A stretch of 64,000 nucleotides of DNA from Leuconostoc lactis KCTC 3528 = DSM 20202. GTDB taxonomy: Bacteria; Bacillota; Bacilli; Lactobacillales; Lactobacillaceae. The stretch spans positions 62,001 to 126,000 of the forward strand of contig NZ_BMWM01000001.1 in NCBI RefSeq assembly GCF_014651235.1, written 5' to 3'. The position numbers were made by a program, and so were the translations under genes. Shown piece by piece: positions 1-64,000 of the stretch. The notes beneath the pieces were generated by a model, which was not told the origin of the DNA, did no database searches, and was given only the letters and a program-made list of their open reading frames with translations. Positions within the stretch are counted from its first letter, which is position 1, and the number at the start of each line of letters is the position of its first letter.

Positions 1-984
1 CATCAATTTGATATTTTTGCTAATAATCCAGGTATCGAAAAATTTTTAAAACGGTTGCATGATACTTTTCAATCACTGCATTTGATGACTGTTGGTGAAG
101 CTGGTGGTGTGCATGCTGACACTGCGAAAAATTGGACGGGCCCACAGGGTTTCATTGACATGATTTTTGAATTAGAACATCAATCTCGTCAATCAGAAGT
201 CCCACCACGCGCCGACATCAATCATTTATTGTCTAGTTTGACAACGTGGCAGACACAACTCAATTCCCAAGGCTGGCTAGGGTTATATCTTGAAAATCAT
301 GATCAGCCTAGATCATTAACTGTTTATGGCGATAACAAGCCTTTAGCAGCGAAAAGTTTGGCCACTTTGTTACTCACACTGTGCGGTACACCATTTATTT
401 ATCAAGGTGAGGAATTAGGCATGACCAACATGCCCTTTACTTCGCCAGATCAAATTGATGATCCACCAACTTATCATGATTTTCAACGCTTTAAGTCAAC
501 TGGGATGACAACAGATTTAGCTTTAAAAAAAGCAACAAGTTGGTCACGCGACAATGCTCGAACCCCAATGCAGTGGACCAAATTTGGCTTTTCCGACAAT
601 GCATCAGATGCTAAAAAAACCTGGTTGGTCACTAATCCTAACACGACAACGCATAATTATCAGGAGAGTCGAGAAAATCCTGATGCCATATTGAATTATT
701 ATCGTCGCTTAATTCATCTCCGTCGACATGATGACACCTTAAAATCAGGTGATTTTCAGTTAATCACTATGGCAAATACTAAAATTTTAGTGTTTACACG
801 ACATACCACCGATAGCCAACGCTTAATTATCATCAACTTGTCAGATACGGCTCAAACAATTTCCCTACCCAAACAACTACTCAAGAAAGACTGGCAGCCA
901 TTGCTAGCCACTATTAATCCTATACCAGAAATATCACCAACCCTGAACCTGCAACCATTTCAATCTACTATCTGGTATCACTAA
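1..984 (+). CDS. GH13 alpha-glucosidase (oligo-1,6-glucosidase/DexB type), C-terminal part
   Basis: The reading frame is open from base 1, so the start and the N-terminal half of the (beta/alpha)8 barrel, including the catalytic nucleophile, lie outside the window; 327 residues are present. The visible part carries the catalytic acid in MTVGEAGG (Glu codon 97-99) and the transition-state Asp in LENHDQPR (codon 301-303), followed by YQGEELGMTN and RTPMQW, which are typical of the oligo-1,6-glucosidase/dextran glucosidase branch of GH13, then a C-terminal beta domain ending in STIWYH. It would hydrolyse isomaltose- or dextran-type oligosaccharides in the cytoplasm. The residue after the nucleophile, which helps separate alpha-1,6 from alpha-1,4 specificity, is not visible. 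It converges on the next gene across a shared terminator and is not part of the maltose operon further on. Confidence 0.9.
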   Translation, partial: HQFDIFANNPGIEKFLKRLHDTFQSLHLMTVGEAGGVHADTAKNWTGPQGFIDMIFELEHQSRQSEVPPRADINHLLSSLTTWQTQLNSQGWLGLYLENHDQPRSLTVYGDNKPLAAKSLATLLLTLCGTPFIYQGEELGMTNMPFTSPDQIDDPPTYHDFQRFKSTGMTTDLALKKATSWSRDNARTPMQWTKFGFSDNASDAKKTWLVTNPNTTTHNYQESRENPDAILNYYRRLIHLRRHDDTLKSGDFQLITMANTKILVFTRHTTDSQRLIIINLSDTAQTISLPKQLLKKDWQPLLATINPIPEISPTLNLQPFQSTIWYH

Positions 985-1013
985 CCCGTTAAAAACACCA
1001 AAAATTAACCATC

Positions 1014-1045
1014 AAAAAAAGCGAATCGTTAGATTCGCTTTTTTA
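1014..1045. terminator. Bidirectional intrinsic terminator
   Basis: Arms GCGAATC (1021-1027) and GATTCGC (1032-1038) enclose a GTTA loop and are flanked by seven A's on one side and six T's on the other, so it can stop both the glucosidase transcript and the converging yitT-like transcript. The minus-strand stop codon at 1043 lies inside it. Confidence 0.85.
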
Positions 1046-1909
1046 TAGTTCTGGTTCGTAGAAACGGCCCACGGTATGTTCAATCTTCCACGTTGACGAA
1101 AAGGCATGTTCATCAACCGCCTTCATCGCTTCCCGTAACTCATACCGTTCTTGCTCGGTAATCACCGTCAATAATACGGAACGGCCTTCACCGGTATAGC
1201 CACCACGTGCACCATTAATAATGGTCACACCACGGCGCATTTTATCATAAATGCCTTGCACCATTTCATCTGGTTTGGTCGTAATGATCATGACCTGCAT
1301 TTGCTGCTGACGGGTATAAAAGGCATCAATCATGCGTGAACTGACAATCACACCAACAATTGAGTACAGGGCGTATTTCCAACCGTAAGTCAAACCCGCC
1401 CCAATCATAATCAGTGCGTTAAAGCCAAGATTGACCGGTCCCATCTTAAAGCCAAACTTCTTTTTGACCAAGATACCAATCACATCAAGGCCACCCGTGC
1501 CAACTCCATAACGCAATGCCGTGCCAACCGCCATGCCATTAAGGGCGCCACCAAACAATGCGTTAATCAACGGATCAGGCGTTAACACCCGATGCGTATC
1601 AAAGAGCGGGATGAAGGCCGCACTGAGTAAAACAGCCAAAGTGGTAAAAATCGCAAATCGCCACGATAACCGCCACCAAGCAATCATCAACATAGGCAAA
1701 TTAACAAAGGCCAACGCCAAGCCAACTGGAATCTGCCCGCCAGATAACGTTGACACTAATTGGGCAAAACCGGTAAAACCAGAAGAGTAAATATGCCCTG
1801 GCCGCCAGAAATAATCCATGGCGACCGCGACAATAACGGCATAAAAGACCGCCCCGCCGATACGTCCGGCAACACGATGTTTCATAAAGTTGTGGAAAAA
1901 TTTTCGCAT
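1043..1909 (-). CDS. YitT family membrane protein (YitT_membrane + DUF2179)
   Basis: A 288-residue integral membrane protein with about five to six hydrophobic segments in residues 15-200 and a soluble C-terminal domain (about 215-285) with VMIITTKPDEM and GVTIINGARGGYTGEGRSVLLTVI, the DUF2179 signature of the Bacillus YitT/YpjC/YqfU group. Function in this family is not established. A Shine-Dalgarno AAAAGGA is present, but it lies about 20 nt from the ATG and is separated from it by the palindrome GCGTTAACGC; no other in-frame start fits because a stop codon lies between. It is alone on its strand between aspS and the shared terminator, with promoter-like TATCAT in the 110-bp gap before it. 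Confidence 0.85.
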   Translation of the reverse strand: MRKFFHNFMKHRVAGRIGGAVFYAVIVAVAMDYFWRPGHIYSSGFTGFAQLVSTLSGGQIPVGLALAFVNLPMLMIAWWRLSWRFAIFTTLAVLLSAAFIPLFDTHRVLTPDPLINALFGGALNGMAVGTALRYGVGTGGLDVIGILVKKKFGFKMGPVNLGFNALIMIGAGLTYGWKYALYSIVGVIVSSRMIDAFYTRQQQMQVMIITTKPDEMVQGIYDKMRRGVTIINGARGGYTGEGRSVLLTVITEQERYELREAMKAVDEHAFSSTWKIEHTVGRFYEPEL

Positions 1910-2019
1910 GATGAATGTGCGTTAACGCTTGTCCTTTTTGAATTAGAGTATGATAAATATAGCATGAATGCCCGCAAAAATATACCTCTAATCAAGATAA
2001 ACGACACGCATTTTCTCAT

Positions 2020-3798
2020 TTAGTCAGCATCAGGAACAATTAAGCCAAGATCATTCAATTGCTTACCGTCCACACGTGTTGGTGCTTCAGTCATCGGTTC
2101 AGTTGCACGTGAATTCTTAGGGAAGGCAATCACTTCACGAATGTTATCTTGTCCCGCAAGTAACATGGCCAAACGATCCAAACCAAGCGCAATACCGCCC
2201 ATTGGTGGGAAACCATATTCCATGCCTTCAAGTAAGAAGCCAAAGGCTTCATGGGCTGCTTCTGGTGTGAAGCCAAGTGCCTTGAGCATCTTTTCTTGTA
2301 TATCCATGCGATGAATACGGATTGACCCTGAACCTAATTCGTACCCATTTAAGACCAAATCGTAACTTTGTGCATGGGCTTGGTGCGGATCTTCACCCTC
2401 ATCAAGATAGTGCAAATCTGCCTCATTTGGCATTGTAAATGGATGGTGCGCGGCAATCCAGCGATCAAATTCTTCAGAGTATTCAAACAATGGCCAATCC
2501 ACGATCCAAGCAAAGGCCCAAGGATTGTCTTGATCAATCAAATCTAAATCTTGCGCTGTTTGACGACGTAGGTAATCTAAGGTTGCTGCGACAACATCCG
2601 CACGGCCAGCACCAAACAACAACAAGTCGCCTTCTTTGGCGCCAGTGGCTGCAAGCAACGCATCTGCATCTGCTTCAGGGAAGAACTTGGCGATTGGGCC
2701 AGAAATACCATCAGCGGTTACCTTTAACCAAGCTAAGCCCTTTGCGCCAAAGCGTTCAATATATTGCGCAAGCTTGTCAATATCTTTACGTGAGTAGTGC
2801 GCCGCACCACCAGGAACGGCAATCGCTTTGACAACTCCACCACCATCTTTGACCGCATTCGCAAAGACACCAAATTCAGAATCCTTGACCGTTTCAGACA
2901 AATCCTTAAGTTCGTAAGGAATACGCAAATCAGGCTTATCCGTCCCAAAACGCGTCATCGCTTCTTCCCAAGTAAGTGTTTGAATTGCATCAGTGTCAAG
3001 ATCATAACCGATGACATCATGCATCATCGTCTTCACCCACTCATTCACTAAGGCCCGAATTTCATCAGCCGACATAAATGATGTTTCTAAGTCCATTTGC
3101 GTAAATTCTGGTTGACGATCACCACGCAAATCTTCATCACGGAAGGCCCGCGCAATTTGGAAATAACGATCAAAGCCAGCGCCCATCAACAATTGCTTAA
3201 ACAATTGCGGTGATTGTGGCAAGGCATAAAATGAACCGGGGAAAATACGTGAAGGCACTAAGTAATCACGTGCGCCTTCTGGTGTTGACTTGGCCAAAAT
3301 TGGCGTTTCAATATTGATGAAATCATTGTCATCCATAAATTTCATCGCGCTTGACATGATCTTTGAGCGAATACGAAGATTCTTTTGCATTTCTGGTCGA
3401 CGTAAGTCCAAATAACGATATTGCAACTTCAATTCTTCGTTAGCGTTCACGCCATCTTCAATATAAAATGGTGGTGTCTTTGATGTAGCTAAGATTTCTG
3501 CCTCTGTAACATCAATTTCCACTTTACCCGAATGAATCTTATTGTTCACTTGGCTCGCTTCACGGTCAATAACTGTCCCTGTCACAGCAATCACGTATTC
3601 ATTGCGCATGGATTCCGCCACGGCCAACGCGGCTGGATGGGTCGCGTTAAATGTGAGTTGCACAATCCCTTCACGATCACGCAAGTCAACGAAAATCAAG
3701 TCACCAAAATCACGGCGCTTTTGTACCCAACCTGATAGTGTCACAGTTTGGCCAAGATACTTTTCATCAATTAAGCCGGCATATGTTGTTCGCTTCAT
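2020..3798 (-). CDS. aspS: Aspartyl-tRNA synthetase
   Basis: Class II synthetase of 592 residues, the usual bacterial length. An N-terminal OB-fold anticodon-binding domain (about 1-105, [19 protein letters not shown]) precedes the catalytic core with RYLDLRR, motif 2 [16 protein letters not shown], the bacterial insertion domain, and motif 3 [15 protein letters not shown] near the C terminus. It charges tRNA-Asp. The ATG overlaps the hisS stop codon (ATGA), and GGAG within the end of hisS gives a well spaced Shine-Dalgarno, so the two are translationally coupled and both fall under the T-box upstream of hisS. No terminator is evident before the yitT-like gene 110 bp downstream. Confidence 0.98.
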
Positions 3799-5105
3799 TG
3801 TTCTTCATCTCCTTCTGCATCAATAATTGTTGGCAAATCTGTATAAAGATCAGCTAATTTCACTGTTTGTTGCTGACCAGTTGCCATATTTTTAATCTTT
3901 GCTACGTGATCCGCTAATTCTTGTTCACCAATTGTGACCACGTACTTGCTTTGGTAGCGATCAGCTGATTTAAATTGGGCTTTCGCTGAGCGCCCCAAAT
4001 AATCACGTTCCGCGACGTAACCAAAACCACGAATGGCTTGCACAATTTGCATGGCTGCCACTTCTGTGTCATCACCAATATTGACAACATAAAAGTCTAG
4101 CCCTTCGGGTTCAACTGGCTTTAAACCTTTGGCCTCAAGAAGACTCACCAGGCGTTCAACGCCAATCCCAAAGCCAACACCAGGCGTTTCCGGCCCACCG
4201 AATTCTGATACAAGGCCAGAATAACGGCCGCCACCAGCAATGGTTGCTGCCCCTTTTAAGGTGTCATCCACCGTCATGATTTCAAAAATGGTATCGTTAT
4301 AATAATCCAAACCACGCACCATTGTCGGATCAACTTCAAATGGAATATCAAGCGCAGTCAACAGTGCTTGGACTTTTTCCCAGTGTGCTTTTGCATCATC
4401 AGAAAGATAATCCAAAATTACTGGTGCATCCGCAACAAAGACTTGATCACGGGGATCTTTAGAATCCAAGACACGCAACGGATTCTTTTCTAAACGCGCT
4501 TGTGAATCAGCGGATAGTTCATCAAAGTGGGGCTTCAAATAATCAATCAAAGCCTGACGATAAGCGTCACGGGTTGCCTTATCTCCTAAGGAATTAATGG
4601 CAACCTTCAAGTTATCCAAGCCAAAGGTTTGGAAAAAATTGATCAGCATCGCAATGATTTCAACATCAAGCGCTGGTGATGATGAGCCAAAAGCCTCTGC
4701 GCCAATTTGGTGGAATTGACGGAAACGACCAGCTTGTGGGCGTTCATAACGAAACATTGGGCCAATGTAAAAGGCTTTATACGGCTTGTCAAATTCTGGG
4801 CCATAAAGCTTATTTTCCACAAAGGCACGCACGATGCCGGCTGTGCCTTCCGGCCGCAAGACCACATGACGATCACCCTTATCGTGGAAGTCATACATTT
4901 CTTTCGTCACCACATCAGAAGTATCCCCTGCTGAACGTGAAAAGACTTCAAAGTTTTCAAAAAGTGGTGTCCGCACCTCTTTAAAATTGTAATCGCCAAA
5001 CAAAACGCGGGCTAGATTTTCAACATATTGCCATTGGGCCGTTTGTTCTGGTAACAAATCAGCTGTGCCTTTAGGGCGTTGGAAAGTTGCTTTTGCCATT
5101 TTCAT
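3795..5105 (-). CDS. hisS: Histidyl-tRNA synthetase
   Basis: Class II synthetase of 436 residues. It shows the N-terminal [14 protein letters not shown], motif 2 [19 protein letters not shown] (around residue 117), the histidine-specific [13 protein letters not shown] and GGGRYSGL, motif 3 GFGIGVERL, and a C-terminal anticodon domain. First gene of the hisS-aspS pair, expressed from a T-box leader. Two ATGs are possible (5105 and 5099, MKMAKATF); a stop codon directly precedes the first. The only strong Shine-Dalgarno (AAAGGAG, 5151-5145) is 39 nt away, but a 10-bp hairpin between them would shorten the effective spacing to 9 nt for the first ATG, which is why I keep it. Confidence 0.97.
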
Positions 5106-5151
5106 TCACACGTTGTGCGACGCTTAAATTGTCGACAACGCCTACTCCTTT
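5106..5151 (-). promoter_or_regulatory. Hairpin-spaced ribosome binding site of hisS
   Basis: On the minus strand AAAGGAG (5151-5145) is followed after 4 nt by CGTTGTCGAC (5140-5131), a 9-nt loop, and GTCGCACAACG (5121-5111). These pair over 10 bp with a single bulged C at 5117. The ATG begins 5 nt after the stem at 5105. If the stem forms, Shine-Dalgarno and start are 9 nt apart; if not, 39 nt. No alternative start in the hisS frame lies between, because TGA directly precedes the ATG. Confidence 0.65.
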
Positions 5152-5164
5152 TATTTTTTACATT

Positions 5165-5397
5165 AAACCTCAAAAGCGCCCTTAACGACTAATCGTTAAG
5201 GGCGCTTTTGCACGGTACCACCTTAAATATTGACAGTACTGACTGTCACTTTGACTGCTTATCGCGCAACCACGCACTGTCTTGAACAACAGCGACCTCC
5301 AAGGTGTCACCAATCACGTCATTGTTTTGCTTACATCACCCGCAAAATTTCTAAAGGTCCAAACTGTGATTTTTCCAATTCATCGGCTTTAATATAT
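5165..5397 (-). ncRNA. T-box leader (tRNA-sensing riboswitch) of hisS-aspS
   Basis: The minus strand contains the T-box core GGTGGTACCGTGC (5222-5210), matching the consensus GGUGGNACCGCG that pairs with the acceptor end of uncharged tRNA. It is followed immediately by a terminator-type hairpin with 15-bp arms (5172-5209, arm GCGCCCTTAACGA). The leader starts just after the promoter at 5404-5432 and is about 290 nt long in total, normal for a Stem I-III T-box. The regulated genes suggest a His specifier; a CAC triplet followed by A lies at 5368-5366, but I could not fold Stem I with confidence, so the codon is tentative. Confidence 0.88.
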
Positions 5398-5403
5398 AAC
5401 CTA

Positions 5404-5432
5404 ATCATATCGGGTCACTGCTTTAAAGTCAA
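5404..5432 (-). promoter_or_regulatory. Promoter of the hisS T-box transcript
   Basis: Minus strand -35 TTGACT (5432-5427), 17-bp spacer, -10 TATGAT (5409-5404). It begins just behind the pgmB stop codon. A 7-bp inverted repeat (ACTGCTT/AAGCAGT) overlaps the -35 but has no T-run, so it is not a good terminator for the maltose operon. Confidence 0.75.
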
Positions 5433-5436
5433 GCAG

Positions 5437-6111
5437 TTATTTATCCATTAAAGCCGCAATGTTTTCAAGCGTCACATCTGCAGTTGTTGCAAAATTCAAG
5501 TCTGCTGCTGACAACACATTTGGATCACCAATACCCAATGATATTGCGCCAGCTGCGTTAATCGCTTCAATACCAGAAGTTGAATCTTCTAAGCCAATCG
5601 TTTGTTCTGGTGGCAATGATAAAATTTCAGCCGCCCGCACAAAGATTTCTGGATCAGGCTTACCCTTAGCAAGCGTCGCTGGATCAACAATCCCAACAAA
5701 ATCATCTATCAAACCGAGGTGTTCAAGAATAAGTGGCGCATTCTTAGATGCTGAAGCAATGGCGAGTTGATACCCTGCTGCTTTAGCATTGGTAATGAAG
5801 GCCTTCATCCCCGGTAAAATATCAGCTTCTGTCAGTGTAGCAATCAATGTTTGATAGTTGCGGTTCTTTTCATCAGCCAAAACTGCTTTTTCCGCGTCAC
5901 TATAAGCATCGCCCTGCCCACTTGCCTCTAAAATCAGTTGGAGAGAATCCATCCGGCTAATCCCCTTGAGGCCTTCAGCCAATTCATCTGTCCATGGTGT
6001 GCCAACTTTGTCAGCGACCTGTCGCCAAGCTTGACCATGGAACTTCGCCGTATCAGCGATCACACCATCTAGGTCAAAGAGGAAGCCCTTTATTTCTGAA
6101 AAATTAGTCAT
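5437..6111 (-). CDS. pgmB: Beta-phosphoglucomutase
   Basis: HAD-superfamily protein of 224 residues, the size of Lactococcus PgmB. The nucleophile/acid-base pair is in FDLDGVIADT (Asp10 and Asp12 region), with IASASKN carrying the Ser/Lys motif and GLEDSTSGIEA the acidic metal motif; the cap domain lies at about 15-90. It turns beta-glucose-1-phosphate, the product of maltose phosphorylase, into glucose-6-phosphate. Last gene of the maltose operon; it starts 12 bp after galM with a good AAAGGAG at 7-nt spacing. Confidence 0.95.
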   Translation of the reverse strand: MTNFSEIKGFLFDLDGVIADTAKFHGQAWRQVADKVGTPWTDELAEGLKGISRMDSLQLILEASGQGDAYSDAEKAVLADEKNRNYQTLIATLTEADILPGMKAFITNAKAAGYQLAIASASKNAPLILEHLGLIDDFVGIVDPATLAKGKPDPEIFVRAAEILSLPPEQTIGLEDSTSGIEAINAAGAISLGIGDPNVLSAADLNFATTADVTLENIAALMDK

Positions 6112-6123
6112 TTTTTGACTCCT

Positions 6124-7092
6124 TTAAATTAAATCATAAGTCACTTGATAGGTTTTCTTCGCATTTGCCGGTAACACAATATCCCCAAAGTCTGGATGAT
6201 TAACCGCGTCAGGTAAGGTTTGCATTTCAATCGCAACGGCCGTCATCTGGTCACTATCCATCGCTGGATTGGTCGTAAAGACCACCACCCCGTTACGATC
6301 TGAATCAATGGCAAGCGTCATGTCAGTCTTGGGCGAGCGTAAGATCACTGCCGGCCCTTGCCGGTCATCAGCTAAGCGCCAAGCATCATCAAAGCGGGCG
6401 TCACCAATTGGTTTTAACGCCTCAAGGTCAAATTTAGTCCCAGTGTTTTCAACCAGTGTTCCAGTTGGGATTTTAGCGTCATCAACTGCCACATGCTCAC
6501 GCGCAGCAATCTGTAATTCATGCTGGCTCGCATCTTGCTGTCGCCCATCAAAGTTGAAATAAACATGGGTCATCGGATTGAATAATGTCGTTGCCGTTGA
6601 TTGCCCACTGAATGTGATCGTCACACGATCAGCCTCATCCAGTGTATACGTTACTTCTGCCCGCAATTCGCCGGGAAATTCTGTCACAAACGTGTGGGTA
6701 AAATGCACCGCTACTTGGTGGGCATCTTGCGTCACGGATGCTTGCCAATTCACGCGATCAAACCCATTAATACCTGAGTGCAAAACGTTTGGGCCATCAT
6801 TCGGTGTTAATTTGAACGCTTCACCGTCAAATTGATAGGCCACTTGCGATAAGCGACCACCCACTGGACCGATTGTATGCCCCACGTGGAAAGGTTGTCC
6901 CACATAGTCAGACAACTGATCAAAATTGACCAATAATTCATGTGATTGACCAGCTTTAATCACGCGAAATGATTGCCAAGTAGCGCCATAGGTCAAAGCG
7001 GTCACTGCTGTTTGATTCTCATTGACTAACGTGTACGCCGTCACTTCTTGACCATCTGGTAAATGGCCAAATACCTGCTCTTTTACTTGCAT
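6124..7092 (-). CDS. galM: Aldose 1-epimerase (mutarotase)
   Basis: A 322-residue beta-sandwich protein with the GalM signatures NDGPNVLHSGINGFDRVNW (about 85-103), NPMTHVYFNFDG (catalytic His region, about 178) and a C-terminal acidic segment. It interconverts alpha and beta anomers of glucose. Inside the maltose operon its likely job is to equilibrate the glucose released by maltose phosphorylase before phosphorylation. It lies 40 bp downstream of the phosphorylase and 12 bp upstream of pgmB, all on one strand, with AAGG upstream of ATG. Confidence 0.92.
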   Translation of the reverse strand: MQVKEQVFGHLPDGQEVTAYTLVNENQTAVTALTYGATWQSFRVIKAGQSHELLVNFDQLSDYVGQPFHVGHTIGPVGGRLSQVAYQFDGEAFKLTPNDGPNVLHSGINGFDRVNWQASVTQDAHQVAVHFTHTFVTEFPGELRAEVTYTLDEADRVTITFSGQSTATTLFNPMTHVYFNFDGRQQDASQHELQIAAREHVAVDDAKIPTGTLVENTGTKFDLEALKPIGDARFDDAWRLADDRQGPAVILRSPKTDMTLAIDSDRNGVVVFTTNPAMDSDQMTAVAIEMQTLPDAVNHPDFGDIVLPANAKKTYQVTYDLI

Positions 7093-7132
7093 AACCCCTA
7101 CCTTACTTCAAGTCAAATGTGTCACAACACGC

Positions 7133-9400
7133 TTACTTGTCTGACTTTGACAATGTCACTTCTTCTCCTGAAAGGTTAATTGTCAATGGGTCACCACTAA
7201 TAAGCTGCACATTGGCACCAATTTGGTCAACTGATACTTCCAAGACATGACCACGGAAGACCAAACGGAAGCTGTACTTGTCCCACTTCTTTGGCAAGAA
7301 TGGCTTCAAGTGCAATTGACCATCACGAACACGCATACCAGCAAAGCCTTGGACAATTGCCAACCATGAACCTGTCATCGCTGTGATGTGAAGGCCATCT
7401 TCTGTATCGTTGTTATAGTTATCCAAATCCAAACGCGCCGCACGTTCATACATTTCAACAGCCTTATCTGACATTTCAAGATCAGCAGCCAAAATGGCGT
7501 GAACAGATGGTGACAATGATGATTCATGCACTGTCAATGGTTCGTAGAATTCAAAGTTTTGACGCTTTTCATCTTCAGTAAAGGCATCTGGGAAGTAGAA
7601 CATCGCATGCAATGTATCTGATTGCTTAATATATGGTGAGCGCAAGATACGATCCCATGACCAGTTTTGGTTAATTGGGCGAATATCTTGAGGCATATCA
7701 GCAATTGGTGTCAAATCCTTATCCAAGAACGTATCGTGTTGTTCAAAGATATGGTAGTCCTTGCCCTTAAGCGTGATATCTGCTTCTGGCAAATACATCT
7801 TAGCCACAATGTCTTGCCACTTCTCAAGTTCGTCAGCTGACACATTCAAACGTGCCTTTTGATCATCTGCAATGTCATCGTAGTTATCCAACGCATACTG
7901 CAAGACCCACTTAGCCATCCAGTTAGTGTAGAAGTTGTTGTTGACGTTGTTTTCGTATTCGTTTGGTCCCGTGACACCATGAATCATGTATTGTCCGTGA
8001 CGTTCAGAATAGTGCACACGATCAGCCCAGAAACGCGCAATGTTGTACAAAACTTGCGCCCCATCACCTGTCAACCATGAACGATCACCGGTAATGTTAG
8101 TGTAGTTATAAATCGCATAAGCAATCGTTGAATTACGGTGAATTTCTTCAAACGTAATTTCCCATTCGTTGTGTGATTCAATGCCATCAAAGGTTACCAT
8201 TGGATACAAAGCACCTGCTAGGCCTTGTTCCTTAGCGTTATGGAAAGCACCATCAAGTTGATCAAAACGATATTGCAACAATGACCGTGTCACTTCAGGT
8301 TCAGCAACCCCAAGGTAAACTGGGATGGCAAACGCTTCCGTATCCCAGTACGTTGCCCCACCATACTTTTCGCCAGTGAAGCCCTTTGGTCCAATGTTCA
8401 AGCGTGGATCGTTACCGTAGTAAGTTGAGAACAATTGGAAGAGATTGAAGCGAATACCTTGTTGGGCTGCATCGTCCCCTTCAATTTGAACATCGGCCTT
8501 TTCCCAACGGTTAGCCCATTCTTGGGTGTGTGCTGTATACAAGTCATCATAGCTTTGTCCTGCAATCGCTTGCGTGATTTCAGCACCTGCAGCGACCACG
8601 GCATCCAAATCCGCATAATCACGTGATGTTGTCACGACAACACGCTTTTCAAATGTCACTTCGCCGGCTGCTGGCACTGTCAACTCAAAGTGATCAGTCA
8701 CTTCGGTTGCTGTTTGTGATGCCGTTTGGTTGTCACCACCGACAAAGCTTTGACGGGCTACTACTGTAAATTGTGGCACGCCAAATGGATTTTCAACCGT
8801 TTGTGTGGCAATAAATGAGGCATCACCGTCATGACCAGATGACAAAACTTGCCAGAACTTTTCATCATAGTTTGAATCTTCATTGACAACATCTGCATCA
8901 ATACTTGCATCAAAGCGTACTTGATGGGCTTGACCATCAGCTGATGCAAACGTGTAATGCAAGACGGCTAATTCCTTTTGTGCGACTGAAATCAAACGGG
9001 TTACCGTCACTTTGACACCAAATACCGTAAAGGTACGGTTTAAGACACCCTTTTGCATATCCAATGACAACTCAAAGTCTTGAACATCATTTTTCGCCAA
9101 GTCCACTTGTTGGTCATCGATATAGAAATCTGCTTTAACAAAATTCAAAGCATTAATTGCCTTACCGAAGTAGTGTGGATAGCCATTCTTCCACCAACCA
9201 ACACGTGTTTTGTCGGGGAACCAGACACCACCAATATAAATACCTTGGTGCGTATCACCAGAATACACTTCTTCAAACATGCCACGCATGCCCATATATT
9301 CATTTCCCAAACTGGTCATTGATTCCTGAAGACGCTTGTCTTGTGGATTCAATTCGTGGGTTGTGACTGTCCAGGGATTAACTTCAAAAATTCTTTTCAT
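7133..9400 (-). CDS. mapA: Maltose phosphorylase, GH65
   Basis: A 755-residue GH65 protein with an N-terminal beta-sandwich (about 1-270), an (alpha/alpha)6 barrel and a small C-terminal beta domain. Barrel landmarks are YWDTEAFAIPVYL, the catalytic acid Glu in HGVTGPNEYENNVNNNFYTN and the phosphate-site region around DNYNNDTEDGLH. It phosphorolyses maltose to glucose and beta-glucose-1-phosphate in the cytoplasm. Trehalose or kojibiose phosphorylases are close relatives, but the neighbours (pgmB, galM, a disaccharide permease, a LacI regulator) favour maltose. The start has TGAGG at suitable distance; 24 bp separate it from the permease. Confidence 0.93.
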   Translation of the reverse strand: MKRIFEVNPWTVTTHELNPQDKRLQESMTSLGNEYMGMRGMFEEVYSGDTHQGIYIGGVWFPDKTRVGWWKNGYPHYFGKAINALNFVKADFYIDDQQVDLAKNDVQDFELSLDMQKGVLNRTFTVFGVKVTVTRLISVAQKELAVLHYTFASADGQAHQVRFDASIDADVVNEDSNYDEKFWQVLSSGHDGDASFIATQTVENPFGVPQFTVVARQSFVGGDNQTASQTATEVTDHFELTVPAAGEVTFEKRVVVTTSRDYADLDAVVAAGAEITQAIAGQSYDDLYTAHTQEWANRWEKADVQIEGDDAAQQGIRFNLFQLFSTYYGNDPRLNIGPKGFTGEKYGGATYWDTEAFAIPVYLGVAEPEVTRSLLQYRFDQLDGAFHNAKEQGLAGALYPMVTFDGIESHNEWEITFEEIHRNSTIAYAIYNYTNITGDRSWLTGDGAQVLYNIARFWADRVHYSERHGQYMIHGVTGPNEYENNVNNNFYTNWMAKWVLQYALDNYDDIADDQKARLNVSADELEKWQDIVAKMYLPEADITLKGKDYHIFEQHDTFLDKDLTPIADMPQDIRPINQNWSWDRILRSPYIKQSDTLHAMFYFPDAFTEDEKRQNFEFYEPLTVHESSLSPSVHAILAADLEMSDKAVEMYERAARLDLDNYNNDTEDGLHITAMTGSWLAIVQGFAGMRVRDGQLHLKPFLPKKWDKYSFRLVFRGHVLEVSVDQIGANVQLISGDPLTINLSGEEVTLSKSDK

Positions 9401-9424
9401 TTGTTTTATACCTCATTACGTTTA

Positions 9425-10780
9425 TTATACATCAGCATTAACTGGGTTACTGTGGATTTCCTTAATAAAGGCAACACTTAGCGCACCAAGGAACATCAAG
9501 ATACCAGATACCAAAATCATGACTGGGAAGCTTGAACCTAAAGCTGGGAACAATGCGAAGCTGGCAACTGAAGCCACAATTTGTGGCAAGCAGATTGAGC
9601 CGTTAAACAAGCCCAAGTATGTGCCCATGTGATCACCTGGCAACGCATTTGTCACCATGATGAATGGGTAAGTCATCATACCGGCCCATGAAATACCAAT
9701 TAAGATAAATGACACAATCAACAAGTATTGTGAGTGGACAAAGAATACTGACGCAAAACCAATTGCGCCCAAGAAGAGTGACAAAGCATAACCTAGCTTG
9801 TTACGTGAAGCTGGAATCTTTGACAAAACAAGTGACCAAACGACGGCTGCAACCGCGTAAACGGCTGACATGATACCAAACCAGTTACCACCGTTTTGGT
9901 AACCTGCTGTTGTTGGATCAGTCGCATTGAAAATGTTATCAGCGACCGCACCAGTACCATAAGTCCAAAGGTATTGGAAAGCCATCCAGCAGAAGAATTG
10001 TGTGACTGTGACTGTCCAGAAAGTCTTTGGGGCACGCTTGAGCAAAGAGAAGAAATCACCATTACCATTTTCAGCCGTGTTTAAAGCATAACCATGGTAA
10101 AGTTCGTATGTGGCATCATCATATTCTTTAACATTAAATACGGCGATCAATGAGAAGATAACCAACACAATAGCACCAACATAGAATGAAATGACAACAG
10201 AAGCAGGCACTTCACCCTTTGGCGCCGTGTTAGCAACACCAACTGCTGTAAGCAAGAATGGGAAGATTGTTGCTAAGACTGAACCCGTATTTGAGAGGAA
10301 ACTCTGGATTGCGTAAGCATATGACTTCTGGTCTTCGTTAACCATGTCACCAACAACCATTTTGAAGGGTTGCATCGCCACGTTAGAACTCAAATCCATG
10401 AACAAAATTGCAATGGCACCAAACCATAGCGCAGCCGTTGTTGAGAAGCCAAAGCTACCTGAGTTTGGCAACAAGAACATCACAACAGCTGAGACCGATG
10501 CCCCAACCAATAGGTAAGGCATGCGGCGTCCAAAGCGCTTTGTCCATGTGCGGTCTGAGAAGTAACCCACAATTGGCTGAACAAAGAGTCCAGCAAGTGG
10601 TGGTAGGATAAAGAAGAATCCTAATTTTGTGGGGTCAGCCCCAAGTGTTTGAAAGATACGTCCCATTTGTGAACTCTGCAATGAGAACGCCATCTGTACG
10701 CCTAAGAAACCAAAACTCAACATCCAAATTGTGCTTAATGGCAAATTTGGTAGGCCTTGGCCTTTTTGCTTGCTAACCAT
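9425..10780 (-). CDS. Maltose permease, MFS (SLC45/GPH-like)
   Basis: A 451-residue polytopic membrane protein with twelve predicted helices. The N-terminal LSTIWMLSFGFLGVQMAFSLQ and QPIVGYFSDRTWTKRFGRRMPYLLVGA are the loop motifs of the SLC45-like sugar transporter group seen next to bacterial maltose phosphorylases. It probably brings in maltose by proton symport. It is the first structural gene of the operon, with AAGGAG 7 nt before ATG, and is preceded by the operator-rich promoter. Substrate is inferred from the neighbours only. Confidence 0.88.
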   Translation of the reverse strand: MVSKQKGQGLPNLPLSTIWMLSFGFLGVQMAFSLQSSQMGRIFQTLGADPTKLGFFFILPPLAGLFVQPIVGYFSDRTWTKRFGRRMPYLLVGASVSAVVMFLLPNSGSFGFSTTAALWFGAIAILFMDLSSNVAMQPFKMVVGDMVNEDQKSYAYAIQSFLSNTGSVLATIFPFLLTAVGVANTAPKGEVPASVVISFYVGAIVLVIFSLIAVFNVKEYDDATYELYHGYALNTAENGNGDFFSLLKRAPKTFWTVTVTQFFCWMAFQYLWTYGTGAVADNIFNATDPTTAGYQNGGNWFGIMSAVYAVAAVVWSLVLSKIPASRNKLGYALSLFLGAIGFASVFFVHSQYLLIVSFILIGISWAGMMTYPFIMVTNALPGDHMGTYLGLFNGSICLPQIVASVASFALFPALGSSFPVMILVSGILMFLGALSVAFIKEIHSNPVNADV

Positions 10781-10810
10781 AATCGTCTCCTTAAATAAAA
10801 TATATAATAT

Positions 10811-10885
10811 TGTAAGCGTTTACAGTTATTAGTATAAAACATGCTGTAAAAAAATGAAACCGCTTTCGCGATGTTAACGGTAACA
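10811..10885 (-). promoter_or_regulatory. Maltose operon promoter with three LacI/CcpA-type operators
   Basis: Minus strand -35 TTTCAT (10859-10854), 17-bp spacer, -10 TATACT (10836-10831). Three palindromes with a central CG surround it: TGTAAGCGTTTACA (10811-10824) just downstream of the -10 at the expected transcription start, TGAAACCGCTTTCG (10855-10868) over the -35, and TGTTAACGGTAACA (10872-10885) upstream. All resemble the cre/LacI-family consensus. The downstream site is placed to block transcription; MalR and CcpA are the natural candidates. Confidence 0.75.
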
Positions 10886-10891
10886 TGTTTT

Positions 10892-11836
10892 TTAGTGGCG
10901 CGTTGTGTCTCGAATAATCAAATCTGGCGCTAAACGCTGCATCCCTAGCTCCCCATTATTGAGTTGTAAAAACAAATTATCCACCAAAGCTTGCGCAATT
11001 TGTTCAAAGGGTTGTCGAATCGTCGTTAATTGTGGTGACGTAATTTGATCAATGAAGACGCCATCAAAACCGACCACCCCATACTTATCCGGTATGCCAT
11101 GATTTCGTCCCAATGCTCGGACAACGCCCAAGGCAATCCGGTCGGTTGCACAAACAATACCAGTGTTTTCTGGTAAATGTGGCATCAAATTATCAATCAA
11201 CCGTTCGGCCTCATGCGAATGATTAGCGACCGTATACACCCGCGATACGCGTTTATTCGCAGCCATGGTAGCTAAATAACCCTGTTCGCGTTCGCGCATA
11301 AATGGCAAATCAACCTGCATACCAATGTATATAATTTTGTCATAACCGGCCTGAATCAAATGCTGGGTTGCTAGCGTTGTCCCGAGACGGTTATCACTAT
11401 CCACAAAGGCCATATCATGATCAAGCGGTGATTCCCCATATAAGACAACTGGTACATTTAAGGCCTCTAAAGCGGCCAAATCTGCATGTCGCCAACCACT
11501 CGCAATCACCCCATCAATTTGGTGATTGTCCTGAATTTTGGTACTAATTTGTAAGGTATAGCCTTTTTTATTTAAGAGATCAGCTAGTTGTAGTAATAAA
11601 ATCGCATAGTTTGGTTCAACCGTCACGACATCTTCTAAGACTAGAAATTCAATCACGTAGTGCCGATTTGTCACCAGTGCTTGGGCCATTCGATTCGGTT
11701 GATAACCAACGGCTTCAATTGCTGCGCGGACGGCTTCTCGTACTTCTTTTGAAACTTTCTCCGGATGATTGATCACCCGACTCACTGTCATTTTAGAAAC
11801 ATGCGCACGATGTGCGACATCTGCTAAATTTGCCAT
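10892..11836 (-). CDS. malR: LacI-family transcriptional regulator of the maltose operon
   Basis: A 314-residue LacI/GalR-type repressor. Residues 1-50 form the helix-turn-helix and hinge (ANLADVAHRAHVSKMTVSRVINHP, then VGYQPNRMAQALV), followed by a periplasmic-binding-like effector domain with VIASGWR, VDSDNRLG and VVGFDGV. It lies upstream of the maltose genes on the same strand with 111 bp of operator-rich DNA between. AAAGGAG precedes the ATG, and an extended -10 TGGTAAAAT (-10 at 11872-11867) precedes that. The effector is unknown, probably maltose or a phosphorylated sugar. Confidence 0.92.
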   Translation of the reverse strand: MANLADVAHRAHVSKMTVSRVINHPEKVSKEVREAVRAAIEAVGYQPNRMAQALVTNRHYVIEFLVLEDVVTVEPNYAILLLQLADLLNKKGYTLQISTKIQDNHQIDGVIASGWRHADLAALEALNVPVVLYGESPLDHDMAFVDSDNRLGTTLATQHLIQAGYDKIIYIGMQVDLPFMREREQGYLATMAANKRVSRVYTVANHSHEAERLIDNLMPHLPENTGIVCATDRIALGVVRALGRNHGIPDKYGVVGFDGVFIDQITSPQLTTIRQPFEQIAQALVDNLFLQLNNGELGMQRLAPDLIIRDTTRH

Positions 11837-11923
11837 GTTAACTCCTTTATGTTGCTTATGTTTCTCATTTTACCATGACCCGTCAAGTAAACCACTGCTC
11901 TATATTTTGCCGTTAGAATAAGG

Positions 11924-11929
11924 TATACT
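11924..11929 (+). promoter_or_regulatory. -10 element of the 44-residue small gene
   Basis: TATACT lies 27 bp before the ATG at 11956; a weak AT-rich hexamer (TATATT) sits about 17 bp upstream. It is divergent from the malR promoter. Confidence 0.5.
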
Positions 11930-11955
11930 ATTAGAGACACAAAAGGATGGAAAAT

Positions 11956-12090
11956 ATGGGACGTTATCAGATTGACTTTAAGCAAAAACAAGCCGATGCC
12001 AAATACAAGTCGGGACAACAAACGCAATTAACAAAGGCTGAAAAAATTTCAGCCATCAAGGCAAAATTGACACAGCAAAAAAGCAAGTAA
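11956..12090 (+). CDS. Small hypothetical protein, 44 residues
   Basis: An ATG preceded at 7-nt spacing by AAAGGATGG opens a 44-codon frame beginning MGRYQIDFKQKQADAKYK and ending KLTQQKSK. The protein is rich in Lys and Gln, has no hydrophobic segment and is probably helical and basic. An in-frame ATG three codons earlier lacks room for a Shine-Dalgarno. The gene has its own -10 upstream, and its stop codon lies inside the stem of a strong terminator, so it looks like a complete monocistronic unit. I do not recognise a family. It is too short for most automatic callers. Confidence 0.72.
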   Translation: MGRYQIDFKQKQADAKYKSGQQTQLTKAEKISAIKAKLTQQKSK

Positions 12091-12116
12091 TCCTTATTTA
12101 GGATTACTTGCTTTTT
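12082..12116. terminator. Bidirectional intrinsic terminator
   Basis: Twelve-bp perfect arms AGCAAGTAATCC (12082-12093) and GGATTACTTGCT (12101-12112) with a 7-nt loop, a T-run on the plus side and an A-run that gives six T's on the minus side. It serves the small gene and the converging nitroreductase. Confidence 0.9.
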
Positions 12117-12124
12117 AAATGAGT

Positions 12125-12754
12125 TTAATTAAAAAATTTGAAACGCTCTGCATCGCTCATCATGTCTTTTTCACTAGCAGCTGCTTCAATTGAGCCAAAT
12201 GGCATCTGGGCGCGTAACCGCCAGTTGTCAGGAATATCAAAGGCCGCAGCGACTGCTTCATCAATCAACGGATTGTAGTGTTGCAGTGATGCGCCTAATC
12301 CAGCTTCCGTCAATGCAAGCCAAGTGGCATATTCAGCCATGCCATGCCCTTGTTCTGACCAATCGTAGAAGTTTTCCGCATAAAGTGGAATTTGTTCTTC
12401 ATACATCTTGACCACGTCGGTATCAGTATAGAACAATACTGTTCCGAAACCGGCCTTAAAGGCGTGGTTAATCTTAGACAACGTCTGCTGATACGCTGCT
12501 TCATCTGGCACTTCTTGTTGTAACCGTTGTGCTGTTATATCCCACAACTTTTCATGGGCGTCACCCATCAAAACAACGGCACGAACCGATTGGTTGTTAA
12601 AAGATGTTGGTGACTGCTTCACAGCTGACTTCACCAAATCATATAAAGCTTCAGGCGTTTGTGTAACTTGTCGTCCTAACGCATAGATTGAGCGACGTTT
12701 TGTTTGTAGATCCGTAAAAGACATGGTGTATGTTTTATAGCAGGGCCAAACCAT
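12125..12754 (-). CDS. Nitroreductase family protein (Frm2/CinD-like)
   Basis: FMN-dependent nitroreductase-fold protein of about 209 residues. It has RRSIYALG, SPTSFNNQSVRAVVL (FMN phosphate site), the long helix HGMAEYATWLALTEAGLGASLQHYNP and a C-terminal MPFGSIEA, the pattern of the Frm2/HBN1/CinD branch, which reduces nitro compounds or quinones and is often stress- or copper-induced. The start at 12754 is chosen because AAAGG lies 7 nt before it; the family more often begins at MSFTDL ten residues later, which has no Shine-Dalgarno. Transcription starts inside or just before a perfect palindrome (see the operator entry), so regulation by a dedicated repressor is likely. Confidence 0.88.
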   Translation of the reverse strand: MVWPCYKTYTMSFTDLQTKRRSIYALGRQVTQTPEALYDLVKSAVKQSPTSFNNQSVRAVVLMGDAHEKLWDITAQRLQQEVPDEAAYQQTLSKINHAFKAGFGTVLFYTDTDVVKMYEEQIPLYAENFYDWSEQGHGMAEYATWLALTEAGLGASLQHYNPLIDEAVAAAFDIPDNWRLRAQMPFGSIEAAASEKDMMSDAERFKFFN

Positions 12755-12772
12755 ACTATTACCTTTGCAATA

Positions 12773-12824
12773 AACTATCACTTTGTGATAGTTCTATCAT
12801 ACCAACTGACTTAAAATAAGTAAA
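12773..12824 (-). promoter_or_regulatory. Nitroreductase promoter with palindromic operator
   Basis: Minus strand -35 TTTACT (12824-12819), 17-bp spacer, -10 TATGAT (12801-12796). Directly downstream, at the expected transcription start, lies a perfect inverted repeat with arms AACTATCAC and GTGATAGTT separated by 3 bp (12773-12793). The symmetry and position fit a repressor site. No regulator gene is adjacent. Confidence 0.7.
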
Positions 12825-12834
12825 CAGCGGCCAC

Positions 12835-13359
12835 TTATAATACCAGTTGATAAGCCCAACGGATGTTGCGATCTTCACCTTCTTGGATGTACACATGCCC
12901 TTGTTTTTGAAAACCATTACCAGTAATCACGGCTTGCATGGCAAAGTTTTCTGGATGCGTATCAATTCTAAAATCGCGTTGATTTTGTGCGTAAAAGTAT
13001 GATAAAATTGCTGTCATAAAACGCTGAGCAAGTTTTTGACCACGGAATTCATTTGACATCGCAAAGCGATGTAGCGTGACATAGCATTTATCATCATTCT
13101 GCCATTGGCCAGCCTCGATTACACCATAAACTGGATCTTCTCCGACAATGACGGCCGCGTAGCCAGCAATTGTTTCATCCACAACGAGCACATAACCTTG
13201 TTTTAACTCTAAATCGGTAGCAATTGTATCTTGATTGGGATACCCCATTTGCCATTGGTTAAGGCCTTGTTGCTTCAAATACTCTCGTCCATTATCGATG
13301 ATTGCTTTGATGTCGTGCAAGTCATCTGCGTGCGCTTGGCGCATGTATACTGCTGGCAT
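12835..13359 (-). CDS. GNAT family N-acetyltransferase
   Basis: A 174-residue GNAT fold. Beta-4 and the acetyl-CoA loop are seen as LHRFAMSNEFRGQKLAQRFM (about 104-123), followed by the DTHPENFAMQAVITGNGFQKQGHVYI C-terminal motif common to this family in lactobacilli. The acceptor substrate cannot be told from sequence. It is probably expressed alone: an unusually long 220-bp region lies upstream and its ATG has no strong Shine-Dalgarno. Confidence 0.88.
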   Translation of the reverse strand: MPAVYMRQAHADDLHDIKAIIDNGREYLKQQGLNQWQMGYPNQDTIATDLELKQGYVLVVDETIAGYAAVIVGEDPVYGVIEAGQWQNDDKCYVTLHRFAMSNEFRGQKLAQRFMTAILSYFYAQNQRDFRIDTHPENFAMQAVITGNGFQKQGHVYIQEGEDRNIRWAYQLVL

Positions 13360-13580
13360 ATTTCCAAAGTATTCAGGGAATATTCTTTAACCCTCACGTT
13401 TATTCAACTCCATGGTCTGACTCATTCACGTCGTCATTGATTGCCCGAATACGTTTCCTCCATTTTGGTAGTTCATTCCAAATTAACACAGCTGCTTTGT
13501 CATAAAACTGACAAAACAGCTGAGTTAATCATTTAATTCTACCATGATAGCCAGCAAAAAAAAAACAAGTTTATGCACCT
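13360..13580 (-). other. Unexplained 221-bp intergenic region with a strong hairpin and an open frame
   Basis: On the minus strand this holds T10 (13570-13561) just after the aminotransferase gene, a TAGAAT -10-like hexamer, and a hairpin with CAGCTG and TTTGTC paired to GACAAA and CAGCTG (about 13493-13527). An open frame without a good start then ends in a charged segment (ELPKWRKRIRAINDD). A GGAGG near 13458 has no start codon at proper distance. It could be a structured leader of the GNAT gene or the remnant of a small gene. Confidence 0.35.
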
Positions 13581-14780
13581 TTAAACAGCTGTTGCGCGCG
13601 CCGAAGTGTCAAAGCTTTTCAAACGCGACATGGCGTCAACCAGCATGGCCATGCTCGCCGCATAACTGATGCGAATATAACCTTCGCCACCAGGCCCAAA
13701 ACCGGAACCCGCCACAACAGCAAGCCGTTCTCGAGCTACTAATTCATTGGCAAACACCACGTCATCTTGGCCTAAATCAGCTGGAATTTTAGCAAAAATA
13801 TAAAAGGCACCGTTTGGACGCACCATATCAAAGCCAAGAGCCGTCAATTCAGTGACTAAAAAGTCACGCCGTGCCTGATAGGCCGCCTTCATACGCTGGG
13901 TATCCGCCAAACTACGCGCACAATTGAAAGCTTCGGTCGCCGCGGCCATCGCCGGATTAGATGGGGTCATAATCACAAATCCGTGGACTTTATTAATCTG
14001 AGCAATTAACGCTGCTGGCCCAGCCAAAATCCCAATGCGATAACCCGTCATAGCGTGTGATTTGGACACACCATTCACAACAATGGTTTGTTGTGGCAAA
14101 TAAGTCGCCATGGAGGCGTGTTCCCCTTCATATTGTAGTTCTGAATAAATTTCATCTGAAATCACCAAAACAGACGTTTCTTTTAGCACGTCCGCTAACG
14201 CCTGCATTTCTGCTGCCGTATAAGTCGCTCCCGTCGGATTCGATGGATTGGTTAGGAGTAAGACTTTGATGCGGGGATGCGTTGCTAACACCGCGCGCAA
14301 ACGCTGTGGGGTTAAAATAAAATCATCCTGCGACACATCAACTAATAACGGCTCGCCACCATTGAGGTGTGTCATTTCGGCATATACTGGGTAAGCTGGT
14401 GTGGGAATTAACACCTCATCGCCTGGATTTAAGACCGCTGAGAGAATTGTAAACAGGCCCTCAGTGGCACCAACGGTTGTTAAAATTTCCGTGGTTGCGT
14501 TGTAATTTAATTGGTAGCGTTCAGCCAAAAATTGCTGAGCTGCCTGTCGCAAAGCCAGTGAGCCCGCAGAGACCGAATAATGAGAATCATCCGCTTCAAT
14601 GGCAGCCACAGCGGCAGCTTTAATATGGTCTGGGACTGGAAAATCAGGTTCACCAATTGTTAACTTTAAGATATTTGGCAAATGACTGACTTGTTCACTA
14701 AAGGTGTGAATTGGACTAGGGACTACTTGTTGCAAACGATCAGAAAAAATGTTTGCTAGTGCAGGATTCCTTTCAACCAT
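13581..14780 (-). CDS. Aminotransferase class I/II (PatA/AraT-like)
   Basis: PLP-dependent fold-type I enzyme of 399 residues. It shows LTIGEPDFPVPDHI near the N terminus, NPSNPTGATY (substrate/PLP contact), ISDEIYSELQY (Asp-x-x-Tyr pair) and the PLP lysine in VNGVSKSHAMTGYRIG (about residue 240), with a C-terminal Arg in GYIRISYA. It belongs near the PatA/AraT aminotransferases of lactobacilli that act on aromatic amino acids, aspartate or N-acetyl-diaminopimelate. GAGG lies 7 nt before the ATG. It stands alone between two weakly or strongly terminated genes; its exact amino acid substrate is open. Confidence 0.9.
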   Translation of the reverse strand: MVERNPALANIFSDRLQQVVPSPIHTFSEQVSHLPNILKLTIGEPDFPVPDHIKAAAVAAIEADDSHYSVSAGSLALRQAAQQFLAERYQLNYNATTEILTTVGATEGLFTILSAVLNPGDEVLIPTPAYPVYAEMTHLNGGEPLLVDVSQDDFILTPQRLRAVLATHPRIKVLLLTNPSNPTGATYTAAEMQALADVLKETSVLVISDEIYSELQYEGEHASMATYLPQQTIVVNGVSKSHAMTGYRIGILAGPAALIAQINKVHGFVIMTPSNPAMAAATEAFNCARSLADTQRMKAAYQARRDFLVTELTALGFDMVRPNGAFYIFAKIPADLGQDDVVFANELVARERLAVVAGSGFGPGGEGYIRISYAASMAMLVDAMSRLKSFDTSARATAV

Positions 14781-14865
14781 AGTTACGCCTCATTTCTTAC
14801 ATATTCAATATTGTTAACCATTCTACCAATATCATACAAAAAAACACGGGTGATCACGTAAAAAT

Positions 14866-14906
14866 AAAAAAGCAAAATTTATGCAGGTTGCACAAATTTT
14901 GCTTTA
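14866..14906 (-). terminator. Intrinsic terminator of the RNA methyltransferase gene
   Basis: A 16-bp nearly perfect stem (AAGCAAAATTTATGCA against its complement, one C·A position) closes on a 3-nt loop at 14886-14888, with a T-run on the minus side just after the stop codon at 14910. Confidence 0.85.
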
Positions 14907-14909
14907 TTT

Positions 14910-16043
14910 TTATTTGGCACGCTTGCCCCAATACTGGAAGTAATCGACGCGCAATGCCCCGTTGTAGAGCTTACGACTCTTCGTTGCTTTCTCACCATAA
15001 GCATTTTCAAAGTCTAAATCACTCGTTAAAATATACTTACTCCAACTTGGCAATTGGCGATAAACATCCCCCATTTGCGCATATAGTTCATGCGCTGCAT
15101 CTAATTCACCCAAGCGTTCACCGTATGGTGGGTTGGCTACAATTACGCCATTTTCTTTGTCTGTCGTCCAATCCTTGGCCGCCAGTTGCTTAAAGACAAT
15201 ATCTTGTCCAAGGCCGGCATGCTTAGCATTTTCAATCGCGATTTGTACCATATTTTCATCGATATCAAAGCCTTGAATATCCAATGTCCGGTCATAATCT
15301 GCTTGTGCTTCTGCCTCATCACGTACTGTATCAGATAATGTCTTATCAAACCAATCCATTTGCTCAATATCAAAGTCACGAATTAAGCCAGGCGCAATAT
15401 TTCGGCCAATCAAGGCGGCTTCAATTGCTAATGTCCCAGACCCCGTCGTTGGATCGACAAATGGTCGATCTGGATGCCAATTCGTCAACAAAACCAACGC
15501 TGCGGCAAAGTTTTCCTTTAACGGCGCCCCACCTTTATTGACACGATAGCCACGTTTAAACAATGATGGGCCTGTCGTATCCAATGTGACAATCACATGA
15601 TCCTTGTCGATCATGACTTCAAGCTGCGCAAAGTAGCCATTTTCAGGTAAACGTGTCCGAATATGGTACGCTTCTTGTAAGCGATTAACGATCGCCTTTT
15701 TCGTAATGGCTTGCACGTCTGGTACACTAAAGAGTTCTGACTTCTTAGACCGTCCGGCCACTGGGAATTCTGAATCGTAGTTCAGATAATCTTCCCATGG
15801 CAAGGCTTTGACGCCTTCAAATAAGTCGTCAAATGTTGTCGCATCAAATTCACCAACGATGATTTTCACACGGTCAGCTGTTCGTAACCAAATATTAGTG
15901 TTTAAAATGTCACGCGCTGTGCCATCAAAACGGACACGATAATTTTCGACCTTTGGGTCATAACCCAAGCGTTCTAATTCTTTGCCGACTAATGACTCAA
16001 GACCTGCTGCAGCAGTCGCCATTAAATGATATGTTTTTTCCAT
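14910..16043 (-). CDS. THUMP-domain class I SAM-dependent RNA methyltransferase (YpsC/RlmL-like)
   Basis: A 377-residue protein with an N-terminal ferredoxin-like/THUMP RNA-binding region (about 1-155) and a Rossmann methyltransferase domain with DPTTGSGTLAIEAALIG (SAM motif I, about 205) and the NPPYGERLG catalytic motif (about 306) of N2-guanine methyltransferases. It matches Bacillus YpsC and the N-terminal half of E. coli RlmL, which methylates 23S rRNA. AAGGA stands 6 nt before ATG. It is divergent from the next gene and ends on a strong terminator. Confidence 0.92.
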   Translation of the reverse strand: MEKTYHLMATAAAGLESLVGKELERLGYDPKVENYRVRFDGTARDILNTNIWLRTADRVKIIVGEFDATTFDDLFEGVKALPWEDYLNYDSEFPVAGRSKKSELFSVPDVQAITKKAIVNRLQEAYHIRTRLPENGYFAQLEVMIDKDHVIVTLDTTGPSLFKRGYRVNKGGAPLKENFAAALVLLTNWHPDRPFVDPTTGSGTLAIEAALIGRNIAPGLIRDFDIEQMDWFDKTLSDTVRDEAEAQADYDRTLDIQGFDIDENMVQIAIENAKHAGLGQDIVFKQLAAKDWTTDKENGVIVANPPYGERLGELDAAHELYAQMGDVYRQLPSWSKYILTSDLDFENAYGEKATKSRKLYNGALRVDYFQYWGKRAK

Positions 16044-16102
16044 TTGTTTTCCTTTATACTAATTAAGTCACATCACGTGACGATAGGTAGGTTTAATTGC
16101 AC

Positions 16103-16387
16103 ATGAAATTGATTGATTTAACACAACTCACACACTATATGTCCCCAAAAAGTCGTTTATATTGGCAAGATGCGTCAGCAATTTTACCCGTTGCCCAGGT
16201 TAAATTTGCCACATCTGGTCCCAATTTGATGATCGTGACCGGCCAGCATCCCATGACGTTATCCCAATTGCAAACGCGCCTGCAAGATATGAGCAGCGAA
16301 ACACAATTATTTGCGCCAGATGGCCAACCAATTTTTGGGTTTCACTTACAGTTAGAACACCCCGTCCCACACATTATTTTAAAATAA
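16103..16387 (+). CDS. Hypothetical protein, 94 residues
   Basis: A small acidic-to-neutral soluble protein (starting MKLIDLTQLTHYMSPKSR, ending PVPHIILK) with no signal or membrane segment. The ATG at 16103 has AGGTAGG 11 nt upstream; a TTG at 16097 would add two residues with closer spacing. I recognise no domain. It runs convergently into dnaD and their last codons overlap by 9 bp, leaving no room for a terminator, so the two mRNAs have complementary 3' ends. The promoter must lie in the 59 bp shared with the divergent methyltransferase gene, where GTCAC-ATCAC-GTGAC forms a palindrome. Confidence 0.7.
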   Translation: MKLIDLTQLTHYMSPKSRLYWQDASAILPVAQVKFATSGPNLMIVTGQHPMTLSQLQTRLQDMSSETQLFAPDGQPIFGFHLQLEHPVPHIILK

Positions 16388-17017
16388 ATTGTCATATGTG
16401 TAGGTTACGCCGCGCCGCTTTTGCTTTGCAATTTGCGCTTGGGTGGCTGTTTTAACGTTATCCCGTTGCCAATTCACCAAAATTGTTTCAATATAACGTA
16501 AACTACGCGCATTGTTGGCAACAGCTTCTTGAATGGCTAATAACATCAAGTCTGGTTCAAAATGATCTTGATCAAACCAGTGGCCAACCGTCTGCATTTC
16601 CATCGGTGTCAATGGCCGGCCAAATTCAGCCTCCAACGTTTGGAAAATCTCACGGCGCGTCGATTTCCCATCAGACATGATGGGTTGCACACTAATTTGT
16701 TGCCCTTGCAGCAATTTGGCAATCATCGGCGTGAAATCATACGTTTCTACTTGTTTCGTGGTCGCAGCAATCACCATCAGCTCACGCGTAATCAAACTTT
16801 TCAAGCGGGCAACCACGACATTTTCAGTCACGTGTAAAATTTGCGCTAAAATTTTAGGCGTCGCAGCATCCCCTTGGCTTTGGATACGTGTTACCTGTAA
16901 ATATAAGGCTAAATCATCATTATCCATCCCAATTTCTTGGTAGTGTTGCAACAAATCATTACTAATTGCCGTTTGACCTGCTTGAATATATTGCTGTAAT
17001 CGTTGATCTAATACCAT
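16379..17017 (-). CDS. dnaD: DNA replication initiation protein DnaD
   Basis: A 212-residue protein with a winged-helix N-terminal domain (about 15-105, LALYLQVTRIQSQGD then VTENVVVARLKSLITRELM) and a C-terminal DnaD/DnaB2 domain with FGRPLTPMEMQTVGHW and the conserved helix RYIETILVNWQRDNVKT. DnaD acts with DnaB and DnaI in loading the replicative helicase at primosomes in Firmicutes. The dinG-ypmB-aspB-asnS-dnaD order is the Bacillus one. A terminator separates it from asnS, so it should have its own promoter in the short space 17018-17049. Confidence 0.93.
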   Translation of the reverse strand: MVLDQRLQQYIQAGQTAISNDLLQHYQEIGMDNDDLALYLQVTRIQSQGDAATPKILAQILHVTENVVVARLKSLITRELMVIAATTKQVETYDFTPMIAKLLQGQQISVQPIMSDGKSTRREIFQTLEAEFGRPLTPMEMQTVGHWFDQDHFEPDLMLLAIQEAVANNARSLRYIETILVNWQRDNVKTATQAQIAKQKRRGVTYTYDNLF

Positions 17018-17049
17018 CTGTCAACCTACTTTAATTCCAATACCGTTAT

Positions 17050-17081
17050 AAAAACGTCCAAGTTAAGCTTGGACGTTTTTA
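17050..17081 (-). terminator. Intrinsic terminator after asnS
   Basis: Twelve-bp perfect arms AAAACGTCCAAG (17051-17062) and CTTGGACGTTTT (17068-17079) with a 5-nt loop and a T-run on the minus side, about 70 bp past the asnS stop and just before dnaD. Confidence 0.88.
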
Positions 17082-17149
17082 TCATCTACTTTAGTCTAAC
17101 ATGTTTTGATCAGGGACGCTGAACAAAAGCTGTCTTCGCCCTTTAAAAA

Positions 17150-18457
17150 TCATGGTCGGATACGATTAGTCATTCGTGGGAACGGAATCGCTTCACGAAT
17201 ATGTTCTTCACCCGTGACAAATGTCACCATGCGTTCTAACCCTAAACCAAAGCCTGAGTGTGGCACTGAACCAAACTTACGCAAATCCAAATACCAGTTG
17301 TATTCCTCAAGGTCTAAGCCTTGTTCTTCAATGCGCATCTTCAAGTATTCGTAGTCAATATCACGTTCTGACCCACCGATAATTTCCCCATAACCTTCTG
17401 GTGCCAATAAGTCGGCAGACACAACAACATCATCACGTGTTGCGTGACGCTTCATATAGAAGGCTTTGATTGCCTTTGGGAAATTGATAATAAAGACTGG
17501 TTTAGCAAAGTGATTAGCCAAGAATGTTTCTTCTGGTGACCCAAAGTCAACACCCCATTCAATATCAAAGCCATTGTATTGCAACAACTTCACTGCATCA
17601 TCATAACTGATACGTGGGTAAGGTAGCTCCGTGTAAGACGCCAACAATGCCTTGTCTCGACCAAGAATATCAAGCTCTTGTTCATTGCGTTCCAAGACTT
17701 TTGAAATCAAGAATGAAATATAGCGTTCTTGCAATTCAAGACTCTCTTCTTGATGCATGAAGGCCATTTCTGGTTCGACCATCCAGAATTCTGTCAAATG
17801 ACGACGTGTCTTTGACTTTTCTGCACGGAATGTTGGGCCAAAAGTAAAGACTTTACCGAAGGCCATGGCGCCTGCTTCAGCATACAATTGTCCTGTTTGT
17901 GACAAAAAGGCTGATTCGCCAAAGTAATCTGTTTCAAACAATTCCGTTGTGCCTTCTGGGGCAGAACCAGTCAAAAGTGGAGAATCCAACTTTGTAAAGC
18001 CTTCGTTGTTAAAGAATTCATACGTTGCGGCAATCAACGTATTCCGGATCTTCAATGTAGCAAATGGCTTCAAATGACGCAGGTAGAGGTGCCGTTCATC
18101 AAACAAGAAGTCTGTCCCGTGCTCTTTTGGCGTGATGGGATAATCATGGCTTTCACCAATGACTTCAATATCAGATACCGCCATTTCATAGCCAAATGAT
18201 GATCGCGCATCTTCACGGATTTCCCCTGTCACGTACAGACTTGTTTCTTGCTTTAACCCTTTAGCCAGTTCAAAAACTGATTCCGGCACATCTGCTTTGG
18301 CTACCACAGCTTGAAAGAATGCTGTCCCATCGCGTAATTGCAAAAAGGCCAACTTACCTGAACCGCGCTTTTGACGAAGCCAAGCTCCAATCTTGACCGT
18401 TTGGCCAACATAGTTTTTAGCATCGATAATTTGAATTGTGGGAATATCTTGTGACAT
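17150..18457 (-). CDS. asnS: Asparaginyl-tRNA synthetase
   Basis: Class IIb synthetase of about 435 residues: N-terminal OB-fold ([24 protein letters not shown]), HLYLRH, motif 2 [24 protein letters not shown] (the AsnRS form) and motif 3 [15 protein letters not shown]. It charges tRNA-Asn directly. It follows aspB by 40 bp on the same strand, an arrangement conserved with Bacillus. Start choice is uncertain: GTG 18469, ATG 18463 and ATG 18457 are all in frame and none has a nearby Shine-Dalgarno; I chose the last for its usual N terminus. The strong AGAGGAGA lies 30-40 nt upstream, with a 5-bp stem between. Confidence 0.95.
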
Positions 18458-18502
18458 GATCATATACACGTGGTTTGTTACCGCACCACCTGCTTCTCCT
18501 CT
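18458..18502 (-). promoter_or_regulatory. Displaced Shine-Dalgarno of asnS
   Basis: AGAGGAGA (18502-18495) is followed by GTGGT (18489-18485), a 10-nt loop and ACCAC (18474-18470). Folding this 5-bp stem would place the GTG at 18469 6 nt, and the ATG at 18463 12 nt, from the Shine-Dalgarno. The stem is weak compared with that of hisS. Confidence 0.35.
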
Positions 18503-18509
18503 ATTTTAA

Positions 18510-19691
18510 TTATATGTATTGTTGAAAAAATTCAGTTAAACGACGAACAGCTTCGTCCAAAACTGCTTGGTCTTTGGCATAGCCCATCCGCAAATAACCT
18601 GGCATCCCGAAACCTTCACCAGATGGCATGGCCACGCGTGCTTCTTTCAAGATTTTCATCGACAGTTCACTAGTATCAGCTACCCCAGCCGCCGTCAGTA
18701 CTTGTGGCTCAACCTTTGGAAATAGGTAGAAAGCACCTTCGGGCTTGACGGCCACTTCAAGGCCTGGTACGTTGTTAAGGGCGTCGAACGTGGCGTTCAA
18801 GCGCTTCTCAAAGGCTTGTCGCATCACTTCAACAGATGATTGATCCCCTGTCAATGCCGCAATCGCCGCATATTGTGCAACTGCTGTTGGATTTGATGTC
18901 ATGTGATCCAACAACTTGTTCATTGCGACAATCACCTCGGAACTGGCTAGCGTCCAGCCAATCCGCCAACCGGTCATCGCATAAGCTTTTGACACCCCAT
19001 CAACGATAATCATCCGGCTATTTTCAAGCGGTTGAAGTTGCAAGCCTGACGTGAATGTTGCGCCGTTATAAACGAGCTGACCATAGATTTCATCCAAAAT
19101 GACATACGTGTCATGTTCATTAGCCCAGTCCAAAATCGCTTGTAATTCGTCACGCGTATAAACTTGGCCGGTCGGATTGGTTGGTGAATTCACAATAATG
19201 GCCTTAACCGGTGTTGTCAACGCCGCGAGATCAGCGACTGTTAACTTCAAAGCGGCATTATCTGGCACAATTGTTTGCAATTGGCCGCCAGCGAGCTTAA
19301 TTTGTTCAACATAGCTGACCCAAAGTGGTGCCGCTGCAACCACAACGTCGCCTGGATTTAAGAGCACCTGCATCAACGCATAAAGTGATAATTTAGCCCC
19401 AGTCGTCACCGTCACATTGTTACGGGCGATGGTGGCATCGTACCGTTGCTGTACGTGATCTACAATGGCCTGCTTTAAAGCATCTAATCCACTTGTTGGC
19501 GTATAAAAGCTGGTTTGATGAGCTTCAATCGCCGCAATCGCTGCTTGAGCAATGTGTTCAGGTGTTTGAAAATCTGATTCGCCAACACCCAAATTAATCA
19601 CATCAATCCCATCGGCTTGCATGGCCTTGGCTAAACGACTCATTGCCAAGGTAGCGGCGGCTTCGACTGCTTGTGCTCTTTCCGAAATCAT
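18510..19691 (-). CDS. aspB: Aspartate aminotransferase (class I, AspB type)
   Basis: PLP enzyme of 393 residues with INLGVGESDFQTP, VNSPTNPTGQVYT, LDEIYGQLVYNG and the PLP lysine in VDGVSKAYAMTGWRIGW, and Arg near the C terminus in GYLRMGYA. It probably interconverts oxaloacetate/glutamate and aspartate. Its place directly before asnS and after ypmB is the same as in Bacillus subtilis, which supports the aspartate assignment over other class I substrates. GAGGAG lies close to the ATG. It supplies aspartate, upstream of asparagine and asparaginyl-tRNA. Confidence 0.9.
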   Translation of the reverse strand: MISERAQAVEAAATLAMSRLAKAMQADGIDVINLGVGESDFQTPEHIAQAAIAAIEAHQTSFYTPTSGLDALKQAIVDHVQQRYDATIARNNVTVTTGAKLSLYALMQVLLNPGDVVVAAAPLWVSYVEQIKLAGGQLQTIVPDNAALKLTVADLAALTTPVKAIIVNSPTNPTGQVYTRDELQAILDWANEHDTYVILDEIYGQLVYNGATFTSGLQLQPLENSRMIIVDGVSKAYAMTGWRIGWTLASSEVIVAMNKLLDHMTSNPTAVAQYAAIAALTGDQSSVEVMRQAFEKRLNATFDALNNVPGLEVAVKPEGAFYLFPKVEPQVLTAAGVADTSELSMKILKEARVAMPSGEGFGMPGYLRMGYAKDQAVLDEAVRRLTEFFQQYI

Positions 19692-19713
19692 TTTTTCTCC
19701 TCGTTCCTATTAC

Positions 19714-20247
19714 TTACAGGCCGTTAATAACCCGATAAGGTTTTCCAGTTTTAAAATCTAAGGTCAGGTAATTTAAAGCATTATTTTGCCCCTTATAACT
19801 GACTTCCCATACCAACGTTTTTTTGTACTCGCTGATATTTGCAGAATAAATTTTCTTTGGCTGATACGTTTTCAGCAATAATTGTCCTAATTGCTGATTG
19901 GTCATCCCATCTCGTCGATCATAAACCGTGACGCGCGAACTATTGCCATGGACAATGGCGACTTTTTCTTGACCACGAGCCGTTGTCCCAACAACCGCAT
20001 AAGTCGTTCCTTTACGATAATCAGCACTAATTTGCTTAACCGTCGCGATGTCTGTTTTGGCCTTCACCAATTTTTGTAATCGCGCCTCATTTTGTCGCAT
20101 CGGACTTAACGACACATAAAAGTAACCTAACGTAATGGCTGCCACGACAATTCCGATGCCCGCCCCGACAAACCAAATCCGCGCCCAATGAACGCGGGAA
20201 CGGCGTTGACGTTGGCGGATTCGAATATCATCTTTAAATTGCATCAT
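19714..20247 (-). CDS. ypmB: YpmB-like membrane-anchored protein (DUF5590/PepSY-like)
   Basis: A 177-residue protein with a basic N terminus (RIRQRQRRSRVHWAR), one transmembrane helix at about residues 28-48 and an extracellular domain containing two PepSY-like repeats; TTYAVVGTTARGQEKVAIV and NYLTLDFKTGKPYRVINGL are typical. Function unknown. It sits between dinG and aspB as in Bacillus. An extended -10 TGATATAAT (-10 at 20285-20280) overlaps the dinG stop codon and probably starts a ypmB-aspB-asnS transcript. GGAGG precedes the ATG. Confidence 0.85.
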   Translation of the reverse strand: MMQFKDDIRIRQRQRRSRVHWARIWFVGAGIGIVVAAITLGYFYVSLSPMRQNEARLQKLVKAKTDIATVKQISADYRKGTTYAVVGTTARGQEKVAIVHGNSSRVTVYDRRDGMTNQQLGQLLLKTYQPKKIYSANISEYKKTLVWEVSYKGQNNALNYLTLDFKTGKPYRVINGL

Positions 20248-20285
20248 TTTGTTTAGTCCTCCAACGCATAGCTAGACTTATTATA

Positions 20286-22691
20286 TCAAAAATCTGTCAA
20301 AATTTGGTCATACTGTGCCAGCAAATTATTTTTTAACCCCACGTTGGCTTTGATGTCTGCTTGTGACTTAAAGCGATGACGTTGCATGGCATTTAATTGT
20401 GTGACGAGTAATGCTTTCGGATGACGTTGCATTTCAGTTAATACCAAGGCGAGACGTGACACTGGTTGCCAAACTTCCCGTTCCGGTACAATCACAATGT
20501 TTGGTAACTCCTGATCGCGTAACCACATGGTTGACATGATTTTTGGTGTGACAATCAGAATGTTTTGCTGTTCGGTATGCCGTTGGCGCTGGATTTTTTC
20601 AAGTGAGCCGGTGACCCCTTCCGCAACGAGCCCGTAGTCAGTTGTCAAAACATGTTTTAACTTTTGATACCAATGATTCACCCGTTCACCATCTGGCACA
20701 ATCATCATAATTTCACCCACGTTATGCTGTGTGAGCGCTTGTAAGTGCGTGACTGGCGAAGTGCGACCCATTTGAATCACAGTTACCGGTTGATTATCAT
20801 GGTGAATAAAATCGCGTTCTGCCGTCATCTGCTCTGGCACCTCACGCAAAAAGGCACTCACCTGATTATCTAAGTATTCACTAACAACCAAAAGTTTATG
20901 GATATGCGCCAAAAAGTGTGTTTGATACGTTGTTGCGACTGGAACGAAGAATGTTCTCGTGAGCTGCGTTTGCCCGTTTTCGTCGTGTTCTTGATCCTGC
21001 ACCGTCACAAGCGGTTCTTGCTGCAAACGTTTGACGTTGGTCAGTTCGTGCGGTAAGGTCGCCCATGATGCCGGGACAACACCATGCTCGCCAATATCCA
21101 AAATCGTCATTAAACGCATGATGATCATTAATAAACGTTCTGCGCGCTTGAGTTGGGTGGTTACCTTATCGGTTTGCAAAATTTGCTTCACTAATTTCAA
21201 GGCCTCTGCCACACTTTGTTTGACAAACAACCGCTGCTTATGCGTGAGCCCCGCAACTTCTTGATGCATCAACCCTTTCAAGCTGTTTTTAATGTCTGTC
21301 AAATTCAACTGTGCCCGATAATGTGCTGATAATTCATCAACAAACGCACTCGGCGTTTCCATGACCACGACCGGCCATTTTGTACGCTCACGCGCTGCCA
21401 AAAGCGGTTGCGCCTGATTAAAGTAAGTTTCAAAATTCATCGTCAACACTTCAGCACGGTTGACCAAACGTTGCGCACGTTGATAGAAAATCCCCTGCTC
21501 ATTGCCACGCAATGCATCTAGAATCGGCAAATTGGTAGCACCGACTTGGATTTCGTTTAGTAAACCAGTCTGTGTTTGCGTTAACCACACTAAAATACGA
21601 GCTTTGAAGAATTGGGCTGGCGACGTGTCGTCAGCTGTTTTTAACAATTGGTTAAAACGTTCAACATCAATATACGCACTTGGATCATGCAAAATGGCTG
21701 CCGTAAAATGGACATCTAATAATTTAGCGATTTTCTCCACCAATGCTTGTTGCTGTTGCTGCAAACTGTCATCATTTGTCAACAACACGATTGGACGTGC
21801 TTGCGGATCAAAAATTAATGGGACCAAATAACCCAAAGTTTTGCCAATTTTCGGCGCAGTCAACACCGTTAATACACCATCAGCTTTTTTAGTGAGGAAC
21901 GCATAGACGCGATTCATTAAATCATTCTGGGCTTCGTTTTGGGTTAACCATTGCCCAAATTGCCGCTGCTTCTCTTGCGAAGACCGTGGATAGGCGGGCA
22001 ACGTCGCTGGTGTCATTGGTGGCACGGGATCTGGTTTCGTCAGGGCGACTTGGGCCACAATGTCAAAATCAGTTTGTTGCCGTTTTGATTTGACCACCCG
22101 TAAAAAATCTTGTGTTTGTCTCAGGAGTGGCCACTGCCCAAATTGTAATTGCTGGAGAACAATGACGGGTAACTGCTCCGCCTTTTGCCATAGCTTCAAA
22201 AACAGTAAAGCCGTTGCTTGCGCATCAGCATTTGCCCGATGGGCGTTATTAAGCGTAATATTTAAAAATGTTGTCAGATCCAACAACCGATAACCTGGCG
22301 CTGTTGGCAACAAAATTTGTGCTAATTGAACCGTGTCAATGGCAGGATTGGTCAGTACTGGAAAGCCTGTCCGCGCTAACTCGTCGTTCAAATAAGGATA
22401 ATCAAAATTAATATTATGCGCAATCAGCACAGTATCTTGTAACATGTTACGTAGAACTGGTGCGATTTCTTCAAAATAAGGCGCATCACGCACATCTTTT
22501 TCTGAAATATGCGTGAGTTGTTGGATGTTGCGATCAATTGATTGACCTGGATTCACAAAAGATTCAAAATGATCAACGATACGGCGATTTTTGATAAAAG
22601 TCATCCCAATTTGGATGATGCGCCCACCGCGAGCAACACTCTGTCCGGTTGTTTCTAAATCGACAACAACAAACGTTTTATTGGCGTTCAT
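20286..22691 (-). CDS. dinG: DinG-family protein: active-looking 3'-5' exonuclease fused to a degenerate helicase
   Basis: About 801 residues. Residues 5-170 are a DEDDh exonuclease domain with all motifs: VVDLETTGQ, AHNINFDYPYL, HRANADAQA. The rest aligns with the XPD/DinG superfamily 2 helicase in length and surroundings, but the Walker A region reads TAPKIGKT, the DEAH box position reads VVVMETP, the last arginine-finger motif reads NAMQRHRFKSQ, and there is not one cysteine in the protein, so no Fe-S cluster. This parallels Staphylococcus aureus DinG, reported to be a nuclease. The ATG at 22691 has AAAGG 8 nt upstream; GTG at 22700 is less likely. Confidence 0.88.
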   Translation of the reverse strand: MNANKTFVVVDLETTGQSVARGGRIIQIGMTFIKNRRIVDHFESFVNPGQSIDRNIQQLTHISEKDVRDAPYFEEIAPVLRNMLQDTVLIAHNINFDYPYLNDELARTGFPVLTNPAIDTVQLAQILLPTAPGYRLLDLTTFLNITLNNAHRANADAQATALLFLKLWQKAEQLPVIVLQQLQFGQWPLLRQTQDFLRVVKSKRQQTDFDIVAQVALTKPDPVPPMTPATLPAYPRSSQEKQRQFGQWLTQNEAQNDLMNRVYAFLTKKADGVLTVLTAPKIGKTLGYLVPLIFDPQARPIVLLTNDDSLQQQQQALVEKIAKLLDVHFTAAILHDPSAYIDVERFNQLLKTADDTSPAQFFKARILVWLTQTQTGLLNEIQVGATNLPILDALRGNEQGIFYQRAQRLVNRAEVLTMNFETYFNQAQPLLAARERTKWPVVVMETPSAFVDELSAHYRAQLNLTDIKNSLKGLMHQEVAGLTHKQRLFVKQSVAEALKLVKQILQTDKVTTQLKRAERLLMIIMRLMTILDIGEHGVVPASWATLPHELTNVKRLQQEPLVTVQDQEHDENGQTQLTRTFFVPVATTYQTHFLAHIHKLLVVSEYLDNQVSAFLREVPEQMTAERDFIHHDNQPVTVIQMGRTSPVTHLQALTQHNVGEIMMIVPDGERVNHWYQKLKHVLTTDYGLVAEGVTGSLEKIQRQRHTEQQNILIVTPKIMSTMWLRDQELPNIVIVPEREVWQPVSRLALVLTEMQRHPKALLVTQLNAMQRHRFKSQADIKANVGLKNNLLAQYDQILTDF

Positions 22692-22718
22692 GGCAAACAC
22701 CTTTCTCTGAAATTTAGT

Positions 22719-22786
22719 GATGAATTGCGTTGTTAACTTTGCCCTAATCAGGCAACACTACGACAAACTTAACAACGCAATTCATC
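22719..22786. repeat. Perfect 18-bp inverted repeat with nested hairpin
   Basis: GATGAATTGCGTTGTTAA (22719-22736) and its exact complement (22769-22786) flank 32 bp that contain a second small stem, TTGCC and GGCAA. It lies between the divergent dinG and mvk genes, in the presumed 5' leader of dinG and directly upstream of the mvk -35. There is no T-run, so it is not an ordinary terminator. Confidence 0.85.
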
Positions 22787-22792
22787 TATCAT

Positions 22793-22822
22793 TTTACACT
22801 ATTTAGAAAAGTGCGGTACAAT
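22793..22822 (+). promoter_or_regulatory. Promoter of mevalonate kinase
   Basis: -35 TTTACA (22793-22798), 18-bp spacer, -10 TACAAT (22817-22822), 26 bp before the ATG. GGAG stands at a good distance from the start. Confidence 0.65.
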
Positions 22823-22847
22823 AGTAAAGGAAATTCGGAGAAAAATC

Positions 22848-23780
22848 ATGATTAGTCAAATGCTTGGGGTGGGAATTGCCCATGCCAAAATTATTTTAGT
22901 CGGTGAACATGCCGTCGTTTATAACCAACCAGCTATTGCCATTCCATTAACAAACCTGACCGTGACGACAACAATTCGACCAGCCTTTAGCGGACAAACA
23001 ATTGAAAGTAGCACGTTTCACGGCGACCTCGATGAATTAGGCGCCAATGTGGAAGGCTTACGTCAGCTCATCCTTAAATTACTGCAATCTTTAAATTTGG
23101 TTGATGCCCCTTTCACGCTAGAAATTGAAACAAATATTCCACAAGAACGTGGTTTCGGCGCGTCAGCGGCTTTTGCAACCTCGATCACAAAAGCCTTTTT
23201 TGATTACGTGAAGGCCCCCTTGTCACCTAAACAATTAAAACACTTTACCGATTTGGCGGAAGGTATTTCCCATGGCTCGGCCTCTGGTTTAGATGCCGCC
23301 ACTGTCGGCTCTGACGACCCCATTTGGTTCGTCAAAAACGAGACCTTAACGGCTTTTAAAATGACCTTAACAGGGACACTTGTTGTCGCTGATACAGGCA
23401 TTCATGGCCAAACGATGCACGCTGTTAATATCGTGAAAAGCAATTTGGATGATGATTATGACCTCACTTGGCAAAAAATTGTCCATTTGGGGCAAATTGC
23501 AGAAAAAGTGCGGGCTGATTTAACTCATAATCACCCCGAACACGTCGGTTTATTATTTACGGCGGCACATCACGAATTACAATCACTCGGTGTGTCACAC
23601 CCTAAACTCGACAACCTTGTCAATGCTGCCCTACATGCTGGCGCACTCGGCGCTAAGCTGACCGGTGCCGGTATTGGCGGCGCAATGTTTGCCCTAGCCA
23701 AAAATAACGATGATGCCATCACCATCGCCAATGCCCTCACAAAAGCGGGCGCACAAAATACTTGGATTCAACCATTATAA
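22848..23780 (+). CDS. mvk: Mevalonate kinase
   Basis: GHMP kinase of 310 residues. It begins with GIAHAKIILVGEHAVVYNQPA, carries the ATP loop PQERGFGASAAFA (about 97-110) and ends with the third GHMP motif KLTGAGIGGAMFALA. It phosphorylates mevalonate to mevalonate-5-phosphate. The usual GLGSSA loop reads GFGASA here, one serine replaced. The gene is alone on the plus strand, about 30 kb from the mvaD-mvaK2-fni operon, with its own promoter and terminator. The catalytic Asp and Lys positions (HASGLDAA-type segment is SHGSASGLDAATV) look intact. Confidence 0.94.
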   Translation: MISQMLGVGIAHAKIILVGEHAVVYNQPAIAIPLTNLTVTTTIRPAFSGQTIESSTFHGDLDELGANVEGLRQLILKLLQSLNLVDAPFTLEIETNIPQERGFGASAAFATSITKAFFDYVKAPLSPKQLKHFTDLAEGISHGSASGLDAATVGSDDPIWFVKNETLTAFKMTLTGTLVVADTGIHGQTMHAVNIVKSNLDDDYDLTWQKIVHLGQIAEKVRADLTHNHPEHVGLLFTAAHHELQSLGVSHPKLDNLVNAALHAGALGAKLTGAGIGGAMFALAKNNDDAITIANALTKAGAQNTWIQPL

Positions 23781-23806
23781 AAAGCATCCCAACGGGATGC
23801 TTTTTT
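23778..23806. terminator. Bidirectional intrinsic terminator
   Basis: Arms AAAGCATCCC (23781-23790) and GGGATGCTTT (23794-23803) with an AAC loop and T-runs both ways, between mvk and the converging aldo/keto reductase gene. Confidence 0.92.
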
Positions 23807-24796
23807 CTATTTCAAAATCGTTTCAATTTGAGCAACTTCGTCATCAGTGAAAGTCATGTTATCACTAAAGGCTAAGTTATCTACCAGATGGTCAATCTTA
23901 CTTGCCCCGATGACAACAGTGGCAACGCGGCGGTCGCGGAGCAACCAAGCTAATGCCATTTGTGACAATTTTTGACCACGGGCTTGCGCAATGGCGTTTA
24001 AGGCGTTCAACTTGGCAATCAAGGCCGCTTTACCATCTTCAAACAAGAACGCATTCGTCCGGTGAATTGGGTAATCTTCCGGAATATCCTCTAAGTAACG
24101 ATCCGTCAGCAAGCCTTCAGCTAGTGGCCCATAGGCAATCAAGCCCGCATGATTCTCATCCAATACGTCCAACAAACCATCATCAGCGGCTGTTTGATTT
24201 AACATGTTATACGACACTTGGTTCCCAATAAATGGTGTGCCAAGTTCATCAAACAGCTTCGCAATGGCGGCTGTTTGTTCAGCATTATAATTAGATACCC
24301 CGACATATAATGCCTTACCTTGCTTAACCAACAAGTCCATCGCATAAGCAGTTTCTTCTAAACGCGTGTTGGGATCCCAACGATGCGCATAGAAAATATC
24401 AACATAATCTAGTCCCATGCGTTGGAGACTTAAATCCAAGGCGGCTGTCAACGTCTTTTTACCGGAAAACTCACCCAATGGCCCAGGCCACATGTGATAA
24501 CCCGCCTTGGTCGTGATAATCAGTTCATCACGATACGGCTTCAAATCACTGCGATAGACCTGACCAAAAGTTTCTTCCGCGGTGCCGTTACTTGGGCCAT
24601 AATTAGATGCATTATCAAAGCTAAAAATACCACTGTCAAATGCCTTCAACATCACTTTTCGAGAATTTTCAAGTGGCATTTGGTCACCCAAATTACGCCA
24701 CAAGCCAAATGATACGACTGGTAAAATTAAGCCAGAATCACTCACCCGACGGTAAGGTAATTTCTCATAACGTTGTTCATCTGCTGCATATACCAT
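23807..24796 (-). CDS. Aldo/keto reductase (YghZ/AKR14-like)
   Basis: TIM-barrel NADPH-dependent oxidoreductase of 329 residues. The catalytic tetrad is visible: Asp and Tyr in FDNASNYGP (about 54-62), Lys in IITTKAGYHMWPGP and His in YAHRWDPNT. GVSNY and a C-terminal VVIGASK form the cofactor site. The GYHMWPGP segment is characteristic of the YghZ group (L-glyceraldehyde-3-phosphate reductase), but physiological substrates are not settled. It is the last gene of a minus-strand run, 4 bp after the SGNH hydrolase, with AAAGGA overlapping that gene's stop, and ends on a strong terminator. Confidence 0.9.
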   Translation of the reverse strand: MVYAADEQRYEKLPYRRVSDSGLILPVVSFGLWRNLGDQMPLENSRKVMLKAFDSGIFSFDNASNYGPSNGTAEETFGQVYRSDLKPYRDELIITTKAGYHMWPGPLGEFSGKKTLTAALDLSLQRMGLDYVDIFYAHRWDPNTRLEETAYAMDLLVKQGKALYVGVSNYNAEQTAAIAKLFDELGTPFIGNQVSYNMLNQTAADDGLLDVLDENHAGLIAYGPLAEGLLTDRYLEDIPEDYPIHRTNAFLFEDGKAALIAKLNALNAIAQARGQKLSQMALAWLLRDRRVATVVIGASKIDHLVDNLAFSDNMTFTDDEVAQIETILK

Positions 24797-24799
24797 GAT

Positions 24800-25693
24800 T
24801 TAAAGTCCTTTCATTATTTGCTCTGCAATAATTTGATGCGCTGCACAATTCGGGTGGACATCTGTCATGGCTGGTAACCATGACTTGGTTTCAATTAACG
24901 TGAATTGATCAAAGCGTGCCGTTTCAGCTAAAAACACCTCACGAAACGCCCCATTCAATGGCATCATTAATATAATTTTAGCATTGTGAAAGCGCTTTAT
25001 CAATTCGAATAAATAGATGCGTAAACCAAATGCAAACGCGGTCGGTGTGGCACCATAGTTAAAATCGTTGGTGCCATAATTCACTAGTACGAGGTTAGTC
25101 GTCACTAATGGTCGCGACACATTGTCACCAACATGCCACAAGGCTTCGATCGCTGTTGGGATTTGGTATGGCGCAGCAGCGGTTAAGCCCGTTCCCCCAT
25201 ACGCAATACGCGCCAACGGTTGCCCTAAGGCATCAGCCACCAGTTGTGGGTAGCTCAATTCGGGATGATGCCCATCGGCGGCCATGGCTTCACCAGCAGT
25301 AATGGAATCTCCAACAAACGTCACGTAAGGCTGTGCATTTTCAATTGGGGCCACTTCGCCCTGATCAATTGTCATGGCTGTCACATAGACAGGATCTTGC
25401 CAAAAAGCTTCACTACTACCTGCGCGATCACGCAACACCATGCGAACCTCGGCCGTCTCTGTGGGTATGGTCACTTGCAAAGTTTGGTCCGTGACCGGCA
25501 TCTCCTGCCAATCGGCGGCATTAATTTGCACCGCAAAAGTCAACCCGTCGTAGTTTTTAGCAAATGATAATCGCACCACGTGAACATGGGTTGTCACAAA
25601 AGCTACTGACGCCCCAAATTGGGTGGTCATCATGCCATCATCCGTTACGCCCCATTCTGGTGACAATAGTCGTATCATGTCAACTGTTTTCAT
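24800..25693 (-). CDS. SGNH/GDSL hydrolase
   Basis: A 297-residue protein with a beta-rich N-terminal domain (about 1-105, reminiscent of the carbohydrate-esterase accessory fold) and an SGNH domain: block I FVGDSITAGEAM (Ser, about 131), block III NYGTNDFNYG and block V MTDVHPNCAAH (catalytic Asp/His). There is no signal peptide, so it should act in the cytoplasm, perhaps as a sugar O-acetylesterase. Its ATG overlaps the prs stop codon (ATGA), so the two are translated together, an odd pairing with PRPP synthesis. The acyl substrate is unknown. Confidence 0.87.
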   Translation of the reverse strand: MKTVDMIRLLSPEWGVTDDGMMTTQFGASVAFVTTHVHVVRLSFAKNYDGLTFAVQINAADWQEMPVTDQTLQVTIPTETAEVRMVLRDRAGSSEAFWQDPVYVTAMTIDQGEVAPIENAQPYVTFVGDSITAGEAMAADGHHPELSYPQLVADALGQPLARIAYGGTGLTAAAPYQIPTAIEALWHVGDNVSRPLVTTNLVLVNYGTNDFNYGATPTAFAFGLRIYLFELIKRFHNAKIILMMPLNGAFREVFLAETARFDQFTLIETKSWLPAMTDVHPNCAAHQIIAEQIMKGL

Positions 25694-26664
25694 AATTTAA
25701 CATCCAAGTTATCCGGACTTCTCATAATGTCCTCAATACTTTCGCACGCATCGACCCGTCGAATCGCTTCGGCAAATGTAGCTGCAACTGATAATTGTAC
25801 TAACTTATCAAAACGCTTATCATCGGGTACTTCAATCGTGTTCGCCACTAATGTTTTTGAAATTGCCGATTTGGCTAACTTGTCAACGGCCTGTTCTGAC
25901 AACACTGCGTGTGGGGCAACAGCGTAAATATCTGTCACACCAGCCGCCGTTAACGCTTCACTCGCCAACGTCATGCTTGTGCCCGTGTCGATAATATCAT
26001 CAATCAAAATCGCGCGCTTCCCCTTCACATTGCCAGTAATGCCAAATGGTGCCGTTTGCAAATCTTCACCGACCCGACGATCAATGACTGCCCATTCTGC
26101 ATGAAGTAGTTTCGCAAACTTACGCGCACGACCAACACTCGCGTGATCTGGTGCTACAACAACTAAATCTGACCCCAACAGGTCATTTTCATAAAAGTAA
26201 TGGCCTAAAGTTGGCATTGAAATCAAATGATCAACTGGAATATCAAAGAAGCCCTGCACTTGATCAGCATGAAGGTCCATCGTGATAACACGCTTAACCC
26301 CTTGTGATTCTAGCATGTTCGCAATCAAACGCGCCGCGATTGGTTCACGTGAACGCGCCTTGCGATCTGATCTGGCATAGCCAAAATAAGGAATCACGAC
26401 ATTAATGGTCTTGGCAGAAGCACGACGTCCCGCATCAATAAAGATCATTAACTTCATAAAATTATCGTTGACCGGATCGGAAATGCCTTGAATCACATAG
26501 ACATCTCGACCACGAACGGTTTGCTCAATCCGTTCATAAATTTCATCATCGGCAAATTGCCGTACATCAATATCTGATAAGTTGGTGCCTAAAATATTGG
26601 CGATTTCATCAGCCAACTTTGGATTACTTCCAAGGCTAAATAAGCGATATTCAGGGGTCGTCAT
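25690..26664 (-). CDS. prs: Ribose-phosphate pyrophosphokinase (divergent paralogue type)
   Basis: A 324-residue PRPP synthase. The ATP-binding flexible loop reads ARSDRKARSREPIAARLIANML, followed by TMDLHADQVQGFFDIPVDHL and the PRPP-binding loop ILIDDIIDTGTSMT. Some family-typical positions differ: APDHASVGRARKFA stands where SPDHGGVTRAR is usual, and the loop has GTSM for AGT. This pattern fits the second Prs paralogue of lactic acid bacteria, whose activity should not be taken for granted although the core residues are present. It makes PRPP for the purine genes later in the window. It lies downstream of recD2 and overlaps the SGNH hydrolase. Confidence 0.92.
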   Translation of the reverse strand: MTTPEYRLFSLGSNPKLADEIANILGTNLSDIDVRQFADDEIYERIEQTVRGRDVYVIQGISDPVNDNFMKLMIFIDAGRRASAKTINVVIPYFGYARSDRKARSREPIAARLIANMLESQGVKRVITMDLHADQVQGFFDIPVDHLISMPTLGHYFYENDLLGSDLVVVAPDHASVGRARKFAKLLHAEWAVIDRRVGEDLQTAPFGITGNVKGKRAILIDDIIDTGTSMTLASEALTAAGVTDIYAVAPHAVLSEQAVDKLAKSAISKTLVANTIEVPDDKRFDKLVQLSVAATFAEAIRRVDACESIEDIMRSPDNLDVKL

Positions 26665-26707
26665 CTTCTATCTCCGTCTCGTTTTCTTAGTTTCATTACA
26701 CCAGTAA

Positions 26708-29095
26708 TCAGCTGGTTGCCATAAAATCATATGGGGTGACATCCGCCAAACCAATCATTGGCGAGATGGTTTGTGCGGCAATTAGCGCTTCAGTTAGTTG
26801 ATATTTTTCAGTTACTGGTGGCGGTGTTGGGCGCACCACTGGTGTGACGGTGGGCGCGTTTTCTGCTTGCAGCCGTTGCGTCAACCAAGTTGCCCGCATC
26901 GGCACTGGTGTCTGCGCTGCCCGATTAAATGCCGCATATTCTCCAACCAAAATTAAAGCTTCTTTTGCGCGCGTCAGGCCAGTATACAACAAGTTTCGGT
27001 TTAGCATTAAGCCAAAACGCGTGGTGAGTGCCATAACCACCAGTTTAAACTCATTGCCTTGTGCTTTATGGACCGTCGTTGCATAGGCTAACGTGAGTTG
27101 GTTTAACTGCTTCTTGGGATACACCAGCTCTTTGCCATCAAAATCAACGACGAGGCTATCCTCATTTTCAGTATTACCAGAGTCTTTTTTATAGCGAATG
27201 GCGATAATTTTGCCCATATCGCCATTGAAAATATCACGCTCACTGTCATTTTCAAGTTGCAAGACCTTATCGCCCTGCCGAAAAATTGTCTCGCCAAACT
27301 GTAAGGATTTTTGACCTGGCTTGAGGGGATTAAACAAAGCTTGCGCCATCGTATTTAACGCATGCACGCCCGCAGTGGTTTTATACATTGGTGCTAAAAT
27401 CTGTAAATCATCAGCCGTATAGCCTTTGTTAATGGCCGCTTGCACGACTTGCTCAATGGCCGTCACCACTTGATCTGGGCCGACCATAAAGGTCGAACGA
27501 TCACGTTGGTTGGTCATAAAGTCCTCGGGTAGCTGACCATTTTTAATATGTTGTGCCAATGTGGTAATACTACTACCGCGACCCTGCCGATAAATCGTTG
27601 CCAATTCGATATGAGCAATTCGCTGACTGGCTACAAAATCAGCCAATACGTTTCCAGGACCAACCGACGGCAGTTGATCCGCGTCGCCAACAATAATGAC
27701 TTTCATGCCACTCGGAATGGCAGCAAACAACTTTGCCGTCAATTCAATATCCAACATGGAGGCCTCATCAATAATTAGTAGCCCACCCGCAATTGGATTT
27801 TCGGCATTAAATTCCGGTTCATCTAAATCCGAAATCCCCAGTAGCCGATGAATCGTCGTCGCCTCATGGCCAGTAACTTCCGTCATCCGTTTGGCCGCTC
27901 GTCCAGTTGGTGACGCTAATTTCACCGCATAATTTTTTAAGAAATCTTGGGTATTATCAGCATATTCCGCTCGTTGCTGCAACAATTTATGCCAAGTTGC
28001 CACCATCGTGCGGACAATTGTCGTTTTACCTGTCCCAGGACCGCCCGTCAGCAAGAACACCTGCGCATTCAAGCCAGCTTTTACCGCCGCAATTTGCGTG
28101 TCATCTAACTGCAAGTGACCTGGAGTGGTCACCGCATCAGCAATCGCCTCCGGTGTGATATCAAACGGCATTGGAGCGCGTAACAAACGCTTAAGGTCTT
28201 GGGCCACTTGCCGTTCAGCTTGGTAAAGCGTTGCCGCATATAAGCGACCTTCATCATCGACTAAAATATGATTGGCAATTAACGCTTCAATGGCTTGGTC
28301 AATATCAGCTTGTAACTGCTGATCATGTAGTAATTGCCCGGTGGCTTGTAGCAGTTGTGCGCGCGATAAATAAGTATGGCCATATTGGAAACTGACATTC
28401 ATCATCGTAGCGTAGACAGCCGCCTGCACTCGGCGCTGATCCGTACGCGCATGACCATTTTTTTGACCAATGGCATCGGCAATTTTAAAGGAAACCCCAT
28501 CAAATTCAAAAACCAAACGATAAGGATCCGTTGTTAAAATTTCTTCAGCTTCATGGCCGTATTGGTCATAAAGCCGCCCAGCCAAATCAGCCCCCAGGCC
28601 GTACTGATTACCAATTTGAAATAAGCGTTCCAAACCAAGGTTCAATTGGAAACTACGCGCTAGTTTTTGCGCTGTTGCTGGTTTAACGATACCGTCCAAT
28701 ACCTGTACATCATCTAAAATCAAGGTGACAGCGTCAAGGCCTAAGTGGTCAACAATTTTTTCCGCCGTCTTTTGACCAATCCCTGAAAATTGCCCACTCG
28801 CAAAATACTTAATCAAGCCATTTTCATCGGGTGGCAATTCATTTTCATAATGTGATACTTTTAATTGTTGCCCGTACTTCGGATGGCGGACCACTTGTCC
28901 GAAGAAAGCATAAGTACTCCCTTCTTGAACATTAGCAAACGTCCCAGTCACAATAATTTCTGGGGTCTCCCAGTCGGTCAGCGTGCTGTCATCAATTTGC
29001 ACGGATAAAATTTTAAAATAAGAATCACTGGACGCAAAAATGACGTGTTGCAACGTCCCAGTAACTTTGTCCAATTGGTCAGTTTCAAATGTCAT
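26708..29095 (-). CDS. recD2: ATP-dependent DNA helicase RecD2
   Basis: A 795-residue superfamily 1B 5'-3' helicase of the RecD2/YrrC type, not part of RecBCD. An N-terminal OB-like domain (about 1-85) is followed by helix-hairpin-helix repeats (FSGIGQKTAEKIVDHLG), then the motor with Walker A LTGGPGTGKTTIV (about 350), Walker B LLIIDEASMLD, motif III VGDADQLPSVGPG and motif VI LAYATTVHKAQGNEF...LLYTGLTRAKE. It protects against replication stress and mismatches. It follows the phosphatase by 39 bp; the GGA-type Shine-Dalgarno (AAGGA) is about 16 nt from the ATG, longer than normal. Confidence 0.95.
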   Translation of the reverse strand: MTFETDQLDKVTGTLQHVIFASSDSYFKILSVQIDDSTLTDWETPEIIVTGTFANVQEGSTYAFFGQVVRHPKYGQQLKVSHYENELPPDENGLIKYFASGQFSGIGQKTAEKIVDHLGLDAVTLILDDVQVLDGIVKPATAQKLARSFQLNLGLERLFQIGNQYGLGADLAGRLYDQYGHEAEEILTTDPYRLVFEFDGVSFKIADAIGQKNGHARTDQRRVQAAVYATMMNVSFQYGHTYLSRAQLLQATGQLLHDQQLQADIDQAIEALIANHILVDDEGRLYAATLYQAERQVAQDLKRLLRAPMPFDITPEAIADAVTTPGHLQLDDTQIAAVKAGLNAQVFLLTGGPGTGKTTIVRTMVATWHKLLQQRAEYADNTQDFLKNYAVKLASPTGRAAKRMTEVTGHEATTIHRLLGISDLDEPEFNAENPIAGGLLIIDEASMLDIELTAKLFAAIPSGMKVIIVGDADQLPSVGPGNVLADFVASQRIAHIELATIYRQGRGSSITTLAQHIKNGQLPEDFMTNQRDRSTFMVGPDQVVTAIEQVVQAAINKGYTADDLQILAPMYKTTAGVHALNTMAQALFNPLKPGQKSLQFGETIFRQGDKVLQLENDSERDIFNGDMGKIIAIRYKKDSGNTENEDSLVVDFDGKELVYPKKQLNQLTLAYATTVHKAQGNEFKLVVMALTTRFGLMLNRNLLYTGLTRAKEALILVGEYAAFNRAAQTPVPMRATWLTQRLQAENAPTVTPVVRPTPPPVTEKYQLTEALIAAQTISPMIGLADVTPYDFMATS

Positions 29096-29134
29096 CGTGT
29101 GCTTGTTTTAATCCTTCACTGCGCTCGTGTCAAC

Positions 29135-29788
29135 TTAAATGGTGGTTCCGTCATTTTGAAGCTTATTGAGATACATTGTATTATTCCAATCTTCAATTTC
29201 AAACTGTTGACCATCAGTCGTTGACAGTACAGTCGTTGATGTATTACTTAAACCACCGCGTTCACGAATCGCCATTCGCGGTGTTTGTAGGAGTTCGTTG
29301 ATACCAAAAGATAAAGCCATCCCGTGTGAGACAATCAAAATATTGTCCGTTGGATATTGCTGTGCCAGGTTTTTAATAAACCGCGCAAATCGCGCACTTG
29401 CTTTTGTATACCCTTCCCCATCAAATTCAGTGCCTTCAAACTGATCCAAATTATGGCGATAATTATGGTAGGCGGTCGCATAGTCAACTTGCACTTGTGC
29501 CACCAGTTCACCTTCCCAGCGGCCTAGGCCAACTTCGGCAATATTTGAGCGCAGTGACAAGGGACCACGATAGTTCATTTCGCGCGCAATTTGTGTGGCG
29601 GTAATCCGCGCACGCCGCAATGGCGACGCAAATACCCGTGTGAATTCGACGTCTCGCAAAAAGTCGGCGACTTTCACCATATCATCATAACTTGAAGGTA
29701 ATAAATCAGAATCACCGTTGCCCCCTTGAAAGCGGCGTTCGAGATTCCAAGCCGTTTGGCCATGTCGTACAAAATAAAATTTAGTCAT
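29135..29788 (-). CDS. Histidine phosphatase family protein (GpmB/phosphoglycerate mutase-like)
   Basis: A 217-residue member of the histidine phosphatase superfamily. FYFVRHGQTAWNLERRFQGGNGDSDL near the N terminus carries the catalytic His of RHG, and ILIVSHGMALSFGINELL carries the second His; RRARITATQIA is the arginine segment. The second glutamate region AEVGLGRWEGE also fits. It is probably a phosphatase of small phosphorylated metabolites and not the glycolytic mutase. It starts 1 bp after DUF1831 and shares its transcript. Confidence 0.88.
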   Translation of the reverse strand: MTKFYFVRHGQTAWNLERRFQGGNGDSDLLPSSYDDMVKVADFLRDVEFTRVFASPLRRARITATQIAREMNYRGPLSLRSNIAEVGLGRWEGELVAQVQVDYATAYHNYRHNLDQFEGTEFDGEGYTKASARFARFIKNLAQQYPTDNILIVSHGMALSFGINELLQTPRMAIRERGGLSNTSTTVLSTTDGQQFEIEDWNNTMYLNKLQNDGTTI

Positions 29789-29789
29789 A

Positions 29790-30128
29790 TTAAATCTTTT
29801 CTAGCACCCCGCGTGCCACAAGCTCATCAACAAAAAAATGATACAACGGCACCATTTCTGCTGCATGTTGATTTTTAAAAATGTCAACGCGTACCACATC
29901 CCCAGCAGAAACAGTACTCATCTTAAACCCGGTCAAATCTGGGTTAACCGTCACTTTTAATTTGACTGCGTTAGCCAATGCTTTTTCCGGTTCAAGCGAG
30001 CGATGTAACGTATAGGCGCCGGCATTATTCGTAATGAAGCCTAAGTCGCCAAGCGTATACTTTTTAATCTGTGGACTAAGACGGTAGGTGGCATCACCTG
30101 GAATCGTTACTTGTTGATCAAAAGCCAT
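29790..30128 (-). CDS. DUF1831 family protein
   Basis: A 112-residue cytoplasmic protein beginning MAFDQQVTIPGD and containing YRLSPQIKKYTLGDLGF, as in the DUF1831 family of lactobacilli, whose function is unknown. In-frame stop TGA stands two codons before the ATG. The only strong Shine-Dalgarno (AGGAGG) is about 70 nt upstream, in front of two very short frames (see leader entry). It is the first gene of the run DUF1831-phosphatase-recD2-prs-SGNH-AKR. Confidence 0.82.
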   Translation of the reverse strand: MAFDQQVTIPGDATYRLSPQIKKYTLGDLGFITNNAGAYTLHRSLEPEKALANAVKLKVTVNPDLTGFKMSTVSAGDVVRVDIFKNQHAAEMVPLYHFFVDELVARGVLEKI

Positions 30129-30227
30129 TTCTCATTTTGTGTCGCCAGCAGCATTTTCTGGTCATGCGTCTCACCAAAATTCGCCTGTGACAGACACTTC
30201 CTCCTAAAACATACTGACTTTATTATA
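30129..30227 (-). promoter_or_regulatory. Extended -10 promoter and upstream-ORF leader of the DUF1831-recD2 run
   Basis: Extended -10 TGGTATAAT (-10 at 30227-30222) begins right at the T-run of the preceding terminator. The leader then has AGGAGG (30205-30200), a GTG frame of 8 codons, and an ATG frame of 15 codons that overlaps the DUF1831 start. GTCT and CAC pair with GTGAGAC, with 2 nt bulged, within it. Whether the short frames are translated is unknown. Confidence 0.5.
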
Positions 30228-30229
30228 CC

Positions 30230-30255
30230 AAAAAAGCCCCGCTCACGCGGGGCTT
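30230..30255 (-). terminator. Intrinsic terminator of the BMP-family gene
   Basis: Nine-bp perfect arms AAGCCCCGC (30234-30242) and GCGGGGCTT (30247-30255), 4-nt loop and six T's on the minus strand. Confidence 0.92.
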
Positions 30256-30282
30256 GCTTGTGAAAATCTCTGACTACTTCGG

Positions 30283-31398
30283 TTAGAACTTTTGATTAAA
30301 TTGTGAGCCAGCTGGGTGGTTTGGCACTTTAATCGTACCATCAATAATACCCTTTTCCGCTTTATCTACGGCTGTCTTTTGTGCTGGTGTCAATTCTAAT
30401 TTTGTCAAATAAACACCACGTTCCTTAAGCCCGTAGGCCACTGTTTTGCCACCTGGGAAACTGTGGTCTTTGTTATAGGCATCGGCGATGTTTTTAACAC
30501 CTGCCCCAACGGACGTGATTGATGAGGCCATCGTTGACGTTTCTGACTTACCATCTTTTGACTTATAAGCTCCATCAGCCTTCTGATCACGGTCAACACC
30601 AATAATATACAAACGTTGCTTTGAATCAGCATCCAACTTTGAATTTTCGGCTTTCGCTTCAGTAAAAGCACCATTACCAACAAAACCAGCGGCCGCAAAG
30701 ATTGTGCGAATGCCTGAGGCGTACATTGCCGCAGCAATCGTCTTACCCTTAGCTGAGTCGGTAAATGAATTAGCATATTGCTTTTCGACCGTTAATGTTG
30801 GATCAGTTGCCTTCACACCGGCTTCAAAACCAGCATCAAATGCATCAATAATGTTACCGTGAATACCGCCAATAAAGCCAACAGCCTTTTCGCCGTTTTC
30901 CTTGGCCTTAATCGCAGCCGCAACACCAGCTAGATAAGAAGATTGTTCTGAACGGAACATCACTGATGCCACGTTAGGTTGCTTGGTCACAATATCATCG
31001 ACTAACACAAACTTTTGCTTGGGGTTTAACTTCGCTGACTTAGTGATCGCTTGGTTTAATGAATACCCAATCCCATAAACAATCTGGTATTTATGATTTT
31101 TGGTTGCCAAATTAAAGTTTTGGTCCAAATCTGAGTGATCAGTGGTCGTGAAATACGTCACTGGCGCATTTTGTCCCGCCTTCATATGATGTGCTGCCGC
31201 ATATTGCTTAGCACCTTCCCAGGCAGATTGGTTAAATGAATGGTCATCCACACCGCCGACATCTAGGACCAAGCCAAGTGATGCGGCATTATTTGCCTGC
31301 CCATTTTGCGTTGACTTATGCGACAAACCCGTATAAATACCGCCGCCAATAATGGCAATAGCTGCAAGACCTGCAATGATTTTAGTTGATTGTTTCAT
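30283..31398 (-). CDS. BMP/PnrA-family substrate-binding protein with uncleaved-type N-terminal anchor
   Basis: About 371 residues. After MKQSTK comes a hydrophobic stretch IIAGLAAIAIIGGGIYTGL, then a BMP-type periplasmic-binding fold: LGLVLDVGGVDDHSFNQSAWEGA (about 45-67), VYGIGYSLNQAI, VGFIGGIHGNIIDAFDAGFEAGV and IIGVDRDQKADG. These proteins bind nucleosides for ABC importers. Relatives are lipoproteins, yet this one has no cysteine near the signal or elsewhere in the mature start, so it is presumably held by its N-terminal helix or secreted. No ABC subunits are adjacent. The start is set by AAAGGGAG ten nt upstream; a longer frame to 31440 has none. Confidence 0.88.
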   Translation of the reverse strand: MKQSTKIIAGLAAIAIIGGGIYTGLSHKSTQNGQANNAASLGLVLDVGGVDDHSFNQSAWEGAKQYAAAHHMKAGQNAPVTYFTTTDHSDLDQNFNLATKNHKYQIVYGIGYSLNQAITKSAKLNPKQKFVLVDDIVTKQPNVASVMFRSEQSSYLAGVAAAIKAKENGEKAVGFIGGIHGNIIDAFDAGFEAGVKATDPTLTVEKQYANSFTDSAKGKTIAAAMYASGIRTIFAAAGFVGNGAFTEAKAENSKLDADSKQRLYIIGVDRDQKADGAYKSKDGKSETSTMASSITSVGAGVKNIADAYNKDHSFPGGKTVAYGLKERGVYLTKLELTPAQKTAVDKAEKGIIDGTIKVPNHPAGSQFNQKF

Positions 31399-31503
31399 GG
31401 TGATTGTTCTCCCTTTGTGAGGTATGCAAATGCATAGCACCGACCCCGTAATTTAAACTTCACGTTCACGCGACGTCAAACGTAACTGTAAAGACTAGAA
31501 TCT

Positions 31504-31531
31504 ATTATACGTGTTCTTTACTTAAGAACAA
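31504..31531 (-). promoter_or_regulatory. Promoter of the BMP-family gene with inverted repeat
   Basis: Minus strand -35 TTGTTC (31531-31526), 16-bp spacer, -10 TATAAT (31509-31504). GTTCTT (31513-31518) and AAGAAC (31524-31529), 5 bp apart, form an operator-like repeat across the spacer and -35. The leader of about 100 nt contains TATGCA-TT-TGCATA just before the Shine-Dalgarno. Confidence 0.6.
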
Positions 31532-31573
31532 GGTCAAATCATGGGCTTGACATCACAAACAGTTGTTCGCTGT

Positions 31574-33022
31574 TTAATACATATCCGCTGCTAGCGTGGT
31601 ATCATACGCTTTAACAGCAAAGCGTAGCCCCTTAGGGAAGAAGTTTTTAATTTGGCCATCAACGTACCGTCCCCAGCCCGCGCCATTACCATTGGCCGTC
31701 ATTAAGACCCACCCTTTTTGTAAAGGTGCCGCTGGTCGAACCACATCACCATGGACAAATTGTGCCCAATCGTCAGGCGTCATGGCGTAAGTTTGACTGA
31801 CTGCTTGTGGTGGCAAAGCCAAGGCTAGCGCATGCGCTGGCTCAAAGCGGTTTTTCTTAAACGTGCCCAACTCAAGTCCTAGTCGCAAAATTTTCATCCC
31901 TGAAATATCAGGTGTTCCCACTGGTGCCAGATAAAGTCGATCACCAAATAAGGTTAACGTGTGCTGGGTCATATCAAAGTCGGGTAGCGTTGTCGCCACA
32001 AAATCAGCAAAAATCTTTTCTTGGCTACGACTCAATGGTGTTGGCACTAACGGTTTAACGACCGCAGTTGTCGGCGTTGCGTCAGCGGCTTTTTCTAATT
32101 TGGCAGCAAAGTGGCCCTCACCTTGTAAGGCTTGTGGCCACAAACGAGCCGTCCCCTCAAGTACTGTGAGATCTGCTGTCGTTGATACGGTGGTTTGGCC
32201 ATCAGTGTAAGCCTGATCAGCCCATGCTGGCCGACCATCTTGGACATGTGTATGGGCTGGTTTATCAATGGGTACAAGCTGCATTTCTGGATATTCTTGC
32301 ATCAACCAGGCAATCATTTGTTCATCTTCTTCGGGCGCAAATGTGCACGTCGAGTAAACGATTTGTCCGCCTGGCCGAAGCATTTTCATGGCTTCGCGTA
32401 AAATCTCACGTTGTAAGTCAGCTAATTCTTGCGGGAAATCTTGGTGCCATTGTGCTACTGCGGCCGGATTTTTACGAAACATCCCTTCGCCAGAACATGG
32501 CGCATCCAGCAAAATTTTGTCAAAAAATTGTGGTAACTTGGCACTTAATTCAGCTGGTGCATGCGAGCTGACGATACTATTTTGCACGCCCATTCGTTCA
32601 ATATTTTCACTTAAAACTTTGGCCCGATTCATAAAAATTTCATTGGCCCAAAGTAAGCCTTCCTGTTGCATAAAAGCAGCGAGATGTGTCGTTTTGCCAC
32701 CAGGTGCGGCGGCCAAATCTAGCACCCGTTCACCAGGTTTTGGCTGTAAGACTTCGCCAACAAATTGTGCAGAGGGTTCCTGAGAGTAAACAACGCCAGT
32801 GACATGGTCAACACTGTGCCCAGAAACTGCCCCAAAATGGCCCCATTTACCGTACGGTACTAGCCCGTTATCTGGGGTGTCACTGACCACAGGATTGGCT
32901 TTTAACGGATTGACACGGTAGGCCTTTTGTACCTGGTCATCAAAAGTGTCAAAAAAAGCCGGCGCTTCATCGCCTAATAAATGCGTATATTTAGTTGTAA
33001 ACGCTTCTGGTAATTGTTGCAT
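31574..33022 (-). CDS. rsmF: 16S rRNA m5C methyltransferase, RsmF/NOP2-Sun family
   Basis: A 482-residue class I methyltransferase. PSAQFVGEVLQPKPGERVLDLAAAPGGKTTHLA is the SAM site (about 82-115), LLDAPCSGEGMFRK and VYSTCTFAPEEDE carry the two cysteines used by m5C methyltransferases, and a C-terminal PUA-like RNA-binding domain (about 380-480) is typical of the RsmF branch. It would methylate 16S rRNA. Its ATG shares one base with the ribokinase stop (TAATG), so translation is coupled to rbsK although the functions are unrelated. No terminator follows before the BMP gene. Confidence 0.92.
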   Translation of the reverse strand: MQQLPEAFTTKYTHLLGDEAPAFFDTFDDQVQKAYRVNPLKANPVVSDTPDNGLVPYGKWGHFGAVSGHSVDHVTGVVYSQEPSAQFVGEVLQPKPGERVLDLAAAPGGKTTHLAAFMQQEGLLWANEIFMNRAKVLSENIERMGVQNSIVSSHAPAELSAKLPQFFDKILLDAPCSGEGMFRKNPAAVAQWHQDFPQELADLQREILREAMKMLRPGGQIVYSTCTFAPEEDEQMIAWLMQEYPEMQLVPIDKPAHTHVQDGRPAWADQAYTDGQTTVSTTADLTVLEGTARLWPQALQGEGHFAAKLEKAADATPTTAVVKPLVPTPLSRSQEKIFADFVATTLPDFDMTQHTLTLFGDRLYLAPVGTPDISGMKILRLGLELGTFKKNRFEPAHALALALPPQAVSQTYAMTPDDWAQFVHGDVVRPAAPLQKGWVLMTANGNGAGWGRYVDGQIKNFFPKGLRFAVKAYDTTLAADMY

Positions 33023-33933
33023 TAGAACTGATCCACTTCTTCACGGGTTGGAATTGACGGAATGGCACCTGGTCGCGTAACGGCAATGGCACTGGCTGTG
33101 CTAGCACGATCAACGGCGTCGACTAAATTACTAAAATCGGCGGCAAGTTCACTCGCCAGGGTCCCAATAAAAGTATCCCCCGCTGCTGTCGTATCAACGG
33201 CCGCAACTTTTTTCGGCTTTGCCCACCAACGGTTGGCACCGTCAGCGATAAACGAGCCCGCTTCCCCCAGGGTAATAATACTGCGAGCTACCCCTGTTGC
33301 CAAGATGGCATCACTGACTTGATTCAACACCGCACGATCATTTTCAACAGTGATACCCGTTAACAATTGTGCTTCTGTTTCATTAGGCAAAATAATATCT
33401 GTCAAATTAGCCAAGGTTGGTGTGACCTCATAAACTGCTGGTGCAGGATTCAGCACAGTTTGCACATTGTGCGCCTTGGCCATTTTAAAAGCTGCTGTAA
33501 TCACTGCCAATGGGACCTCAAATTGCGCAATCAACGTATCGGCTTGGGCAATCAGCTCCTCATCTAAATCATCAACGGTCAAGGCTTGATTGGCCCCACC
33601 ATGAATCAAAATTGTATTGGCGCCGTTGTCTTGCAACATGATATAGGCTGAACCAGTTGGTACTGTTGCATTGGTTTGAATCGCCGCCACATCAACGGCT
33701 TGATCAGCTAAGGTTTGGCGCATAAAGTGGCCATTATTGTCCTGCCCTACTGCACCAATAAAGGCCACTTGAGCGCCTTGTCGGGCCGCTGCAACTGCTT
33801 GGTTGGCACCTTTGCCACCAGGTGCTGTTGTCACGTCTGTTAAAGCCATTGTTTCGCCAACTAATGGCATACGAGGCATCTTCATGATGCTATCAACGTT
33901 GAGACTCCCAAGGACAACAATTTTTTTCGTCAT
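33022..33933 (-). CDS. rbsK: Ribokinase
   Basis: PfkB-family kinase of about 303 residues: VVLGSLNVDSIMKMPRMPLVGET at the N terminus, GGKGANQAVAAARQGA (substrate site), LNPAPA, and the anion hole/catalytic base AAVDTTAAGDTFIGTLA near residue 255. It phosphorylates ribose to ribose-5-phosphate, the precursor of PRPP. The start at 33933 fits the family; a longer frame to 33990 has no support. A 21-codon frame upstream ends in ATGA over this start, so coupling to a leader peptide is possible. No Rbs transporter genes are beside it. Confidence 0.92.
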   Translation of the reverse strand: MTKKIVVLGSLNVDSIMKMPRMPLVGETMALTDVTTAPGGKGANQAVAAARQGAQVAFIGAVGQDNNGHFMRQTLADQAVDVAAIQTNATVPTGSAYIMLQDNGANTILIHGGANQALTVDDLDEELIAQADTLIAQFEVPLAVITAAFKMAKAHNVQTVLNPAPAVYEVTPTLANLTDIILPNETEAQLLTGITVENDRAVLNQVSDAILATGVARSIITLGEAGSFIADGANRWWAKPKKVAAVDTTAAGDTFIGTLASELAADFSNLVDAVDRASTASAIAVTRPGAIPSIPTREEVDQF

Positions 33934-34038
33934 ATTTTCATTTTGGTCTTCACGCGCGCGTGGCATATGTACAAGACAACCTGTACACATGGCATCTTTC
34001 TACCGTGAATGACTCTCCTCCGCGTATTTTCATCTCTT

Positions 34039-34067
34039 ATCATACCATGTTTAAACCATGCAAAAAA
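34039..34067 (-). promoter_or_regulatory. rbsK promoter using the terminator T-run as -35
   Basis: Extended -10 TGGTATGAT (-10 at 34044-34039) with exactly 17 bp to TTTTTT (34067-34062), the T-run of the psiE terminator. GTTTAAAC forms a palindrome within the spacer. Confidence 0.55.
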
Positions 34068-34088
34068 GCACGGCAAGCCGTGCTTTTT
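34062..34088 (-). terminator. Intrinsic terminator of psiE
   Basis: Eleven-bp perfect arms AAAAGCACGGC (34064-34074) and GCCGTGCTTTT (34077-34087) with T6 on the minus strand. The 2-nt gap means a few central pairs open to form the loop. Confidence 0.9.
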
Positions 34089-34105
34089 GATTCAAAACTG
34101 ACTGG

Positions 34106-34531
34106 TTAATGTGGTAGTTTCTGCTGTTTCCCTTTTTCACGGAAATAACGGTACACCGTCAAAGCAACCACTAAGATACCGATTGATAAGGCTAATAGCA
34201 ACGTTTTCATCGTTTGATCATGATAAACCAAAATTGCCCGAATCAAGGCGGTCACCCCGATATAAAGAAAACTTTCCATCGAAATATGAGCGTCCTTGAT
34301 AAAATATTCGCGGACCAAACTCATAAACTCAAAGAACAAGAAGACGGCAAGCGTGGCATCCGTAATTTGATTAAAGTGTGACCGCATATCCTCCACTGTC
34401 AGGAGTAAATGCGCTAAATTATAAATTTCACGCAACAAAAAGCCAAAAATCACAACCCCAATAATAATCATGAGGCTATTTAAGACATATTCAAAATAAT
34501 TGGCCACTTTTTGGTGCCATTCGTGTTTCAT
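34106..34531 (-). CDS. psiE: PsiE family membrane protein
   Basis: About 141 residues with four hydrophobic helices (VLNSLMIIIGVVIFGFLL; ATLAVFLFFEFMSLV; FLYIGVTALIRAILVY; TLLLALSIGILVVALTVY) and charged ends, matching the phosphate-starvation-inducible PsiE family, whose function is not known. The start at 34531 is chosen because GGAG lies 8 nt upstream; a longer frame to 34585 overlaps the intergenic space after polC. It is 60 bp behind polC on the same strand and could be read from its transcript; no PhoP box was searched for. Confidence 0.87.
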   Translation of the reverse strand: MKHEWHQKVANYFEYVLNSLMIIIGVVIFGFLLREIYNLAHLLLTVEDMRSHFNQITDATLAVFLFFEFMSLVREYFIKDAHISMESFLYIGVTALIRAILVYHDQTMKTLLLALSIGILVVALTVYRYFREKGKQQKLPH

Positions 34532-34591
34532 ATTACGCTCTCCGTCGTTGTTTAATGATGCGCCAACTGGCGCTTGGTGGTTCAAAAAATA

Positions 34592-37500
34592 TTAAAAATC
34601 AAACAAATTCAATTGATTTTCGTCTGGCATACCATCTAAGACTGAATTTTTCGTCAAATAGTCAACGACTGTTTGGGAGACCTTCCCACGCTTTTTCAAA
34701 TCTTCCTTACTCAAAAATGGCTTTTCTTGGCGCGCCACAATGATTTGCTTGGCCACGTTATCGCCCAAACTTGGCACTGCTGAGAACGGTGGAATTAGCG
34801 TGTCGCCATCAATCACCCACTCGCTGGCTTCTGACTTATATAAATCAACCATTGAGAAGGTAATCCCACGTTCTAAGGCTTCATTCGCCATCTCCAATAC
34901 CGTCAAAAGGTTTTTGTCGCCCACCGTGGCATCATTGCCCAAGGCGCGTAAACGCTTTAACGCTTCTTTTGTCGCATTTTTACCACGACTCATGGCCACA
35001 ATATCAAATTGATCAGCGCGGACTGAGAAGTAAGTCGCATAATAAATCGTTGGGAAATAAACCTTAAAATAGGCAATCCGTAACGCCATCAAAACATACG
35101 CCGCCGCGTGCGCCCGTGGGAACATATATTTAATCTTGAGCATCGATTGTATATACCATTCTGGAATCTTTGCTGCACGTAACTGGGCCTGATACTCATC
35201 CGTAATCCCTTTTCCTTTACGGACTTTTTCCATGACATTAAACGCATCAGCTGCTGGGAAGCCCCAGTTAATCAAATCCGTCATGATCTTATCACGGGTT
35301 CCAATCACGGTCCCAATCGTTGCTGTGCCGTTTTCAATCAATTCATTGGCGTTCCCTAGCCACACATCCGTGCCGTGTGACAAACCAGAAATTTGCAATA
35401 GTTCAGAGTAATTGTGGGGTTGCGTTTCTTCCAACATGCCCCGCACAAAGTTCGTCCCAAATTCAGGCAAACCAAGTGTGCCAGTTTTTGAGAAAATTTG
35501 TTCTGGCGTCACGCCTAACGCTTTTGGCGACGTAAACAGGCTCAAGACGCCAGGATCATTGACCGGAATTGATTGCGGATCAATCCCTGACATATCCTTT
35601 AACGTGCGTACCATCGTCGGATCATCATGCCCCAAAATATCCATTTTGAGCAAATTATCGTGAATCGAATGGTAATCCATGTGCGTTGTTTGCCACAATG
35701 ATTTTTGATCATCGGCCGGATATTGAACCGGTGTGAAATCATAGACATCATATTCACGTGGCACAATCAAAATCCCACCTGGATGTTGCCCTGTTGTCCG
35801 CTTAACGCCAGTAATCCCCTGAGCCAAACGTTCTACTTCTGTCCCACGGTAATGCTTATCATGATCACGTTCATAACCTTTGACATAACCAAAGGCGGTT
35901 TTCTCCGCCACCGTCGCAATCGTGCCGGCACGGTACACATTGTGTTCACCGAACAAAACCTTCATGTAATTGTGTGCAATCGGTTGATAATCGCCCGAAA
36001 AGTTCAAATCAATATCTGGGACCTTATCCCCTTTGAAGCCCATGAAGGTTTCAAACGGAATATTTTGCCCATCGCCAATCAACATTTCACCAGGATGATT
36101 AGGGTCTGGCTTATCCGGCAAGTCATAGCCTGATTCATAAACTTTTGGATCAGCCAGCTCAAAGTAGTCACCATGGGCGCTGCGATAATGCGGGGCAAAC
36201 GGATTAACTTCGGTAATCCCTGACATTGTCGCCACAAATGATGAACCGACTGAGCCACGCGAACCAACCAGATAACCATCTTTGTTGGACTTTTCAACCA
36301 AGCGTTGGGCAATCATATAGTGCGGCGCAAAGCCGTTACCAATAATGGCTTTTAATTCTTGGTCAATACGGGCTTGAATGACATCGGGAATGGGATCGCC
36401 GTACCATTCTTTAGCCGTTTCCAGTGTTCGACGGGTTAATTCCTCACCAGCGGTCGGAATATTGGGCGGGTACGACCCACTTTTTAGCGGCGCCACATCT
36501 TCTAGACTATCCGCAATCACATGCGTATTGTCAATCACAACTTTTTTCGCCAAGTCCTCACCCAAAAACGCATAATCGTCAAGTAGTTCTTGCGTTGTTT
36601 TGAAATGAAGTTCGGGTAAGGTTGTCCGATTTTGTGGGTTACCTGGCTGCGTGGCAATTAGGATTTGACGATAAATCCGATCTTCTGGATTCGTATACTT
36701 GATGTCGCCAGTAACGACCACCGGCTTATCCAATTCGTCACCAATCGCCACCATATCACGGAGAATATCGTGTAATTTATCGGTATCAGCAATCAAGCCT
36801 GATTCGATCATCGGTGCATAATTAGCAGTGGGCTGGATTTCAATAAAGTCATAATACGCCGCTTTTTCTAACGCTGCGTCATAACCTTTTTCAATTAGTG
36901 TGACAATCATATCACCGCCCGTATCACCCGTACCGACTAATAAGCCTTCTCGATGTTGTTCCAAAACGGAACGCGGAATACGTGGTACACGCGCAAAAAA
37001 TTCAATATTTGAGCGCGAGACTAATTCATAAAGATGCTTTAAACCGACAGCATTTTTTACCAACAACGTGGCATGTACCGGTCGGCCATGTTTCCAAGCA
37101 TCCCCTTCCGTCATATGATCATTGAGCTGTTGATGGCTGGTCAAATCATAGTGTTCTTTGGCCTCTTTCATCAACCGCCATGCAATATGTCCGGTCGTTT
37201 CCGAATCGAAAATGGCTCGGTGCGCTTGTTCGAGATTGATATTAAAGCGCTTGGCGATTGTCCCTAATCGGTAAGATTTGTAATCAGGGTAAAGCCAGCG
37301 CGTGAATGGCAAGGTATCAATCACTGGATTGCTAATGGCTGGTTTTTGATAACGCGCATACGCAGCGTTCATAAACCCAATATCAAACGTCACATTGTGT
37401 CCGATCAGCACCGCATCCCCAACCCAATCGCGGAAACGTTGGATGACGTCACTTTCTGGATCGGCATTGGCAACCATCGAATCCGTAATTGATGTCAGTT

Positions 37501-38905
37501 CAGTCGTAAATTCTGACAAGGGAAAACCAGGATTGATGTATTCAGAGAATTGATCCACCACATTCCCAAGTTGCATTTTAACCGCGGATAATTCAATGAT
37601 TTTATCCGTTACGGCTGAAAGTCCCGTGGTTTCCAAATCGAAAGCGACAAAAGTTGTCTCTGGTCCAAGTAATGGCACATCAGCTAGATTAAAGGCAATC
37701 GGTTCCCCATCTTCAACTAAATTCGCTTCCATCCCATAAATCATTTTGAGATCATTTTTCTTGCCGGCAGCCACGGCTTCTGGAAAGCCTTGCACATTTG
37801 CTGTATCAACCACACCTAACGCTGTTTGGCCCCAACTTTTGGCTAACTTGGCTACTGCGCCATAGTCGGTTACCGCATCCATCGTTGACATATTGGTATG
37901 CACATGCAACTCGATATGCTTTTTATCATCTGGATAGTTGTCAACGCGACTCTCATGGTCAATCACTTGCAAATCGTAAATGTTCATCACCAATTCACGC
38001 GCATAAGTGTCTTCTTGTACATTACCAGACAACCGTACCCACATGCCGGCTTTTAGCCCGTCAAAAACAGCTTCGTCCGTTTCATTATTTGAAAACTTCT
38101 TGGCTGCAATCGAGCTCGAATAATCTGTCACTTTGATCGTCATGAGCTTACGCCCAGAGCGCAACTCACGTACTTCATGTGCAAAGATATAGCCTTCGAT
38201 CACCACCCGATTTTCTTCACCTTCAATCGTCTCAAGACGCGTGATGTCAGCATCAGCAGCGATTTTACGTCCCAGTGTCAACGGCACCCCTTCAGATGAA
38301 GCCTTGGGTTTAGCTTGTTCAGTTGCTTGAATGGCTTTTTGTAAATCTTCTTGCGCTTTGGCATGGTGTTGGGCAACACTTTCAGCAATTTGTTGGGCTA
38401 AAGCTTCGTCTTGTTGCGGTGTCAACAGTAACTCTGGGAAGCCATAACGACGATAGGCCTGACTAATTGACTGCAAGGCCGTATCGGTCAGCGCGTTATA
38501 CAATAACTGTGCGCCGACGGCAATCCCAAAATGTTGAGCATCAATTTGGCGTAACATCGTATTACTCGTTAATTGTTGACTCGCCGCGTGATTTAAGTCC
38601 GAGTCAGCTAAGGCAATATGCCAATATTGATTGACTTGTGTTGCATCAATGGTTTGGACAGGTGTCTCAATATTTAATTGGGTCTGTGCAATATTGGTAA
38701 ACGCCGCTTGTAATTGTTGCCGAAATTGCATGAAGACATGGACCGGTAAAATGTCGTTTAATACGATATGAAAAGTCCACGTTTTGGCTTGTTTGGCGAC
38801 GGTGACTTGCTTCAAACGTCCCTCAGCAAAAAATGGTTGCACATCATCAGCCAGCTGAATTTGTGAGATGAGATGTTGCAGTTGTTCTTCTTGGGATATT
38901 GCCAT
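34592..38905 (-). CDS. polC: DNA polymerase III PolC (Gram-positive replicative polymerase)
   Basis: A 1437-residue PolC. N-terminal domains (about 1-220) precede an OB fold (GYIFAHEVRELRSGRKLMTIKVTD), a PHP domain (HVHTNMSTMDAVTDYGAVA) into which the DEDDh proofreading exonuclease is inserted (FVAFDLETTGLSAVTDKIIEL, IGHNVTFDIGFMNAAY, HRAIFDSETTG, about 415-580), then the C-family palm with the catalytic aspartates in VPDIDLNFSGDY and fingers. It copies the chromosome. It is the last gene of the uppS-cdsA-rseP-proS-polC cluster, separated from proS by a moderate terminator. GAAGGGGG precedes the ATG. Confidence 0.98.
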   Translation of the reverse strand: MAISQEEQLQHLISQIQLADDVQPFFAEGRLKQVTVAKQAKTWTFHIVLNDILPVHVFMQFRQQLQAAFTNIAQTQLNIETPVQTIDATQVNQYWHIALADSDLNHAASQQLTSNTMLRQIDAQHFGIAVGAQLLYNALTDTALQSISQAYRRYGFPELLLTPQQDEALAQQIAESVAQHHAKAQEDLQKAIQATEQAKPKASSEGVPLTLGRKIAADADITRLETIEGEENRVVIEGYIFAHEVRELRSGRKLMTIKVTDYSSSIAAKKFSNNETDEAVFDGLKAGMWVRLSGNVQEDTYARELVMNIYDLQVIDHESRVDNYPDDKKHIELHVHTNMSTMDAVTDYGAVAKLAKSWGQTALGVVDTANVQGFPEAVAAGKKNDLKMIYGMEANLVEDGEPIAFNLADVPLLGPETTFVAFDLETTGLSAVTDKIIELSAVKMQLGNVVDQFSEYINPGFPLSEFTTELTSITDSMVANADPESDVIQRFRDWVGDAVLIGHNVTFDIGFMNAAYARYQKPAISNPVIDTLPFTRWLYPDYKSYRLGTIAKRFNINLEQAHRAIFDSETTGHIAWRLMKEAKEHYDLTSHQQLNDHMTEGDAWKHGRPVHATLLVKNAVGLKHLYELVSRSNIEFFARVPRIPRSVLEQHREGLLVGTGDTGGDMIVTLIEKGYDAALEKAAYYDFIEIQPTANYAPMIESGLIADTDKLHDILRDMVAIGDELDKPVVVTGDIKYTNPEDRIYRQILIATQPGNPQNRTTLPELHFKTTQELLDDYAFLGEDLAKKVVIDNTHVIADSLEDVAPLKSGSYPPNIPTAGEELTRRTLETAKEWYGDPIPDVIQARIDQELKAIIGNGFAPHYMIAQRLVEKSNKDGYLVGSRGSVGSSFVATMSGITEVNPFAPHYRSAHGDYFELADPKVYESGYDLPDKPDPNHPGEMLIGDGQNIPFETFMGFKGDKVPDIDLNFSGDYQPIAHNYMKVLFGEHNVYRAGTIATVAEKTAFGYVKGYERDHDKHYRGTEVERLAQGITGVKRTTGQHPGGILIVPREYDVYDFTPVQYPADDQKSLWQTTHMDYHSIHDNLLKMDILGHDDPTMVRTLKDMSGIDPQSIPVNDPGVLSLFTSPKALGVTPEQIFSKTGTLGLPEFGTNFVRGMLEETQPHNYSELLQISGLSHGTDVWLGNANELIENGTATIGTVIGTRDKIMTDLINWGFPAADAFNVMEKVRKGKGITDEYQAQLRAAKIPEWYIQSMLKIKYMFPRAHAAAYVLMALRIAYFKVYFPTIYYATYFSVRADQFDIVAMSRGKNATKEALKRLRALGNDATVGDKNLLTVLEMANEALERGITFSMVDLYKSEASEWVIDGDTLIPPFSAVPSLGDNVAKQIIVARQEKPFLSKEDLKKRGKVSQTVVDYLTKNSVLDGMPDENQLNLFDF

Positions 38906-38928
38906 GGTTCCCCCTTCTTTTACTGATT

Positions 38929-38954
38929 AAAAAAGCCGATCAAATCGGCCTTTT
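38929..38954 (-). terminator. Terminator between proS and polC
   Basis: GCCGAT (38935-38940) pairs with ATCGGC (38944-38949) around a CAA loop, extended by A-T pairs past one bulged base, with T6 on the minus strand. It is weaker than others here, so read-through into polC is likely. Confidence 0.75.
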
Positions 38955-38962
38955 GTGCGTGA

Positions 38963-41997
<3,035 letters not shown>

Positions 41998-42000
41998 AAG

Positions 42001-42795
42001 TTATCCTAACATGCCCAAAAGTGACATCAATGGCATCACAATCAACATTGAATCAAAACGATCCAAAATGCCACCGTGACCAGGCAAAATGTGGCCTGAA
42101 TCTTTCACACCATAGTGACGCTTAAAGGCTGATTCAATCAAATCACCAAGCTGACCCGCAATTGATAAGAGCACCGTAAAGGCCAACAATTCAATAAAAT
42201 TATAAGCAGGTAACCAGTGGCAAATCGTGTACAACGCTGGGACAATGATGACGGCAACAACACTACCACCAATTGACCCTTCCCATGTTTTGTTGGGGCT
42301 AATTTTAGGGGCCAGCTTGTGCTTGCCAATCGCCCGACCCACCATGTATGCCCCTGAGTCAGTAATCCAAACAATCAACATCCCAAACATCACCGTCGCT
42401 AAGCCAACGCTATCTGCTTGATAGAAATAATGGAAGCCAGTCCCAATATAAAGCATGGCCAGTGTCAAAGCGCCCGCATCATCGAAATTAAAATGATTAC
42501 GCACAATGATGGTATTGAGCAACATGAGGAACGCTAGAATATAGAAAACAACATGCGCACTTTGGACAACCGGTACCCCTTGCCAAAATTGATTAGGTAA
42601 GATCAAGGCAACCACCCCAACAAAGGCAATCAAGGCTTCAATCGAGACCAATAAACGATGTTTCATGCGTAGGATTTCGCTCATACCAACAATGCCCATT
42701 GCCAAAGTTAACAAAAGTAGCGGAATACCGCCAATAATCAAGAGTGGTACAAATACAATTAAGGCCACAACGGCCGTGATGACACGTGTTTTCAT
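42001..42795 (-). CDS. cdsA: Phosphatidate cytidylyltransferase
   Basis: A 264-residue polytopic protein with about seven to eight membrane helices and the CTP_transf_1 signature near the C terminus (SIAGQLGDLIESAFKRHYGVKDSGHILPGHGGILDRFDS; Asp pair for Mg). ISPNKTWEGSIGG also fits the family. It makes CDP-diacylglycerol from phosphatidate and CTP, the branch point to phosphatidylglycerol and cardiolipin. It starts 3 bp after uppS and is followed 3 bp later by rseP, so one transcript is certain in practice. Confidence 0.96.
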   Translation of the reverse strand: MKTRVITAVVALIVFVPLLIIGGIPLLLLTLAMGIVGMSEILRMKHRLLVSIEALIAFVGVVALILPNQFWQGVPVVQSAHVVFYILAFLMLLNTIIVRNHFNFDDAGALTLAMLYIGTGFHYFYQADSVGLATVMFGMLIVWITDSGAYMVGRAIGKHKLAPKISPNKTWEGSIGGSVVAVIIVPALYTICHWLPAYNFIELLAFTVLLSIAGQLGDLIESAFKRHYGVKDSGHILPGHGGILDRFDSMLIVMPLMSLLGMLG

Positions 42796-42798
42796 ATC

Positions 42799-43578
42799 TT
42801 AGGACTCACTTTCATACGTCTCATTTAAACCGCCAAAGCGACGGTCACGTCGGGTAAACGACGCAATAGCCTCCAGCAAATCGTCAGCCGTATAGTCCGG
42901 CCACAAAACATCCGTAAAATAAAGTTCGGCATAAGCTGCTTGATAAGGCATAAAATTACTCAAACGCAGTTCGCCTGACGTTCGAATTAACAAATCAGGT
43001 GCGGCAAGCGCCCCTAAAGCAGCCGTTTGTAAGGCCGCGGAGAAAGTCTCAGGGGTAATATCAGCCGGATCAAGGTCGCCAGCTGACACTTGTTGTGCCA
43101 ATTGTTTAGCTGCTTCAACAATTTCAATTTGCCCACCGTAGTTCAGTGCGAAATTTAACACCATGCCGGTACCACCAGCAGTTTGCGTGATGGCATTTTG
43201 AACCGCCCGCTGTGTGCCTTCCGGTAACTGGGCAATATTCCCCATCACTTCGACGCGAATATTATTTTTAATCAAATCCGGGACAAAATCATTGAAAAAA
43301 TCAATGGGTAGCTGCATTAAAAAGTTCACTTCGTCATTAGGTCGTGACCAATTTTCCGTTGAAAAAGCGTAAAGTGTCAAGACTTTAACGCCAAGATCAC
43401 TGGCTGCTGTTGCAATCCGCTTAACGGTATTCATCCCAGTTTTATGACCCGCAATCCGCGGCATCATGCGTTTTTTAGCCCATCGACCGTTACCATCCAT
43501 GATGATGGCAATATGGTCAGGAATTTTAAGTTGTGCTGGTACAACTTTAGGATCTGTTTTTGTTTTAAAAAGCGCCAA
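42799..43578 (-). CDS. uppS: Undecaprenyl diphosphate synthase
   Basis: Cis-prenyltransferase of 259 residues from the TTG start. It has HIAIIMDGNGRWAKKR (catalytic Asp, about 25-40), LTLYAFSTENWSRP, and the C-terminal PDLLIRTSGELRLSNFMPYQAAYAELYF. It elongates farnesyl diphosphate to the C55 lipid carrier of peptidoglycan synthesis. The start is TTG at 43578: GGAGG sits 7 nt upstream of it, while a longer frame to 43620 would place this Shine-Dalgarno inside the gene. First gene of the uppS-polC cluster. Its isoprenoid substrate comes from the mevalonate genes elsewhere in the window. Confidence 0.95.
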   Translation of the reverse strand: MALFKTKTDPKVVPAQLKIPDHIAIIMDGNGRWAKKRMMPRIAGHKTGMNTVKRIATAASDLGVKVLTLYAFSTENWSRPNDEVNFLMQLPIDFFNDFVPDLIKNNIRVEVMGNIAQLPEGTQRAVQNAITQTAGGTGMVLNFALNYGGQIEIVEAAKQLAQQVSAGDLDPADITPETFSAALQTAALGALAAPDLLIRTSGELRLSNFMPYQAAYAELYFTDVLWPDYTADDLLEAIASFTRRDRRFGGLNETYESES

Positions 43579-43622
43579 GAGGCCCCCTCCTTCATGCGCA
43601 AAAGCGCAATGGTATCTCATTT

Positions 43623-43651
43623 ATTTTACCAGATGTCTTGTCTTGGCACAA
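43623..43651 (-). promoter_or_regulatory. uppS promoter at the glmS terminator
   Basis: Minus strand -35 TTGTGC (43651-43646), 17-bp spacer, extended -10 TGGTAAAAT (-10 at 43628-43623). The -35 uses the last T's of the glmS terminator. A TGCGC-TTTT-GCGCA hairpin (43595-43608) stands just 5' of the uppS Shine-Dalgarno. Confidence 0.6.
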
Positions 43652-43683
43652 AAAAACGTGATAAGAATTTTCTTATCACGTTT
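43650..43683 (-). terminator. Intrinsic terminator of glmS
   Basis: Twelve-bp arms AACGTGATAAGA (43655-43666) and TCTTATCACGTT (43671-43682), ATTT loop, T7 on the minus strand, 6 bp past the glmS stop. Confidence 0.92.
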
Positions 43684-43688
43684 CGGAC

Positions 43689-45494
43689 TTATTGCACTGT
43701 CACTGACTTCGCCAAGTTACGTGGGCGGTCAACGTCCAAACCACGATCAAGCGTTGCATAATAAGCAATCAATTGTGCTGGAATCACCACCAACAATGGC
43801 ATCAAAAGTTCATTAACTTCTGGCAAAACGTAGGCATCCCCTGGCTTTGCTAATGACTTTGTCGCAAAGACAATTGTGTTTGCCCCACGGGCTGCAACTT
43901 GTGCAATTTCACCACGCACAAGACCAGCTGTTTTCGCTTGTGTTAACAAAGCAAAGACTGGTTTGCCTTCTTCAATCAATGAGATTGTCCCGTGCTTTAA
44001 TTCACCAGCAGCAAATCCTTCTGTTTGCACGTATGAAATTTCCTTCAACTTCAAGGCTGCTTCAACGGCAACTGCGGCATCCAAACCACGACCAATGTAA
44101 AAGGCTGAATGACGACCACGCAAAGCTGATTCAGCAATTGCCTTGAATTCATCTTTTTGATCGATGATGACTTGCATTTCAACTGCCACCTTCGCCAATT
44201 CATGCTTCAAGTCAAGGCCGCTGTCACCTACGGCATGGGCCAAAATGGCTTCCACAATAATTTGGGCTGTATAAGCCTTTGTTGAGGCCACGGCAATTTC
44301 TGGGCCCGCCAACAATGGCAAGGCAAAGTCAGCTTCACGTGTCAAAGTTGAATTCATCACGTTAGCAATGGTTAATGAGCCATAACCTTGCTTGATCACG
44401 TTATCCAACACTTCACGAGAGTCGGCTGTTTCTCCTGATTGACTCAAGAAAATAAAGAATGGCTTCTCGCTCAACAAAGGTTGGTCATAAGCAAATTCTG
44501 AAGCAATGTGAACTTCCGTTGGCTTACCAGTCCATTGTTCAAAGTAACGCTTGCCAACCAAACCAGCGTGGTAAGACGTTCCAGCAGCGACAATATAAAT
44601 ACGGTCAGCGGCCTTCATAGCGTCAATAATGGCTGGATCAATATTTTGAATTTGGTTGTTGTCATCAAAATAATATTGTGACAATGAACGCGCTACCACA
44701 GCTTGTTCATCAATTTCTTTCAACATGTAGTAAGGATAAACACCCTTATCTGTTTCTGAAGCATCAATGTCAATGTGGAAAGGTTCACGTGAGATTTCGT
44801 TACCTTCAGCGTTGAACAATGTCACGGCATCCTTATCGATGACTGCAATTTCACCATCCACCAATTCGATGAAGTCTTTCGTCACATCAAGCATGGCAGC
44901 AGCATCTGATGTCACCACGTTGGCTTCTTCAGATACACCAATCAACAATGGTGACTTCTTCTTGGCTGCATACATCACATCTGGTGTTTCACGATCCATC
45001 AACAAGAAGCCATAAGCTGAGTTTTCATTCAACAAGCTAATCATTTGACGGAAGGCATCGAGTGTTGATAAGTTGTTTTCTTTTGAGAACTTATCAATCA
45101 ATTGCACCGCAACTTCAGTATCAGTTTGTGAATGCAACTTCACGCCTTGCAAATACTTTTCACGTAATTCATCATAGTTTTCAATCACGCCATTGTGGAC
45201 CAAATAGAAACGGCCATCTTCTGACATATGTGGGTGAGCGTTTTCAACAGAAACACCACCATGGGTTGCCCAACGTGTGTGGGCGATACCAGCAGTTCCA
45301 GCAATGCCTTGGTCTTTCGTTGCTTCTTCTAACTTGGCAACGCGTCCTTGTTCGCGAACCAAATAGTCACCAGCTGATCCGTTGCTGACATAGACACCAG
45401 CTGAATCATAACCACGATATTCAAGCTTTTCCAAGCCTTTTAACAAGTTTGGCAACACTTGGTTCACACCAGTATATCCAACAATTCCGCACAT
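43689..45494 (-). CDS. glmS: Glutamine-fructose-6-phosphate aminotransferase (isomerizing)
   Basis: A 601-residue enzyme. The N-terminal glutaminase domain starts MCGIVGYTG with the catalytic Cys2 and has GIAHTRWATHGGVS; two SIS domains follow (ISLSQ-type FIFLSQSGETADSREVLD, PEIAVASTKAYTAQ) and the gene ends in LAKSVTVQ like all GlmS. It makes glucosamine-6-phosphate for peptidoglycan. Promoter -35 TTGACA (45581-45576), 17-bp spacer, -10 TAGAAT (45558-45553). The leader is short, so there is no glmS ribozyme. AGAGG precedes ATG. Confidence 0.98.
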   Translation of the reverse strand: MCGIVGYTGVNQVLPNLLKGLEKLEYRGYDSAGVYVSNGSAGDYLVREQGRVAKLEEATKDQGIAGTAGIAHTRWATHGGVSVENAHPHMSEDGRFYLVHNGVIENYDELREKYLQGVKLHSQTDTEVAVQLIDKFSKENNLSTLDAFRQMISLLNENSAYGFLLMDRETPDVMYAAKKKSPLLIGVSEEANVVTSDAAAMLDVTKDFIELVDGEIAVIDKDAVTLFNAEGNEISREPFHIDIDASETDKGVYPYYMLKEIDEQAVVARSLSQYYFDDNNQIQNIDPAIIDAMKAADRIYIVAAGTSYHAGLVGKRYFEQWTGKPTEVHIASEFAYDQPLLSEKPFFIFLSQSGETADSREVLDNVIKQGYGSLTIANVMNSTLTREADFALPLLAGPEIAVASTKAYTAQIIVEAILAHAVGDSGLDLKHELAKVAVEMQVIIDQKDEFKAIAESALRGRHSAFYIGRGLDAAVAVEAALKLKEISYVQTEGFAAGELKHGTISLIEEGKPVFALLTQAKTAGLVRGEIAQVAARGANTIVFATKSLAKPGDAYVLPEVNELLMPLLVVIPAQLIAYYATLDRGLDVDRPRNLAKSVTVQ

Positions 45495-45552
45495 AGTTTA
45501 TTTACCCTCTTTATAAAATTGGTCAATACGTTATATTAACCTAACATCCACT

Positions 45553-45581
45553 ATTCTACGGCAATACTTTTGTTTTGTCAA
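45553..45581 (-). promoter_or_regulatory. Promoter of glmS
   Basis: Consensus -35 TTGACA, 17-bp spacer, -10 TAGAAT, about 55 bp from the start codon; the best sigma-A promoter in the window together with that of the tRNA gene. Confidence 0.8.
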
Positions 45582-45704
45582 TAAATTTTAAAAATTGGTC
45601 TAGTTGAAATCAAGACTGAAATCGACTGCTATCACCCCAATATTCCAGGCTGCATCGCCGCCCATTTGTGGTAAACTATTAAAAAATTGAAAGCGAGTGT
45701 TATT

Positions 45705-47360
45705 GTGGCAAAAACCGTGTCATGGCATATTATTAACGCCAAAATATTAGATGTCTTCAACTTAACTTTTGATGAAACGGAACTCTGGATTGATGATCAA
45801 AAAATTGTCTATCGCGGACAACGTTCCGACTTACAGGCCGCACATACTTATGATGCCAAAGGCCAATATATTGTTCCTGGTCTCATTGATGCCCACGTCC
45901 ATATTGAAAGTTCATTACTCGCCCCCAGTGAATTTGGTAAGCTGGTCATCCCACGTGGGGTGACGCGTATTTTTGCTGATCCGCATGAAATTGCGAGTGT
46001 TTCCGGCGTTTCCGGCATTCAATATATGTTAGAAGAAGCGCGTCAGTCACCACTACACATTCATTATATGCTCCCGTCTTCTGTGCCAGCGACGCCGTTT
46101 GAACACGCCGGCGCCAAGCTACATGCCGATGCGCTTAAACCTTTTTATAGTGTGCCTGAAGTTAACGGCTTGGCTGAAGTCATGGATTTCCCAGCGGTCT
46201 TTAATGAAGATAGTGACATGCACCAAAAGATTCGCGACGCCCAAGCCGCGGGTAAACAGGTCGATGGTCACGCGTCCGGCCTTTCTCGCGAACAGCTGGC
46301 GATTTATCGTAAGTACGGGATTAGTACCGATCACGAAAGTGAAAATGCTAAGCAAGCATTGGAACGTTTGAACGCTGGTTTTGCTGTTTTTGTCCGTGAA
46401 GGCACCGTTGAACGTGATGAATTAGCGATTTTACCTGCAATCACCACGGCTAACCAATCCCATTTTGCGTTTGCAACCGATGATAAAACTGCCAATGACC
46501 TGCAACGTGAAGGCTCAATTGACTTTAATGTCCGCTTAGCAATTCAAAACGGCATGTCGCCTGCCATGGCCTTTACGATCGGCAGTTACAACGCCGCCAA
46601 AGCTCAAGGATTAACTGATGTTGGCGCCCTCACTGATGGGTTTGTCGCCGATTTGGTCATTATCGATCAATTAAACGACTTTACCGCCCAAAAAGTCATG
46701 GTTAACGGCCAATGGTATAACGAAGCCGAAACCACAGTGCTACCCCTGGCCAATCAGTCACTCAACTTCACCTTAACAGCGGCAGATTTGGCACTACCTT
46801 TGGATCCCGAAAAACCAGCTCATGTGATTGGCATTATGCCGCATCACATCACCACAACACATCTGGTTGAAAACGTGCCAACCGTTGATGGTCAGTTTGT
46901 CGCTGATGAAACCTACGTTAAAATTGTCGTTGCTGAGCGTTATCACAACCTCGGTCACGGGGTGGGTATCATTAAAGGGCTGCACTTAAAAAGTGGCGCG
47001 ATCGCTTCAACCATTGCCCATGATTCACATAACGTGATTATTGCTGGCACTAATGATGAGGATATGATTTTGGCAGCCAACACACTGCGTGACATGGGCG
47101 GTGGTGAAGTGGTGGTGCACAACGGCCAAGTCACCACTTTAACCTTGGCAATTGGTGGTTTAATGTCAGAAGCGCCCTATCAAACTGTGATTGAAAATGA
47201 TCACAAACTGCAAGCGGCTTTTGCTGAACTCAGCGACATTCCGTTTGATCCGTTTTTGACCCTTTCCTTTATGGCATTACCCGTTATTCCAAGCCTCAAA
47301 ATCACCGATCAAGGCTTATTCGACTTTAACCGTTTCTCATTTATTACAATTCAGGATTAA
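45705..47360 (+). CDS. ade: Adenine deaminase
   Basis: Amidohydrolase-superfamily enzyme of about 551 residues. IVPGLIDAHVHIESSLLAPSEF carries the metal-binding HxH, HEIASVSG and VDGHASGLSREQL follow, and the C-terminal adenine deaminase domain has VGIIKGLHLKSGAIASTIAHDSHNVIIAGTND. It converts adenine to hypoxanthine, which hpt in this window can salvage. The GTG at 45705 is preferred; a TTG six codons earlier lacks a Shine-Dalgarno. Extended -10 TGGTAAACT lies just upstream. It is followed after 2 bp by an unknown gene. Confidence 0.95.
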   Translation: MAKTVSWHIINAKILDVFNLTFDETELWIDDQKIVYRGQRSDLQAAHTYDAKGQYIVPGLIDAHVHIESSLLAPSEFGKLVIPRGVTRIFADPHEIASVSGVSGIQYMLEEARQSPLHIHYMLPSSVPATPFEHAGAKLHADALKPFYSVPEVNGLAEVMDFPAVFNEDSDMHQKIRDAQAAGKQVDGHASGLSREQLAIYRKYGISTDHESENAKQALERLNAGFAVFVREGTVERDELAILPAITTANQSHFAFATDDKTANDLQREGSIDFNVRLAIQNGMSPAMAFTIGSYNAAKAQGLTDVGALTDGFVADLVIIDQLNDFTAQKVMVNGQWYNEAETTVLPLANQSLNFTLTAADLALPLDPEKPAHVIGIMPHHITTTHLVENVPTVDGQFVADETYVKIVVAERYHNLGHGVGIIKGLHLKSGAIASTIAHDSHNVIIAGTNDEDMILAANTLRDMGGGEVVVHNGQVTTLTLAIGGLMSEAPYQTVIENDHKLQAAFAELSDIPFDPFLTLSFMALPVIPSLKITDQGLFDFNRFSFITIQD

Positions 47361-47362
47361 TT

Positions 47363-47854
47363 ATGAAAACATACAGCATTTCACCAGAACACTTATTAAA
47401 AATTTTTCTCGGTCAACCCGACAAACTTGACATTGATGACACTGGTCTTATACTACTGGCTGCCAATAAAAATGACCAGCCCAACCTCCCATCAGAAATG
47501 GCGGGCGGCATTGTGTATTTAGAAAATCACCAACCAACCTTGGTCTCATTGGTCCATCCATTTGCCGTCCCCGAACAAGCCGGCGTCTTTGAAACGGATG
47601 ATCAACTCATTCATCGTGAACCCATTAACTGGTTTGGGCCACAAGCTATTGTGGTTGAAAAAAAGTTACAAGACTTTGCCAAACAATATGATGGCCCACG
47701 TACCGATAACGGGCAAATTCCCCGCGCCTATATTCCCGATAAAATTACTGAACCCGCAATTTTATCAGATCGCTATTGGCAAGACTATGCTAAGTTTGTC
47801 AATGATCCAGACGGTCAGTTTCAAGCGCAAATTAAACCCCTCTTTAACGACTAA
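47363..47854 (+). CDS. Hypothetical protein co-transcribed with ade
   Basis: A 163-residue soluble, acidic protein with no signal or membrane helix. It begins MKTYSISPEHLLKIFLGQPD and contains GGIVYLENHQPTLVSLVHPFAVPEQ and a charged, Asp-rich C-terminal half (PRAYIPDKITEP). I do not recognise a family. It starts 2 bp after ade and ends at a strong terminator, so it belongs to a two-gene operon and may have a role tied to adenine or purine salvage; that is inference from position only. The Shine-Dalgarno, AGGA, overlaps the end of ade. Confidence 0.8.
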   Translation: MKTYSISPEHLLKIFLGQPDKLDIDDTGLILLAANKNDQPNLPSEMAGGIVYLENHQPTLVSLVHPFAVPEQAGVFETDDQLIHREPINWFGPQAIVVEKKLQDFAKQYDGPRTDNGQIPRAYIPDKITEPAILSDRYWQDYAKFVNDPDGQFQAQIKPLFND

Positions 47855-47882
47855 AAAAGATCGACTTGCGTCGATCTTTTTT
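47853..47882. terminator. Bidirectional intrinsic terminator
   Basis: GATCGAC (47859-47865) and GTCGATC (47870-47876) with a TTGC loop, extended by six A-T pairs on each side. It serves the ade operon and the converging ftsK/spoIIIE gene. Confidence 0.92.
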
Positions 47883-50283
47883 AGTGTTCTACACCGGAGC
47901 TACCATCACTAATATTGACATGTCGTGGTTTAGAACCTTCGGCAGGCCCAATATAACCACCTGCTTCAAGGTCATCAATCAAGCGAGCTGCGCGATTATA
48001 ACCAATACGGAAACGTCGCTGCAATAATGAAGTAGAGGCTTTTTGTTGTTCAATAATGAACTGTAAAGCTTCTTGGAACAACTCATCTTCACTATTGCCT
48101 GCACCGCTACCATCACCCGCATCTTGGGCAATTTCTTCATCGGTTACTGTCATGGCTTCTGAATACTGAACTTCTTGTTGCGCCTTGACAAAGGATACCA
48201 CGTTCGTCACGTCAGTGCTACTAATAAAGGCCCCTTGGACACGCTGTGTTGGCTTACCTGGTGGGGCAAAAATCATATCGCCACGTCCCAACAATTTTTC
48301 AGCCCCGTTTGTATCTAAAATCGTGCGTGAATCAATACCAGAGGCTGTTCTAAAGGCGATACGCCCTGGAATATTACTTTTAATAGTACCGTTAATGACT
48401 TTAACATCTGGTCGCTGAGTGGCCAAAATCATGTGAATCCCAGCCGCACGCGCCTTAGCACCCAGACGTGCAATGGACACTTCAATTTCGGAACCGACGG
48501 TACTCATCAAATCCGCAAATTCATCGACAATCGCGACAATATAAGGCATTTTTTGCATCACAGCTGCGCCAGTTGTCTTGGCTTCCGTATTTTGTTGCTC
48601 GACCGCCGCATTGTATTCGCCAATGTTACGCTTCCCAAATTGGGCGAGCAACTTATAGCGATTTTCCATTTCGTCCACCACTTTTTGGAGTGAACGCGCC
48701 GCTTTGCGCGGATCAGACACCACCGGTGTCAACAAATGTGGAATCCCATTATAAATTGACAATTCAACCACTTTGGGATCGACCATCATCAACTTGACTT
48801 CGTTTGGCTTCGCTTTCAGCAAAATCGAAATAATAATCCCATTTAACCCAACCGACTTACCCGAGCCAGTTGAACCAGCGATCAGCAAATGCGGCATGTC
48901 GGCTAGATTAGCCATAATGATATTACCGGTCACATCGCGCCCCAATGGGACATTTAATGGATGACCATCATCCTTTGGCGCCTGTTCAATCATATCGCGG
49001 AAGCCAACTGTGGCTTGCGTGTCATTAGGCACTTCAATACCAACATAAGGTTTTCCCGGAATTGGGGCTTCAATACGAATAGACTTGGCTGCTAAGGCCA
49101 ATGCTAAATCATCGGCCAAATTGGCAATTCGATTAACCTTAACCCCTTGACCTGGTTTCAATTCATACTGGGTCACAGTTGGCCCAAGTGACACACTCGT
49201 TACTTCTGCTTCAACACCAAAGCTTAACAGCGTATCATGCACGAGACGTGATTTTTCTGTCAAACTTTGGAATTCCATAGTCTGATCAGTTGGCGATACT
49301 TTGGTTAACAAATCAGCCGTTGGCAATTCATAATCTGGATTATCTTGCCCTGACGTTTCCGTCGCCAAAGCCAATGGCTCATCATCATCGCCTGCATCAG
49401 ACACTGATGCCGGTGCGCTTGCTGGCTTAGGGGTCGACACAGCTGGTGCCGGCGTTGGTGCTGTTTCAGTCGGCGCCACTGGTCCCTGCCATTTAATTTC
49501 CGGTTCGACAAATTCAGTGGCCGGCGCGGTAGCGGGTGGTACCACTGGATCAACTGTGGCAGTTTTGGTTGTTTTCACACCTAATGGATCATCGCCAAAG
49601 TCCGTAATGCTCTTTTTGGGACGTTCCCGCCGTTTAAACAAAGGTTCACGTGGTGGCATGTTCGCGCGCTGTTCTTGCACATAGGCCACCCCATTTTGTG
49701 CTTTTTCAATCCCTTTCTGCGTTAAATCACGCGCCGGAATTCTAAAGAAAATAATCACGCCGCTCAACAGTAAGATTAGGGCAAGCAGCCAAGTCCCAAT
49801 ATTAGCGACTAATGTAAAGCAGCCATTATAGAGTATGGCACCAACTACCCCACCACCAACGGGGGTATTGGCAGATTTATTAGCAAAATCTTGACCAAGC
49901 AATGTCACCACCGTTTGGACATAGCCATTGCTGTTTTTCACGGTATAGGTAAAAAATAGCAACGACGATAATGTTAACAGTGCGACAAACGCCATGATGG
50001 CCCCCAGCAAAAAATGCCGCGGGATACGCGGTAGCCGCTTATAAATCATCACATAGCCCAGAAGTACCGTCAGTGGCACGAGTACACCGAGATACAAATT
50101 ACCAAATCCCAGACGGAAAACATTGGCCACGTAGGCACCTAGCAACCCCAATTTAAACGTTCCCATAACGCCTAAAAAGATGCTTAAAAGCAAGGCAATG
50201 TTTTTGCCAATCACAGCATTCATGCTTTTTTTTCGAGTTGATGCAGTTGTGCGTCGGCGTTGCGGTGTTTTACGAGTTGCCAA
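47881..50283 (-). CDS. ftsK: DNA translocase FtsK/SpoIIIE
   Basis: An 800-residue translocase. Four to five membrane helices occupy about residues 25-180, a Pro/Ala/Thr-rich linker about 230-310, then the motor with Walker A AGSTGSGKSVGLNGII (about 468), Walker B VDEFADLM and ATQRPDVKVINGTIKSNIPGRIAF, and a C-terminal winged-helix gamma domain (LLQRRFRIGYNRAARLIDDLE) that reads orientation sequences on the chromosome. It clears DNA from the division septum. The start is TTG at 50283 with AGAGGG 8 nt upstream; no in-frame ATG fits. Confidence 0.96.
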   Translation of the reverse strand: MATRKTPQRRRTTASTRKKSMNAVIGKNIALLLSIFLGVMGTFKLGLLGAYVANVFRLGFGNLYLGVLVPLTVLLGYVMIYKRLPRIPRHFLLGAIMAFVALLTLSSLLFFTYTVKNSNGYVQTVVTLLGQDFANKSANTPVGGGVVGAILYNGCFTLVANIGTWLLALILLLSGVIIFFRIPARDLTQKGIEKAQNGVAYVQEQRANMPPREPLFKRRERPKKSITDFGDDPLGVKTTKTATVDPVVPPATAPATEFVEPEIKWQGPVAPTETAPTPAPAVSTPKPASAPASVSDAGDDDEPLALATETSGQDNPDYELPTADLLTKVSPTDQTMEFQSLTEKSRLVHDTLLSFGVEAEVTSVSLGPTVTQYELKPGQGVKVNRIANLADDLALALAAKSIRIEAPIPGKPYVGIEVPNDTQATVGFRDMIEQAPKDDGHPLNVPLGRDVTGNIIMANLADMPHLLIAGSTGSGKSVGLNGIIISILLKAKPNEVKLMMVDPKVVELSIYNGIPHLLTPVVSDPRKAARSLQKVVDEMENRYKLLAQFGKRNIGEYNAAVEQQNTEAKTTGAAVMQKMPYIVAIVDEFADLMSTVGSEIEVSIARLGAKARAAGIHMILATQRPDVKVINGTIKSNIPGRIAFRTASGIDSRTILDTNGAEKLLGRGDMIFAPPGKPTQRVQGAFISSTDVTNVVSFVKAQQEVQYSEAMTVTDEEIAQDAGDGSGAGNSEDELFQEALQFIIEQQKASTSLLQRRFRIGYNRAARLIDDLEAGGYIGPAEGSKPRHVNISDGSSGVEH

Positions 50284-50378
50284 AATCCATACCCTCTAAA
50301 TCTGATCGTTATGTCTTTTATTTTATCATGAAACCAAATCAAACTGGTGTTCGCTTTTAATGATTGTCCTGAAAACAT

Positions 50379-50403
50379 AAAAAGCCGCAACCGAAGTTGC
50401 GAC
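50379..50403 (-). terminator. Terminator of tRNA-Glu
   Basis: GTCGCAAC (50403-50396) pairs with GTTGCGGC (50391-50384) around a TTCG tetraloop, followed by T5 on the minus strand. Confidence 0.9.
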
Positions 50404-50409
50404 TTGATA

Positions 50410-50481
50410 TAGCTCGTGAGAGAATCGAACTCTCGATTCCGCCGTGAAAGGGCAGCGTCTTAGCCACTTGACCAACGAGCC
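50410..50481 (-). tRNA. tRNA-Glu (anticodon TTC)
   Basis: A 72-nt cloverleaf on the minus strand: acceptor GGCTCGT with ACGAGCT, D arm with GGTC, anticodon loop CTTTCAC, T arm GAGAG-TTCGATT-CTCTC, discriminator A at 50410. CCA is not encoded. The sequence is close to Bacillus tRNA-Glu(UUC). It stands alone with its own promoter and terminator; this tRNA also serves as Gln precursor if the cell uses GatCAB. Confidence 0.96.
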
Positions 50482-50517
50482 ATGGTCAGTGTGTTTCATA
50501 ACTGAAACAACTATATT

Positions 50518-50546
50518 ATAGTAGCAAGATTTTCGCCCCTTGTCAA
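50518..50546 (-). promoter_or_regulatory. Promoter of tRNA-Glu
   Basis: -35 TTGACA (50546-50541), 17-bp spacer, -10 TACTAT (50523-50518). The precursor leader contains GTTTCA-GTTA-TGAAAC (50506-50491), a 6-bp hairpin in front of the mature 5' end. Confidence 0.75.
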
Positions 50547-50550
50547 CACT

Positions 50551-51063
50551 TTATTTCAATTTATCTTGTTCGTAAGTGTGCGTTGTTTCCAAATTCGGGA
50601 AACTTTGTTGACGCAATGCCTCATATAAGACAATTGCCACAGTATTTGATAAGTTTAATGACCGAATATGCGTGTCATCTTGTGGAATACGAATCGCTTT
50701 ATCTGGGTTTTGGCGCATAAAGACTTCTGGCAAGCCAGTCGTTTCTTTACCAAAGAGGAAATAATGATCGCCATCAGTCACCGAATAATCAGGTTTGGTA
50801 TAGTCGTAGTTCGCAAACTTTGAAACTAAATAGAGATGATCCGTCTCACGCAAGGTGTCCAGAAAGTCTGGGAGACTATCATGCTTGACCAATTGGACAT
50901 GTTCCCAGTAATCCAATCCGGCACGCTTCACATGCTTATCATCTAATTCAAACCCTAAAGGCTCAATCAGATGTAACACGGCATCCGTTCCCGCAGTCGT
51001 TCTGGCAATATTACCAGTGTTAGCCGGCATTACCGGTTCAAATAACACAATATGATTTGTCAT
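50551..51063 (-). CDS. trmL: tRNA (cytidine(34)-2'-O)-methyltransferase
   Basis: SPOUT-fold methyltransferase of 170 residues. HIVLFEPVMPANTGNIARTTAGTD at the N terminus, YLFGKETTGLPE-type motif in HYFLFGKETTGLP, and IRSLNLSNTVAIVLYEALRQ at the C terminus form the knotted SAM site of the TrmL/CspR group, which methylates the wobble base of tRNA-Leu. Its ATG overlaps the stop of the AI-2E family gene (ATGA), so it is translated after it. Confidence 0.94.
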   Translation of the reverse strand: MTNHIVLFEPVMPANTGNIARTTAGTDAVLHLIEPLGFELDDKHVKRAGLDYWEHVQLVKHDSLPDFLDTLRETDHLYLVSKFANYDYTKPDYSVTDGDHYFLFGKETTGLPEVFMRQNPDKAIRIPQDDTHIRSLNLSNTVAIVLYEALRQQSFPNLETTHTYEQDKLK

Positions 51064-52208
51064 TGTTCTACTTCTTCCGTTCCTTCTTTAAATAAGGCAG
51101 AGTTACTACGCCACCATGTATAAATTCGTGTCACAAGGACTTTGAGGACTGCGTAAGTTGGTACACCCAAAATCACGCCGAGCACCCCAAAAATATGCGC
51201 ACCAGTTAACAATACCACAATAACGGTCACTGGATGAATCGCCAAGGCATCCCCTAAAATTTTAGGCGCAATCACATGCCCTTCAATTGGCTGTTCAATC
51301 ACGAGCACAATAATCGCCAAAATGAGCAGTTTAGGCCCACCAGCAATGAGGGCCACAATGAAAACAGGCACCTGAGCCAAAATCGAGCCGACGTATGGAA
51401 TCATATTGAAGAAACCCGCCATCATCGCCAGTAAAATCCCGTAAGGCAAGCCAATAATCGTATAGCCAATCCCAAACATAATCATGACAGCCAAGCCCAC
51501 ACCCAATTGTCCACGAATATATTTAGCAATTTGCTTACTGATATCGGTTAATAATTCTCGTAATGAGTGCTGTGCTTTCGGTGGGAACTTTTCAGCAACA
51601 AAGCCTGAAAACTTATGCCCATCTAGCAACATATAGTACAAAATAAACGGTGTCGATACGGCTGTAATCCCAACTGATGTCAGCGTTGACGCCAGTGAGC
51701 TAATACCAGCCACCCCTGTGGTCAGGTATTTTTTACTCCAGTCAATCACATTTTGATTAATGCCAGTGTTGGTATTATTTAAGAATTCCCGTACCGGTTT
51801 AAATTGGCTGGACTTAAATGTTTCATTAATAAAGTTTTGACTGGTATGCCAATAATTTGGCCAATTGTCAATAAATGTCATGACTTGAAAGCGCAAAACA
51901 ACGACTAACATCGTGATTAAGCCAGCAGCGAGCCCAATAATGGCAATTAATATCAGGCCAATTGCCAACGCTCTTGGAATATGGGTGTAACGCGTGAGCA
52001 TTTTGACCAAAGGACTTAACAGATAATACAAGACCCCAGCGATTAAAATTGGTGCCCCAACAGCTGTAAACAAGGCACGAATAGGCTCCAAAATAAACCG
52101 CACTTGCCAACTCAAAAAAATAATCAATAAAACCAGTAGAATTACCACTAACCCGTTCAATAAGTTATTACCTGATAGCCAGCGTCGATACCATGATTGT
52201 TCTCTCAT
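51060..52208 (-). CDS. AI-2E family transporter (PF01594)
   Basis: A 382-residue membrane protein with about eight helices: a pair near residues 12-55, GVLYYLLSPLVKML, ALAIGLILIAIIGLAAGLI, then after a periplasmic stretch (about 110-165) the conserved GVTAVS-type segment, LGVGLAVMIMFGIGYTIIGLPYGILLAMMAGFFNMIPYVGS, and a C-terminal HVIAPKILGDALAIHPVTVIVVLL. The family includes Na+/H+ antiporters and the putative AI-2 exporter TqsA, so substrate is open. It is divergent from the mevalonate operon and coupled to trmL. Confidence 0.9.
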   Translation of the reverse strand: MREQSWYRRWLSGNNLLNGLVVILLVLLIIFLSWQVRFILEPIRALFTAVGAPILIAGVLYYLLSPLVKMLTRYTHIPRALAIGLILIAIIGLAAGLITMLVVVLRFQVMTFIDNWPNYWHTSQNFINETFKSSQFKPVREFLNNTNTGINQNVIDWSKKYLTTGVAGISSLASTLTSVGITAVSTPFILYYMLLDGHKFSGFVAEKFPPKAQHSLRELLTDISKQIAKYIRGQLGVGLAVMIMFGIGYTIIGLPYGILLAMMAGFFNMIPYVGSILAQVPVFIVALIAGGPKLLILAIIVLVIEQPIEGHVIAPKILGDALAIHPVTVIVVLLTGAHIFGVLGVILGVPTYAVLKVLVTRIYTWWRSNSALFKEGTEEVEQ

Positions 52209-52320
52209 TCTAGCTCTTAACCTCCAATCTCGTGTAACCGTTTTGCAACAGTTGCGTTAGTTTGTCAACGACAAATTACTATTACTACCATAGTACCATA
52301 TTTAAATGGCGCATTTTATT

Positions 52321-52380
52321 GCAAAATTTTGCCCCTGCCCACAGCTGCTCACCCCAGCTGTGGCTAAATTATGATAATAT
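52321..52380 (+). promoter_or_regulatory. Promoter/operator region of the mevalonate operon
   Basis: A perfect 12-bp palindrome GCAAAATTTTGC (52321-52332) is followed by a perfect 9-bp inverted repeat CCACAGCTG (52339-52347) and CAGCTGTGG (52355-52363), spacer 7 bp. Directly after it comes TATGATAAT (-10-like; extended -10 reading TGATAATAT, TAATAT at 52375-52380). The repeat occupies the place of the -35, for which no good hexamer exists. This suggests a protein-controlled or extended -10 promoter. Confidence 0.6.
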
Positions 52381-52414
52381 TAAGATAACTCAATTTTGGA
52401 TAGAAAGAACGTTT

Positions 52415-53368
52415 ATGACAACCACAGCAACTGCCCATACCAACATTGCCCTCATTAAATATTGGGGAAAAAAGGATCCGATTTTAAATCTACCAACCAC
52501 GAGCTCGATTTCACTAACGCTCAATGAATTTTATACACGCACCACCGTGAGCCAAAGTGCTTCAGCCGATGAATTACTGATCAATGGGCGACCTTTTGAT
52601 AGCCAACGTATCCACCGCTTCTTAGACATGCTACGCGATAATTTGGGCGACTTTGCCCCACTGACTGTTGCATCAGAAAATCATGTGCCAACCGGCGCGG
52701 GACTTGCATCCTCTGCATCAGCTTTTGCGGCCTTAACTGGCGCAGTAACGCGTGAATTGGGACTCGAGCTCGATAACATGACGTTATCGCGTTTAGCCCG
52801 TCGGGGTTCTGGTTCCGCCTCACGCTCGTTTTATGGTCATTTTGCCATTTGGCATGAAGGTCATGATGATGCCTCATCATTTGCCGAAAGTTTGCATGCC
52901 CCCGACATGCCCATTGCCTTAGTGGTCGCAGAAGTCTCAACAGCCATGAAAAAGGTGGGGTCGACTGAAGGAATGCGGCGCGCGGCAACATCGCCTGATT
53001 ATGCGACTTGGGTGCAAAATAGTGCGACCCAATTGCGTGATATGCAAGCTGCCATTCAAGCCAGTGACATTGAAAAAATCGGCACGATTGCCGAAACCAA
53101 TGCCCTAGCGATGCATGATTTGAACCGAACAGCCCGCCTGGACCCGTTCACTTATTTTACCAATGACACAACCGACATTTTGACCTTGGTCGCTGACATG
53201 CGTCGTCAAGGATTACTAGCTTTTGCCACGCTTGATGCCGGCCCAAATGTTAAAATCATCACCACACAAGCACACGCACCATTGATTGTGTACCAGTTAC
53301 AAGCCGCTATGCCCGATCTTCACCTTGAAATCGCCACTAGCGGTGCAGGTATTCATTATGATGACTAA
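52415..53368 (+). CDS. mvaD: Diphosphomevalonate decarboxylase
   Basis: GHMP-type enzyme of 317 residues. TATAHTNIALIKYWGKKDPILNLPTTSSISLTL at the N terminus, NHVPTGAGLASSASAFAALTGA (ATP loop, about 85-107), RRGSGSASRSFYGHFAIWHEG, and the catalytic Asp region in TLDAGPNVKII are all as in MvaD. It converts mevalonate diphosphate to isopentenyl diphosphate. The start at 52415 is set by the conserved N terminus; a longer frame from 52262 runs through the promoter. First gene of mvaD-mvaK2-fni. Confidence 0.96.
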   Translation: MTTTATAHTNIALIKYWGKKDPILNLPTTSSISLTLNEFYTRTTVSQSASADELLINGRPFDSQRIHRFLDMLRDNLGDFAPLTVASENHVPTGAGLASSASAFAALTGAVTRELGLELDNMTLSRLARRGSGSASRSFYGHFAIWHEGHDDASSFAESLHAPDMPIALVVAEVSTAMKKVGSTEGMRRAATSPDYATWVQNSATQLRDMQAAIQASDIEKIGTIAETNALAMHDLNRTARLDPFTYFTNDTTDILTLVADMRRQGLLAFATLDAGPNVKIITTQAHAPLIVYQLQAAMPDLHLEIATSGAGIHYDD

Positions 53369-54389
53369 ACGCTCAGTCCCCGGCAAACTCTTTTTAGCTG
53401 GCGAATATGCCATTACGGCACCTGGCCATACCGCAGTTATCGCGGCCACAGCGATGGGGCTAAACTTAACCGTGACCGATGCCCCTACCTCATCCGTCAC
53501 GTCTAATAGTATTGCGACAGCTTGGCACTTTAACATGGCAGAGCCGATTACCGTTGGGCAAGATCACTGGCGTTATGTGCAAGCCGCCATTAAAATGCTT
53601 CAAGACTATACCCAATTTAAAACGACTTTACCAACGCTATCAGACGTTAACATCACCATCGAAAGTGATTTAAACGGACCATATGGCAAACTGGGGCTCG
53701 GTTCTTCTGCAGCTGTTGTCGTTGGGATTATTGACGCCCTTGATGCCCATTTTTCACTGCATTTACCACGCCTAACCCGCTTTAAGCTGGCTGGTTTGGC
53801 CCACTATTTCGTGCAAAAAAATGGTTCCCTAGGTGACATTGCCTCCATTACATACGGCGGCGTAATCGCCTATCAAAGTCCGGATTTAACCCAAGTGATC
53901 GGTACAGCACAACAGTGGCCAACGCCTGAAGCGATTGACCGTGACTGGCCAGCTCTCAACATTACCCCCTTACCTTGGCCAAGCCACTGGCGCTTATTAC
54001 TCGGCGCTACCCATGAATCAGCTGATACCAAGTCAGCCATTCATCAACTCGACCTTAACGCTACTTTCTTGACGCAGAGTCAACAAGCTGTCTCTCGCGT
54101 TATTCAAGCCTTAACGACACATGACTATCCCCAATTAGTTCAGGCACTCCAAGCAAATCAAAACTTACTGCAAACATGCTTGCCAGCAGGTTACGTGACG
54201 CCAAAGCTTGCCCATTTCCTCGCCAGCTTAAATCAAGTTGCCGGAAAAATTAGTGGTGCCGGTTATGGCGACAATGGGTTTGCCGTAGTCACTGATGAGG
54301 CCGAAACACTCATCAAAGTTTGGCAGGCGGGCGGTGTTGATCCCCTATTTATGACGATTTTTCCCGAAAACGAGGTGCACTATGACTGA
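53358..54389 (+). CDS. mvaK2: Phosphomevalonate kinase
   Basis: GHMP kinase of about 343 residues beginning (M)MTKRSVPGKLFLAGEYAITAPGHTAVI, with GKLGLGSSAAVVVGIIDAL as ATP loop (about 105-123) and GKISGAGYGDNGFAVV as third motif. It phosphorylates mevalonate-5-phosphate. ATG 53358 or the adjacent ATG 53361 may be used; both overlap the end of mvaD by about 10 bp, and the following fni start overlaps this gene by 8 bp, so the three are translated as one unit. Confidence 0.95.
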   Translation: MMTKRSVPGKLFLAGEYAITAPGHTAVIAATAMGLNLTVTDAPTSSVTSNSIATAWHFNMAEPITVGQDHWRYVQAAIKMLQDYTQFKTTLPTLSDVNITIESDLNGPYGKLGLGSSAAVVVGIIDALDAHFSLHLPRLTRFKLAGLAHYFVQKNGSLGDIASITYGGVIAYQSPDLTQVIGTAQQWPTPEAIDRDWPALNITPLPWPSHWRLLLGATHESADTKSAIHQLDLNATFLTQSQQAVSRVIQALTTHDYPQLVQALQANQNLLQTCLPAGYVTPKLAHFLASLNQVAGKISGAGYGDNGFAVVTDEAETLIKVWQAGGVDPLFMTIFPENEVHYD

Positions 54390-55437
54390 ATCCGCACAAG
54401 CCCATCGCAAAGATGAACACTTATCTCTTGGTGTCAAACTTTGGCGGCAACAAGAAAATAACCCCATTGGCGCAACTTTTGCCGATGTCCGCTGGTTACC
54501 AGCCACTTTCCCTGAAATGGCGGTTGCCGAAGCGGATGTCCACACAACATTGTTTAATCATACGTTTGACTGGCCTTTTTATATTGAAGCGATGACAGGT
54601 GGCTCAAATTTGACGGGCCGGATCAACGGTCAACTCGCAAGCGTTGCCCAAAAAACTGGTTTAGCGATGGCCGTTGGCTCACAATCCATCGCACTCAAAG
54701 AACCGGAAGTCGCACAAACCTTTAAAATTGTCCGTGACATGCATCCTGATGGCTTTTTAATCGCGAATCTGGGTGCTGATCATCCCATTGCCCATGTTCG
54801 TGACGCCATTGACATGATGGATGCCAATGCCATCGAATTACATGTCAATGTGGCACAGGAATTAGTGATGGCTGAAGGTGATCGTGCTTTCTATTGGCTG
54901 GATAACTTAGCGACTGTCATTGCAAAGTCACCGGTACCGGTTATTGTCAAAGAAGTTGGTTTTGGCATGAGTCAGCAGGCTTTTGACACCTTAAAGCAGT
55001 TACAACCAGCTGCTATTAATGTTGGCGGGGCTAATGGCACAAACTTTGCAATGATTGAACGACGACGTGATCGTCAGGCTGACAACTTTAATATTGACCA
55101 GTTTGGTTTATCAACCGTTGAAAGTTTACTGTCAGCACAATTGGCACAGAACACATTACCGGTGATTGCTACTGGTGGCATCGCGTCGGCCAATGACGTC
55201 ATGACAAGCCTCATGCTAGGGGCAACGATTACGTCCAGTGCGGGCTATATGCTCAACACTTTAATGACGCATGGCGAAGCCGGCCTCATTGATGAAATTA
55301 TATCATGGCAACGTGCGTTACCACGACTCATGACCCTGCTTGGTGCACGACACCTCTCAGAACTACCATCAAAGCCACGGCTGTATGCCTCAAATCTACA
55401 AAACTTTATCAACCAAAGCAAAAACGCAACGCCTTAA
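54382..55437 (+). CDS. fni: Type 2 isopentenyl-diphosphate delta-isomerase
   Basis: FMN- and NAD(P)H-dependent TIM-barrel enzyme of 351 residues: AHRKDEHL near the start, FYIEAMTGGSNLTGRINGQLA (about 70-90), VGSQS, VIVKEVGFGMSQQAF, and the flavin phosphate site VIATGGIASANDVMTSLMLGA. It interconverts IPP and DMAPP and is the Gram-positive alternative to type 1 Idi. It completes the mevalonate operon. Its stop codon lies in the loop of a perfect terminator. Confidence 0.96.
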   Translation: MTESAQAHRKDEHLSLGVKLWRQQENNPIGATFADVRWLPATFPEMAVAEADVHTTLFNHTFDWPFYIEAMTGGSNLTGRINGQLASVAQKTGLAMAVGSQSIALKEPEVAQTFKIVRDMHPDGFLIANLGADHPIAHVRDAIDMMDANAIELHVNVAQELVMAEGDRAFYWLDNLATVIAKSPVPVIVKEVGFGMSQQAFDTLKQLQPAAINVGGANGTNFAMIERRRDRQADNFNIDQFGLSTVESLLSAQLAQNTLPVIATGGIASANDVMTSLMLGATITSSAGYMLNTLMTHGEAGLIDEIISWQRALPRLMTLLGARHLSELPSKPRLYASNLQNFINQSKNATP

Positions 55438-55451
55438 GGCGTTGCGTTTTT
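55420..55451. terminator. Bidirectional intrinsic terminator
   Basis: Thirteen-bp perfect arms AAAACGCAACGCC (55421-55433) and GGCGTTGCGTTTT (55438-55450) around TTAA, T-runs both ways. It ends the mevalonate operon and the converging purB-hpt transcript. Confidence 0.95.
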
Positions 55452-55458
55452 AGTTTGA

Positions 55459-56022
55459 TTACTTAATCAAATCAATTTTATCAAAATCAATAATGGCAAT
55501 AACCGGCAAATTACGGAAGAAATTATTGTAATCCATGCCATAGCCAACTAAGAATTCATCGGGCACATCAAGACCAAAGTAATCAACGTCAAAGTCAACC
55601 ACCCGAGCGGCCTTTTTATCAGCTAAGGCTACCGTCGTCACACTTGCGGCCCCTTTGAGTTCAAAATAGTTTTGCAACCATTGCATCGTCCGACCAGAAT
55701 CAATAATTTCATCGACGATCACGACATCACGTCCTGTTAAATCCATGCTCACGTCATGGACCACTTTAACTTGGCCAGTTGAAGAAGCACCTGAATAACT
55801 TTTGACATCGACAAAGTCAAAGTCAACATCCAATGGCATTTTCCGGAGTAAATCTGTGGCAAAAATCACCCCACCCTTGAGGACTGCAATAAAAACTGGC
55901 CGCTTGTCATTATGCGCAAATTTACTGGTAAGTTCATTCGCCACACGTTGCACTTGTGCTTGAATATCTGTTTCCGTTGCTAAAACTGTCTTAATTGCTG
56001 GATGGTTAATTAGTGATGTCAT
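55459..56022 (-). CDS. hpt: Hypoxanthine phosphoribosyltransferase
   Basis: Type I phosphoribosyltransferase of 187 residues with VFIAVLKGGVIFATDLLRKMPLDVDFDFVDVKSYSG and the PRPP loop VVIVDEIIDSGRTMQWL (about 100-116), then YFGLDVPDEFLVGYGMDYN. It converts hypoxanthine (and probably guanine) with PRPP into IMP (GMP). The ATG overlaps the purB stop codon (ATGA), so it is controlled by the purB PurBox promoter, linking salvage to de novo synthesis. Confidence 0.95.
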   Translation of the reverse strand: MTSLINHPAIKTVLATETDIQAQVQRVANELTSKFAHNDKRPVFIAVLKGGVIFATDLLRKMPLDVDFDFVDVKSYSGASSTGQVKVVHDVSMDLTGRDVVIVDEIIDSGRTMQWLQNYFELKGAASVTTVALADKKAARVVDFDVDYFGLDVPDEFLVGYGMDYNNFFRNLPVIAIIDFDKIDLIK

Positions 56023-57314
56023 GCCAAACCTACTCTCTTAAAAATTTCATCAACATGACGCAAGTGATAGTGATAATCAAACGCGTCATCAATTTGTGCT
56101 TTAGTCAAATGGGCAGTGATTGTTGGATCCGCATCAACCAAGTCACGGAACATCAATTGTTCATCCCATGAACGTGCTGTCAATGGTTGCACCGTATCAT
56201 AGGCTTGTTCACGTGACAAGCCGGCATCAATTAAGCTCAACAACAAACGTTGTGAATAAATCAAACCGTAAGTGCGATCCATATTGTGACGCATTTTTTC
56301 AGGGAAGACACCCAAATTCTTCAAAATACCTGTTTGACGATTCAACATGTAATCCAATGTTGTCGTTGCATCAGGCAAAATAATGCGTTCGGCTGAAGAA
56401 TGTGAAATATCGCGTTCATGCCACAATGTCACATCTTCAAGTGCTGTTACGGCATAGCCACGCAAGACACGTGCCAAACCAGTAATATTTTCATTACCAA
56501 TTGGGTTACGCTTGTGTGGCATTGCTGAAGAACCCTTTTGTCCTTTAGCAAAGCCTTCTTCAACTTCATGAATTTCTGAGCGTTGCAATGAGCGAATTTC
56601 CGTTGCCAATTCTTCCATTTGTGTCCCAATCAACGCAATCGTTTGCACGTAATCAGCATGCAAATCACGTGGTAACACTTGTGACCCAATTGGTTGTGGC
56701 GTCAAGCCCAATTCCTTCATGGCCACGGCTTCGACATAAGGTGGCACATTGGCAAACGTGCCTACGGCACCAGATAACTTACCGGTTTCGACTTCAGCAG
56801 CCACCCGATCAAAACGTTCAATCGCGCGTGTTGCTGACGCATAGAAGCGTGCCATCTTCAAGCCAAAAGTGGTTGGTTCGGCATGTACACCGTGTGTGCG
56901 TCCCATCATGACAGTGTCTTTATACTTCAAGGCCAAATCTTTAATGGCTTCGCGCCATTCTTGCAAATCTTGTTTAATAATATCGTTGGCTTGACGCAAA
57001 CGTAATGCTTGCGCTGTATCAACAACATCGGTTGACGTTAAGCCATAGTGAATCCACTTACGTTCTTCGCCAAGTGATTCTGACACGTTACGGGTAAATG
57101 CCACAACATCATGGCGCGTTGATAACTCAATCTCTGCAATGCGGTCAACGTCAAAAGTGGCGTTTTGACGGATTTTTTCCAAATCTTCTGCAGGAATGTG
57201 CCCCGCAGCGACCCAGCCGGCATCCACAGCAATTTCAACATCGAGCCAAGTTTGATATTGGTTTTGTATTGACCAAATATCACGAAGCGCTTGACGAGAA
57301 TAACGTTCAATCAT
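56019..57314 (-). CDS. purB: Adenylosuccinate lyase
   Basis: Fumarase/aspartase-superfamily lyase of 431 residues: MIERYSRQALRDIW, HDVVAFTRNVSESLG, HYGLTSTDVVDTA, MMGRTHGVHAEPTTFG and the signature GSSAMPHKRNPIGNENI (about 261-277, with the catalytic serine loop). It acts twice in the purine pathway, on SAICAR and on adenylosuccinate. Together with hpt it forms a two-gene operon behind a strong promoter flanked by PurBoxes. GAGG stands 10 nt before the ATG. Confidence 0.97.
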   Translation of the reverse strand: MIERYSRQALRDIWSIQNQYQTWLDVEIAVDAGWVAAGHIPAEDLEKIRQNATFDVDRIAEIELSTRHDVVAFTRNVSESLGEERKWIHYGLTSTDVVDTAQALRLRQANDIIKQDLQEWREAIKDLALKYKDTVMMGRTHGVHAEPTTFGLKMARFYASATRAIERFDRVAAEVETGKLSGAVGTFANVPPYVEAVAMKELGLTPQPIGSQVLPRDLHADYVQTIALIGTQMEELATEIRSLQRSEIHEVEEGFAKGQKGSSAMPHKRNPIGNENITGLARVLRGYAVTALEDVTLWHERDISHSSAERIILPDATTTLDYMLNRQTGILKNLGVFPEKMRHNMDRTYGLIYSQRLLLSLIDAGLSREQAYDTVQPLTARSWDEQLMFRDLVDADPTITAHLTKAQIDDAFDYHYHLRHVDEIFKRVGLA

Positions 57315-57381
57315 GTTTAAGATTCCTCTACTTCTTTAGTGTTCTAGCTTTCAATTCAATTGTAACAGGTAAAACACGAGT

Positions 57382-57490
57382 TACGTTCGTTATTTTATGA
57401 GGTTTATCTCACAAAGTCAACGAACAGTTAGTAAAATACGAACAATCACGTCGTTTATTTAAGACAAAACGAACGTTAGGATTGTAAGCG
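57382..57490 (-). promoter_or_regulatory. purB promoter with four PurBox-like sites
   Basis: Minus strand -35 TTGACT (57420-57415), 17-bp spacer, -10 TAAAAT (57397-57392). PurBox-like sequences (consensus AWWWCCGAACWWT) on the plus strand: AAATACGAACAAT (57434-57446, 12 of 13 matches), CAAAACGAACGTT (57465-57477), GTCAACGAACAGT over the -35 (57416-57428), and on the minus strand AATAACGAACGTA at the transcription start (57394-57382). The distal box and flanking 28 bp recur upstream of purD. Confidence 0.75.
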
Positions 57491-57492
57491 TT

Positions 57493-58710
57493 TTACTCGA
57501 TAATGGTTTGCGTTGGTTTCACCACAAACGTGGCAATCCCCAAAGCCACCGCATATAAAATCGCAATGGCGATAAAGACATTTTGATACGGCATCCCCAA
57601 ACCATGCACAATCAAACTCGCTAGTTGATTCCCCGATAAACCAGCCGCTGCCCACGCCGTTAAAGCCAGGCCGTGAATTTTTGAAATGGCATGCATGCCA
57701 AATCGATCCGCTAACAAAGGTGGTAAAGCTGAAAAACCACCACCATAACTGGCGTTAATCGCAAAAAATGTCGCCACAATCACGACCGGCATCACCACAC
57801 TCTGATCTGGTAAGAAAAAGGCCAATAACGCCATTACCAATGACAGGATGAAAATCACTTGATAAATCGTATTGCGATCTTGTAAACGGTCTGAGAAGCT
57901 CGCAAACCCAATCCGACCCGCGGCGTTAAAAAAGGCATCCACACTCACCACCACCGCAATTGCTGCTAGTGAAAAGGCCGCCGTCCCCGACGGGGTACGC
58001 AACCCAGCTAAAATATCTTTTTCTTGGGAAATAATCGCTAGTCCAGCGGTAATGTTTAAATAAAACATCAGCCAAATCCCCATAAAGTTGTGGTTCTTTA
58101 GTAATACCAAAGGATTAAAACGCTGTTTGAGTGGCTTTTCTTGCCAATCAGCCGGCTTACGAATCAACCAAGCACCCGTCAGCATCATCACGGCAAACAC
58201 GCCACCCAAAATGACAAACATTTGCCAGAGACCGATCCGTAGTTGTAGTTCGATCATGACGGGTGAAAAAATCATCTTGGCCAAACCAAAACCCGCCACT
58301 GCCAAACCCGTGCCCAGCCCCTTATTTTCTTTAAACCATAACATCAAATTTTTGACTGGTGTTAAATATCCAATCCCTAACCCAATGCCCATGACCACAC
58401 CATAAAAGAGATAAATCCCAAGCAATGATTTTTGTTGAATACTGATGCCGGTGCCAATCATCCCCGTCACAAAAAAAATCGTCGCCAAGATGGCGGACTT
58501 TTTAATATCTTGTTCCACAAAATGCCCTAAAGCTGCTGCTGATAACCCTAAAAATAAGATTGCAATTGAAAAAGCCCACTCCACGTTGGCCACCGATGCC
58601 CCAATATCATCGGCAATCGCCTGCTTAAACACACTCCAAGCATAGACGGTCCCAATACTGCCATGAATCAATAACGCTGGCAATGCCGCCCGCAGCCATT
58701 TATTTTCCAT
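57493..58710 (-). CDS. OFA-family MFS transporter (oxalate/formate antiporter-like)
   Basis: Twelve-helix major facilitator of 405 residues. LPALLIHGSIGTVYAWSVFKQAI at the N terminus and GIGLGIGYLTPVKNLMLWFKENKGLGTGLAVAGFGLAK in the first half are hallmark OFA segments; the second half has NAAGRIGFASFSDRLQDRN and ALPPLLADRFGMHAISKIHG. OFA proteins exchange carboxylates such as oxalate and formate; others take different organic acids. It lies between the esterase and purB in a region with formate-THF ligase, so formate is a reasonable but unproven guess. GAGGAG precedes the ATG. Confidence 0.87.
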   Translation of the reverse strand: MENKWLRAALPALLIHGSIGTVYAWSVFKQAIADDIGASVANVEWAFSIAILFLGLSAAALGHFVEQDIKKSAILATIFFVTGMIGTGISIQQKSLLGIYLFYGVVMGIGLGIGYLTPVKNLMLWFKENKGLGTGLAVAGFGLAKMIFSPVMIELQLRIGLWQMFVILGGVFAVMMLTGAWLIRKPADWQEKPLKQRFNPLVLLKNHNFMGIWLMFYLNITAGLAIISQEKDILAGLRTPSGTAAFSLAAIAVVVSVDAFFNAAGRIGFASFSDRLQDRNTIYQVIFILSLVMALLAFFLPDQSVVMPVVIVATFFAINASYGGGFSALPPLLADRFGMHAISKIHGLALTAWAAAGLSGNQLASLIVHGLGMPYQNVFIAIAILYAVALGIATFVVKPTQTIIE

Positions 58711-58807
58711 TTATTCGTCTCCTCACGATTTATCTTATCATTTAATCATATATTTCTTTTTTTGTAAACAAATGACGTACAATCATAAAATATAATATGA
58801 ACTAAAT

Positions 58808-58836
58808 AAAAAAACACGAACTTTAAGTGTTCGTGC
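58808..58836 (-). terminator. Intrinsic terminator of the esterase gene
   Basis: CACGAAC (58815-58821) pairs with GTTCGTG (58829-58835) over a 7-nt loop, with T7 on the minus strand, 1 bp after the stop codon. Confidence 0.88.
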
Positions 58837-59640
58837 TTAAGACAACCGTTCTTCTGGTTGATAGTTAATTGGCAGCCATTCGAGGACGCGTTCGATGTGT
58901 TGATCCCAATAATACCAATCATGAGTGCCTGGACTTGTTTCAAACGTCACGTCATAGCCTAAGGCCTGAATTTGTGGGATAGTGGTTAAATTATTGTGAT
59001 ATAAATAGTCCTGCTCCCCAATCCAGGCGTAAAGTTTCGGGCGTACGGGTGGCGTTTGGGCTTGTGTTTTAGCAAGGGCAATAACATCATTTTCGGAACC
59101 TTGTAACTGATCCATATCGCCAAAGATACCAGACCAGTAGGCCGGACTTTGCCAAGTTGTGCGTCCAGGAAAATTTGGATCACCCAGTAACGCGCCAGAA
59201 AGTGAGGCAGCATAACTAAACTGGTTGCTACCCAACGCCATTTTAAAAGCCCCATATCCACCCATTGACAAGCCAGCCACAAAATTTTTCTCACGTTTTT
59301 GTGAAATTTGTGGGAACAATGTTGCCACTTTTTGCGGTAACTCGTGGCACAACGCATCAAAATAAGCCATCCCATATTGTGTATTGGTATACCAAGCTAA
59401 ATCAGTCGACGGCATGACAATGGCTAGCGGTGTTTGTCGCACGAGCCGTTCAATACTTGTCCGCCGCGACCAGACCGCTTGATCGCCTGACATGCCATGC
59501 AATAAGTACAAAACTGGGAGATCTTGCAGATCAGCTGGTGTCCATTCCGGCATGTGATCAGATAGTTCTGGTAAGATTACCTGCATCACGCGATCCATTC
59601 CTAATACTTGTGAGTAATAATTCACTTCAAGCTGTGCCAT
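58837..59640 (-). CDS. Esterase of the EstA/S-formylglutathione hydrolase-like family
   Basis: Alpha/beta hydrolase of 267 residues. VLYLLHGMSGDQAVW gives the oxyanion segment, FVAGLSMGGYGAFKMAL the nucleophile elbow (Ser, about 126), and ETSPGTHDWYYWDQHI the catalytic His; Asp is likely in the WIGEQDYLYHN region. It resembles tributyrin/acetyl esterases (EstA) of lactic acid bacteria. There is no signal peptide. The ATG at 59640 has AAGGA 7 nt upstream; a GTG five codons earlier overlaps that Shine-Dalgarno. It is downstream of fhs. Confidence 0.9.
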   Translation of the reverse strand: MAQLEVNYYSQVLGMDRVMQVILPELSDHMPEWTPADLQDLPVLYLLHGMSGDQAVWSRRTSIERLVRQTPLAIVMPSTDLAWYTNTQYGMAYFDALCHELPQKVATLFPQISQKREKNFVAGLSMGGYGAFKMALGSNQFSYAASLSGALLGDPNFPGRTTWQSPAYWSGIFGDMDQLQGSENDVIALAKTQAQTPPVRPKLYAWIGEQDYLYHNNLTTIPQIQALGYDVTFETSPGTHDWYYWDQHIERVLEWLPINYQPEERLS

Positions 59641-59707
59641 GGCGTTATCCTTCACTTTCTTTTATGCATCGCCAAAAACGTTAGCAGTGCCCTGCTAACG
59701 TCGTTAT

Positions 59708-61372
59708 TTAAAAGAGTCCAGTTATTTTACCTGTTTCGTCAATATCAATGTCGAATGCTGCTGGATGTTTTGGCAAGCCCGGCATCGTCAAAATCGTCCC
59801 TGTCATCACAACTAAGAAACCGGCGCCTAATTTCGGCACAAATTCACGAATGTGAATCACAAAGTCTTTTGGCGCGCCGAGTTTTTTAGGATCGTCAGAG
59901 AAAGAATATTGTGTTTTCGCCATGATAATGGGTAATTTATCCCAACCACGTTGTTTAAACTCTGCGAGTTGTTTTTGCGCGGTTGCTGATAATTCAACGC
60001 CCGCCCCACCATAAATTGTGGTCACGATGGCGTTCAACTTATCCAACGCCTCATCATCTGGTTGATACAGTGGCGTAAAGTCGGCTTCTTGATCCGCCAC
60101 TTCAATCACAGCAGCGGCGAGTTCTTGCGCCCCAGCACCATCTTTGGCCCAAACTTCGGTGGCATACGCTGTTGCCCCAAACTGCTCAGTATACGCTTTA
60201 ATGGTTTGAATTTCTGCTTCGGTATCGGCAGTAAAACGATTAATGGCCACCACCACAGGCACACCGTAACGGCCCATAGCCAGCAAGTGTTGCCCCAAAT
60301 TTTCAAGTCCAACAGTTAGTGCTGGGATATTTTCAGCATCTAAATCAGCTAAAGCCACGCCCCCATGATGCTTCAAGGCGCGAACGGTTGCCACGACAAC
60401 AATCGCATCTGGCGTTTTGCCCAACAATGGCACTTTCACATCCAAGAACTTTTCACCACCAAGGTCAGCGCCAAAGCCCCCTTCAGTCACCGCATAATCT
60501 GCTAATTGCAACGCCGTTTTGGTTGCCAAAATAGAATTAGTTCCTTGGGCAATATTGGCAAAAGGCCCGCCGTGAATAATGGCTGGTGTATGTGCCAACG
60601 TCTGAACTAAATTAGGCTTGATGGCATCTTTCAACAAGACCGCAATCGCGCCAGCAATACCCAAATCTGCTACCGTCACCGGCGCTTTGTCGTAGGTATA
60701 ACCCACCACAATTCGCGCCACACGGGCTTTTAAGTCCATTAAATCAGTTGATAAGGTCAAAATAGCCATCAACTCTGAGGCAACTGTAATGTCAAACCCA
60801 TCTTCTCGCGGTACACCAGAAGTCGGTCCGCCCATCCCAATCGTGATATGGCGCAGCGCACGATCATTAATATCTAACACGCGCTTCCAAATAATACGAC
60901 GCGGATCAATATTTAATGGATTACCTTGTTGTAAACTATTATCCAATACGGCAGCAATCGTATCATGGGCTGATGTGAGTGCATGAAAATCCCCAGTAAA
61001 ATGCAAATTAATATCCGCCATCGGGATGACTTGTGCCATCCCACCACCAGTCGCACCACCTTTCATCCCCATCACAGGGCCCAGTGACGGTTCCCGAAGG
61101 GCAATCATGGTTTTCTTACCAGCCATTGCTAACGCATCTGCCAAGCCAACCGTTACCGTTGATTTCCCTTCACCAGCAGGCGTTGGGTTAATCGATGTGA
61201 CCAAAATAAGCTTACCCAACTGCTTTGATCGGGGCACCGTTGGATCTAATTTGATTTTGGCTTTATCAAAACCGTAAGGTTCAATTTCATGGCTGGCCAA
61301 ACCGGCAGCAGCAGCAATCTCTGTAATCGGCTTAACGGTTGCGGCTTGGGCAATTTCAATATCTGTTTGCAT
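59708..61372 (-). CDS. fhs: Formate-tetrahydrofolate ligase
   Basis: A 554-residue ligase from the chosen ATG. It has [27 protein letters not shown] (ATP site, about 55-80), [37 protein letters not shown] and a C-terminal [24 protein letters not shown]. It makes 10-formyl-THF from formate, THF and ATP; 10-formyl-THF is the donor for PurH. The start is set by GAGG 8 nt upstream; a frame eight codons longer is possible. It follows purD by 27 bp and should share its PurBox-controlled transcript. Confidence 0.97.
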
Positions 61373-61399
61373 CTCTTTATCCTCGTTTAACTGCACTTC

Positions 61400-62656
61400 T
61401 CACATCTTATCCATCTCATGTTGGACAGCCTGATAGGCAATGTCATGACGGTACTGTAATGTTAATTGTAATTGATCAATGGTCTCATACACTTTTTGTT
61501 GCGCTGTTTGCGTATCTTGTGCATGGGCGACAACCGTCGCTACTCGGCCACCGCTGGCAAGCCCATTTTTCACACCGGCATAGTTAATCCCCAATGGTGC
61601 CACATCGCTTGGTGTTGGGACACTGGCGCCTTTTTCGGGTGCTTCTGGATAACCAGCAGCAGCCAAAACAACGCCGACATAAACGGCATCTGTTTGCCAT
61701 GCTGGGTCAACTGCCTGACCTTGGAGTAAATCAACAATTAATTGATAAAAATCACCAGTGTACTGCGGCAACACAACTTGCGCTTCAGGGTCACCAAAGC
61801 GCACGTTAAATTCAATCACTTTAGGCCCTTCAGCCGTTAACATCACCCCTGTATATAAGACACCGGTGAACGGTGTCCCTTCTTTTGCCATGGCGGCAAT
61901 CGTTGGCATGACAAGCGTGTCAATGGCTTGTTGCCGAACTTCTGCAGACAACCAACGCACTGGGCTATACGCGCCCATACCACCAGTATTTGGCCCCTTA
62001 TCCTGATCAAAGCGACGTTTGTGGTCTTGTGCTAATGGCGCATGTGTGACCACCCCATCTTGGCCCACAAGTGAGAAAATTGAGAACTCAACGCCGTCAA
62101 GATAACTTTCAATGACCAGTTTTGCTTCTGGCTGACGTGTATACAAGTCGGTTAAATAATCCGCTGCTTGGGTAGCTGTTGTGACAATCGTCACGCCTTT
62201 GCCCAAAGCCAAACCATCTAGTTTAAAAACAATTGGCAAGCCAAATTCAGTCACAGCGGCTTGGGCAGCTGTGTGATTGGTCACCGTCCGTGATTGCGCC
62301 GTTGGAATATTGTATTGGTCAAGTATTCGCTTCGTGAATGACTTTGACCCTTCTAATTGCGCTGCTGCTTGCGTTGGGCCAAAAATTTGCAACCCTGCTT
62401 GGCGGAACACATCCACCACGCCCAGTGTCAAGGGTTCTTCGTTCCCAACAAATGTTAAATCAACCGCTTCAGTCACCGCTAAGTCACGCAAACCTTGTAA
62501 ATCTGTGACGGCGACAGCTGCGCGCCGCAAGACGTCATCCGTCATGCCATCATTGCCAGGCGCGACAATAACTTGTTCAACCTGTTCACTCCGAAAAAAG
62601 GCCTGAGCAAGCGCATGCTCTCGCGCACCTGAACCAATTACTAATACTTTTTTCAT
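61400..62656 (-). CDS. purD: Phosphoribosylamine-glycine ligase (GAR synthetase)
   Basis: ATP-grasp ligase of 418 residues: MKKVLVIGSGAREHALAQAF, FGPTQAAAQLEGSKSFTKRIL, VFKLDGLALGKGVTIV, HKRRFDQDKGPNTGGMGAYSPV and EFNVRFGDPEAQVVLP are all family signatures. It joins glycine to phosphoribosylamine in purine synthesis. Usually purD follows purH directly; here a terminator, a NUDIX gene and a separate PurBox promoter lie between, making purD the head of a new transcript with fhs. Confidence 0.97.
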   Translation of the reverse strand: MKKVLVIGSGAREHALAQAFFRSEQVEQVIVAPGNDGMTDDVLRRAAVAVTDLQGLRDLAVTEAVDLTFVGNEEPLTLGVVDVFRQAGLQIFGPTQAAAQLEGSKSFTKRILDQYNIPTAQSRTVTNHTAAQAAVTEFGLPIVFKLDGLALGKGVTIVTTATQAADYLTDLYTRQPEAKLVIESYLDGVEFSIFSLVGQDGVVTHAPLAQDHKRRFDQDKGPNTGGMGAYSPVRWLSAEVRQQAIDTLVMPTIAAMAKEGTPFTGVLYTGVMLTAEGPKVIEFNVRFGDPEAQVVLPQYTGDFYQLIVDLLQGQAVDPAWQTDAVYVGVVLAAAGYPEAPEKGASVPTPSDVAPLGINYAGVKNGLASGGRVATVVAHAQDTQTAQQKVYETIDQLQLTLQYRHDIAYQAVQHEMDKM

Positions 62657-62721
62657 ATTATCCTCTAAACTGACTACTAAATATCAAACTATATACTTAG
62701 TTTAGCAGAATTTTCGCGGCT

Positions 62722-62829
62722 TGTGTTCGTGTATAAATTATCTTTTTCTCACAAATATAAAAAGCGTTCGTTAATAACGAACCTTTTGGCAATTAACACG
62801 AAACAAAACGAACATTAAGGATGTATGCG
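62722..62829 (-). promoter_or_regulatory. purD promoter with PurBox-like sites
   Basis: -10 TATACA (62735-62730) with weak -35 TATATT. PurBox-like sites: ATACACGAACACA at the -10/start (62734-62722, minus strand), a perfect palindromic pair GTTCGTTAATAACGAAC (62766-62782), and CAAAACGAACATT (62804-62816) whose core is 74 nt upstream of the -10, as in purB (73 nt). The 28 bp at 62802-62829 match 22 of 28 with 57463-57490. Confidence 0.75.
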
Positions 62830-62830
62830 G

Positions 62831-63292
62831 TTACAACCACGATAACGACCGTTCACCAGCAATCCTTGGTCCCAATGCCAATTCATTAATTTGCGGATCG
62901 TCAAAGACCGGTAGCATTTCTTTAAAAGTTGGCGGTAACAGCATATCGTTTAACGCTTCACGCGTCGTCCAAAAAATTTGTCCTTCACGCCCAGATTTAA
63001 TATCACCTTGAAACTGGGTTGCCTTAAACAAAAAGACGATGTAGCGTTGACCGTCTGGCAAAGGCCATTCCTTCAACCCGACCAGCTGGGGCTGTGAAAT
63101 TGTCAACCTTGTTTCTTCATATGCCTCACGGATAGCACTGGCCACAATTGTTTCACCTGCTTCGATGTGACCACCAGGAAATGTCACGCCTGGCCAAGAT
63201 GGGTTTTGTCGATCTTCGACTAAAATTTCATGCGTCTGTAGCTTTTCAATCATAATCATGTTCGTTAATTCGACGGGGGTTGTTCTTGTCAT
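62831..63292 (-). CDS. NUDIX hydrolase (MutT/8-oxo-dGTP diphosphatase-like)
   Basis: A 153-residue NUDIX protein. The NUDIX box is GGHIEAGETIVASAIREAYEETRLTI (about 40-65); REx2EE residues for metal binding are present, although the glycine that usually follows is replaced. FPGGHIEAGE is the MutT/YtkD-like form. It may sanitise oxidised nucleotides; substrate cannot be read off. AGAGG is 6 nt before the ATG, and a TATAAT extended -10 is just upstream. Its stop codon abuts the distal PurBox block of purD. Confidence 0.88.
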   Translation of the reverse strand: MTRTTPVELTNMIMIEKLQTHEILVEDRQNPSWPGVTFPGGHIEAGETIVASAIREAYEETRLTISQPQLVGLKEWPLPDGQRYIVFLFKATQFQGDIKSGREGQIFWTTREALNDMLLPPTFKEMLPVFDDPQINELALGPRIAGERSLSWL

Positions 63293-63310
63293 CTGTGTAC
63301 CTCTTTTGGC

Positions 63311-63319
63311 ATTATAGCA
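63311..63319 (-). promoter_or_regulatory. Extended -10 promoter of the NUDIX gene
   Basis: TGCTATAAT (-10 at 63316-63311) follows the T-run of the purH terminator by a few bases. No -35 is evident. Confidence 0.55.
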
Positions 63320-63320
63320 T

Positions 63321-63345
63321 AAAAAAAACGTCCCAAAGGACGCTT
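63321..63345 (-). terminator. Intrinsic terminator of purH
   Basis: GCGTCC pairs with GGACGT across TTTG on the minus strand (63343-63328), followed by T8. It lies directly after the purH stop at 63353. Confidence 0.85.
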
Positions 63346-63352
63346 AAAAGGT

Positions 63353-64000
63353 TTAATGCTTAAAATGACGTGTGCCGGAAAAGACTAGTACAATACCCAA
63401 TTCATCGGCTTTAGCAATCGAATCTTTATCCTTAATTGACCCACCTGGTTCAACAATTGCCTTGATCCCATGTTCTGCTGCATATTGAACCGAATCATCC
63501 ATTGGGAAGAAAGCATCTGAGGCCAAGACGGCTTCATCAAAGCCTGGCTTTGTTTCAGCTTTTTGAATCGCATAGACCACCGAATCAATACGATTTGGCT
63601 GACCTGCACCCATGCCCAAAGTTTGGCCATCGCGCGCCACAATAATCGCGTTAGACTTCACGTGCTTGACTACTTTTTGCGCAAAAATCATCGCCCGCAA
63701 TTGTTCAGCTGTTGGTTGTGCCTTTGACACAACTTCAAAGTTTGTTTCAGCATCCGTATACAAGTCGCGCTCTTGCACCACAACACCACCCAAAACAGAC
63801 GTGACTTCTAACTTTTGTGGTACTGTCGTTGTAAATGGTACTGTCAACAAACGCAAGTTTTTCTTGGCTGACAAAATTTCAAAGGCTTCCGGTGTAAAGC
63901 TTGGTGCAATGATGATTTCCAAGAAAATCGCGTGCATTTTTTCGGCCGTTGCGGCATCAACTTCGCGGTTCAAAGCGACAATACCACCAAAAATTGATAC
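63353..64000 (-). CDS. purH: PurH, AICAR transformylase/IMP cyclohydrolase, C-terminal part
   Basis: The frame is open to the window edge at 64000, so the gene continues beyond it; the visible 215 residues are the end of the AICAR transformylase domain. Landmarks are the FGGIVALNREVD segment at the edge, IVARDGQTLGMGAGQPNRIDSVVYA, ASDAFFPMDDSVQYAAEHGIKAIVEPGGSIKDKDSI and the terminal MGIVLVFSGTRHFKH-like ending (LGIVLVFSGTRHFKH). It transfers the formyl group of 10-formyl-THF, which Fhs can provide, to AICAR. It ends on its own terminator. Confidence 0.96.
   Translation of the reverse strand, partial: VSIFGGIVALNREVDAATAEKMHAIFLEIIIAPSFTPEAFEILSAKKNLRLLTVPFTTTVPQKLEVTSVLGGVVVQERDLYTDAETNFEVVSKAQPTAEQLRAMIFAQKVVKHVKSNAIIVARDGQTLGMGAGQPNRIDSVVYAIQKAETKPGFDEAVLASDAFFPMDDSVQYAAEHGIKAIVEPGGSIKDKDSIAKADELGIVLVFSGTRHFKH

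Follow-up and report, generated by a model that had tools for sequence, protein, structure and literature searches.

The window, the whole stretch of 64,000 nucleotides of Leuconostoc lactis KCTC 3528 = DSM 20202 analysed here, carries on its minus strand hisS, the gene for histidine–tRNA ligase, behind a T-box leader and its terminator. The Shine–Dalgarno (SD) sequence of hisS is separated from the start codon by a hairpin. The features are as follows, in the direction of transcription.

5195–5392, minus strand: T-box leader of hisS, with the T-box motif GGTGGTACC at 5222–5214 (match to RF00230)
5171–5210, minus strand: intrinsic terminator of the T-box, 18-bp stem (sequence and fold)
5145–5151, minus strand: Shine–Dalgarno AAAGGAG of hisS (sequence; without nearer anti-SD complement)
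5111–5140, minus strand: probable structured spacer of hisS (sequence, fold and covariation in relatives)
5103–5105, minus strand: first hisS ATG, the start named in the earlier note, found in the window and genome G011 only (leader comparison)
5097–5099, minus strand: likely hisS start codon, opening the conserved MAKxxFQRP start (homology)
3795–5099, minus strand: hisS, histidine–tRNA ligase (TIGR00442, 503 bits)

The RF00230 model matches 5392–5195 over its full length with 65.6 bits (E = 4.2e-14), below the Rfam gathering score of 93, and both the motif GGTGGTACC and the 18-bp terminator stem lie upstream of this aminoacyl-tRNA synthetase gene. In the spacer, 5140–5131 pairs with 5121–5111 to form a stem of 10 bp with one bulged C (C5117) and a loop of 9 nt (5130–5122). 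RNAfold of the leader returns the same stem with additional outer pairs, in agreement with the earlier description of this stem. AAAGGAG at 5151–5145 lies 39 nt from the ATG at 5105, exactly as had been claimed, and 4 + 5 = 9 nt are left once the stem is removed, as had also been claimed. However, the start codon itself had probably been placed wrongly. ATG 5105 occurs in the window and in its nearest relative, G011, only, and was discarded for not being conserved; the second ATG, at 5099, is conserved among the hisS relatives and is the likelier start on sequence grounds. Its raw SD spacing is 45 nt, which becomes 15 nt without the 10-bp stem and 7 nt in the MFE fold. No anti-SD complement of at least 5 nt is found at 3–13 nt from ATG 5099, so that the absence of a closer SD, also part of the earlier description, holds for this start as well. 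Folded alone, the window spacer is matched by 0 of 500 shuffles; in an 86-nt context the hairpin is unremarkable (z = −1.45; 19 of 200 shuffles equally good), and it is the comparative evidence that decides the matter.

An mRNA 5′ end downstream of the SD would speak against a role for the SD and hairpin, and a consensus promoter scan of 5050–5500 gave no promoter-like site downstream of 5391 on the hisS strand; the best site is at 5432–5404. The nearest named HisS to that of the window is from L. holzapfelii (91%). At its 3′ end, hisS overlaps the next ORF (3798–2020, minus strand), which we take to resemble aspS, by 4 nt (3795–3798). Because of this overlap, the hisS ribosome-binding site may affect that ORF also.

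To place the window in its clade, we compared 37 hisS leaders, with start codons assigned by homology: 19 from Leuconostoc (the window included), one from L. fallax, two from genus g39, two from g7 and 13 from g2. In the wider sample, hisS was found in 393 of the 397 family genomes drawn, and leaders were used from every drawn genome of g8 (1), g39 (2), g7 (2), g2 (13), g18 (25) and g19 (5), plus some others. The leaders of 12 Leuconostoc loci and of the g8 locus are identical to those of named loci, for example L. citreum, L. gelidum, L. carnosum and L. pseudomesenteroides; g8 is L. fallax by this identity. We guess that g2, g7 and g39 are Fructobacillus, Convivina and kin, and that g18 and g19 are Weissella and kin.

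All 37 leaders have a strong SD, 24–106 nt from the ATG, and in all 37 the spacing falls to 7–18 nt after removal of the nucleotides enclosed by the MFE fold. The spacer folds better than 95% of dinucleotide shuffles (P < 0.05) in 35 of the 37, with a mean z of −3.6, and segments of equal length from the coding sequence after the ATG are significant in 0 of 37. The two spacers without significance, L012 (P = 0.21) and L021 (P = 0.17), are both long. They belong, with L016 and L020, to four genomes that we label mesenteroides-like, in which the SD is 94–106 nt away and the hairpin is long and irregular. Its closing stem, for example CGTTTTTAGT/ACTAAAAACG in L020, encloses an insert of 80–92 nt and leaves 14–16 nt.

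The far SD and the hairpin go together with the absence of a near SD. A match to the anti-SD of at least 5 nt, located 3–13 nt from the ATG, occurs in 4 of the 37 leaders of the clade and in 29 of the 51 from outside it (55 loci, four skipped); for at least 4 nt the counts are 10 of 37 and 45 of 51. Thus the window and 33 of the 37 leaders lack a competing near SD of at least 5 nt, the exceptions being L015, L048, L049 and L101. The two g39 leaders, L048 and L049, form a 6-bp hairpin of the GNRA type (loop GCGA or GTGA), with GAGGTG in the loop and 3′ arm, about 11 nt away; this GAGGTG could itself act as an SD, and two SDs may compete there. The six outside leaders with less than 4 nt of complement all belong to g29, and therefore a near SD of 4 nt or longer is present in each of the 30 leaders of g18 and g19; they leave no room for such a hairpin. 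A comparison of Leuconostoc and Weissella leaders, proposed in the earlier note as a check, is thus divided: the stem is conserved in Leuconostoc, whereas g18 and g19, Weissella by our guess, have a near SD. In g29 (L104 and L106–L110), hisS has neither a T-box motif within 330 nt nor a recognisable near SD.

For covariation, 14 short Leuconostoc spacers of the 19 were aligned with MAFFT, leaving out the four long-spacer genomes and L019, whose spacer equals that of L018. Both arms are in register by eye in 13 of the 14; the exception, L022, was retained. Standard pairs fill 80.0% of the 140 cells (10 pairs in 14 leaders), compared with 63.8% in shuffles. Double changes occur in nine of the 10 pairs (6.5 in shuffles; 11 of 500 reach this), the covariation score is 0.551 (0.268 in shuffles; 0 of 500), and further pair types number 21 (18.2 in shuffles; 56 of 500). 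Compensatory changes, which the earlier note had suggested looking for in this stem, are therefore found in close relatives, with 32 double-changed cells against 12.9 in shuffles (0 of 500) and 5–9 in slid control structures. RNAalifold recovers seven of the 10 pairs independently. Parsimony on the hisS nucleotide tree gives 13 double changes from one pair to another, compared with 3–4 in six slid controls; it also gives 17 losses of pairing and eight regains, and 12 of the losses affect the two pairs at the outer end of the stem or the three nearest the loop. Between species, the letters of the loop and most of those in the stem differ.

The structured spacer is not special to hisS, and it recurs in leuS, serC, aroC and other genes of Leuconostoc. 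We compared the leaders of leuS, aroC, serC and the gene P0005, each from 18 of the 19 Leuconostoc genomes; L184 was left out for serC (the match start is off the gene start), as were the broken or partial loci of genome G004 for leuS, aroC and P0005, and L216 was likewise left out before counting. In leuS, the SD is far in 12 of 18 leaders, 11 of which have a significant hairpin, and the other six have an SD at 7–8 nt without a hairpin. The leuS helix, with three of 11 rows set aside for gaps in the helix and L165 kept out of the alignment, is paired in 96.9% of 64 cells over eight pairs. Its paired cells and its double-changed cells are each reached by 0 of 500 shuffles, and six of the eight pairs are double-changed (11 of 500). 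A T-box motif and a terminator lie upstream of leuS. For example, L155, the leuS leader at C1:155934 on the minus strand, has the T-box motif, the terminator and a perfect 11-bp hairpin between GGAGG and the ATG. Outside Leuconostoc, a far SD was found in 0 of 18 leuS leaders with an ATG (19 genomes, including all of g8, g7 and g39 and eight of g2; the nineteenth has no ATG at the expected place). Twelve of these 18 have an ordinary near SD, and six have no SD within 80 nt by the patterns used.

The other three genes vary in how regularly the hairpin accompanies a far SD. It is significant in 10 of 11 far-SD leaders in aroC (the seven others have no SD by patterns), again in 10 of 11 in serC (the other seven have a near SD or none), and in only 10 of 17 in P0005 (one leader has no SD). 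Covariation in aroC is not significant (83 of 500 shuffles, with four of 10 rows set aside). No T-box motif was found in the 450 nt upstream of serC, aroC or P0005, and an Rfam scan of four leaders gave no match, even for leuS despite its T-box motif, and thus carries no weight either way.

We then searched ORFs for leaders in which a strong SD lies farther away than usual, a near SD is lacking and the spacer folds significantly; start codons were guessed among the ATGs of each ORF. On the Leuconostoc contig C1 (242 kb, 218 ORFs), where 36 starts were tested and 0.7 matches would be expected, seven genes were found: leuS, hisS, aroC, serC, a flavodoxin gene, and P0005 and P0006, the last two without an NCBIfam match. 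The criteria were set after two earlier versions on C1 (C1:192942 and C1:158687, present in an earlier version, are absent from the final one), and C1 is therefore no independent test. The survey finds 4 of 215 ORFs in the Leuconostoc genome G005 and 3 of 222 in G009, hisS among them, so that the share is about 1–3% in three of the four Leuconostoc genomes sampled; the fourth, G018, has 1 of 233. The g2 genome G115 has 2 of 194, with hisS among them, and was kept off both sides of the comparison. As controls, g18 genome G348 has 0 of 228, g37 genome G054 1 of 220 and E. coli K-12 1 of 196. We disbelieve three matches but retained them in the counts: that of E. coli (the ATG lies 51 nt within pqiA), that of G054 (an A/T-rich, terminator-like hairpin) and that of G018 (a fold that leaves no unpaired base). 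Leuconostoc thus has 15 of 888 and the controls 2 of 644 (Fisher P = 0.012), compared with shuffle expectations of 2.5 and 1.7, respectively. Without C1, the comparison between genera is 8 of 670 and 2 of 644 (Fisher P = 0.11), and shuffles predict 1.8 where eight are found (Poisson P = 0.0005). Leuconostoc therefore still exceeds chance, and its surplus relative to other genera is no more than suggestive. The earlier note regarded such a spacer as rare in chromosomal genes, which does not seem to hold in Leuconostoc, where several genes have it.

Three other explanations of the hisS hairpin have to be weighed. It could be an incidental inverted repeat that arose by chance, through mutational bias or from a mobile palindrome, with the distant SD unused by hisS. 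Ordinary mutation does yield palindromes, and the single hairpin of the window is unremarkable in its 86-nt context; but the contrast between 35 of 37 spacers and 0 of 37 coding segments, together with double changes in excess of shuffles, makes chance or a mobile palindrome very unlikely. Moreover, leuS has the hairpin where its SD is far and ordinary spacing where it is near, and the hairpins of different genes have no letters in common by eye, contrary to a mobile palindrome. A different possibility, which we hold to be quite improbable, is that the SD belongs to a short upstream ORF (TTG TCG ACA ATT TAA in the window) and that translation of hisS depends on coupling or reinitiation. An ATG, GTG or TTG does lie 3–11 nt after GGAG in 18 of the 37 leaders, in Leuconostoc often a TTG at 6 nt, and in 10 of 37 the frame stops between −30 and +6 nt from the hisS ATG. 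However, such a start codon is absent from 19 of 37, including L. fallax, both g7 leaders and 11 of the 13 g2 leaders, and the frames, lengths and stops of the upstream ORFs disagree between leaders while hairpin pairing is conserved instead. Only four of 37 have a His codon in this frame within the first 14 codons. The leaders thus share neither a start codon at SD distance nor a stop near the main AUG.

The hairpin may also have a regulatory role: HisRS or another protein could bind it, or it could be a switch that responds to the T-box state or to temperature and permits translation in the folded form only. We consider this unlikely, although a T-box precedes the hairpin in hisS and a T-box motif with terminator precedes it in leuS, and although a split, structured ribosome-binding site is described for E. 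coli thrS, also an aminoacyl-tRNA synthetase gene (PMC3936740). One lead comes from predicted folds of the read-through RNA. In the window, the freed 3′ arm of the terminator (CUUUU; 5171–5187) is predicted to be able to pair with the SD (AAAAGG; 5145–5151), and over the 37 read-through fragments the SD is predicted to be partly paired, with a mean unpaired probability of 0.34 at 30 °C. This partial pairing is the sole possible lead towards regulatory use, but pairing between a U-run and a purine-rich SD is generic, and the lead may be no more than that. In the same fragments the predicted probability of the spacer stem exceeds 0.5 in 31, 33 and 34 of the 37 leaders at 20, 30 and 37 °C, respectively (the four below 0.5 at 30 °C are L012, L016, L083 and L084), and a T-box-linked or temperature switch was discarded as weak. 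A loss of the stem at low temperature in one shortened window fragment was due to the cut point of the fragment, and was gone when the fragment began after the antiterminator. A protein site is also difficult to reconcile with a loop and stem whose letters mostly vary between species. The earlier note suggested that the stem could add a further tier of control to that of the T-box; this finds no support, as serC, aroC and P0005 share the device without a T-box motif in 450 nt, and nothing indicates that the stem switches.

The hisS leader is thus very probably a structured spacer, or split ribosome-binding site, in which the hairpin sets the distance between SD and AUG; the far SD with its hairpin in 37 of 37 leaders and the compensatory changes bear out this reading, which the earlier note had already favoured. 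The 30S subunit would bind the strong distant SD, and the hairpin would stay folded and be looped out or accommodated by the ribosome, so that the start codon would come to lie 7–18 nt from the SD instead of 24–106 nt. Initiation would then occur with the hairpin folded, and opening the stem would be expected to lower translation. Selection would act on the pairing and the distance and not on the letters, and thus the stem could drift by compensatory changes and change in length. Such selection would account for the rapid turnover of the stem, for its changes in length, and for leuS and serC having the device in some genomes and lacking it in others. The hisS device presumably arose before the split of Leuconostoc and the four neighbouring genera, whereas that of leuS seems to have arisen within Leuconostoc.

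An SD normally lies about 5–9 nt from its start codon, a rule on which gene finders and calculators of ribosome-binding sites rely. In the present case an aminoacyl-tRNA synthetase gene departs from that rule across a group of bacterial genera, and folding of the RNA seems to restore the spacing; naturally occurring compensatory changes are the evidence for this repair. In E. coli thrS, the hairpin lies upstream of the SD, unlike the hisS hairpin between SD and AUG, and the gene is under autogenous control by ThrRS. The likeness lies in a synthetase gene with a structured ribosome-binding region, and PMC3936740 describes the long thrS hairpin as accommodated by the ribosome unopened. Compared with T-box leaders (RF00230), the hisS spacer hairpin is 3′ of the terminator and outside the T-box model.

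The closest known systems are genes 38 and 25 of phage T4. In both, according to PMC3014915, a structure between a distant SD and the AUG restores the spacing, from 22 to 5 nt and from 27 to 11 nt, and the gene 25 structure is conserved among close T-even phages. The earlier note had named gene 38, and in that paper the same mechanism is reported for both genes. The shared feature with Leuconostoc hisS is an SD too distant by itself and an intervening structure that restores, or in hisS would restore, the spacing; T4 has mutational evidence, with DMS probing for gene 25, and the evidence in Leuconostoc is comparative. Unlike in T4, the device lies in a bacterial chromosome, in a synthetase gene behind a T-box, with raw spacing up to 106 nt, fast turnover of the stem and several unrelated genes that carry it. 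It is best read as a known mechanism that would here operate in a bacterial chromosome. Among the matches listed, no open-access paper recognisably describes structured spacers for Leuconostoc or as a device that recurs in a bacterial chromosome, which is weak evidence of novelty. An expression system for L. citreum (PMC5995908) would be of use for tests.

A broader reading, which we put forward tentatively and with slightly less than even confidence, is that Leuconostoc has a standing, recurrently gained mode of initiation, in which a far SD is combined with a fast-turning hairpin. Once a hairpin is in the spacer, opening it would mean lost translation, and the pairing would thus be locked while the letters drift, as in a ratchet of constructive neutral evolution. 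The hisS leaders are a clean case of RNA structure retained despite near-total sequence turnover, and the genera offer ready-made species pairs for studying how the ribosome accommodates folded spacers. In leuS, the near-SD state and the far-SD-plus-hairpin state of one gene occur within one genus, and if the broader reading is true the ratchet would be visible in sequence.
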